A stretch of DNA of 34,077 nt from Lachnospiraceae bacterium (GTDB lineage Bacteria; Bacillota; Clostridia; Lachnospirales; Lachnospiraceae), in contig JAGBBW010000055.1 of assembly GCA_017938285.1 (NCBI GenBank), positions 1 through 34,077 on the forward strand. Direction: 5' to 3'. This document shows, in pieces, positions 1 through 34,077 of the stretch. The notes beneath the pieces are model-generated. The model saw only the letters and a list, made by a program, of their open reading frames with translations. It searched no databases and had not been told where the DNA came from. Position numbers and translations under genes: made by a program. Each line of letters starts with the position of its first letter. Position 1 is the stretch's first letter.

Positions 1-52
1 AGGCACAGCACTTTGACTGCTGCAGACGTTGGTTCGAATCCAACTAGCCCAG
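1..52 (+). tRNA. tRNA-Gln (UUG), 5' end cut by the window
   Basis: The anticodon arm is CAGCA / loop CTTTGAC / TGCTG, which puts UUG in the anticodon. The TTCGAAT T-loop and a 3' acceptor strand ending TAGCCCA plus discriminator G follow. CCA is not encoded. The acceptor 5' half and most of the D arm lie upstream of the window. It is the first of three closely spaced tRNA genes and is separated from the tRNA-Lys by only about 11 bases, so the two are probably one transcript. Confidence 0.9.
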
Positions 53-63
53 TTAAAAAATTC

Positions 64-136
64 GGGTCACTAGCTCAGGCGGTAGAGCACTTGACTTTTA
101 ATCAAGGTGTCGCGGGTTCGAGTCCCGCGTGACTCA
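64..136 (+). tRNA. tRNA-Lys (UUU)
   Basis: The acceptor GGGTCAC pairs with GTGACTC, with discriminator A. The anticodon stem CTTGA/TCAAG encloses loop CTTTTAA, giving anticodon UUU. The T arm is CGCGG/CCGCG around TTCGAGT. CCA is not encoded. A terminator hairpin follows about 10 bases later, so this gene ends the tRNA-Gln/tRNA-Lys unit. Confidence 0.96.
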
Positions 137-145
137 TTGGAAGTA

Positions 146-168
146 CTCCGGTTCATTCCGGGGTTTTT
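146..168 (+). terminator. Rho-independent terminator of the tRNA-Gln/Lys unit
   Basis: CTCCGG and CCGGGG form a six-pair stem (one G-U pair) around the six-base loop TTCATT, directly followed by five T. The position just after tRNA-Lys fits termination of the tRNA transcript. Confidence 0.8.
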
Positions 169-178
169 CTGTTCCAGG

Positions 179-207
179 CTGACAAAATTTCATAATAAGT
201 TTTAATA
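179..207 (+). promoter_or_regulatory. Probable promoter of tRNA-Leu
   Basis: CTGACA (179-184) and TTAATA (202-207) are separated by 17 bases. Each is close to the sigma-A consensus, and the -10 ends five bases before the tRNA-Leu acceptor stem. The region is AT-rich and lies just after a terminator, so a separate promoter is expected here. The -10 match is only moderate. Confidence 0.4.
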
Positions 208-212
208 AATTT

Positions 213-292
<80 letters not shown>

Positions 293-356
293 TTTTTTTA
301 TGAAAACGATAAAGGGAAATGGGAGCAGCTAATAAGGGATAAAAGGAGAATACATA

Positions 357-1178
357 ATGTCCAGTTTTATTTTAAAAGTTCTGCAGGGTACCCTGATTGG
401 TCTTGGCGCAGTGCTTCCGGGAATTTCCGGCGGTGTGTTGTGTGTTATTTTTGGTGTGTATAAGACCATTATGGAGTTTCTGGCGGACCCATTCCGGAAA
501 TTAAAAACCCATTTTCCGAAACTTCTGCCCATTGGTATCGGTGGTGTGATTGGATTTCTTGGGATTGCCAATCTGCTGTCGTTCTTTCTGGAAAACTATC
601 CGGAGCCATCGGTGTGTCTGTTTATTGGTCTGATTGGCGGCATGCTTCCGTCTCTTTATAAAGAGGCAGGAGAACAGGGAAGAAGTAAAAAGTCTTATGT
701 GGCAATGGGAATTGCCATGGTGCTTGTTTTTGCCATGTTAATCAGTCTGAAAGTGCTGGAAGTGGAGATTACCCCGAACTTTGGATGGTATGTATTCTGC
801 GGCTTCTGTCTGGCACTTAGTGTGATTGCGCCTGGTATGAGCTTTTCCACAACTCTTATGCCGCTGGGCTTATATGAGCCTTTTGTGGATGGTATCGGTC
901 ATCTGGATTTTGCAGTGCTGATTCCGGGTGGTATCGGTGGTCTGGCAACGGTAATTTTATTTGCCAAGGCGGTAGATACACTGTTTAAGAAACATTATTC
1001 CGTGGCATTTCATGCCATTGTTGGTGTGGTAATTGCGGCAACGGTGATGATTATTCCGTTTCAGAGTTTTACGGTTTCCCTGGCCAGTGCCATAATAAAT
1101 GTGGTATGTCTGGTCGTTGGTGTGGCTGCTGCGTTGCTGCTGGATAAGTTTAACCAGAAGTATGCAGAAGAAAAGTAA
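357..1178 (+). CDS. DUF368 family membrane protein (PopT-type polyprenyl-phosphate transporter)
   Basis: This 273-residue polytopic membrane protein begins with the glycine-rich segment typical of DUF368: a first helix with GTLIGLGAVLPGISGGVLC, followed by hydrophobic helices throughout and a short charged C-terminus. DUF368 proteins (PopT) are known to recycle undecaprenyl phosphate across the cytoplasmic membrane for cell-wall and glycan synthesis. The assignment to DUF368 comes from the motif; the transport role is family knowledge. The start is set by AAAGGAG about 8 bases upstream. It stands alone between tRNA-Leu and a strong terminator. A lipid-carrier recycler matches the glycan locus further along, but nothing shows co-regulation. 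Confidence 0.88.
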   Translation: MSSFILKVLQGTLIGLGAVLPGISGGVLCVIFGVYKTIMEFLADPFRKLKTHFPKLLPIGIGGVIGFLGIANLLSFFLENYPEPSVCLFIGLIGGMLPSLYKEAGEQGRSKKSYVAMGIAMVLVFAMLISLKVLEVEITPNFGWYVFCGFCLALSVIAPGMSFSTTLMPLGLYEPFVDGIGHLDFAVLIPGGIGGLATVILFAKAVDTLFKKHYSVAFHAIVGVVIAATVMIIPFQSFTVSLASAIINVVCLVVGVAAALLLDKFNQKYAEEK

Positions 1179-1190
1179 ATTTTAAAATAA

Positions 1191-1251
1191 AGGGCTGTTG
1201 CAGAATGGCAGAAGAATTTCTGAAATGCCATATTGCAACCGTCCTTTTTTT
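1191..1251 (+). terminator. Rho-independent terminator after the DUF368 gene
   Basis: AGGGCTGTTGCA and a second segment GAATGGCA pair back with TGCCA and TATTGCAACCGTCCT to give a long imperfect hairpin, followed by seven T. It begins 13 bases after the stop codon and separates the DUF368 gene from the aldo/keto reductase. Confidence 0.8.
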
Positions 1252-1297
1252 GCTTTATAATGGACACAGATGATTTGAACAGGAGGTGTATCAGTAT

Positions 1298-2287
1298 ATG
1301 TATTGTGCAGAGGAAAACCGTTATGATGGCAGAATGCAGTATAAAAAGTGTGGAAACAGTGGTGTGTATTTACCAAGGGTTGCGCTTGGACTGTGGCACA
1401 ATTTTGGTTCCGTGGACCCGTATGAAAACCAGAGAGCACTTATTCATAAGGCATTTGACAGTGGTATAACGTTGTTTGACCTGGCGAATAATTATGGCCC
1501 GGTATATGGTTCGGCAGAAGAGAATTTTGGCCGCATTATGGAGCAGGATATGCGTCCGTACCGGGATGAAATGATTATTGCTTCCAAAGCTGGTTATGAC
1601 ATGTGGCCGGGACCGTATGGAAACGGCGGCTCCAGAAAATACCTGATGGCAAGTCTGGACCAGAGTTTAAAACGCATGAAGTTGGATTATGTGGATATTT
1701 TTTACCACCACCGTCCAGACCCGGATACTCCGCTGGAGGAAACCATGGGAGCACTGTCTGATATCGTAAGACAGGGCAAGGCATTGTATGTTGGAATTTC
1801 CAACTATAGTGCAGAGCAGACAAAGGCAGCAGCAGAAATTTTAAAGAAAAATGGTACGCCGCTTCTGATTCACCAGCCGAAATACAGTATGTTAAACCGC
1901 TGGGTGGAGGACGGACTGCTGGATACCCTGGAGGAAGCAGGAGCTGGTTCCATCTGTTTTAGTCCATTGGCCCAGGGCATGCTGACGGACCGGTATGTAA
2001 ATGGCATTCCGGCAGACAGCCGTGCTGCAAGAGAACACTTCTTAAAGTCCAATTCCATTACACCGGAATTTCTGGAAAAGATCAAAAAGCTTTCGGAAGT
2101 GGCAGCAGAGCGTGGACAGACACTGGCGCAGATGGCGCTTTCCTGGGTGCTTCGTGGTGACAGGGTGACAACAGTGTTAATCGGTGCCAGCAAAGTAAGC
2201 CAGATTGACGATAACGTAAAAATTATTGGTCATCTGGATTTTTCTGAGGAAGAATTACAGAGAATTGAGTGTATTCTTGCAGAGTAA
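1298..2287 (+). CDS. Aldo/keto reductase, YghZ/L-glyceraldehyde-3-phosphate reductase-like
   Basis: This is a 329-residue cytosolic NADPH-dependent reductase of the AKR superfamily. The catalytic tetrad is visible: Asp61 and Tyr66 in LFDLANNYG, Lys97 in IASKAGY, and His138 in FYHHRPD. The C-terminal cofactor-binding part includes VLIGASKVSQIDDN. The FDLANNYGP and GSAEENFG segments are typical of the YghZ/MgrA branch, which reduces L-glyceraldehyde 3-phosphate and methylglyoxal. The true substrate is not proven. A GTG at 1286 is in frame, but AGGAGG (1281-1286) overlaps it and lies 11 bases before ATG 1298, so 1298 is chosen. It appears monocistronic. Confidence 0.93.
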   Translation: MYCAEENRYDGRMQYKKCGNSGVYLPRVALGLWHNFGSVDPYENQRALIHKAFDSGITLFDLANNYGPVYGSAEENFGRIMEQDMRPYRDEMIIASKAGYDMWPGPYGNGGSRKYLMASLDQSLKRMKLDYVDIFYHHRPDPDTPLEETMGALSDIVRQGKALYVGISNYSAEQTKAAAEILKKNGTPLLIHQPKYSMLNRWVEDGLLDTLEEAGAGSICFSPLAQGMLTDRYVNGIPADSRAAREHFLKSNSITPEFLEKIKKLSEVAAERGQTLAQMALSWVLRGDRVTTVLIGASKVSQIDDNVKIIGHLDFSEEELQRIECILAE

Positions 2288-2296
2288 AGAAAGAGT

Positions 2297-2341
2297 AACG
2301 CATAATCCGGCTTACTGCTGAAAAAGATATGCGTTTCTATT
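2297..2341 (+). terminator. Likely terminator after the aldo/keto reductase
   Basis: AACGCATA (2297-2304) pairs with TATGCGTT (2328-2335), eight pairs around a 23-base loop, followed by the weak T-rich TCTATTCT. It begins 10 bases after the stop codon. The U-tract is poor, so termination may be partial. Confidence 0.5.
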
Positions 2342-2378
2342 CTAATGAAATACAAAATATGGAAAAGAGGAAGATGAT

Positions 2379-3152
2379 ATGTTACGTGCAGCTGATTTCA
2401 GACAGAGAGGCAGGGAAGCACTGGCAGGAGACTGGGGCAAAGCAGTCGGAGTTGGTTTTGTGGCTTCTTTATTAGGTGCGGCAACCACTTCCGCAGGCGG
2501 TGGCGGAAGTACAGGAAGCAGCAGTTCCGACAGAATTGACAGTATTGCGGATTTGAATGGGGTGATTCCAAGAGAATTCCAGATTACGTTTCTGGCAATT
2601 GCTTCTTTTATTGGTTTTATAGCGTTATTGTTTTTAATTCTGCATTTTATAATAGGCGGGGCAGTGACGCTTGGTTATGTAAAGTTTAATCTGAATCTGG
2701 TGGACAGAAAACCGGCATCGTTTTCTGATTTGTTTTCGGAATTTCACCGGTTTGGAACAGCATTTCTTATGCAGCTTCTGCGCAGTGTATTTACATTTTT
2801 ATGGTCGTTATTGTTTGTCATACCGGGAATTTATGCAGCTTATGGCTATGCCATGACACCTTACATACTGCTGGAAAATCCGGAAATGACGGCAAATGAA
2901 GCAATTGCAGCGTCCAAAAAACTGATGGATGGCAACCGGTGGAGACTGTTCTGTCTGGAAATGAGTTTTATTGGCTGGATATTATTGGCTGTGATGTTTA
3001 CCTGTGGTATTGGAGTTCTGTGGCTGGTGCCTTACATGGAAGCAAGCAATGCGGCGTTCTATCGTGAAATTAAAGCAGAAAAGTACGGAAGGGAAGAAAA
3101 AAAGGAAGACCCTTATGAAGGATTTTACAACAGTGGAAGCTATACTATTTGA
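2379..3152 (+). CDS. DUF975 family integral membrane protein
   Basis: This 257-residue protein has a short amphipathic start (MLRAADFRQRGREAL), a Gly/Ser-rich stretch at about 36-50, and several membrane helices. It also has the DUF975 core segments WSLLFVIPGIYAAYGYAMTPYILLENP and ANEAIAASKKLMDGNRWRLF. The charged tail ends in KKEDPYEGFYNSGSYTI. DUF975 proteins are common in Firmicutes and their biochemical role is unknown. The start has GAGGAAG upstream. Its 3' end overlaps the next gene by 38 bases in another frame, so the two are probably translated from one transcript. Confidence 0.85.
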   Translation: MLRAADFRQRGREALAGDWGKAVGVGFVASLLGAATTSAGGGGSTGSSSSDRIDSIADLNGVIPREFQITFLAIASFIGFIALLFLILHFIIGGAVTLGYVKFNLNLVDRKPASFSDLFSEFHRFGTAFLMQLLRSVFTFLWSLLFVIPGIYAAYGYAMTPYILLENPEMTANEAIAASKKLMDGNRWRLFCLEMSFIGWILLAVMFTCGIGVLWLVPYMEASNAAFYREIKAEKYGREEKKEDPYEGFYNSGSYTI

Positions 3153-3783
3153 TATGGACGGTCTGGTGCTGGACACGGAGAAGTTATACACCCGTTTCTG
3201 GCAGGAGGCGGCCAGAGCCTGTGGATATCCCATGACAAAGGAACAGGCACTTGGTATGCGCAGTCTCAACCGGGGAGCAGGACTGGCAAAAATGCAGTCC
3301 TACTTTGGAATGGATGTGGATTATGACCATATTCGTGGAAAACGTATCGAGATGATGGACGCTTTTGTGGAAAAAGAAGGCGTTACGGTAAAACCGGGTA
3401 TTCACGAACTGCTGGCGTATCTGAAGGAGCAGGGGATTAAAACTTCGATTGCTACCTCTTCTCCTATCGAGCGGACGGTGCTCTATCTCACATCGGTAGG
3501 AATGCAGGACAGTTTTGACGAGCTGGTCAGTGGTTATATGGTGGAAAAGGGCAAGCCGGAGCCGGACATTTATCTGTATGCGGCGAAAAAACTTGGCGTG
3601 GAGCCTTCCCACTGTATGGTACTGGAGGATTCTCCGGCAGGGATTCTGGCAGCACACCGGGCCGGCTGCCTTCCGGTCATGATTCCGGACCAGGATGAGC
3701 CGGACGCAGAAACAGAGAGGCTTTTATATGCGAAGGTGGAACGGTTGGATAAGGTAATCGGACTGCTGGAACAGAGAAAATGA
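3115..3783 (+). CDS. HAD superfamily phosphatase (beta-phosphoglucomutase-like, subfamily IA)
   Basis: This is a 222-residue HAD hydrolase. Motif I is DMDGLVLDTE (nucleophile Asp and acid Asp near residues 13 and 15). Motif II is the Ser/Thr stretch IATSSP, motif III the Lys in EKGKPEPDIY, and motif IV LEDSPAGI. A helical cap lies between motifs I and II. The family dephosphorylates or isomerises small phosphosugars and nucleotides; the substrate cannot be told. An in-frame start exists at 3004 deep inside the upstream gene. ATG 3115 is preferred because the HAD fold begins there and AAAGGAAG precedes it. The start lies inside the DUF975 gene. Confidence 0.93.
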   Translation: MKDFTTVEAILFDMDGLVLDTEKLYTRFWQEAARACGYPMTKEQALGMRSLNRGAGLAKMQSYFGMDVDYDHIRGKRIEMMDAFVEKEGVTVKPGIHELLAYLKEQGIKTSIATSSPIERTVLYLTSVGMQDSFDELVSGYMVEKGKPEPDIYLYAAKKLGVEPSHCMVLEDSPAGILAAHRAGCLPVMIPDQDEPDAETERLLYAKVERLDKVIGLLEQRK

Positions 3784-3788
3784 CATAA

Positions 3789-3831
3789 AGGGCGAAAATA
3801 CAGAAAAATCATGTGTTTTCGCTCTTTTTTT
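3789..3831 (+). terminator. Rho-independent terminator after the HAD gene
   Basis: AGGGCGAAAATACA pairs with TGTGTTTTCGCTCT around a nine-base loop, followed by seven T. It separates the HAD gene from the promoter that starts two bases later. Confidence 0.88.
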
Positions 3832-3832
3832 G

Positions 3833-3861
3833 TTGACCTTACACAAGTTTAATGCTATAAT
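3833..3861 (+). promoter_or_regulatory. Strong sigma-A promoter of the aromatic catabolism operon
   Basis: TTGACC (3833-3838) and TATAAT (3856-3861) are separated by exactly 17 bases, with TG one base before the -10 (extended -10). Transcription would start near 3868, leaving a leader of about 95 bases before the acyl-CoA synthetase. It is the only consensus promoter I see before the seven-gene cluster. Confidence 0.85.
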
Positions 3862-3908
3862 GATTTAACATACGAAAGCGTCAAAGCACTAAAACGAAGA
3901 AGAACACG

Positions 3909-3956
3909 ATGGAAACAGAGCAGAAGGTGACAGAGGCGCTTGGAACAAAGGAGTAG
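3909..3956 (+). CDS. Possible 15-codon leader ORF
   Basis: ATG 3909 opens a 15-codon frame (METEQKVTEALGTKE) that closes with TAG at 3954, just after the AAAGGAG site of the next gene. It sits between the operon promoter and the first gene. It lacks a clear ribosome site and has no aromatic residues, so classical attenuation by Trp/Phe/Tyr is not indicated. Translation of it could affect access to the downstream ribosome site. It may be chance. Confidence 0.25.
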   Translation: METEQKVTEALGTKE

Positions 3957-3962
3957 AAAGAG

Positions 3963-5597
3963 ATGCCGATTACAGAGTTTTTAGAGAAGAATGCCAGAGA
4001 ATTTCCAAATGATATTTGTCTGGTAGAAATTAACCCGGAAATTAAAGAGGACAGACGGGTTACCTGGAAAGAATATGAGCTGATTGAGCCGGGTCCAAAG
4101 ACAAGCTACCGCCGGGAGATTACCTGGAGCGTGTTTAATGAAAAGGCAAACCGTTTTGCCAATCTGCTGATCCAGCGTGGAATTAAGAAAGGTGATAAGG
4201 TAGCCATCCTTATGATGAACTGTTTAGAGTGGCTGCCGATTTATTTTGGTATATTAAAGACGGGAGCACTGGCGGTACCGTTAAACTTCCGTTATTCATC
4301 GGATGAAATTGAATATTGCGTGAATCTGGCAGAGGCCGATGTGTTGGTATTTGGTAATGCTTTTATCGGCCGTGTGGAAGAAATCGCAGACCGCATCAGC
4401 AAGGGAAGACTGCTGGTTTATGTGGGTGAGGGCTGTCCAAGTTTTGCGGATGATTACACCTCTCTTTCTGCAAACTGCTCCAGTCAGTCTCCACAGATTG
4501 AGCTGACGGATGACGATGATGCAGCAATTTACTTCTCCTCCGGAACCACAGGTTTCCCGAAGGCAATTTTACATAAACACAGAAGTCTGGTACATTCCTG
4601 TAAGGTGGAACAGAACCACCACGGACAGCAGAAGGAGGATGTATTCCTCTGCATTCCGCCGTTGTATCATACCGGAGCGAAGATGCACTGGTTCGGAAGT
4701 CTGCTTTCCGGCGGCAGGGCAGTTCTGCTTAAGGGTACCAAGCCGGAATTTATTTTAGAGGCAGTTTCCAAAGAAAAGTGTACGATTGTGTGGCTGTTAG
4801 TGCCGTGGGCACAGGACTTATTAGAAGCTATTGAGAGCGGCAGGGTAAATTTAGCGGATTACGAGCTTGACCAGTGGAGACTGATGCACATTGGTGCACA
4901 GCCGGTTCCACAGAGCTTAATTAAGAAATGGAAGAGCATTTTCCCGAACCACCAGTACGATACCAACTATGGTCTTTCCGAGTCCATCGGACCTGGCTGT
5001 GTACACCTGGGTGTAGAAAATATCCACAAGGTTGGTGCCATTGGTAAGGCAGGCTATGGCTGGGAAGTAAAAATTGTGGATGAAAACAGACAGACGGTAC
5101 CAAAGGGCGGCATTGGGGAACTGGCAGTGAAGGGACCTGGCGTTATGACCTGTTACTACCATGATGAAAAGGCGACCAACGAGGTGCTGGCAGATGGCTG
5201 GCTCTTTACCGGAGATATGGCACAGGAGGACGAGGACGGTTTTATTTTCCTCGTAGACCGTAAGAAGGATGTCATTATCAGTGGTGGTGAAAACCTGTAT
5301 CCGGTGCAGATTGAGGACTTCATCCGCACGAATGACAAGGTACACGATGTTGCGGTTATCGGTCTGCCGGATAAGCGTCTGGGTGAAATTGCGGCTGCCA
5401 TTATTGAAGTGAAGGAAGAAATGGCAATGACAGAAGAGGAAGTAAATGACTTCTGTATGAAGCTGCCAAGATATAAGCGTCCGCATAAGGTTATTTTTGC
5501 GGATATTCCACGAAATCCTACCGGAAAAATTGAGAAGCCGAAGCTTCGTGAGATTTATGGTGCAGGCAAGTTAATTGAGGAACAGAACAGAGGATAG
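3963..5597 (+). CDS. AMP-forming acyl/aryl-CoA synthetase
   Basis: This 544-residue adenylate-forming enzyme activates a carboxylic acid to its CoA thioester with ATP. The P-loop is FSSGTTGFPK (about 191-200). Other motifs are TNYGLSES (334-341), the hinge region WLFTGD (413-418) followed by DRKKDVIISGGENLYP, and the C-terminal Lys in NPTGKIEK (about 522). An insertion near residues 36-54 separates the first strand from the core, which is unusual for short-chain ligases. It is the first gene of the IorAB/PaaK operon, so an aromatic acid such as an aryl-acetate, aryl-propionate or aryl-lactate is a plausible substrate. That is inference. The start is set by AAAGGAG, ending nine bases upstream. 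Confidence 0.9.
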   Translation: MPITEFLEKNAREFPNDICLVEINPEIKEDRRVTWKEYELIEPGPKTSYRREITWSVFNEKANRFANLLIQRGIKKGDKVAILMMNCLEWLPIYFGILKTGALAVPLNFRYSSDEIEYCVNLAEADVLVFGNAFIGRVEEIADRISKGRLLVYVGEGCPSFADDYTSLSANCSSQSPQIELTDDDDAAIYFSSGTTGFPKAILHKHRSLVHSCKVEQNHHGQQKEDVFLCIPPLYHTGAKMHWFGSLLSGGRAVLLKGTKPEFILEAVSKEKCTIVWLLVPWAQDLLEAIESGRVNLADYELDQWRLMHIGAQPVPQSLIKKWKSIFPNHQYDTNYGLSESIGPGCVHLGVENIHKVGAIGKAGYGWEVKIVDENRQTVPKGGIGELAVKGPGVMTCYYHDEKATNEVLADGWLFTGDMAQEDEDGFIFLVDRKKDVIISGGENLYPVQIEDFIRTNDKVHDVAVIGLPDKRLGEIAAAIIEVKEEMAMTEEEVNDFCMKLPRYKRPHKVIFADIPRNPTGKIEKPKLREIYGAGKLIEEQNRG

Positions 5598-5612
5598 AAA
5601 GGAAAGAGAGCA

Positions 5613-7352
5613 ATGAATGAAACAAAAATCATGTTAGGCAACGAGGCGATTGCCCGTGGTGCCTACGAAGCAGGTGTGAAAGTTTCCGCAGCGTATCCGG
5701 GAACTCCAAGTACCGAAATCAGTGAAAATGTAGTGAAGTATCCGGAGATTTACTGTGAATGGTCTCCAAATGAAAAGGTAGCCATGGAAGTTGCCATTGG
5801 TGCGTCCATCAGCGGTGTGCGTTCCATGGCTTCCATGAAACATGTTGGTGTCAATGTGGCGTCTGATCCGCTGTATACGATTTCTTACGGCGGTGTCAAC
5901 GGTGGTCTGGTGCTGGTGGCAGCCGATGACCCGGGTCTGTATTCTTCCCAGAATGAACAGGATACCCGCTGTGTGGCAAGAGCAGCCATGGTTCCGGTAC
6001 TGGAGCCGTCCGACTCCCAGGAAGCAAAGGATTTTGTAAAGTATGCCTTTACGTTATCCGAAAAGTATGACACACCGATTATTGTAAGAACAACGACCCG
6101 TCTGGCACATTCCCAGGGTCCGGTAACCATGGAAGAGAGAATTGTTCCGGAGGACAAGGCGTATGTGAGAAATCCTGCCAAGTTTGTTATGATGCCGGGC
6201 AATGCCAAGGGACGTCACGTTTTTGTAGAAAAGCGTTTAAAGGATATGGCAGCAGATGCCTGTGAAATGCCAATTAACCGTGTAGAAATGAACGATACAA
6301 AGATTGGTTTTATTACCAGTGGTATCGCTTACCAGTATGTAAAGGAAGCGTGTCCGAATGCCAGCGTTTTAAAACTTGGTCTGGTACATCCGCTTCCAAG
6401 AAAGTTAATTGAAGATTTTGCCAGCAAGGTAGATACACTGTACATATTTGAAGAGTTGGAGCCTGTGTTTGAAGAGCAGATTAAGTCCTGGGGCATCAAC
6501 TGTATCGGTAAGGAAATTTTCACCGTACAGGGTGAATACAGTGCAAACATGATCCGTAAGACAATTTTAAAAGAAGAGGTAGATGGAAAGGCGGCTGCGG
6601 CTGTTCCGGCACGTCCTCCGATTTTATGTCCGGGATGTCCGCACAGAAGCGTATACTCTGTACTGAACAAGTTAAAGATTCATGCGGCCGGAGATATCGG
6701 CTGTTATACTCTTGGTGCGGTAGCACCGCTCAGCGTGGTGGATACCACCGTCTGCATGGGTGCCAGCATTTCCACACTGCATGGTATGGAAAAGGCAAAG
6801 GGCAAAGAATATATCAAAAACTGGGTGGCGGTTATCGGTGACTCCACCTTTATGCATACCGGTGTAAATTCCCTGATGAACATGGTTTATAACCAGGGAA
6901 CAGGAACGGTAATGATTTTAGATAACTCCACTACCGGTATGACCGGACATCAGGACCATGCAGCTACAGGAAAGACCCTGATGGGCGAAACAGTACCTGC
7001 TATTGATATTCCAAATCTGTGTCGTGCCATGGGCATTAAGAATGTAGTGGAAGTGAATGCGTTTGATATTGTGACTCTGGAAAAGGTAATTAAGGAAGAA
7101 GTGGCAAAGGACGAAGTTTCCGTCATTATTACCAAGTCTCCTTGCGTATTATTAAAGGGCAACAAGTTTACAACCAAGTGCAAGCCGGTGGAAGATAAGT
7201 GCAAGAAGTGCGGTGCCTGCTTACGGCCTGGCTGTCCTGCCCTGACAAAGAAGGCAGACGGTACGATTGCCATTGACGCTACGATGTGTAATGGCTGCGG
7301 ACTGTGTATGCAGCTTTGTAAATTTGGCGCAATTGAAAAAGTAGAAGCATAA
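5613..7352 (+). CDS. iorA: Indolepyruvate ferredoxin oxidoreductase, alpha subunit
   Basis: This 579-residue protein forms, with IorB, the TPP- and CoA-dependent enzyme that turns aryl pyruvates (from Trp, Phe, Tyr) into aryl-acetyl-CoA, CO2 and reduced ferredoxin. The N-terminal pyrimidine-binding domain starts NEAIARGAYEAGVKVSAAYPGTPSTEI. The TPP/pyrophosphate domain begins at CPGCPHRS and includes GDIGCYTLG and GDSTFMHTG...N. The C-terminus has two 4Fe-4S sites: C530-x2-C-x2-C-x4-C541 and C559-x2-C-x2-C-x3-C569. The spacing in the first cluster resembles that of known IorA. It starts 15 bases after the ligase gene. Confidence 0.97.
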   Translation: MNETKIMLGNEAIARGAYEAGVKVSAAYPGTPSTEISENVVKYPEIYCEWSPNEKVAMEVAIGASISGVRSMASMKHVGVNVASDPLYTISYGGVNGGLVLVAADDPGLYSSQNEQDTRCVARAAMVPVLEPSDSQEAKDFVKYAFTLSEKYDTPIIVRTTTRLAHSQGPVTMEERIVPEDKAYVRNPAKFVMMPGNAKGRHVFVEKRLKDMAADACEMPINRVEMNDTKIGFITSGIAYQYVKEACPNASVLKLGLVHPLPRKLIEDFASKVDTLYIFEELEPVFEEQIKSWGINCIGKEIFTVQGEYSANMIRKTILKEEVDGKAAAAVPARPPILCPGCPHRSVYSVLNKLKIHAAGDIGCYTLGAVAPLSVVDTTVCMGASISTLHGMEKAKGKEYIKNWVAVIGDSTFMHTGVNSLMNMVYNQGTGTVMILDNSTTGMTGHQDHAATGKTLMGETVPAIDIPNLCRAMGIKNVVEVNAFDIVTLEKVIKEEVAKDEVSVIITKSPCVLLKGNKFTTKCKPVEDKCKKCGACLRPGCPALTKKADGTIAIDATMCNGCGLCMQLCKFGAIEKVEA

Positions 7353-7371
7353 AAAAGAAAAGCAAAGTTTT

Positions 7372-7390
7372 TTCTTGCACGTTGCAAGAA
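7372..7390 (+). other. Intercistronic hairpin between iorA and iorB
   Basis: TTCTTGCA and TGCAAGAA form a perfect eight-pair stem with the three-base loop CGT. No T-run follows, so it is not a terminator. It may protect the iorA message 3' end or set the iorA:iorB ratio. Confidence 0.5.
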
Positions 7391-7422
7391 GACGTGTGGG
7401 TTGAGAAAGAATGGAGAAAATA

Positions 7423-7995
7423 ATGAAAGAGACAAAGAACATTATGATTGTTGGTGTCGGTGGACAGGGAACCCTGCTCACCAGCCGTATTCTTGGAGGA
7501 ATCACCGTGGCAGCAGGCTACGATGTGAAGTTATCCGAGGTACACGGTATGGCACAGAGAGGCGGAAGTGTTGTTACTTTCGTAAGATATGGAGAAAAGG
7601 TGGCAGAGCCTATTGTGGAAGAAGGCCAGGCAGATGTGCTGATTGCGTTTGAACGTCTGGAAGCACTGCGTTACGCCCACTTTTTAAAGAAGGACGGCGT
7701 TATTGTAGTGAATGACCACAGAATTGACCCGATTACCGTGGTGACCGGTATGGCAGAATATCCGGATAACATTATTGAAAATCTGGAAAAAGAGCACAAA
7801 GTTCTGAAGGTAAAGGCAATGGAAGAGGCGTTAAAGCTTGGCAATTCCAAGGTATTTAACATTATTGTACTTGGTGTTGCTGCAAAGCATATGGACTTTT
7901 CCAAAGAGGCATGGTTAGAAGTAATTGAAAAAACAGTACCACCAAAAACAGTGGAAATCAACAAGCAGGCGTTCCTGCTTGGCTTTGAAGGCTAA
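7423..7995 (+). CDS. iorB: Indolepyruvate ferredoxin oxidoreductase, beta subunit
   Basis: This 190-residue gamma-domain subunit is the partner of IorA. It opens with [20 protein letters not shown], the conserved N-terminus of IorB, and has [19 protein letters not shown] and [15 protein letters not shown]. An ATG at 7411 is in frame, but GGAG at 7413-7416 lies six bases before ATG 7423, so 7423 is preferred. The 7411 start would add four residues. It lies in the operon between iorA and the phenylacetate-CoA ligase; the order iorA-iorB-paaK is common in anaerobes. Confidence 0.96.
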
Positions 7996-8018
7996 TAGAA
8001 AGGATATGGGGTACAACT

Positions 8019-9317
8019 ATGATTTGGAATGAAGCAAAAGAATGTATGAGCAGAGACGAAATGCGGGAGTTACAGAGCAAGCGTCTCAAAAAGGTAGTAG
8101 ACCGTGTGTATCATAATGTAGAATATTACCGCAAGAAAATGCAGGCGGTGGGCATTGAACCGGGAGATATCAAAGGGATAGAAGACCTGAGCAAGCTTCC
8201 GTTTACCACAAAGGACGATTTGCGTGATACCTATCCATTTGGTCTGTTCGCTGCTCCGCAGTCAGAAATTGTAAGAATCCACGCTTCCAGCGGTACTACC
8301 GGCAAGGCGACTGTAGTTGGTTACACAAGAAAGGACATCGAAATCTGGTCGGAGTGTGTGGCGAGAGCTTTTTCCCAGGCTGGTCTTAACAGAAACGATA
8401 TCATTCAGGTAGCTTACGGCTATGGTCTGTTCACCGGCGGTCTTGGTGCACACTATGGTGCGGAACATTTAGGCGCTACCGTAGTTCCAATGTCTACCGG
8501 CAACACAAAGAAGCTCACTACCATGATGAAAGATTTTGGTGCGACAGCCATTGCATGTACTCCATCCTATCTGCTGCATATTGCAGAAACCCTGGAGGCA
8601 GATGGTGATTTAGACAAGATTAAGTTAAAGGCGGCTATCTGTGGTGCAGAGCCATGGACAGAGCAGATGCGTCTGCAGATTGAAGAAAAGCTTCACATCA
8701 ATGCCTTTGATATTTATGGTTTGTCCGAAGTAATGGGACCGGGTGTTGCCTGTGACTGTCAGTATCACAAGGGCCTTCATGTATACGAGGATCATTTCCT
8801 TCCGGAAATTGTGGACCCTAAGACTTTACAGCCGGTGGGTGAGAATGAAACCGGTGAACTGGTATTTACCACGCTTACCAAGGAAGGTATTCCACTCATC
8901 CGTTACCGTACCAAGGACTTAACCAGCATTAGCTACGATAAGTGCGAATGTGGAAGAACTCTGGCAAGAATCAGCCGCTTCAAAGGACGTTCCGATGACA
9001 TGTTAATCATCCGTGGTGTTAATGTATTCCCATCCCAGGTGGAAGCAGCACTGCTGGAAATTGGTGAAGCAGCACCGTATTACATGTTAATCGTAGACCG
9101 TGTAAACAATCTGGATACACTGGAAGTACAGGTAGAAGTAGATGAAAAGTTTTTCTCTGACAAAATCAGCGAATTAGAGAACTTAACCAAAAAGATTGCC
9201 CACGCCATCCAGCAGGGTATCGGTCTGGCAGTAAAGGTAAAGCTGGTTGAGCCAAAGACCATCGAGCGTAGTATGGGCAAAGCAGTCCGTGTTATTGATA
9301 AGAGAAAATTAGTATAA
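8019..9317 (+). CDS. paaK: Phenylacetate-CoA ligase (AMP-forming)
   Basis: This 432-residue adenylate-forming enzyme of the PaaK family is shorter than ordinary acyl-CoA synthetases. The ATP-binding loop is [14 protein letters not shown] (90-103). Further motifs are [38 protein letters not shown] and [22 protein letters not shown]. The C-terminal conserved part ends [13 protein letters not shown]. PaaK links phenylacetate and phenylacetyl-CoA. Next to IorAB it may run in the reverse sense, making ATP and aryl-acetate from aryl-acetyl-CoA, as proposed for archaeal and clostridial amino acid fermenters. Direction is inference. The gap after iorB is 23 bases. Confidence 0.95.
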
Positions 9318-9340
9318 TTTAAAGAGAAGGGGGTTACATT

Positions 9341-9766
9341 ATGTTTATCAATCAGTTATCTGTTTTTATTGAGAACCGTACCGGCAGACTGGACGAGGTT
9401 CTGGAAAGCTTAAAAGAAGCAGGAATTAACATTATTTCCCTGTCTCTGGCAGACTCCAGTGACTATGGTCTGCTCCGTATGATTGTATCTGAGCCGGAAA
9501 AGGCAAAGGAAGCATTAAAGGCAAAAGAGTTTACTGCCATGCTGACACCAGTGCTTGGTGTGAAATTATCCCACCAGGTAGGACAGCTTCAGGTGCTTTT
9601 GGCAGAAATCTGCAAAGCGGGCATTAATATCGAATATACCTATGCACTGGCAACTGGAAGTGATGATGCTTCCATCGTTATCAAAACTGCTGATTTAAAG
9701 GCAGCTGCTGAGGTATTAAAGGAAACTGGTGTAGAACTGATTACATCAGACGAGCTGGTAAAGTAA
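9341..9766 (+). CDS. Tandem ACT domain protein
   Basis: This 141-residue protein consists of two ACT folds: about 1-70 (INQLSVFIENRTGRLDEVLESLKEAGINIISLSLADSS pattern) and about 72-139 (QVLLAEICKAGINIEYTYAL). ACT domains bind amino acids. Small tandem ACT proteins are a regular companion of paaK and iorAB and probably sense an aromatic amino acid or aryl acid, but no direct role is proven. AAGGGGG precedes the start. The gap to paaK is 23 bases. Confidence 0.9.
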   Translation: MFINQLSVFIENRTGRLDEVLESLKEAGINIISLSLADSSDYGLLRMIVSEPEKAKEALKAKEFTAMLTPVLGVKLSHQVGQLQVLLAEICKAGINIEYTYALATGSDDASIVIKTADLKAAAEVLKETGVELITSDELVK

Positions 9767-9798
9767 GACAACAGGATTCAGCAGATGGGAGAGTTTTT

Positions 9799-10599
9799 AT
9801 GGTTATTGATTTTCACACCCACATTTTTCCGGAGAAAATCGCTGCAAAGACGATAGAACAACTGGAGAAGAGAGCCGATGTAAAAGCGGCAACGGATGGA
9901 ACATTACAGGGGCTGCTTGCGTCCATGGAGCGGTGCGGTGTGGATTTGTCCGTCATCCTTCCGGTAGCAACAAAACCATCCCAGTTTGACAGTATCCAGA
10001 ACTTTGCAAAAAGCGTGAATGAACAGTATCCGGGCAGACTGATTTCTTTTGGAGGAATCCACCCGGACTGTGCTGATTACAAAAAAGAGCTGGATACCAT
10101 TCATGACATGGGTTTTCAGGGAATTAAACTCCATCCGGATTATCAGGGTGTGATGATCGATGATGTCAGATATATGCGGATTATTGAGTATGCCAGTGAA
10201 CTGGGTCTGATTATTCTGCCCCATGCCGGAACAGACATCGGGCTTCCGGAGCCGGTACACTGTCCGCCGGAGAAGATGCGGAAGGTACTGGATGCCATAA
10301 AACCGGAAAAGATGGTTCTGGCACATTTCGGTGGCTGGGGTCTGTGGGAAGATGTGTATGAATATCTTGCCGGAGAGAATGTCTGGCTGGATACCGCATT
10401 TATTTATGACTATATTACAGAAGAACAGTTTTACAAAATTTTAGAAAAGCATGGTCCGGACCGGATTCTGTTTGCCACCGATTCTCCGTGGAGCGACATG
10501 GCAACAGGAATTGACTGGATCAATAAGCTTTCATTGCCACAGCAGATAAAAGAAGATATTCTGTCAGGCAACGCAAAGCGTCTGCTTGGATTGGAATAG
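9799..10599 (+). CDS. Metal-dependent amidohydrolase (amidohydrolase_2 family)
   Basis: This 266-residue TIM-barrel hydrolase has the metal ligands His6 and His8 in IDFHTHIFP. Further sites are a conserved Lys/His in GIKLHPDYQG, a His in ILPHAG, a His in LAHFGGWG and an Asp in FATDSPW. The family includes aryl decarboxylases (ACMSD, gamma-resorcylate decarboxylase type) and lactone or amide hydrolases. The substrate is unknown. Its place between the ACT protein and the symporter suggests action on an aromatic acid or a derivative. GGGAGAG precedes the start and the gap is 32 bases. Confidence 0.88.
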   Translation: MVIDFHTHIFPEKIAAKTIEQLEKRADVKAATDGTLQGLLASMERCGVDLSVILPVATKPSQFDSIQNFAKSVNEQYPGRLISFGGIHPDCADYKKELDTIHDMGFQGIKLHPDYQGVMIDDVRYMRIIEYASELGLIILPHAGTDIGLPEPVHCPPEKMRKVLDAIKPEKMVLAHFGGWGLWEDVYEYLAGENVWLDTAFIYDYITEEQFYKILEKHGPDRILFATDSPWSDMATGIDWINKLSLPQQIKEDILSGNAKRLLGLE

Positions 10600-10616
10600 C
10601 GGAGGAAAAAGAAGAA

Positions 10617-12143
10617 ATGGTAATCAAAGTTATATTTTTAATCATATTTTTTGCGGTTATGATCGGAGTTGGCGTGTATTCCAGAAAACACGCCACCAAC
10701 GTGAATGACTTTGTACTGGGCGGCAGAAGTGTTGGTCCGTGGCTGACTGCGTTTGCCTATGGTACCTCGTACTTCTCAGCGGTAGTATTCGTTGGTTATG
10801 CCGGACAGTTCGGTTATAAATACGGTTTGTCCGCTACCTGGATTGGTATCGGCAATGCCGTAATCGGCTCCCTGCTTGCCTGGATTATTTTAGGACGCAG
10901 AACCCGTGTCATGAGTAAACATTTATCAGCCTCTACCATGCCGGATTATTTTGGAAAGCGATATGATTCCAATGCCCTCCGCATTGCGGCATCGGCAATC
11001 TCTTTCATTTTTCTGATTCCGTATACTGCTTCGGTTTATAACGGTCTGTCCCGTCTGTTTGGAATGGCATTTGACATTCCGTATGAAGTGTGTGTCATTG
11101 TTATGGCGGCACTGACCGGTGTTTATGTTATCCTTGGCGGTTATATGGCAACAGCAATCAATGATTTCATTCAGGGAATTGTCATGCTGTTCGGTATTGT
11201 AGCAGTGATTATGGCAGTACTGAATGGGCAGGGCGGTTTTTATGAAGCAGTGAAGAATCTTGCAGAATTAGAAAGCGATGTACCGCTTACCATGGGTCAG
11301 AAGGGTGTGTTCACCTCCTTCTTTGGACCGGATCTGCCGAACCTGCTTGGCGTTGTAGTACTGACTTCTCTTGGAACCTGGGGACTGCCGCAGATGGTAC
11401 ATAAGTTTTATGCAATTAAGGATGAAAAGTCTATCAAGTCCGGAACCATTATTTCCACTTTGTTTGCGATTGTTGTTTCCGGTGGCTGCTATTTCCTTGG
11501 CGGTTTTGGCCGTTTGTTTGATACGCCTGCCATTCACAACGCCGATGGAAGTGTAGTATATGACGCCATTGTGCCGAGTATGTTATCCACTCTGCCGGAT
11601 ATTCTGGTCGGTATTGTAATCGTGCTGGTACTGTCCGCTTCCATGTCCACGTTGTCTTCTCTTGTTATGACTTCCAGTTCCACGCTGACACTGGATTTAA
11701 TCAAGGACAATATTGTGAAAAACATGAGTGAAAAGAAGCAGCTGTTTTGTATGAGAATTATGCTGGTATTCTTTATTGTCATCAGTGTAGTCATTGCCCT
11801 TGATCCGCCAACCTTTATTGCACAGCTGATGGGTATTTCCTGGGGTGCGCTGGCTGGTGCGTTTCTGGCACCGTTTATGTACGGCCTGTACTGGAAGGGA
11901 GTTACCAAAGCTTCTGTCTGGGCAAGCTTTGCCGTTGGTGTCGGTCTTACCGTGGCAAATATGTTCTTTAAATTTATTGCTTCTCCAATCAATGCAGGAG
12001 CAGCAGCGATGGTTGCTGGTATGATTGTAGTACCGGTGGTAAGTCTGCTGACACCGAAGATGGATAAGAAGACTGTAAATGAGTGCTTTGACTGTCTGGA
12101 AGAGACAGTCGTGGTACATAAAAAGACTTCGATTGAAGAATAA
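10617..12143 (+). CDS. Sodium:solute symporter family protein
   Basis: This 508-residue protein of the SSS family (LeuT fold, about 13 membrane helices) has the typical NDFVLGGRSVGPWLTAFAYG near the start, then GYAGQFGYKYG, GGYMATAINDFIQG and LVLSASMSTLSSLVMTSSSTLTLD. The last stretch resembles the Na2 site region. The cytoplasmic tail ends in charged residues. It is the last gene of the operon, 17 bases after the amidohydrolase with GGAGG upstream. It probably imports, with sodium, the acid or amino acid used by the enzymes before it. The substrate is inferred only. Confidence 0.93.
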   Translation: MVIKVIFLIIFFAVMIGVGVYSRKHATNVNDFVLGGRSVGPWLTAFAYGTSYFSAVVFVGYAGQFGYKYGLSATWIGIGNAVIGSLLAWIILGRRTRVMSKHLSASTMPDYFGKRYDSNALRIAASAISFIFLIPYTASVYNGLSRLFGMAFDIPYEVCVIVMAALTGVYVILGGYMATAINDFIQGIVMLFGIVAVIMAVLNGQGGFYEAVKNLAELESDVPLTMGQKGVFTSFFGPDLPNLLGVVVLTSLGTWGLPQMVHKFYAIKDEKSIKSGTIISTLFAIVVSGGCYFLGGFGRLFDTPAIHNADGSVVYDAIVPSMLSTLPDILVGIVIVLVLSASMSTLSSLVMTSSSTLTLDLIKDNIVKNMSEKKQLFCMRIMLVFFIVISVVIALDPPTFIAQLMGISWGALAGAFLAPFMYGLYWKGVTKASVWASFAVGVGLTVANMFFKFIASPINAGAAAMVAGMIVVPVVSLLTPKMDKKTVNECFDCLEETVVVHKKTSIEE

Positions 12144-12166
12144 TACAGTATAAAATGTTATGAAGA

Positions 12167-12225
12167 AAATACCGGAGTTTCCGGGCAGAAAATAAGTTAC
12201 AGAACTGCCGGAAACTCCGGTATTT
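12167..12225. terminator. Long hairpin terminator, probably bidirectional
   Basis: A 21-pair stem (12167-12188 with 12205-12225, one bulged G, core ACCGGAGTTTCCGG) has a 16-base loop. It lies between the converging symporter gene (plus) and the S1-domain gene (minus). Both outer flanks are A/T-rich, so it can serve both directions. Confidence 0.85.
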
Positions 12226-12266
12226 AATATTTGGAATCGGTTTTATACACTCACAGTTACGAGGAA

Positions 12267-13181
12267 TTACAGCTTAATATTGGCAAATAAGGAAGCCATG
12301 GTGGCTGGTGCTGATTTATCTTCATAAACATAGCTTTCTTCGCTGACTTCTTCGATTTCCTCAGCAACTTCTGCAGTTTCTTCCACTGCCTTCATACTCA
12401 GGCTTACCTTGCCGTCCTTTACATCAATAATCTTGACATTTACAGTGTCTCCGACTTTAATAACTTCGTTTGGAGTCTTAATGCGCTTTGCACAAATCTG
12501 GGAAATGTGCAGCAGACCGGATAAACCATTGCCGATGGCTACAAAAGCCCCATACGGCATAATTTTTTCGATGGTTCCGGTAACAACCGTACCAACAGGA
12601 AGACGGGCAATGCGGCTGTTGCGCTCCTGTTTTTCCTGTTCCCGGAGGACATCCTTTACCGAAAGAACCAGCTTTTTGTCCGCCTGGTTTACTGTAATGA
12701 CAGCCGCCTGAACAGTCTGTCCCACGTAAGCAGATGTGTCATCCACGAAAGTGAGGGCAAGTTTGGAAGCAGGAATAAAAGCACGGATACCATGCAGATA
12801 AGTAATGGCACCTGCCGGAAAAGCCTCGGCGATTTTGACAGTAACAGGAGTACCGGCGTCCATCAGTTCTTTTAACTTATCCCATGCCAGGATATCATCT
12901 GCGCGCTTTCTGGAAAGAACCAGGGCACCTTCTTTGTTTTCATGCATAACCACAGCAGAAATGGATTCGCCCATCTGGACATCTGCCTTGATGGAAAAGC
13001 GGGGATCATTGCTTAATTCTGCCAGTGGAATAATACCTTCCGAACAGTAATTTAAATCCAGGGTTACTTCCGTATCGGAAATACCGATAACGGTTCCGGT
13101 AACAACATCACCAGGGAAAATCTTTTTAAAGGAATTGTTCAGTTCCTGTTCAAAATCCTTCATGGTTAATTCTTCACTCAT
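12267..13181 (-). CDS. S1 RNA-binding domain protein (ribosomal protein S1-like)
   Basis: This 304-residue cytosolic protein has three S1 (OB-fold) domains, at about 22-92, 108-177 and 195-265. The third carries the best signature, GTIEKIMPYGAFVAIGNGLSGLLHISQI. An acidic tail (about 266-290) and a short hydrophobic end follow. Three-domain S1 homologs of Firmicutes are usually annotated as ribosomal protein S1-like and bind mRNA or the ribosome; the exact role here is not known. The frame extends upstream to 13379, but ATG 13181 has AAAGGAG upstream and starts the conserved part. It is transcribed on its own from the minus strand. Confidence 0.9.
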   Translation of the reverse strand: MSEELTMKDFEQELNNSFKKIFPGDVVTGTVIGISDTEVTLDLNYCSEGIIPLAELSNDPRFSIKADVQMGESISAVVMHENKEGALVLSRKRADDILAWDKLKELMDAGTPVTVKIAEAFPAGAITYLHGIRAFIPASKLALTFVDDTSAYVGQTVQAAVITVNQADKKLVLSVKDVLREQEKQERNSRIARLPVGTVVTGTIEKIMPYGAFVAIGNGLSGLLHISQICAKRIKTPNEVIKVGDTVNVKIIDVKDGKVSLSMKAVEETAEVAEEIEEVSEESYVYEDKSAPATMASLFANIKL

Positions 13182-13248
13182 GTCAGTTTCACTCCTTTTT
13201 GTGCAATTACAGACAATCAGCCTGTTGCGTTTCTGATATAATTGTGAT

Positions 13249-13276
13249 AACATAATAGAATGTTCAAAACTGTCAA
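13249..13276 (-). promoter_or_regulatory. Probable promoter of the S1-domain gene
   Basis: On the minus strand TTGACA (13271-13276) and TATGTT (13249-13254) are 16 bases apart. The -35 is perfect and the -10 moderate. It lies 68 bases before the start codon in the spacer to the divergent MATE gene. I saw no equally good promoter for the MATE gene in that spacer. Confidence 0.55.
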
Positions 13277-13379
13277 ATAAATATGGACAGGGAACACAAT
13301 GCTTTTGGCGGGAACAGTAATGTTTCTGCTGTATACATTGTAACATAACAGGAGAATTTTGAAAAGGGAGGAAAAGCAT

Positions 13380-14750
13380 ATGGGCAGGACGGAAAAGAAA
13401 AAGTATGAAATTGACATGTGTAACGGCCCGATTTTAAAGAAAATGCTGTTGTTTGCAGTACCGCTGATGTTTTCCAGCATTCTGCAGCTGTTGTTTAATG
13501 CAGCAGATATTGTAGTAGTCGGACGGTTTGCAGGAGATGACTCCCTGGCGGCGGTGGGGTCTACCTCGTCCCTGATTAATCTGCTGACGAACCTGTTTAT
13601 TGGTCTGTCGGTTGGTGCCAATGTTCTGGTAGCCAGATATTTTGGAGCCAAAAAGGAAGAAGATCTGAAAGAAACGGTACATACTGCCATGACGTTAAGT
13701 ATCCTTGGCGGAATTGTCCTTACCATTATCGGAATGGTCGGCGCACCGGTAATTCTGACCTGGATGCAGACACCGCCGGAAGTACTTTCCCTGGCAGTAA
13801 CCTATCTGCGTGTTTATTTTGTCGGTATGACTGCCATGATGGTATACAATTTTGGCAGTTCCATTCTGCGTGCTATAGGAGATACAAAGCGGCCATTATA
13901 TTTCCTGACCATTGCCGGCGTGGTAAACGTAGCGTTGAATCTGGTTTTTGTAATAGTATTTCACTGGGGCGTGTTTGGTGTCGGCCTTGCCACTACCATT
14001 TCCCAGGTGATTTCTGCGTTTTTTGTACTTCGCTGCATGATGAGGGAGCAGGGCGGTATCCGGCTGGATTTAAAATGCCTTGGCATCAATAAAAGTAAAC
14101 TGCTTCAGATTATGCAGATCGGTATTCCGGCAGGATTCCAGGGCATGCTGTTTTCCCTGTCCAACGTAGTTATCCAGTCCTCGGTCAATTCCTTTGGAAA
14201 TATTGTAGTGGCTGGAAATTCTGCTGCTTCCAATATTGAAGGCTTTGTCTATGTAGGAATGAATGCGTTTTACCAGGCAGCGATTTCCTTTATGGGGCAG
14301 AATGTCGGAGCAGGAAAATACAGCCGTGTCAATAAAATTCTGCTGGCAGCAGAAACCTGCGTAATTGTGATTGGTCTGCTGTTGGGAAATCTGGTAGTCC
14401 TGTTTGCAGAGCCGCTGCTGGCATTGTATACCGACAGTGCCATTGTAATGGAAGCAGGTATGGTACGTCTTCGCATGATCTGCACCATTTACTGCCTGTG
14501 TGGTATGATGGACGTTATGGTAGGGGCACTGCGAGGTCTTGGCTACTCCATTGCACCAATGATTGTATCTTTACTGGGCGCCTGTGTGTTCCGTCTGATC
14601 TGGATTGCAACCATTTTCCAGATGGAGCAGTTCCACCGCATTGAAACGGTTTATATTTCTTATCCAATCAGCTGGACTCTGACGTTTCTGGCCCATGTAG
14701 TAACATTTATTATTGTGCGGAAGAGACTGAAAAAACGGTGGGGAGAATAA
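13380..14750 (+). CDS. MATE family efflux transporter
   Basis: This 456-residue protein has about 12 membrane helices in the MATE two-bundle arrangement. The N-terminal bundle has LFAVPLMFSSILQLLFNAADIVVVGRFAG and the second bundle IGIPAGFQGMLFSLSNVVIQ. MATE proteins export cationic compounds, including drugs, in exchange for Na+ or H+; related MOP-superfamily members flip lipid-linked glycans. The substrate is not known. A TTG at 13359 is in frame, but GGGAGG lies about eight bases before ATG 13380, so that is used. It is divergent from the S1-domain gene. Confidence 0.93.
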   Translation: MGRTEKKKYEIDMCNGPILKKMLLFAVPLMFSSILQLLFNAADIVVVGRFAGDDSLAAVGSTSSLINLLTNLFIGLSVGANVLVARYFGAKKEEDLKETVHTAMTLSILGGIVLTIIGMVGAPVILTWMQTPPEVLSLAVTYLRVYFVGMTAMMVYNFGSSILRAIGDTKRPLYFLTIAGVVNVALNLVFVIVFHWGVFGVGLATTISQVISAFFVLRCMMREQGGIRLDLKCLGINKSKLLQIMQIGIPAGFQGMLFSLSNVVIQSSVNSFGNIVVAGNSAASNIEGFVYVGMNAFYQAAISFMGQNVGAGKYSRVNKILLAAETCVIVIGLLLGNLVVLFAEPLLALYTDSAIVMEAGMVRLRMICTIYCLCGMMDVMVGALRGLGYSIAPMIVSLLGACVFRLIWIATIFQMEQFHRIETVYISYPISWTLTFLAHVVTFIIVRKRLKKRWGE

Positions 14751-14781
14751 AAGAACTGCTGGAATATCCAGTGAAAATACA

Positions 14782-14809
14782 TTGTAAAAACAGAAAAATA
14801 GTATATAAT
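14782..14809 (+). promoter_or_regulatory. Probable promoter of the 75-aa protein gene
   Basis: TTGTAA (14782-14787) and a perfect TATAAT (14804-14809) are 16 bases apart. They give a leader of about 75 bases before ATG 14891. Confidence 0.6.
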
Positions 14810-14890
14810 ATGTTTAACAGGAACAATGATTTATAGAGGAATATCTGGTGTTTTAAGTCACAGATGTTTCTGTCAAAAAGGAGGATAATC

Positions 14891-15118
14891 ATGGACGAAA
14901 AAAATCAGAATCAGAGTATTGAAGATTTAATTGCTTTTCTGGATGGACGTATGGGCAGCGGCGGCGGTGCCGTAAAGCCAAAATTTGAAGATGGAAAGAT
15001 GGTGGCAGAAGAACCGAAGCTGTTCAGTGACGGTCTGGATGAAGAATGTCCAAGCTGTGCCAGCATTCCGAATCTTATGCAGTTCCAGCCGGATAATGAG
15101 AGGGAGATGGAAGAGTAA
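14891..15118 (+). CDS. Small hypothetical protein (75 aa)
   Basis: I do not recognise this protein. It is 75 residues long, acidic and soluble, starts with a polar stretch, and then has IEDLIAFLDGRMGSGGG, a Lys/Glu-rich middle, and one CPSC pair near residue 56 that could bind a metal. AAGGAGG lies six bases before ATG 14891, a very good ribosome site; a longer start at 14864 has none. It has its own promoter. It is followed by a separate RNA unit, so it appears to be a single-gene transcript. The codon use matches the housekeeping genes rather than the AT-rich genes after it. Confidence 0.75.
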   Translation: MDEKNQNQSIEDLIAFLDGRMGSGGGAVKPKFEDGKMVAEEPKLFSDGLDEECPSCASIPNLMQFQPDNEREMEE

Positions 15119-15135
15119 AACCTAAAAATTTCCTG

Positions 15136-15164
15136 TTGCAATTTTTGATATCATGGTATATAAT
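15136..15164 (+). promoter_or_regulatory. Promoter of the RNA unit upstream of the DUF3800 gene
   Basis: TTGCAA (15136-15141) and TATAAT (15159-15164) are separated by exactly 17 bases. The predicted start is near 15171, and a rho-independent terminator lies less than 100 bases downstream. Confidence 0.75.
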
Positions 15165-15170
15165 ATATTT

Positions 15171-15267
15171 GCAGGTAGAAATACGCTGTATACTCATGAT
15201 ATCGAATTAGCGTTTAAGCGATATGTAATATCGTCGATCATGAGGCCACCGTTTGGGTGGCTTTTTT
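15171..15267 (+). ncRNA. Candidate structured RNA, DUF3800-associated
   Basis: A short transcription unit of about 97 bases with promoter and terminator and no ORF. CTCATGAT (15193-15200) pairs with ATCATGAG (15237-15244). CGA (15203-15205) can extend this with TCG (15234-15236) across a two-base bulge. Inside it CGATAT/ATATCG (15219-15233) forms a six-pair hairpin with a GTA triloop. The outer helix is directly followed by the terminator stem GCCACC/GGTGGC. Comparative work (Weinberg and colleagues, 2017) described several conserved RNA motifs named DUF3800-I to -XI near genes of this protein family. I infer that this is a member or relative. No alignment was made. Confidence 0.65.
15245..15267 (+). 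terminator. Terminator between the RNA unit and the DUF3800 gene
   Basis: GCCACC and GGTGGC form a six-pair stem around GTTTG, followed by six T. It lies about 40 bases before the DUF3800 start codon, so it ends the RNA or acts as an attenuator for the gene. Confidence 0.85.
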
Positions 15268-15308
15268 ATTTTTAAACAGTTTAATGAATATGAAATGAGG
15301 ACTTTAGT

Positions 15309-16004
15309 ATGAATGTTTATGTTTATTCGGATGAGTCCGGAGTTTTTGATAAGGAACATAATGATTATTTTGTTTTTGGAGGCCTGATTCTTCTGGGAAC
15401 AGAAAGCAAAGAGAACTGGTCAAGAAAGTATTCCAGTGTTGAAAAGATTCTCCGGGTGAATAAAGGGGTTACTGCTGATTATGAGTTAAAAGCTACACAA
15501 GTAAGCAATAAAGAAAAAGGAAAGTTATTCAGAGCTCTAAATGGTTGTTATAAGTTTGGTGCTGTCATAAACGAAAGCAGAGTGCTTGATAGAATATATT
15601 TGAGTAAGAAGGATAAGCAGCGTTATCTTGATTACGCATATAAAATCGCAGTAAAGAGAGCATTTGAAAATCTTATTCAGAATAAAGTAATTAATTCGGA
15701 TGAAGTAGAACGTCTCTTTTTCTATGTAGATGAGCATACAACAGCAACGAATGGACAATACGAACTGCAGGAGGCATTGGAACAGGAATTTAAGCTCGGG
15801 ACATATAATTCTAAGTATGATACATATTATCCACCTATATTTAGAAAGATGAAGGATGTTAAATTAGAATACTGCAATTCGGCTTCAAAATTATTGGTTA
15901 GGGCGGCAGATATTGTTGCAAATAAAATATTTTATCTGGCACGAAATGAAAAAGAACAAGAATTAAAAGGTATACAGAACCTTACGGTTACGTATCTGCC
16001 ATAA
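15309..16004 (+). CDS. DUF3800 domain protein (putative RNase H-fold nuclease)
   Basis: This 231-residue protein carries the DUF3800 hallmark at its start: VYVYSDESG with Asp8-Glu9. The middle acidic pair is FYVDEHTT (Asp141-Glu142), and the C-terminal helix is SASKLLVRAADIVANKIF with Asp201. This acidic set fits an RNase H-like active site. The family is widespread in mobile and defence-type contexts and its function is unknown. TGAGG precedes ATG 15309. The gene is more AT-rich than the upstream genes, which suggests transfer. Its 5' region holds a promoter-RNA-terminator unit, so expression may require read-through or the RNA may work with the protein. A bidirectional terminator follows. 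Confidence 0.88.
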   Translation: MNVYVYSDESGVFDKEHNDYFVFGGLILLGTESKENWSRKYSSVEKILRVNKGVTADYELKATQVSNKEKGKLFRALNGCYKFGAVINESRVLDRIYLSKKDKQRYLDYAYKIAVKRAFENLIQNKVINSDEVERLFFYVDEHTTATNGQYELQEALEQEFKLGTYNSKYDTYYPPIFRKMKDVKLEYCNSASKLLVRAADIVANKIFYLARNEKEQELKGIQNLTVTYLP

Positions 16005-16013
16005 AAAAATCCA

Positions 16014-16074
16014 CAGCCACCGTCCCAAAGAACGAGGAATACTTTTCCGGGTTCTTTGGAACGGTGGCTGTTTT
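16014..16074. terminator. Bidirectional terminator between the DUF3800 and XRE genes
   Basis: CAGCCACCGT..CCAAAGAAC pairs with GTTCTTTGG..ACGGTGGCTG, about 19 pairs with one small mismatch and a 17-base loop. TTTTATT follows on the plus strand and a run of seven T on the minus strand. It separates two converging genes. Confidence 0.9.
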
Positions 16075-16453
16075 ATTCTTCACGATGTTTCATGGATTCA
16101 ATAAATATTTCCAGCATACGCAGGGCGTAGTCGTATTCCCGTTCCGTACAATGTTCCAGTAAACAATCCGCAGTGGTGCGTCTGATACCGGCAGTTACCG
16201 GTTCCTCCGGTTCATTTGTTATATTCCCCAGACCAAACATCATATAATCCAGATTCAGTTTCAAGTGTTGTGATATGGCAAGCATGGTTTCAACAGACAT
16301 GCCGCATGTACCGCGTTCGATATCAGAGTAGTATTTTGTGGCACGGTCAATCCGTTCTGCCAGCTGGTCCTGGGACAGGCCAAGGCTGAGACGGCGCTGC
16401 TGAATGCGTTCTCCAACGATATAGCGGTCATAGGTTTCCTTCTTTCAATTCAT
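16073..16453 (-). pseudogene. XRE-family (HTH) regulator with an in-frame stop at codon 3
   Basis: Read from ATG 16453 this 126-codon frame has a helix-turn-helix (about 13-50, with GERIQQRRLSLGLSQDQLAERI and YYSDIERG), then SVETMLAISQHLKLNLDYMMFG, and a C-terminal tail. That is the usual plan of small Lachnospiraceae XRE regulators. AAGGAG lies seven bases before ATG 16453, but the frame reads ATG AAT TGA, so the third codon is a stop. The next in-frame ATG is at 16300, after the helix-turn-helix. It is therefore inactive, starts at a rare codon, or is read through. A fresh mutation is likely, because the rest is intact. It is divergent from the TnpB-like gene. Confidence 0.72.
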
Positions 16454-16558
16454 AACAGTTCTCCTTATATGTGGTATTTTTAGTAATCTTTGCGATTTCC
16501 AACTTAACTATCCATGCTTTTTTATAAAGAGTATCCATTTTAAGAAAAACATTTAGAA

Positions 16559-16590
16559 CCTGTTTAAAACAGGAGTAAGGGTGGAGTAAG
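16559..16590. promoter_or_regulatory. Palindrome and direct repeats, possible regulator sites
   Basis: CCTGTTT-A-AAACAGG (16559-16573) is a perfect palindrome. It is overlapped by GGAGTAAG (16572-16579), repeated at 16583-16590 with an 11-base period, close to one helix turn. Neither belongs to a gene. The location between the XRE gene and the TnpB-like gene suits operators. Confidence 0.5.
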
Positions 16591-16648
16591 TTTATATAGA
16601 GAAAAGGATAAAAACGAAAAAAGGAATTGTTAAAAAATAAAAATTAGG

Positions 16649-16677
16649 TTGACATCTGTTGAAAAATGTAATATGCT
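16649..16677 (+). promoter_or_regulatory. Promoter of the TnpB-like gene
   Basis: TTGACA (16649-16654) and TATGCT (16672-16677) are 17 bases apart. The -35 is perfect. The -10 directly abuts a 16-base inverted repeat, so anything bound there would block the start site near 16684. Confidence 0.7.
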
Positions 16678-16722
16678 AGTCGTGTTTAAAACGTAAATAT
16701 GGCGTTTTAAACACGACTTTTT
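16678..16722. repeat. 16-bp perfect inverted repeat over the transcription start
   Basis: AGTCGTGTTTAAAACG (16678-16693) and CGTTTTAAACACGACT (16703-16718) are exact inverted repeats with a nine-base spacer and T-rich sequence behind. The core TGTTTAAAAC is the same as in the palindrome at 16559-16573. It overlaps the predicted start site of the promoter before it, so it is more likely an operator than a terminator of this transcript. For transcripts entering from further upstream it could act as a terminator. Confidence 0.8.
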
Positions 16723-16777
16723 AAAATTAGACCAGTTGTAAATAATAACTGAACTGAGCAGGTATGGCAGGAGCATA

Positions 16778-18049
16778 ATGGAACATGTAAAAAAAGAGCA
16801 GACAGGACATTCCATCCTGAGATACAGGGTGCGGTTATATGACCGGCATTTTGACTGGCTAAAAATAACCAGACAATTATATCAGAATACGGTCCAGCAT
16901 TTTTTTCATGTGCTGGAATCAGAAAAAGAACTGCTGGAGCTTTCCAATTTTCTTTTGCTTCGTGCCTTGGAAGAGCGTTGTATCGGAACAAAGCAGATGA
17001 AAGCAGAAGGCCAGTCTCCATCTTATCCGCTGCCTGTTACACCAAAGATTCCGCTCTATTTCCGGCGGTCTGCCATCAATACGGCAATTGACCTTGCCAG
17101 AAAACAGGCAGAATCCATGGAACCCCATATGGTGTTTTATAAAGGAATGTACCGCAGCTTTACCGATACTTCGATTGAACTGAAACTGTATAACGGTGAA
17201 AAATGGGTCTGGGTTACCTATCCGTTCACTGGGAGAACGTTTCCAGAGGAAGCAGTCCGTCTGTCGCCAATGCTGGTTCTTGATAAGAAAACGGCATGGC
17301 TGGAAGTTCCATTGTCTTTTGAGGTAAAGGATATCCGTACGGTCCGGGAACGAATGCAGACGGAGAAACAGATCTGTGCAGTGGCTTTTCCGGATAATGA
17401 TACTCTGGCAGTGGCAGTACTTCTGGAGAGAAATGGAAAAGAAATAAACCATCATTTTTTCCGGGGTGGCAGGGAGAGAGAGGAACAACGCCGGCGGCTG
17501 TTGGAGAGAATCCAGAAAAGCGAAGAAAGCCGTGGAATGGAAGGACAGCCGGGAGCCAGGAAAGAAAATACAAAAGCGTATCGTTCCTTACAGGAAATCA
17601 ATTCCCATTATGCCCATGTAATCAGCAGGCAGATTCTGAATTTTTGTCTGGAACACGAGATTAAAGTAATCGTTGTGCCAAATTATGAAACCAGTATAGA
17701 TTTTCGTGATAAGAAATACCTGAAAACCAATGCATACCGCTGGCTGGGCAGAGCGATTATAAAAAATCTGAAATACAAGGCATTTCAGAAGGGAATTGTG
17801 GTAACGTCTGTCCGTCCCTATCATATTTCAGACTGCTGTAGTGAATGTGGTGCCAGAATCCGCAGATACAACGAAGGTCACACCGCTGGTCAGAAGTATG
17901 TTGGAGGGAAATTATTCCAATGTCCCAATGGACATAAAGGAAACACTGCCCACAATACAGCCAGAAATGTGGGAAAGAGCTTCCTCAGGTTTTATCCGGA
18001 GGAAGCAGGAAATGAAAGTTCATCATGCCGTGATACAGCGCAGGACTGA
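16778..18049 (+). CDS. Nuclease-dead TnpB-family protein (TldR-like)
   Basis: This 423-residue protein has the TnpB/OrfB plan. An N-terminal helical part (ILRYRVRLY, then helices to about 115) is followed by a beta domain (about 117-190) and a RuvC-like part. The RuvC-II end LKYKAFQKGIVVTSVRPYHIS leads into a zinc ribbon CSECG (354-358) and CPNGH (382-386). All three catalytic acids are absent: the RuvC-I GIDLG site reads AVAFP (201-205), the RuvC-II Glu is Pro301 in VIVVPNYE, and the RuvC-III Asp is Ala391 in TAHNTARNV. No tnpA or IS ends are seen. Nuclease-dead TnpB homologs (TldR) are known RNA-guided repressors; that role here is inferred. It heads the glycan locus. Confidence 0.85.
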   Translation: MEHVKKEQTGHSILRYRVRLYDRHFDWLKITRQLYQNTVQHFFHVLESEKELLELSNFLLLRALEERCIGTKQMKAEGQSPSYPLPVTPKIPLYFRRSAINTAIDLARKQAESMEPHMVFYKGMYRSFTDTSIELKLYNGEKWVWVTYPFTGRTFPEEAVRLSPMLVLDKKTAWLEVPLSFEVKDIRTVRERMQTEKQICAVAFPDNDTLAVAVLLERNGKEINHHFFRGGREREEQRRRLLERIQKSEESRGMEGQPGARKENTKAYRSLQEINSHYAHVISRQILNFCLEHEIKVIVVPNYETSIDFRDKKYLKTNAYRWLGRAIIKNLKYKAFQKGIVVTSVRPYHISDCCSECGARIRRYNEGHTAGQKYVGGKLFQCPNGHKGNTAHNTARNVGKSFLRFYPEEAGNESSSCRDTAQD

Positions 18050-18130
18050 CAGGACTGCTGCTGTTGACACATAAATTTATTATGCGGTAACGACATGCAG
18101 TGGATTTTTTGTAAAAAAGGTTCACTTGGT

Positions 18131-18243
18131 ACAGCACCGCCAGTCTTTGACAGTCATCCAGAGGATGGGACAGGAGCTCTGACGCAGGTCAGGGAAACTG
18201 CTTTGCCACGGACGAAGAAAAGCCGGAAGGCTTAGTTGTGCTG
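18131..18243 (+). ncRNA. Candidate structured RNA after the TnpB-like gene
   Basis: The 260-base gap between the TnpB-like gene and the first glycosyltransferase has no ORF but several helices. CAGCAC (18132-18137) pairs with GTGCTG (18238-18243) and closes the whole element. Inside are CATCC-AGA-GGATG (about 18155-18167), CTGAC-GCAG-GTCAG (about 18179-18192) and AGCC-GGAA-GGCT. It does not match riboswitch classes I know. Guide RNAs of TnpB and TldR proteins come from just this position, at and after the 3' end of the gene, so a guide RNA is one option. A leader element of the glycan operon is another. Confidence 0.5.
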
Positions 18244-18310
18244 GGAGTTGTAAAAATAAGTATCATAGCTGGCTCTGGAAGACAGCAGAATGAAAGAATG
18301 GAAAGAAATT

Positions 18311-19405
18311 ATGAACATTGCAATAGTCAGCTGCTTCGTTTCCAACGATATGCGTGTGAAAAGTGTATATGAGTTTTTTGTGAAACGGGGCTATTTGGTT
18401 ATTGTATATGAATCAGATTTTATACATATGAAGAAATCATACCGGGATGCGCCTCCGGAAAATTACCGGTATGTGCCTACCCGGTTTTACAAAAAGAACC
18501 TGTCCGTGGCAAGACTGGTTTCCCATGCGGAATTTTCCCGCGATGTGGTAAAGCAGTTGGAGCAGTACCAGCCGGAACTGATATATGCCCTGGTGCCGCC
18601 GAACTCGTTAGTGCGGGATCTGGTGGATTATAAAAAGAAACATAAGGCACTGCTGCTGTTTGATGTCATTGATTTGTGGCCGGAATCCCTTCCGGTCAAT
18701 GTGCCGTCCAGTGTGTTTCCACTAAGAAACTGGAAGAATTTAAGAAATAAGTACATCAATGGGGCAGATTATGTTATTACCCAGTGTGACCTGTACCAGA
18801 CCATTTTTCCGGTTGTACCGGAAAAGTGCAGGACCGTGTATTTCTGCAGGGAAATGCAGAACAGAACGCCCTGTGGAAGCAAGAAAGCCGGAGAACTGGA
18901 CCTTGCCTACCTTGGCTCGATTAATCACCTGATTGATATTGACCGGATTGGTGCAGTGGTCAGGGAACTTGCCAGACAGTACCGTGTTACGGTGCATGTG
19001 ATTGGAAACGGCAGGACAAAAGAACAATTCATAAACACACTGAAAGGACAGGGAGCCGTGGTGGAATTTTACGGGGAGGTTTACGAACCGGAAAAGCTGA
19101 CCGGGATACTGTCACAGTGTGATTTTGGTATTAATATTTACAAACCGGAAACCCGTATTGGAATGACCATGAAAAGCATGGACTATTTCTGTAATAACCT
19201 CCCGGTGCTCAATGCCATTCCCCATGATACGGAACGGCTGGTCAACCGGTACAATGCAGGAATTAACCTGAAGGACTTTTCCCTTGAAGCAGTGGAGCAT
19301 TATCGGAACACACAGTCACGTATTGAGGAACTGGTGGAAACGGAGCTTTCGCCAAAAGCATTTGAGCGGAAGATGGAGGCGATTCTGGCAGAACTTGGGC
19401 TGTAA
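18311..19405 (+). CDS. Glycosyltransferase, GT4-like (GT-B fold)
   Basis: This 364-residue cytosolic glycosyltransferase has an N-terminal Rossmann part starting MNIAIVSCFVSNDMRV and the middle segment LLLFDVIDLWPESLPVNVP. In the C-terminal part, LAYLGSINHLIDIDRI and HVIGNGRTKEQF mark the nucleotide-sugar side. IYKPETRIGMTMKSMDYFCNNLPVLNA is the equivalent of the GT4 donor-binding helix. The sugar is unknown. The frame also has ATG 18290; homologous proteins begin at MNIAIV and GGAAAG lies six bases before it, so 18311 is chosen. It is the first structural gene of the polysaccharide locus, with no clear promoter of its own. Confidence 0.82.
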   Translation: MNIAIVSCFVSNDMRVKSVYEFFVKRGYLVIVYESDFIHMKKSYRDAPPENYRYVPTRFYKKNLSVARLVSHAEFSRDVVKQLEQYQPELIYALVPPNSLVRDLVDYKKKHKALLLFDVIDLWPESLPVNVPSSVFPLRNWKNLRNKYINGADYVITQCDLYQTIFPVVPEKCRTVYFCREMQNRTPCGSKKAGELDLAYLGSINHLIDIDRIGAVVRELARQYRVTVHVIGNGRTKEQFINTLKGQGAVVEFYGEVYEPEKLTGILSQCDFGINIYKPETRIGMTMKSMDYFCNNLPVLNAIPHDTERLVNRYNAGINLKDFSLEAVEHYRNTQSRIEELVETELSPKAFERKMEAILAELGL

Positions 19406-19468
19406 CAGAAAAGGTATTCCGGATAGAAAGAAAAAGAAGCATGACAACAGGCTCTGGAGGAGGATGGC

Positions 19469-20395
19469 ATGGTAGAAATTTTGCTGGCCACATATAATGG
19501 CGGATTGTATCTCGAAGAACAGTTGAATTCCCTACTGGACCAGACTTATTCAGACATCAGGATATTAGTCCGGGACGATGGTTCCACGGACCGGACAGCA
19601 GAGATTGTAAAGCACTACGAACAAAGTCATTCCGGAAAAGTAGTTCTTCTCCGGGATGGAACCGGGTGCGGCGGTCCTGCGCAGAATTTTTTGCGTCTGG
19701 TCAGCCATGCCACCGCTCCGTATATCATGTTTGCAGACCAGGACGATTACTGGTTTCCTGAAAAGGTGGAAAAGACCCTGCAAAAAATGAAGGAGCTGGA
19801 ACAGGACCAAGGTGGGGAAACACCGGTTCTTGTATTTTCCGATTACCGTCCGGTGGACGAACATCTGGAAGAACTGGAATTTCACCACAAAAACAGCCAG
19901 ATAGCCGCATTTCATCTGGAGCTGAACCGTCTGCTGGTCCAGAACTACGTGACCGGCGGTACCATTATGGCAAACAGAAGTTTATATAAGAAACTGGGGC
20001 AGTATGACCCGGCCATGGAAATGCATGACTGGTGGGCGGCCCTGTATGCCAGCGCAGCAGGAATTTTATACCACCTCCCGGAAGAACTTATGCTGTACCG
20101 CCAGCATGGAAACAACTGCGTCGGTGCAGTGGATGTGAAAAGCTTCCGCTACAGAATCCATAAATTTCTGGATAAAAGAACGAAACTGTCGCAGCAGCGT
20201 TATCTGGCCCAGGCAGAATGTTTTTACCAGAGATATTCGGTGGAGCTGGGAGAAGAGGAAAAAAGGATTCTTGAAGGATTTATGGAAATATGGTCCGGTA
20301 AGCATGGAAAGTTCGGAAGAATGTACAGGCTTTTAAAGGGGCGGTATCTGAAGAGTGATTTGGTACGGGTGCTGGGACAGTTGTGGTATGTATAA
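19469..20395 (+). CDS. Glycosyltransferase family 2 (rhamnosyltransferase-like)
   Basis: This 308-residue GT-A enzyme has the family-2 start VEILLATYNGGLYLEEQLNSLL, the nucleotide-binding RDDGSTDRT, and a metal-binding MFADQDDYW around residue 90. The acceptor-side motif is MHDWW near 189. The DQDDYW plus MHDWW pattern is common in rhamnosyltransferases that build cell-wall rhamnans (RgpB-like); the sugar is inferred. GGAGG precedes the start. It lies 63 bases after the GT4-like gene and shares its direction and GC level. Confidence 0.9.
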   Translation: MVEILLATYNGGLYLEEQLNSLLDQTYSDIRILVRDDGSTDRTAEIVKHYEQSHSGKVVLLRDGTGCGGPAQNFLRLVSHATAPYIMFADQDDYWFPEKVEKTLQKMKELEQDQGGETPVLVFSDYRPVDEHLEELEFHHKNSQIAAFHLELNRLLVQNYVTGGTIMANRSLYKKLGQYDPAMEMHDWWAALYASAAGILYHLPEELMLYRQHGNNCVGAVDVKSFRYRIHKFLDKRTKLSQQRYLAQAECFYQRYSVELGEEEKRILEGFMEIWSGKHGKFGRMYRLLKGRYLKSDLVRVLGQLWYV

Positions 20396-20470
20396 GTTTT
20401 AGTAACGGTTTTCCGTATCTTTGTAGTGATTTTTTTGACAATGTAGGTTTAAAGAGGAGCAGAAAAAAGC

Positions 20471-21859
20471 ATGGGCAGGGAAGGACACTATCTGAAAAAA
20501 GTGGTACAGGCAGTAAAGACCGGTGGTCCTGCCTATGCGGTATATAAAGTAAAACGGTATATGAAACGGAATCTATGGAGAAAAAAAAGATTTTCCATGG
20601 ATGATTTTGTGTTTGAAGAACTGCCGGAACCGTTGTCAGAACAAAAAGATGACAACAGCAGTTATGATGTGTCGGTGGTGGTTCCAACATACAATGCTGG
20701 TACCCAGTTTGAAACCATGCTTGAACTGCTGGAGCAGCAGGAATGCTGTGGAACGGTGGAAATTGTTATTGTAGATTCCGGGAGTACGGATGGGACAGTG
20801 CAGTTGTGCCAGCAACACGAAGTTACACTGGTTCAGATACCCAATGAGCAGTTTTCACATTCCTATGCAAGAAATCTGGGAGCAGAAACTGCAAAAGGGG
20901 ATATTCTGGTCTTTATGACACAGGATGCCCTGCCGTCATCAAAGGAATGGCTGTGTTCCATGATACAGCCTGTTCAGCAGAAAGAGGCAGATGCTGTTTC
21001 CTGTGGGGAAGAGTGCCCGGAGGGAACGGATTTGTATTACAGGATAGCCAATTATGGACATGCGTCCTATGTGGGATTCTTGCAGGAGGATGTTACCGGG
21101 AGCAGGGAAAAATGCAGGGATGAAGAGAGTCTGCGGCGGTATGCGGCACTGAGTGATGTGGCATGTGCCATCCGGCGCAGTATATTCCTGAAATTTCGAC
21201 ACAGGTTTGATTTTGCGGAAGACCAGGATTTGGGAATCCGTCTGCTGGCTGGTGGGTACAGGACAAGGCTGCTGTCCGGGGTAAAGGTGATACACGGACA
21301 TAACCGTAGTGCGGATTATTATCTGAAACGTGGACTGGTGGACAGGGAGGCATATTACAAAATTTTTCACCAGAAGGAAGACAAGGTGGACGGAGCCATA
21401 ACAGCCAGTACCATCTATTATTCTGCCTGTACAGTGGCAGAATTTTTATCATTGGTGGAAGAAGAACTGAGGCAGGAAACATCGGTTGCTGCATTTATAA
21501 AAAAGGCGTCTGGTCTATTTGACGAGGTCATCGAAAAAAACTGGGAGAAGCCCAGTTTTGAAAAGGAAGTGGAGAAAAATGCCCCATTACTGGAGGAAAT
21601 AATCAGAAAGTGTGTGGAAAGTCACAGAATGGTAAATTATCCTTCCAACAGGGAACTGGCATACAGCGTGAGATACTATCTCGACAACGTGGCAGAATAT
21701 TTTGAATACTGTGGAACAGAATCTATGGAAAGACTGGCTGTGGAACTGTGCCAGTGCATGTGGAAACAATTTGCTCTCTGCGTGGGAGCGGAACTGGCAA
21801 AGCTGAAACAGGAAGAACACTGGAATTGTAAGATTCAGGAATTGACAAAAGGAGTTTGA
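20471..21859 (+). CDS. Glycosyltransferase family 2 with a long C-terminal region
   Basis: This 462-residue protein starts with a basic segment (about 1-40), then has a GT-A domain at about 65-300: VSVVVPTYNAG, VDSGSTDGT, FMTQDALP and FAEDQDLGIRLLAGGYR. A helical C-terminal region (about 310-460) is rich in Glu/Lys and not recognised. The TQDA and EDQDLG motifs occur in rhamnosyltransferases of O-antigen and capsule loci. GAGGAG precedes the start. It ends six bases before the ABC permease gene, so it belongs to the same operon as the export system. Confidence 0.88.
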   Translation: MGREGHYLKKVVQAVKTGGPAYAVYKVKRYMKRNLWRKKRFSMDDFVFEELPEPLSEQKDDNSSYDVSVVVPTYNAGTQFETMLELLEQQECCGTVEIVIVDSGSTDGTVQLCQQHEVTLVQIPNEQFSHSYARNLGAETAKGDILVFMTQDALPSSKEWLCSMIQPVQQKEADAVSCGEECPEGTDLYYRIANYGHASYVGFLQEDVTGSREKCRDEESLRRYAALSDVACAIRRSIFLKFRHRFDFAEDQDLGIRLLAGGYRTRLLSGVKVIHGHNRSADYYLKRGLVDREAYYKIFHQKEDKVDGAITASTIYYSACTVAEFLSLVEEELRQETSVAAFIKKASGLFDEVIEKNWEKPSFEKEVEKNAPLLEEIIRKCVESHRMVNYPSNRELAYSVRYYLDNVAEYFEYCGTESMERLAVELCQCMWKQFALCVGAELAKLKQEEHWNCKIQELTKGV

Positions 21860-21865
21860 CTGGAA

Positions 21866-23194
21866 ATGAAAATCAGAAAATCCATCGTTTTTATTGCGAT
21901 ATGTATGATTCTTTGCACTGTGGCAGGATGGTTCTTATGTGAAAACCAGCTGCTGAATAGAGAATCGGAATATACACAACGGAACTATTCTCTGGAGGAA
22001 ATCCAACTTCTGAATCAGGAGTTGACAGAAGAAGGCCTGAGAGCAGGAACTGACCCGCAGATAGTACTGGATAGTGTAAATGCTTATGTGGAAAACATCT
22101 GTCTGACCGGATTGCAGTTTCAAGAGGATGTCCAGATATTCTACACGGAGCAGGAAGAGGAAGTCTTTTCAGAAGCGAAGAGTATTGTGCTTGTACCGGA
22201 AAAAGCAAAGGCAGGAGGACTTCTGTCACTGGAGAAACAGATCGTAGACCTGCGTATTGACTTTACCGGGGCAGAAGGAAGAGTTTATCCTCTGGAGGGG
22301 GTTGTGCTGAATCCGGCCCGGTACGTGGAATGGAGCGTGGGTGTGGGAATCCTTTCCGCCCTGGCAGGTGGAGTTCTTGGCGTGTGCCTGTACTTCCTTC
22401 TGAAAGAAGGAAAGAATTTCAGAATTTATTTACAGGTACTGAAAAAATACCGTTTCCTTCTGGAAGATATGGTAGTCCGTGATATTAAGCTGAAATACCG
22501 CCGTTCCGTCATCGGACTTTTGTGGAGTATTTTAAATCCGCTGTTGATGATGGTGGTTATCACCGCAGTATTCCAGAACCTGTTCCGGTTCGAAATTGAG
22601 AACTTTGCCGTGTACTACCTGACCGGCTGGGTGGTGTTTAACTTTATAACGGAAGCAACCTCCGGTGCCATGACTTCCATTATGGGAGCCAGTGCACTGA
22701 TACGGAAAGTGTATATCCCAAAATACATTTTTCCAATGCAGAAATGTATTTTTTCCTTTGTCAACATGCTGTTTTCCTTAGTGGCACTGTTCGTGGTCAT
22801 GCTGGTGCTTAAAGTGGAATTTACCTGGAATCTGCTGCTGATTCCAATACCGTTGGTTCTGGCACTGGTATTTTCCATTGGACTTGGTATGATTCTGTCC
22901 ACGGTGGCGGTGTTTTTCCGTGACATGATTCACCTGTATGGCATTTTTACCATGGTGTGGATGTACCTGACTCCGATTATTTACCCGGAAGAAATTTTGG
23001 TGGGAGCAATGCAGACCATCATGAAGATGAACCCAATGTATTATTACGTGGACTACTTCCGGCAGCTGACCCTGTACGGAACCCTGCCGGGGGTGGAATC
23101 CCTGCTGGTAATGTGCGGCTGTTCCGTCATCAGTCTGCTGCTGGGTGTTGCCGTGTTTAAGAAAAAACAGGACCGTTTCATCCTGTTCATTTAA
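21866..23194 (+). CDS. Polysaccharide ABC transporter permease with an N-terminal outer domain
   Basis: This 442-residue protein has an ABC-2 permease of Wzm/TagG type in its C-terminal 260 residues, beginning YRFLLEDMVVRDIKLKYRRSVIGLLWSILNP and ending near FKKKQDRFILFI with six helices. Ahead of it is an extra module: a membrane helix (about 7-25), an outer region (about 26-150) and a second helix (about 153-178). Usual Wzm/TagG proteins lack this. The plan of helix-outer domain-helix recalls Wzz-type chain-length regulators, but I see no sequence match. With the next gene it exports the finished, lipid-linked polymer. No start alternatives compete with ATG 21866. Confidence 0.88.
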   Translation: MKIRKSIVFIAICMILCTVAGWFLCENQLLNRESEYTQRNYSLEEIQLLNQELTEEGLRAGTDPQIVLDSVNAYVENICLTGLQFQEDVQIFYTEQEEEVFSEAKSIVLVPEKAKAGGLLSLEKQIVDLRIDFTGAEGRVYPLEGVVLNPARYVEWSVGVGILSALAGGVLGVCLYFLLKEGKNFRIYLQVLKKYRFLLEDMVVRDIKLKYRRSVIGLLWSILNPLLMMVVITAVFQNLFRFEIENFAVYYLTGWVVFNFITEATSGAMTSIMGASALIRKVYIPKYIFPMQKCIFSFVNMLFSLVALFVVMLVLKVEFTWNLLLIPIPLVLALVFSIGLGMILSTVAVFFRDMIHLYGIFTMVWMYLTPIIYPEEILVGAMQTIMKMNPMYYYVDYFRQLTLYGTLPGVESLLVMCGCSVISLLLGVAVFKKKQDRFILFI

Positions 23195-23214
23195 GAAAGG
23201 GTTTGAATGAAGAA

Positions 23215-23949
23215 ATGGCGAATGCGATTGAAATAAATGATGTGACAATGAAATTCAATATGTGCCGGGAGCGTATTGACAACATGAAGGAATATCTGGT
23301 CAAGTTCCTGAAAAAACAGCTGATGTACGAGGAATTCACAGCACTGGAGCATGTGTCCGTGAAAATAAAAGCAGGGGAAGTCTTCGGTATCGTAGGTCTG
23401 AACGGTTCCGGCAAAAGCACCCTGTTAAAGCTGGTGTCCGGCATACTGAAACCGACCACCGGAACGGTCCGCACCATGGGAACAATCTCCCCTCTGATTG
23501 AACTGGGTGCCGGATTTGATATGGAGATGACCGCAAGAGAAAATATCTTTATGAATGGTTCTGTATTGGGTTATTCCAGGGAATTTATGAAAGAAAAATT
23601 TGATGAAATTATAGAGTTTGCAGAACTGCAGGACTTTGTGGAAGCACCGCTGAAAAACTTTTCCTCTGGTATGGTGGCAAGGCTGGGATTCTCCATTGCG
23701 ACCCTAGTGAAGCCAGAGATACTGATTGTGGATGAAATTCTGGCGGTGGGAGATTTCCTGTTCCAGCAGAAATGTGAGAAGAGAATACAGGAGATGATGA
23801 GCGGTGGAACAACGGTACTGATTGTGTCCCATTCGATTGAGCAGATAGAGAGATTGTGCAACCGGGTAATGTGGCTGGAGAAGGGGCATGTGAAGATGAT
23901 TGGTGAGACGGAAGAGGTATGTGTGGCGTATAAAGGAAATGTCAGATAG
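23215..23949 (+). CDS. Polysaccharide ABC transporter ATP-binding protein
   Basis: This 244-residue ATPase (Wzt/TagH type) has Walker A GLNGSGKST (61-69), the signature FSSGMVARLG, Walker B ILIVDEILAVGD and the switch His in IVSHSIEQ. The N-terminal segment FNMCRERIDNMKEYLVKFLKK is typical of the polysaccharide subfamily. The C-terminal glycan-binding domain found in some Wzt proteins is absent, so export is likely independent of a terminal cap. A TTG at 23203 lies one base from AAAGGG, too close, so ATG 23215 is used. It ends the GC-normal part of the locus; the next genes are much more AT-rich. Confidence 0.93.
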   Translation: MANAIEINDVTMKFNMCRERIDNMKEYLVKFLKKQLMYEEFTALEHVSVKIKAGEVFGIVGLNGSGKSTLLKLVSGILKPTTGTVRTMGTISPLIELGAGFDMEMTARENIFMNGSVLGYSREFMKEKFDEIIEFAELQDFVEAPLKNFSSGMVARLGFSIATLVKPEILIVDEILAVGDFLFQQKCEKRIQEMMSGGTTVLIVSHSIEQIERLCNRVMWLEKGHVKMIGETEEVCVAYKGNVR

Positions 23950-24036
23950 AGAAGTATATAAAAATGAAACCAATAAGAGGTATTAGGGTTCCCAGAAGAG
24001 TGTGAGATTTTAGGAACAATAGAGGAGAATTAGGAA

Positions 24037-26727
24037 ATGGAAAATGTAAGAGTAGATGTAATCATACCAGTATATAATGCACTAGATGATTTGAAATTAT
24101 GTGTGAAGAGTTTGGAAAAATGTATGGATTTTACGAAAGACCGGGTGGTTCTGGTGAATGATTGTAGTCCCGATGAGAGAATAAAGACATATTTGGATTC
24201 TATAGAGTCAGAGCATTTTGTAGTCTTGCATAATAAAAGCAATATGGGATTTTCTGCAAGTGTAAATAATGGAATGAAGTTTTCTAAAAGCGATGTGATT
24301 TTATTAAACTCAGACACAATAGTAACAACTAACTGGGTGAATAAAATATATGAATGTGCGTATTCAGAAGAGTATATTGCAACAGTAACACCATTTTCTA
24401 ATAGTGCCACCATTTGTTCATTACCTAAATACTGCCAGGATAATGATTTGCCTGTCGAAAGAGTAGAAGATAGTGCAAAAGTAATTGAAAAGATTAGTTT
24501 AAAGAGACACCCTAGAATTCCTGTTGCGCATGGATTTTGTATGTTTATCAAGCGGAGTGTCATTGACTTAGTTGGCCTGTTTAATGCAGAAGTTTTTCAG
24601 AGAGGTTATGGAGAAGAAAATGATTTCTGTTACCGGTGTGAGCAATATGGATATAAACATGTAATATGTGATAATGCGTTTGTATACCACAAGGGCACAG
24701 CGTCTTTTTCGAATGCCCAGAAAGCCAAATTAATTGAAAGTCATTCACAATGGCTGCAAAAAAAATACCCATATCATGAAAGGGAAATCAGCAGATATGT
24801 AGCAAAGGATGATAACTGGGATATTAGGGTTTTATATGACATATTTATGAGCCTGGAAAATTCGAAAAAGAGGAATATTTTATATGTTATGCATCTTGAC
24901 TTTAAAGAAGGTTCTCCAAACCGTTATGGTGGAATTCAGATGCATGTAAAAGATTTAAAGGATAATTTGATATCAGACAGTAATGTTTTTGTGCTGGTAA
25001 AAGAAAATGATTTTCTTGTGCTGACAATATACGCCGATTTTCGTGAGTTTGAATTAAAGTTTAAAATTTATGGGAATGCATGCCAGCAGATATTTTATGA
25101 TGAGCAATACTATACAATTTATAAGAAAATCATAGAGTCATTTAAAATTAATGTAGTTCATGTTCATCATATAATGGGAATGTCATACGATATTTACAAA
25201 GTAGCCAAAGAGTTAAATGTCCCTATAATTACGACATTGCATGATTATTATTTTATATGTCCTGGTTTATGGATGATGGATATTAATAATAGGCTGTGCA
25301 TTGGTAATGAATCCCGGGAAAAATGTAAGAAATGTCTGCGTGCAAGAAAAGAAATATGTGAAAGTGTTGATATCATAGAGGAGTGGAGAAAAACTGCGTA
25401 TAAGGCGTTGATGTTATCAGACAGTATAGTATCACCATCGGAATATGCAAAAAACATATATGCCCATTATTTCCCAGAATTAGCAGGTAAGATTGTTGTA
25501 ATCGAACATGGAAGTGATTATGGGATTGCGTTGAATGATGAGAAAATAACAGACAAGTGCAAGTACTATATTGAGTTTCCGTTTAATTCACTAACATCAC
25601 CAAAGGCGATACATGGCTGGGCATATATACCAGGCGCAGACAGCCGTGATAGCAGATTATTTATTTCTGTGGAAGATTCTAATGGCAAGAAAATGGCATA
25701 TCCTGCTGAATTAGAAGAAAGAGGAGATGTAGCAAATGGTAACGAGGATATTTTGTTTTCTGGTTTTAATGCAATGATACCATTTGAACAGTTTGCAGAG
25801 GGGCAGTTAAAAATTAAACTGGTTATCATAAATAAGCATGATAAAGTAGCAGTATCTGATACGACATATTATGGTAATTATCCTTCAAAAAAGAAGGAGA
25901 GCATGGATTTCAATATTGCATTTATTGGAGGAATTGCGGAACATAAGGGAAGCAGGACAATTGAATCCATTGTAAAAAGCAAAAAGATAGATACATCTGT
26001 TAAATGGTTTTTATTTGGAGGAATTGGGGATAAGCGTATTGCAGATATACCAGATAGTATGTTGAAAAAAACAGGATTTTATACGAGAGAAAATTTACCT
26101 AGATTGATTGATGAACATGGCATTAAACTCATCGGTATATTTTCTGATTTTCCTGAAACTTTTTGTTATACCTTATCAGAAGCTCTTATGTGTGGAATAC
26201 CTGTTATTGTAAAGGATAATGGTGCATTAGGAGAACGTGTAAAAGCGTTAAACTGCGGCTGGACGGTTTCTCTTTATCCGACAGAAAAAGAAATTGTTAA
26301 GCTTATTAATCATATTGTTGATAATCCAAAAGAGTATGATGAAAAAGCAGAAAATGTTAAGAAACTAAAAATTAAAACATGTACAGAAATGGCAATGGAT
26401 TACAGAGTTTTGATGGACCAGTTTGAATGTATGATAGAATATCGGGATTTTGATAAAAAATTTCTATATGCCGGAGTTAAAGGGATGGAAGAAAAAAAAT
26501 TATCTGAAAAGGACGTTTTGAATTATGAGCAACAACTGAAAGAAACGAGGAATGCATTATTAATAACACAAAATGAATTAGATAAAATAATTAATTCAGA
26601 TGCATGGAAAGTTGTTATTACTTTGGGAAAAGTCAAATTTCCATTAAAACAAAAACTAAAAAAAGTATTAATTAATTGCTTTGGAAAGAAAGAGAATAGG
26701 AAGGAGACAATGGATGAAAAGATATAA
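24037..26727 (+). CDS. Two-domain glycosyltransferase (GT2-GT4 fusion) with an inserted domain
   Basis: This 896-residue protein has an N-terminal GT2 domain (about 1-270: VDVIIPVYNALDDLKLCV, LLNSDT, YGEENDFCYR) and a GT4 part. The GT4 N-half (about 280-495: RYGGIQMHVKDL, TTLHDYYFICPG and a Cys-rich loop near 421-441) and C-half (about 622-795: FIGGIAEHKGS, FPETFCYTLSEALMCG with the E-x7-E pair) are split by about 100 residues (508-612) that look like a beta-sandwich. A coiled coil lies near 817-852. It probably adds two different sugars. The gene is AT-rich, unlike the preceding export genes. GGAG precedes the start. Confidence 0.88.
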   Translation: MENVRVDVIIPVYNALDDLKLCVKSLEKCMDFTKDRVVLVNDCSPDERIKTYLDSIESEHFVVLHNKSNMGFSASVNNGMKFSKSDVILLNSDTIVTTNWVNKIYECAYSEEYIATVTPFSNSATICSLPKYCQDNDLPVERVEDSAKVIEKISLKRHPRIPVAHGFCMFIKRSVIDLVGLFNAEVFQRGYGEENDFCYRCEQYGYKHVICDNAFVYHKGTASFSNAQKAKLIESHSQWLQKKYPYHEREISRYVAKDDNWDIRVLYDIFMSLENSKKRNILYVMHLDFKEGSPNRYGGIQMHVKDLKDNLISDSNVFVLVKENDFLVLTIYADFREFELKFKIYGNACQQIFYDEQYYTIYKKIIESFKINVVHVHHIMGMSYDIYKVAKELNVPIITTLHDYYFICPGLWMMDINNRLCIGNESREKCKKCLRARKEICESVDIIEEWRKTAYKALMLSDSIVSPSEYAKNIYAHYFPELAGKIVVIEHGSDYGIALNDEKITDKCKYYIEFPFNSLTSPKAIHGWAYIPGADSRDSRLFISVEDSNGKKMAYPAELEERGDVANGNEDILFSGFNAMIPFEQFAEGQLKIKLVIINKHDKVAVSDTTYYGNYPSKKKESMDFNIAFIGGIAEHKGSRTIESIVKSKKIDTSVKWFLFGGIGDKRIADIPDSMLKKTGFYTRENLPRLIDEHGIKLIGIFSDFPETFCYTLSEALMCGIPVIVKDNGALGERVKALNCGWTVSLYPTEKEIVKLINHIVDNPKEYDEKAENVKKLKIKTCTEMAMDYRVLMDQFECMIEYRDFDKKFLYAGVKGMEEKKLSEKDVLNYEQQLKETRNALLITQNELDKIINSDAWKVVITLGKVKFPLKQKLKKVLINCFGKKENRKETMDEKI

Positions 26728-27778
26728 AGAAATAGATATTTTTAGGGCAGTCGGAATTATATTAGTAGCTTTGTATCACTTTTGGGTAGTATCTGGCTAT
26801 AAAACTACTGGTATAAATCAATTGAATACGTTCCTTTCTTATGGGGGCGAAATAGGTGTAACTTTGTTCTTTATTATAAGTGGTATGAGTATATGTGTGT
26901 CATTACAAAAAAATGAGGATTATGGTGAAAAAATCACATATGTAGAGTTTATTAAAAAACGTTTAAAACGAATTTATCCACAATATATATTATGCATAAT
27001 AATTGTGTTGCTTTTAGGAGATTCTGCTGTGTATTTGTCTTCTGTACATATTTCGTCTCTTTTGTCACATTTTTTTTTAGTGCATAATTTTTCATTAACA
27101 ACCCATGGAAGTGTAAGTGGAGTTTTGTGGACAATTGGAGTAATTTTTCAATTTTATTTATTAGCAATGTATTTATATAAATTCATTCGTAAAAATTGGA
27201 AAGTTACTTTATGTGTGGCAGTGCTAATTACTATTTTATCAAAATATTTTTTGTATAATTACTTTGATTTAAATGGTTTGAATCAGAATTATTATTTTAT
27301 ATACGGACGACAGATAATTACAGCATTAGATAATTTTGTAATAGGTATGTGCCTTGGGAGAATTATTTTAAATGTGAAGAAGACCGGAGGTTTATTGGGA
27401 TTTATTACATCATTGATTGGAATAGTCATTTGGATAGTATATATTACACCTAAGTATACAGTATATTCCAATTCTGCAATGGGGTATGCATGGCATACGA
27501 TATCTGCAATATTATTGTCCTTATGTATATTTTTCTCTTTTAAAATAAATTGGAAAGAAAGTAAGGTGATGGATGCAATTTTGTTTATAGGAAAAAATGA
27601 GTATGGAATATATTTATGGCATCTTTTAATAGCAAATAATTTAATTGCAAAATCTGAGTTTATTCAAAAAATTTTAAATTATGGGTATTGGGGATTTGCA
27701 ATAATTATGTTACTTATTTCTGTTTTCGTAGGATGGTTGTCTTGTAATTTACATATACGAGGAGAAAAAAATGAATAA
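26714..27778 (+). CDS. Acyltransferase family 3 membrane protein
   Basis: This 354-residue protein has about ten membrane helices. It starts RYKEIDIFRAVGIILVALYHF, where the Arg and His are the conserved pair of acyltransferase_3 (OafA/WecH type). SYGGEIGVTLFFIISGMSICV is another family motif. Such proteins move acetyl or other acyl groups onto sugars at the membrane, so it probably O-acetylates the glycan. The start at 26714 has AAGGAG seven bases before it; a TTG at 26681 has none. It overlaps the end of the glycosyltransferase fusion by 14 bases. Confidence 0.9.
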   Translation: MKRYKEIDIFRAVGIILVALYHFWVVSGYKTTGINQLNTFLSYGGEIGVTLFFIISGMSICVSLQKNEDYGEKITYVEFIKKRLKRIYPQYILCIIIVLLLGDSAVYLSSVHISSLLSHFFLVHNFSLTTHGSVSGVLWTIGVIFQFYLLAMYLYKFIRKNWKVTLCVAVLITILSKYFLYNYFDLNGLNQNYYFIYGRQIITALDNFVIGMCLGRIILNVKKTGGLLGFITSLIGIVIWIVYITPKYTVYSNSAMGYAWHTISAILLSLCIFFSFKINWKESKVMDAILFIGKNEYGIYLWHLLIANNLIAKSEFIQKILNYGYWGFAIIMLLISVFVGWLSCNLHIRGEKNE

Positions 27779-29723
27779 AAAAAAATGGAACTGGTTTACG
27801 ACCGGGTTAGTGATATTATTAGCAGCTTTAATTATATCAACAATTTATTGTGTAGCAAAAGGTATTTCAGAGAAAGAATATATTAGTTATAGTCTGAGTA
27901 TAGAAGAAAAAGAATACTTTGCAATAGGGTATGGAGATTATGATTTTAAAATGATTCCAGTAGCTGAGGGAATAGAAAAATATCACATATTACTTCAAGA
28001 AAATGTGAATTTCGAAGTAAGCGGTTCTATTGGTTATGCTATTAGAACAGTGGATGGGATAGAACTTACAAATGGGATTTTAAATGTTGCTAATTTGCGA
28101 AATTCTGGAGTAATTGAAATATTGATAAATGATATAGATTTATTGGCAGATGAAACATACATAATTAGATTATACTCAAGAATTACTGGAACGATAAAAA
28201 TAGCATTAGATAAAACAGGCGAACCGTGTAATAAACAAATATTTAAAAACTCATATATGAGAGAATATTTTATTGTTCTAAGTTGTATGTTAATTGTTTT
28301 TTTAGGAGTATTGTTTATTACCTATAAGTACAGAAAAAGGGATGGATATTTTGTTGCTTTTTCACTATTCATAGGAAGTATGTTGATTATTTTGTTACCA
28401 CCTTGTACTGCACCAGATGAATTCAGACATTTTTTACGAGCTTATACTATTTCAGAAGGAATGATAACATGTGAAACATATACATCAAATGAAAAGTATT
28501 ATTGGCAAACTTTAGCTGAGTGTGAAATTCCGAGTGAACTATTTGAACTAAAGTTATTAAGTGAAAATAATGCTGAACATTGGACAAGTGAAACGAATGG
28601 GGTATATTTTTTACCTGAGTTTATAAGGCAGATAATGAGACAGGGAATAACATTAGATGAAATGGTAACAGTACCATACCATGGAACAGCAGGAATTAGT
28701 CCAATTGCATATATACCTCAAATTATTTTCATTTTAATTGCAAAGTTATTAAAGCTTAATGCATTAGGAATTTTCTATATGGGCAGAATGGGAAATTTGG
28801 TTTGTGGTACGTTTTTGGTGTACGCGGCAAAGAAAATATGTCCACGCTATGATGCGCTTTTTACTATTTTATTTTTTATACCAGGATTAGCTTTTTTAAG
28901 GAGTAGCTGTTCAACAGATTCTTTTTTGTGGGGAGTTTCTTTGTTATTAATAGCATATATTCTTCATATTAGTACAAAGGAAGATACTTCTTTTATTTGT
29001 TGGAAGACATATTTAAAAATAGCAATATTGGCAAGTATAATTGCACTTATTAAACTTCCATATATTTTGGTTGTATGTATGTTGTTTTTTGTAGATGTAA
29101 ATAAATTTGGAAAACAAAGTGATGAAATACCTTTCAAGAAAAGAAAAAGGCAGTTTATGATGATAGTATCCATTTTGACATTTGCAGGAGTTGTTTATTT
29201 AATCAGTAATAATATTTTAACACGGTATAGTGTAGGAGGTAATTCAAAAATAAATTATGTACAATACTTATTGGAAAATCCATTAGAAATTGGAACTATG
29301 CTTATAAATACGTTTTTCAATACATTTTTGGATAATATGAAAAGTGCTTTTTCTTTTCCAAGTAGTGGAAGCTATTTTTTATTATACATGTTGGTATTAT
29401 TATATTTTGGTTTTGGTCAAGGCGAGCAAACTCAAAATAAAGAGAATAAATTAGCATATACATTATATTTGGGACTGGGAATGTGGTTAGCAATTTTAGG
29501 AACATTTTATTTTATAGGTCCAGCTCCGGATCTTGGTTATATATGGGGAGTACAAGGAAGATATATATTTCCAATATTGCCTTTGATGGGGATAGGATTA
29601 AGCAACTGTAGTACTGCGAAAGAATGCGAAACTCGTACGTTAGAAAAGAAATATTATTATTATATAGCTGGTATTTTAATGATATATACTCTGGATATGT
29701 ATGGGGTATTCTGGATAGGATGA
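27771..29723 (+). CDS. DUF2142 family membrane protein (GT-C-like)
   Basis: This 650-residue protein has a first helix (about 11-30), an outer beta-rich region (about 32-165), and then about ten helices. The DUF2142 signature LLPPCTAPDEFRHFLRAY sits near residue 210 and VQGRYIFPILPLMGIGL near the end. The PDE..H motif in an outer loop resembles the acidic sites of GT-C glycosyltransferases that use polyprenyl-phosphate sugars. It is the likely partner of the GT2/DUF2304 pair that follows. GAGGAG precedes the start, and the gene overlaps the acyltransferase by eight bases. Confidence 0.87.
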   Translation: MNKKKWNWFTTGLVILLAALIISTIYCVAKGISEKEYISYSLSIEEKEYFAIGYGDYDFKMIPVAEGIEKYHILLQENVNFEVSGSIGYAIRTVDGIELTNGILNVANLRNSGVIEILINDIDLLADETYIIRLYSRITGTIKIALDKTGEPCNKQIFKNSYMREYFIVLSCMLIVFLGVLFITYKYRKRDGYFVAFSLFIGSMLIILLPPCTAPDEFRHFLRAYTISEGMITCETYTSNEKYYWQTLAECEIPSELFELKLLSENNAEHWTSETNGVYFLPEFIRQIMRQGITLDEMVTVPYHGTAGISPIAYIPQIIFILIAKLLKLNALGIFYMGRMGNLVCGTFLVYAAKKICPRYDALFTILFFIPGLAFLRSSCSTDSFLWGVSLLLIAYILHISTKEDTSFICWKTYLKIAILASIIALIKLPYILVVCMLFFVDVNKFGKQSDEIPFKKRKRQFMMIVSILTFAGVVYLISNNILTRYSVGGNSKINYVQYLLENPLEIGTMLINTFFNTFLDNMKSAFSFPSSGSYFLLYMLVLLYFGFGQGEQTQNKENKLAYTLYLGLGMWLAILGTFYFIGPAPDLGYIWGVQGRYIFPILPLMGIGLSNCSTAKECETRTLEKKYYYYIAGILMIYTLDMYGVFWIG

Positions 29724-29752
29724 CAAAGGAACATGAAAGAGATGAGAAAAAT

Positions 29753-30439
29753 ATGAAAACACTAATTATTATCCCCGCTTACAATGAAGCGGAAAACATC
29801 AAAAGAGTTGTAGACAATCTAATTAAAGATTATCCCCAATATGACTACATAGTTGTTAATGACGGTTCCCGTGATGACACTAAGAAGATTTGCAGGGAAA
29901 ATCATTATAACCTTCTTGACTGCCCGGTTAATTTGGGACTTGCTGGTGCAGTCCAGACAGGCTTTGTATATGCATACGAAAATGGCTATGAGGCAGCCCT
30001 GCAATTTGATGGGGACGGACAGCACCAGCCACAGTTCATTGCGGACATGCTTCCGGAACTGATGGAAGCGGATATTGTAATAGGTTCCAGGTTTGTGACG
30101 GAAAGCAAACCAAAGTCTTTGCGAATGTTGGGCAGTAATGTGATTCAAGTATGTATCAAACTGACAACTGGCGTAAAGATTACTGACCCGACATCTGGAA
30201 TGCGTTTGTTTAACAGAAAAATGATGGAAGCATTTGCATACAATATGAACTATGGTCCGGAACCGGATACTATTTCGTATTTAATGCGCTGCGGGGCAAA
30301 AGTAAAGGAAGTCCAGGTTGAAATGCTGGAGAGAGTGGCAGGAGAAAGCTATCTGAATCTAAAGCGTTCGATTATGTATATGCTGCGGATGTGTGTGTCT
30401 ATTTTGTTGATTCAGAGATTCCGTAAAAAGTGGAAGTAA
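29753..30439 (+). CDS. Glycosyltransferase family 2, polyprenyl-phosphate sugar synthase (GacI/DPM-like)
   Basis: This 228-residue GT-A enzyme is of the dolichyl-phosphate-mannose synthase branch: LIIIPAYNEAENI, VVNDGSRDDT, LQFDGDGQHQP with the DGDGQ metal site near 86-90, and DPTSGMRLFNR. A hydrophobic segment near the C-terminus (MLRMCVSILLI) may touch the membrane. The reaction is transfer of a sugar to undecaprenyl phosphate. It is paired with the DUF2304 gene, as GacI is with GacJ in group A streptococci. ATG 29720 overlaps the upstream stop in an ATGA arrangement and would add 11 residues; 29753 begins the conserved fold. The gene has higher GC than its neighbours. Confidence 0.9.
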   Translation: MKTLIIIPAYNEAENIKRVVDNLIKDYPQYDYIVVNDGSRDDTKKICRENHYNLLDCPVNLGLAGAVQTGFVYAYENGYEAALQFDGDGQHQPQFIADMLPELMEADIVIGSRFVTESKPKSLRMLGSNVIQVCIKLTTGVKITDPTSGMRLFNRKMMEAFAYNMNYGPEPDTISYLMRCGAKVKEVQVEMLERVAGESYLNLKRSIMYMLRMCVSILLIQRFRKKWK

Positions 30440-30466
30440 GGTACAGAGAGGAGGAGTGAAAGAACG

Positions 30467-30862
30467 ATGTCGATTGTTTTAAGAATTATATTAGTGGTAG
30501 CCTGCGTACTGACCTGTGCATATACGTTGAGAAAAATTAGGAAATCCCAAATGCAGATTGAAGACTCGTTATATTGGATTTTGATTTCCTTTGGCTTAGT
30601 TATTGTCAGTATATTTCCTGAACTTGTTGAGAAATTTTCGGAGTTGTGCGGTGTGGGAGCGCCAGTGAATTTTGTGTTCCTCGTAATGATATTTTTGCTT
30701 CTCTTGAAAGTATTTTTGATGTCCCTGAAAATGTCCCAGATGGAGGATAAGATGAAAAAACTCGTACAGAGACTTACAATTCAGAAATACGAGGATATAA
30801 AAGAGGACACAGAATCAGAGCAAAAAGTAGATTTGGAAGCTTGCCAGGAGGAATGGAAATGA
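30467..30862 (+). CDS. DUF2304 small membrane protein (GacJ-like)
   Basis: This 131-residue protein has an N-terminal helix (about 4-22), the DUF2304 core with DSLYWILISFGLVIVSIFPEL, a third helix (about 68-88) and a charged, coiled C-terminal tail. The streptococcal DUF2304 protein GacJ binds and stimulates the GT2 enzyme GacI. The same order (GT2 then DUF2304, 27 bases apart) supports that role. AGGAGG precedes the start. Its stop overlaps the next start in an ATGA, which suggests coupled translation. Confidence 0.9.
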   Translation: MSIVLRIILVVACVLTCAYTLRKIRKSQMQIEDSLYWILISFGLVIVSIFPELVEKFSELCGVGAPVNFVFLVMIFLLLLKVFLMSLKMSQMEDKMKKLVQRLTIQKYEDIKEDTESEQKVDLEACQEEWK

Positions 30863-31995
30863 AAGTAATTGGTATTGTTTCGGCACATTTTTTACCACAT
30901 TTGGGCGGTGTTGAGAGATATACATACAATTTAGCTAAAGAACTGTTGAACAAAGGGCAAAAAGTACTTCTGATTACATCTGCGCATGATGATTTGCCCT
31001 CAAAGGAAGAAATGGATGGGATTCTTGTTTACAGGCTTCCTGCTTTTGGATTTATGAACGGAAGAATGCCAGTAATAAAATGGAATAAGGAATTTCGAAA
31101 ACTGGTGAAGGAGATTGAAACAAAATATTCTGTTGAAAAACTTATTATTAATACTCATTTATATACATTATCGTGCTGGGCAGCTCATTGGGGAAAGAAG
31201 CATTCAAAAAAAGTGTTATTGATTGGTCATGGAACAGAACATATGGATTTGAATAGTACGTTGATTAATAGTCTGGCGAAAGTATATGAACATATGCTGA
31301 TGTGGTATATAAAAAAATACGTGACAGATTTTTATGGAGTTTCTCTGGCATGTAATGAATGGTTAGAGCATTTTTCGATTGTTGCCAAGGGTGTGTTTTA
31401 TAATGCAATAAATGTAGCAGATTTTAAAGAAACAGCATCTGATTACAGGCAGGAATGGAATATTGCACAGGAGTCGAAGATAATTTCGTTTGTAGGCAGG
31501 ATTATTGAGGATAAAGGTATAAGAAAGTTGTGTGAAGCATTTAATCAGCTTGATATAAAGAATGTATTTTTGCTGGTAGCAGGAGATGGGGAACTGTATC
31601 CTGAATTAAAGAGTAAATATTCTAATGTGAAATGGTTAGGCGCAATAACGCATGATAAGGTAATTAAGTTGCTCAATGCGACAGATATTTATGTTTTGCC
31701 GACAGATTATCCGGAGGGATTTCCTACAGGGGTGCTGGAAGCTGCTATGTGCGGATGTTGTATAGTTACAACAAAAGCAGGTGGTTCTAAGGAACTGATA
31801 ATAGATGATTCTTACGGAATAATTTTGGAAAAAAATTCGGTTTCTGAGATTGTAAAAGTGCTCAATGACCTGTTGAATCAGGAAGAGTTGATTCATAAAA
31901 TGGGTAAAAACGTACAGGAACGGGTGAAAGAAAATTTTACATGGAAATCGACTGCGAAAAAAGTGATAGAGGAGTTGGATAAAGAAAATGGATAA
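30859..31995 (+). CDS. Glycosyltransferase family 4
   Basis: This 378-residue GT-B enzyme starts KVIGIVSAHFLPHLGGVERYTYNL, the usual GT4 acceptor-side start. The C-half has ISFVGRIIEDKGI, VAGDGELYPEL and the donor site PEGFPTGVLEAAMCGC with the two Glu seven residues apart. It is cytosolic and adds a sugar from a nucleotide donor; which one is unknown. Start 30859 has AGGAGG seven bases before it and overlaps the DUF2304 stop. It overlaps the next gene by eight bases. It is AT-rich like the rest of the variable block. Confidence 0.93.
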   Translation: MKVIGIVSAHFLPHLGGVERYTYNLAKELLNKGQKVLLITSAHDDLPSKEEMDGILVYRLPAFGFMNGRMPVIKWNKEFRKLVKEIETKYSVEKLIINTHLYTLSCWAAHWGKKHSKKVLLIGHGTEHMDLNSTLINSLAKVYEHMLMWYIKKYVTDFYGVSLACNEWLEHFSIVAKGVFYNAINVADFKETASDYRQEWNIAQESKIISFVGRIIEDKGIRKLCEAFNQLDIKNVFLLVAGDGELYPELKSKYSNVKWLGAITHDKVIKLLNATDIYVLPTDYPEGFPTGVLEAAMCGCCIVTTKAGGSKELIIDDSYGIILEKNSVSEIVKVLNDLLNQEELIHKMGKNVQERVKENFTWKSTAKKVIEELDKENG

Positions 31996-33052
31996 GATTA
32001 AGGTTGTAATTATTGGTGCGGGTAACATTTCTAATACAAGGCATATTCCAGGATTACTTTTAAATAAAGACAAATTTGAGATAGTAGGGGTTGTTAGTGA
32101 TGAGAAAAAGAAAATTGCACGTACTCAAAATAAATATGATTTTATAAAGAATACTTTTTTGTTGGATAAAAATAAGGATTACATGGAGCAATTAAAGACT
32201 AGTCAATGGTTTAAAAATGCAGATGCAGTAGTGATTGGTACTCCGCCAAAACAGCACTATCCGCTGGTAAAAGCATGTTTGATATTAGATAAGCATGTAT
32301 TGGTAGAAAAACCGATGATGATGAATGTTGATGAATGTGATGAAGTAAACAAATTGGCAGCAGAAAAGGGAAAAGTATTGTATGTTATGCATTCCTTTCA
32401 ATTTTCCAATGGAATGATTCGCTTAAAAGAATTGTTTGAAAAAGGAGAACTGGGTGAAATAAAGTCCATATTGGAATTACAGCTTTCGAATAGGAAAAGA
32501 AGACTTCCGGTCTGGTATAATGAATTACCTTTAGGATTATATTATGACGAAGCGGCTCATTTTTTCTATGGGGCGAGAAAATTTGGAGGAGAATTGAAAG
32601 TATTAAATGCTCATGCACAGTTTAATGCAGCTGATGATGCGACTCCAAGGTTTTTAGAAGCGCAGTTATTGTCAGGTAATATTCCGGTACAAATGTACAT
32701 GAATTTTAATTCGCCAATATGTGAATGGGGACTTATTCTAATAGGAGAAAAAAAGATAGCAATATATGATTATTTTAAAGATATACTAATCGTATTAAAA
32801 AATGATGGGGAGCACTATGCAAAAGATGTTTTAAGGACTTCGTTTTCGTTCTTTTTCCAGTTTTGGATTGGATTTATTAAAAATGGCTTTGGTATGATTA
32901 GTGGAAAACTGTTGTATGGACATGATAAGTGTCTGGAAAAATATGCAGATGCAATTCGTAATAATCAAAAATGTTTTGAATTAAGCGGGGAACTAGGAAG
33001 AGAAGTTGTTAGGGCTATGAACGAGGTAATATATTATGCCGAAAGGAACTAA
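31988..33052 (+). CDS. Gfo/Idh/MocA family oxidoreductase
   Basis: This 354-residue NAD(P)-dependent enzyme has a Rossmann start KVVIIGAGNISNTRHIPGLL and the conserved HVLVEKPM (Lys of the EKP motif) near residue 110. The second domain has GLYYDEAAHFFYGARKFGG. The C-terminal part is longer and more hydrophobic than usual (SFSFFFQFWIGFIKNGFGM). Such enzymes act on nucleotide sugars or sugars; in glycan loci they make keto- or amino-sugar precursors. The substrate is unknown. It overlaps both neighbours' ends, consistent with one message. Confidence 0.9.
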   Translation: MDKIKVVIIGAGNISNTRHIPGLLLNKDKFEIVGVVSDEKKKIARTQNKYDFIKNTFLLDKNKDYMEQLKTSQWFKNADAVVIGTPPKQHYPLVKACLILDKHVLVEKPMMMNVDECDEVNKLAAEKGKVLYVMHSFQFSNGMIRLKELFEKGELGEIKSILELQLSNRKRRLPVWYNELPLGLYYDEAAHFFYGARKFGGELKVLNAHAQFNAADDATPRFLEAQLLSGNIPVQMYMNFNSPICEWGLILIGEKKIAIYDYFKDILIVLKNDGEHYAKDVLRTSFSFFFQFWIGFIKNGFGMISGKLLYGHDKCLEKYADAIRNNQKCFELSGELGREVVRAMNEVIYYAERN

Positions 33053-33056
33053 AAAA

Positions 33057-33407
33057 ATGTTAAATTATTTATTGGTAATCCTATATGTTTTAGCTGGTTC
33101 ATTAGGAATGGTATTAATAAAAAAAGGTGGAGGTAATAGTGGAATTGTACTTGGAGGAGCAAAGATAAATATCTCCATGTCCATGATGTTTATTGTAGGA
33201 ATGCTATTATATTTATGCAGTTTTCTTTTGTGGATATATATTTTACAAGTATTTTCATTAACATATATTTCACCTGTGTCATATGGTTTAGTATTTATAG
33301 CGACCGCAATATTTTCACATTTTATATTAAATGATACTATTTCAAAAGAGCAAATTGTTGGCGCAATTCTTATTGTAAGTGGGATTATTTTTGCAAGTAA
33401 AAAATAG
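33057..33407 (+). CDS. Small multidrug-resistance/EamA-like membrane protein
   Basis: This 116-residue protein has four membrane helices, with VLAGSLGMVLIKKGGG at the first, a middle pair, and DTISKEQIVGAILIVSGIIF at the end. Such half-size EamA/SMR proteins include ArnE/ArnF flippases of polyprenyl-phosphate sugars. Together with the GT2/DUF2304 pair and the DUF2142 protein it would complete a sugar-P-lipid path across the membrane. This is inference. ATG 33036 (GAGG upstream) is also possible and would add seven residues; 33057 has AAAGGA and does not overlap the upstream gene. Confidence 0.78.
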   Translation: MLNYLLVILYVLAGSLGMVLIKKGGGNSGIVLGGAKINISMSMMFIVGMLLYLCSFLLWIYILQVFSLTYISPVSYGLVFIATAIFSHFILNDTISKEQIVGAILIVSGIIFASKK

Positions 33408-33636
33408 GAGTATGGTGAATTGTTCTTATTGCGGTTATTTTGTGGCATTATGAATGTAATTGTATCAGCGGTTGGAGTTACCTATTATATGAAAAGGCAT
33501 CCGTGCCAACTACTTCTACTATTGCAGAAGCAGCTCCGGAGATGTGGTAAAGGAACTGCTGGATAAATATCTGCCGTGATTGGAAGAACTTCCAGCGGGC
33601 ATCCGGATGAACCGGAATAATAAGAAAAGTGTATAA
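33408..33636 (+). pseudogene. Gene remnants at the right edge of the glycan locus
   Basis: This 230-base gap holds no intact gene. The first 80 bases still look AT-rich and could code a short hydrophobic peptide (33450 on). From 33493 one frame reads without start through KGIRANYFYYCRSSSGDVVKELLDKYLP, a TGA, then LEELPAGIRMNRNNKKSV and TAA at 33634. The in-frame stop and lack of a start make it look like the decayed 3' end of a gene. I do not recognise the family. Base composition shifts at about 33490, which suggests a past recombination point. Confidence 0.5.
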
Positions 33637-33695
33637 AAATAAGGCGTACTGGAATCATACCACAATGAGTGATAGATTTCGATACGCCTTGTTTT
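33636..33695. terminator. Bidirectional terminator at the end of the glycan locus
   Basis: AAAATAAGGCGTA (33636-33648) pairs with TACGCCTTGTTTT (33683-33695), 13 pairs with one G-T. The T-rich arms lie on both sides, giving U-tracts in both directions. It lies between the end of the glycan genes (plus) and the Rpn-family gene (minus). Confidence 0.7.
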
Positions 33696-33747
33696 GAATT
33701 ACTTACGGATGGTTGTTTCCTATACGCCTCGTGTAAATCTCTTATTT

Positions 33748-34077
33748 TTACATTTTGCTGGAAAGTGCCAGAGCGGCTTCTAACTCAGCAATGCGGGCAT
33801 CTTTTGAATCCAGTTGTTTTTTCTGCATTTCAAGTAACTGTTCTTTTTCTTCCAGCTGCTGATTTTGGATCTCTAACTGCTGAGTCTTTTCCTCCAACTG
33901 CTGGGTCTGCTCCGCCAGCTGCCTCACCAACGTATTGTGTGTTCGTTCGCCCATTTCCCTGGCGTCACAGTGGTTGCGGACACGTTCATCTTCGGTAACA
34001 CGGTATATGGTTTTTGCTGCTTCTGCAAAAATAGGGTCCTGTTCTGCCAGCATGGAAACCTCCTTCCAGGTGGATAC
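33748..34077 (-). CDS. C-terminal part of an Rpn-family recombination-promoting nuclease/transposase-like protein (partial)
   Basis: The frame is open to the window edge on the minus strand, giving at least 109 residues; the N-terminal nuclease part lies outside. What is visible is a helical region (DPIFAEAAKTIYRVTEDERVRNHCDAREMG) and a long coiled coil of Gln/Glu-rich heptads, ending SKM. Many Lachnospiraceae Rpn (PD-(D/E)XK) proteins end in such an LAEQD..IFAEAA..DE..R segment; the family call rests on this tail only. ATG 34053 has AAGGAGG seven bases upstream, so an internal start is possible, but no stop separates it from the upstream frame. Confidence 0.6.
   Translation of the reverse strand, partial: VSTWKEVSMLAEQDPIFAEAAKTIYRVTEDERVRNHCDAREMGERTHNTLVRQLAEQTQQLEEKTQQLEIQNQQLEEKEQLLEMQKKQLDSKDARIAELEAALALSSKM

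Follow-up and report, generated by a model that had tools for sequence, protein, structure and literature searches.

The 34,077-nucleotide stretch of DNA analysed here (the window) encodes a full-length TnpB/Cas12f-like protein in which all three RuvC acids are gone, and which is very probably a conserved, non-cutting RNA-binding regulator. The explanation that we favour, and regard as probable, is that a TnpB without catalytic activity was domesticated into a TldR-type protein and takes part in RNA-guided regulation of surface-polysaccharide loci. In gut-type Clostridia, several copies of the gene, each with a guide-like RNA at the head of a sugar-coat operon and many of them behind an on/off DNA switch, suggest RNA-guided help in choosing the surface coat. 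The TnpB-like gene lies just upstream of its own omegaRNA-like scaffold, which would carry a short guide at its end, and both precede the first glycan gene. The features of the window are:

16073..16453, minus strand: divergent frame of an XRE-type regulator, interrupted by a stop at codon 3
16649..16677, plus strand: promoter-like TTGACA-17-TATGCT upstream of the gene (consensus match only)
16679..16717, no strand: perfect 15-bp inverted repeat with a 9-nt loop just after the promoter; putative 5'-leader hairpin or operator
16727..16745, plus strand: leader site TTAGACC-AGTTGTAAATAA, a TAM-like motif and nine nt equal to the putative guide start at 18246; putative target
16778..18049, plus strand: nuclease-dead TnpB/Cas12f-like gene (Pfam, profile, alignment)
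18128..18245, plus strand: omegaRNA-like scaffold core; closing stem 18132-18137 with 18238-18243
18246..18268, plus strand: hexamer AGTTGT (18246-18251) and variable stretch; putative guide
18290..19405, plus strand: first glycan-operon gene behind the RNA, glycosyltransferase-like by eye, no Pfam match at 1e-5
21866..23194, plus strand: ABC-2 type polysaccharide exporter membrane subunit (PF01061)
23203-23949: ABC ATPase-like ORF after the exporter subunit (by eye)

A TnpB/Cas12f-like protein without its catalytic acids

The ORF at 16778-18049 (+) is real and encodes a full-length TnpB/Cas12f-like protein of 423 amino acids. It matches the Pfam family Cas12f1-like_TNB over its cut-off (E = 6e-9), scores under the cut-offs of NCBIfam Cas12f2 (63 of 450 bits) and guided_TnpB (50.8 of 100 bits, the cut-off for naming a TnpB), and reaches a best E of 1.4e-7 in a profile search against solved TnpB and Cas12f proteins. 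The original prediction had placed Ala203, Pro301 and Ala391 where the RuvC acids should be, and this is borne out when 48 full-length members are aligned to three outgroup TnpBs, of which two (G751 and G216) carry Asp, Glu and Asp at the three columns and the third, unaligned at column I, has Glu and Asp at the other two. None of the 48 members has an acid in any RuvC column (at column II, 46 have Pro and the other 2 have Ala), and five further proteins from genome G1137 lack all three acids as well, with Pro in column II. The Asp/Glu/Asp triad of the active TnpB nuclease is absent from the window protein and from every aligned member: it is lost in 53 of 53 aligned full-length relatives, 51 of which have Pro at column II. 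These 53 are made up of 48 of the 53 tabulated copies and the five G1137 proteins; dropped from the alignment were five tabulated copies, three of them incomplete (G019, G139) and two with stops (G139C28 and G755C36), and the truncated G758 was left out. Loss of the triad is uniform among the aligned members, and intact Asp/Glu/Asp, the finding named beforehand as contrary to a dead nuclease, occurs in none of these relatives.

A profile alignment with solved Cas12f/TnpB chains agrees on motifs II and III, motif I lying outside its coverage. The AlphaFold2 model of the window protein (two input sequences; mean pLDDT 66, pTM 0.47) puts A203 and P301 each at a strand end and A391 at the start of a helix. 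Foldseek ranks Cas12f chains highest among PDB entries for this model (E = 2.7e-11) and gives 1.8e-7 for TnpB 8iaz, but with TM-scores of only about 0.3 and an rmsd of about 22 Å the model gives no precise superposition on TnpB/Cas12f. The zinc ribbon is kept, as predicted, with a Cys/His pattern that is invariant in a seven-sequence alignment (C354-x2-C357 ... C382-x3-H386); on this pattern, the last zinc ligand would be a His. No tnpA-like ORF was recognised by eye among the window ORFs.

The genes mostly head polysaccharide operons and are under purifying selection

Downstream of the window gene lie glycosyltransferase-like ORFs (by eye) and the ABC-2 exporter (Pfam), and the other copies too mostly head glycan operons, in two families (assigned partly by Pfam and for the remainder by eye). 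We found the next ORF for 50 of the 53 tabulated copies and scanned ten of these next genes with Pfam. Nine are of glycan or NusG type, comprising eight glycosyltransferase, polysaccharide-synthesis, sugar-nucleotide, fucose-activation or aminotransferase proteins and one NusG-like protein that is LoaP over its cut-off (G728C26); the tenth, the window's own, has no Pfam match. The remaining next genes are mostly glycan genes by eye, and the neighbourhood deviates or is unclear at G770C51a, G738C109b, G755C10, the convergent G001C31 and the reversed G283C8. The constant neighbourhood that had been anticipated is therefore largely real, at polysaccharide operon heads in two families, and the copies are not scattered pseudogenes.

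LoaP-type antiterminators follow the tnpB-like gene at some loci (L173 6361-6924, identified by profile, and the next genes of G728C20 and G734C10), which makes two kinds of regulator per operon head there. DUF3800-I RNA and DUF3800 protein form a known RNA-protein pairing of unknown function, and such a pair sits 0.8 kb before the TnpB-like gene of the window, with the RNA (Rfam RF02969, 101 bits) at 15164-15271 (+) directly before the DUF3800 gene (Pfam PF12686) at 15309-16004 (+). The XRE-type frame, stopped at codon 3 in the window, has a relative in G002 that is open and has an HTH domain.

Two more copies lie in the window genome, one on contig C15, which matches at 69% over its first part, and one on C35, at 42%; contig C128 ends with the start sequence of the C15 copy. 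This makes three copies in the window genome, compared to at least five in the single-contig G1137, which belongs to another family and whose fifth copy was a chance find. In the family, order and class surveys, up to four candidates were scored per genome, such that the numbers of copies are minima. Matches, counting the own genome, occur in 4 of 98 relatives, 10 of 397 genomes of the family (including the intact outgroup G216), 7 of 392 of the order (two of them outside the family of dead proteins), 15 of 60 of one genus (including the intact outgroup G751) and 4 of 391 of the class (two outside the family or doubtful). In 20 of the 40 listed most similar pairs, those with computable dS, dN/dS is 0.06-0.14; where one partner is the window protein, synonymous sites have reached saturation (pN 0.18-0.20, pS 0.82-0.85).

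We also considered that the genes might be decaying insertion-sequence relics without function, as a few copies are indeed damaged: a stop interrupts G139C28, G755C36 is split and G724C3 lacks a recognisable scaffold. Purifying selection, covariation in the RNA described below, the constant neighbourhood and the presence of several copies per genome all speak against decay, and we regard this explanation as extremely improbable.

Several candidates were placed outside the family. In the weakly matching G583 and G597, there is no R1 match and tblastn found nothing like the window protein; G860 matches only in part and contains a stop, G833 apparently keeps the acids at motifs I and II, and G216 and G751 keep all three. 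The search for a mobile carrier gave none: 17 pattern matches among viral contigs included no relative, and the 40 plasmid and 2 phage records were all below 60% identity, with none covering 80% of the protein.

A covarying omegaRNA-like RNA follows the gene

The order of elements 3' of the stop codon is the same in each scored copy: GG-N2-P1-C(G/A)CC, a variable part, P1', 2 nt and a hexamer, which is AGTTAT, AGTTGT, AGGTAT or AGATAT, with AGTAAT in two copies and a degenerate form in one. In the RNA, the window hexamer reads AGUUGU, and the commonest form elsewhere is AGUUAU. In an alignment of 26 copies built from motif-selected stretches, the six-pair closing stem P1 reaches 99.3% pairing, and each of its six pairs shows double changes (0 of 500 shuffles); sliding the partner by 1-3 columns lowers the pairing to 20-54%. 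In raw downstream sequence, the strict motif (stem, 2 nt and hexamer) is found in 50 of the 53 copies, compared to none of 2650 resampled sequences and a single one of 1000 real windows. The copies without it are G724C3, G755C36 and G177, the last of which has a stem of five pairs.

A covariance model found the 26 members and one partial match in 504 kb of loci and recovered 25 of the 26 from 12 whole genomes, where no orphan or extra scaffold appeared among the candidates scored (up to 150 per genome). The fold of the window RNA is better than those of shuffled sequences (z = -2.6; 2 of 200 were as good), and the RNA has no match in Rfam at gathering scores. RNAalifold (A2) returned only four local pairs, and since the closing stem was not among them, it was named by hand and counted. 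Reverse complements of the hexamer's 5-mers are depleted in the upstream scaffold (8 of 51 copies, compared to 17.9 expected from mononucleotide shuffles), while that of the full hexamer occurs in 3 of 51 copies (2.9 expected); this gives a weak hint that the hexamer stays free of scaffold pairing.

TnpB omegaRNAs are structured 3' RNAs that end in a variable stretch, and by its position and layout the downstream RNA looks like a retained TnpB omegaRNA plus guide. Purifying selection together with a strongly covarying RNA at the copies supports retained RNA binding on computational grounds. The earlier argument that loss of the acids in an intact protein reflects selection for binding without cutting thus gains computational support from dN/dS and from the RNA.

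The position of this RNA raises the alternative that the protein is a cis-acting RNA regulator, which would bind leader RNA and control elongation or translation into the next gene much as an antiterminator does, with no DNA targeting and with the hexamer as part of an RNA site. The RNA does lie directly before the first glycan gene, 15-40 nt from its start in several copies; LoaP, a known antiterminator, follows in G728C26; the hexamer is uniform per lineage irrespective of what follows it; and the stretch after the hexamer is A- or T-rich and often resembles a ribosome-binding region. We nevertheless consider this explanation unlikely, because the hexamer with its TAM-like motif recurs in leaders that lack the RNA, because the fold and the RNA belong to the RNA-guided TnpB/Cas12f group, and because the gene and RNA of G283C8 are reversed relative to the glycan operon.

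Candidate target sites in leaders of glycan operons

If RNA-guided regulation by a dead TnpB is the correct explanation, the RNP would bind DNA, without cutting it, where a TAM-like (T)TRGAY motif precedes AGTTAT or AGTTGT in the 5' leader of certain tnpB-like genes or of another glycan operon, and transcription would be hindered at these sites. The hexamer is plausible as the guide seed, given that it recurs behind a (T)TRGAY-like motif in the gene's own leader at the window, C35, G002, G304C9, G304C33, G646a, G646b, G720C4a, G764C25, G764C20, G764C1 and G770C79. In the window leader (16727-16745), nine nt are identical to the putative guide start. Both the window and G002 have AGTTGT at scaffold end and leader, with AGTTAT mostly found in other copies, and C35 is mismatched (AGTTAT in the leader, AGTTGT in the scaffold). 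From these sequence matches, the window RNP would act at least on its own leader and on that of its paralog C35.

We searched six genomes with the exact pattern TTRGAYAAGTTAT and found 11 matches, compared to 2 for the reversed control. Four lie in leaders of the genes, one just behind the RNA of a G139 copy and two in coding sequence. Of the remaining four, three precede CapD-like genes of EPS operons (G304, G646 and G139; Pfam confirmed one of these genes) and one precedes a glycosyltransferase gene (G283:C16). When the search was extended to 60 genomes from a single genus, TTRGAYAAGTTAT had 22 matches, fewer than the reversed control (40), but their distribution differs: 18 fall in the 14 family-bearing genomes and 4 in the 46 others, compared to 8 and 32 for the control, and the pattern is present in 8 of 14 family-bearing genomes and 4 of 46 others (P = 0.0004). 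Nine of the 18 are leaders of tnpB-like genes themselves; the rest comprise six in EPS operons, one 0.8 kb before a sugar dehydrogenase gene and two near no recognised glycan gene. The site can also exist without a detected copy, since two of the four matches in the 46 other genomes precede glycan genes.

Other searches were less discriminating. The looser pattern TTRGAYNAGDTRTNA showed no enrichment in nine genomes (27 matches; 51 for the reversed control), most matches being in coding sequence, with those at G283:C16 (two) and G342:C160 preceding glycan-like genes, and a one-mismatch pattern in G000 gave 3 matches compared to 4 for the control. Contiguous guide-site matching exceeded permutation over 12 genomes (P = 0.011) but not with the window's genus removed (P = 0.27), and 16-nt guide-site identity was not above permutation (P = 0.30). 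Since the permutation signal stems from the window's genus, we lowered the weight of the coat-exclusion reading given below and took this limit into account in grading the explanation that we favour. In G1137, the hexamer is AGTTTT in 5 of 5 copies, all of which carry AGTTTTAAAT, and none of the 15 other exact AGTTTTAAAT places in this genome is behind a TTRGAY motif in a glycan leader. A look for element ends at the G751 copies showed that 4 of 5 end alike in GAGGTTCAC, but they are too unlike the present family to set its scaffold boundary or TAM.

A simpler form of RNA guidance would be autoregulation, in which each RNP acts only on its own leader. The window's guide start does equal its own leader over nine nt, yet no more than about a dozen of the 53 tabulated copies have a leader site, which is also carried by glycan operons that lack the gene. 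Moreover, in one genus the guide continues with AA after the hexamer in 0 of 9 copies with a leader site compared to 13 of 22 without (P = 0.004, uncorrected for relatedness), such that the site-bearing copies have guides that diverge right after the hexamer; the window, which matches its own leader, is an exception to this rule. We consider autoregulation alone improbable. The original prediction of a nuclease-dead, TldR-like protein in a glycan context is supported by the loss of the triad, the RNA and the linkage to operon heads, with target evidence that is partial overall and negative in G1137.

Invertible promoters ahead of about half of the copies

Among the copies with at least 400 nt upstream, 23 of 47 have inverted repeats of 20-49 nt around a segment that ends at most 260 nt from the gene start, compared to 1 of 188 control windows from downstream. 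The 49-nt pair at G019C5 is another kind of repeat, but a 34-nt pair is present there too. Further inverted pairs occur at G283C11, G283C8 (around the whole gene), G304C33 and C128/C15, the last with a tyrosine recombinase gene between the repeats. When 16 pairs of copies were compared, 4 had the segment in opposite orientations while the flanks were colinear, best in G764C20/C1 (371 nt, 97%), and in G1137 the L228 segment is reversed relative to the other four loci. A sigma-70-like promoter in 25 segments, scored without a control, matched better toward the gene in 7, away from it in 16 and equally in 2. One of three G646 copies (G646b, with no repeat pair found) has a promoter toward the gene, and in G1137 the promoter of the reversed L228 points toward the gene and that of L226 away, with L225 and L249, ambiguous by score, assigned by homology. 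Repeats around a promoter and both orientations, the hallmarks of a phase-variable inverton, are found among the relatives and not at the window locus, where the upstream search returned no inverted repeat pair and where palindromes and the promoter at 16649-16677 are present.

These repeats suggest a different role, in which the RNP would act on the invertible switch itself by blocking or steering its recombinase. Inverted repeats do adjoin the leader site, and tyrosine recombinase genes lie beside three copies; on the other hand, no inverted pair accompanies the gene at the window locus, C35, G002 and further loci, and the sites found are outside the inverted segment. Such a role seems to us very improbable.

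To our knowledge, the choice among several capsule loci in Gram-positive gut commensals is poorly known. Under the favoured explanation, the gene sits behind an invertible promoter at about half of the relatives' loci, where the comparisons show the inversion, and an ON locus would make coat and RNP together. Tentatively, and with less confidence than in RNA-guided regulation as such, we suggest an RNA-guided exclusion system for surface coats in Clostridia, in which every polysaccharide locus would have a dead TnpB and a guide of its own and the RNP from an ON locus may act on shared leaders of the TTRGAY-AGTTAT type in other glycan operons, such that one coat dominates. The pattern consistent with such exclusion is an apparent ON state in 1 of 3 loci in G646 and 1 of 5 in G1137 (both single-contig genomes) and longer guide matches in copies without a leader site (in one genus).

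We also noted several structural peculiarities of these regions. TGGTCA/GTGGTCA repeats, always on one strand, occur in the invertible segments of two families (L225-L228 and L249 in G1137; L054-L056 and L068-L070 in the G304 genus) and are perhaps accessory sites of the recombinase or of a regulator. At L050 10011-11656 (G283C8), a 29-nt, 97% inverted repeat encloses the tnpB-like gene and RNA, reversed to the glycan operon. Several copies in G019 (L022 6245-6627, L023 and L025) are preceded by a dispersed element's inverted repeats, which are long and nested (about 50 nt, 82-98%). The window-genome assembly breaks at the inverted repeat before the C15 copy (L018 4627-5542, L016), and the C128 and C15 ends share the start sequence, as would be expected of a switch in mixed orientation.

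Comparison with known systems

TldRs were reportedly introduced in a Nature paper of 2024. According to the available part of PMC13418256, one TldR can repress with a guide of no more than 6 nt and uses a 6-nt seed; csrA-tldR loci in gut commensals include four copies in an Oscillibacter genome with predicted fliC cross-targeting, and have hin genes with inversions upstream; and TnpB inactivation is said to be recurrent. Compared to the fliC- and csrA-linked TldRs as described in that part of PMC13418256, the present family is alike in the lost RuvC acids, the full length, the gRNA-like cassette beside the gene and the linkage to non-transposon surface-structure genes, and shares with csrA-TldRs the several loci per genome and the DNA inversions upstream; it may also share the cross-targeting predicted for csrA-TldRs. 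It differs from that description in that its partners are polysaccharide operons rather than flagellin, its switches look like tyrosine-recombinase invertons rather than Hin, and its RNA ends in a lineage-shared hexamer. We read the family, likened to TldRs by their published description, as best explained by a new TldR-type clade on surface-polysaccharide loci. If so, a transposon nuclease has been turned into a locus-specific coat regulator with a ready-made RNA, tied at many loci to DNA inversion; natural RNA-guided transcription control would reach beyond flagellin to surface polysaccharides and would rely on shared guides of very small size; and coat switching would become testable on short, defined DNA sites. 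Among top-ranked literature results, with most subscription journals and preprints outside the scope, we found no paper on a TnpB-derived regulator of polysaccharide loci.

With active IS200/IS605-type TnpB the family shares its domain architecture and a structured 3' RNA with a variable end, but it lacks the catalytic acids, has no tnpA (by eye) and is chromosomal at fixed operon heads. Cas12f chains and nuclease-deactivated Cas12f (PDB 9n9c series) are the best Foldseek matches, with a weak profile match to 9n9c (E = 0.027), but no sigma-factor gene was seen by eye beside the present family. LoaP/UpxY-type antiterminators and phase-variable capsule loci are known from Bacteroides, and phase-variable capsule loci are described from Eggerthella lenta in the available part of PMC13174815. 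The present loci resemble such systems in that a regulator heads multi-copy polysaccharide loci with DNA inversion; those systems use NusG paralogs or large inversions, whereas the present regulator is TnpB-derived and comes with its own RNA.
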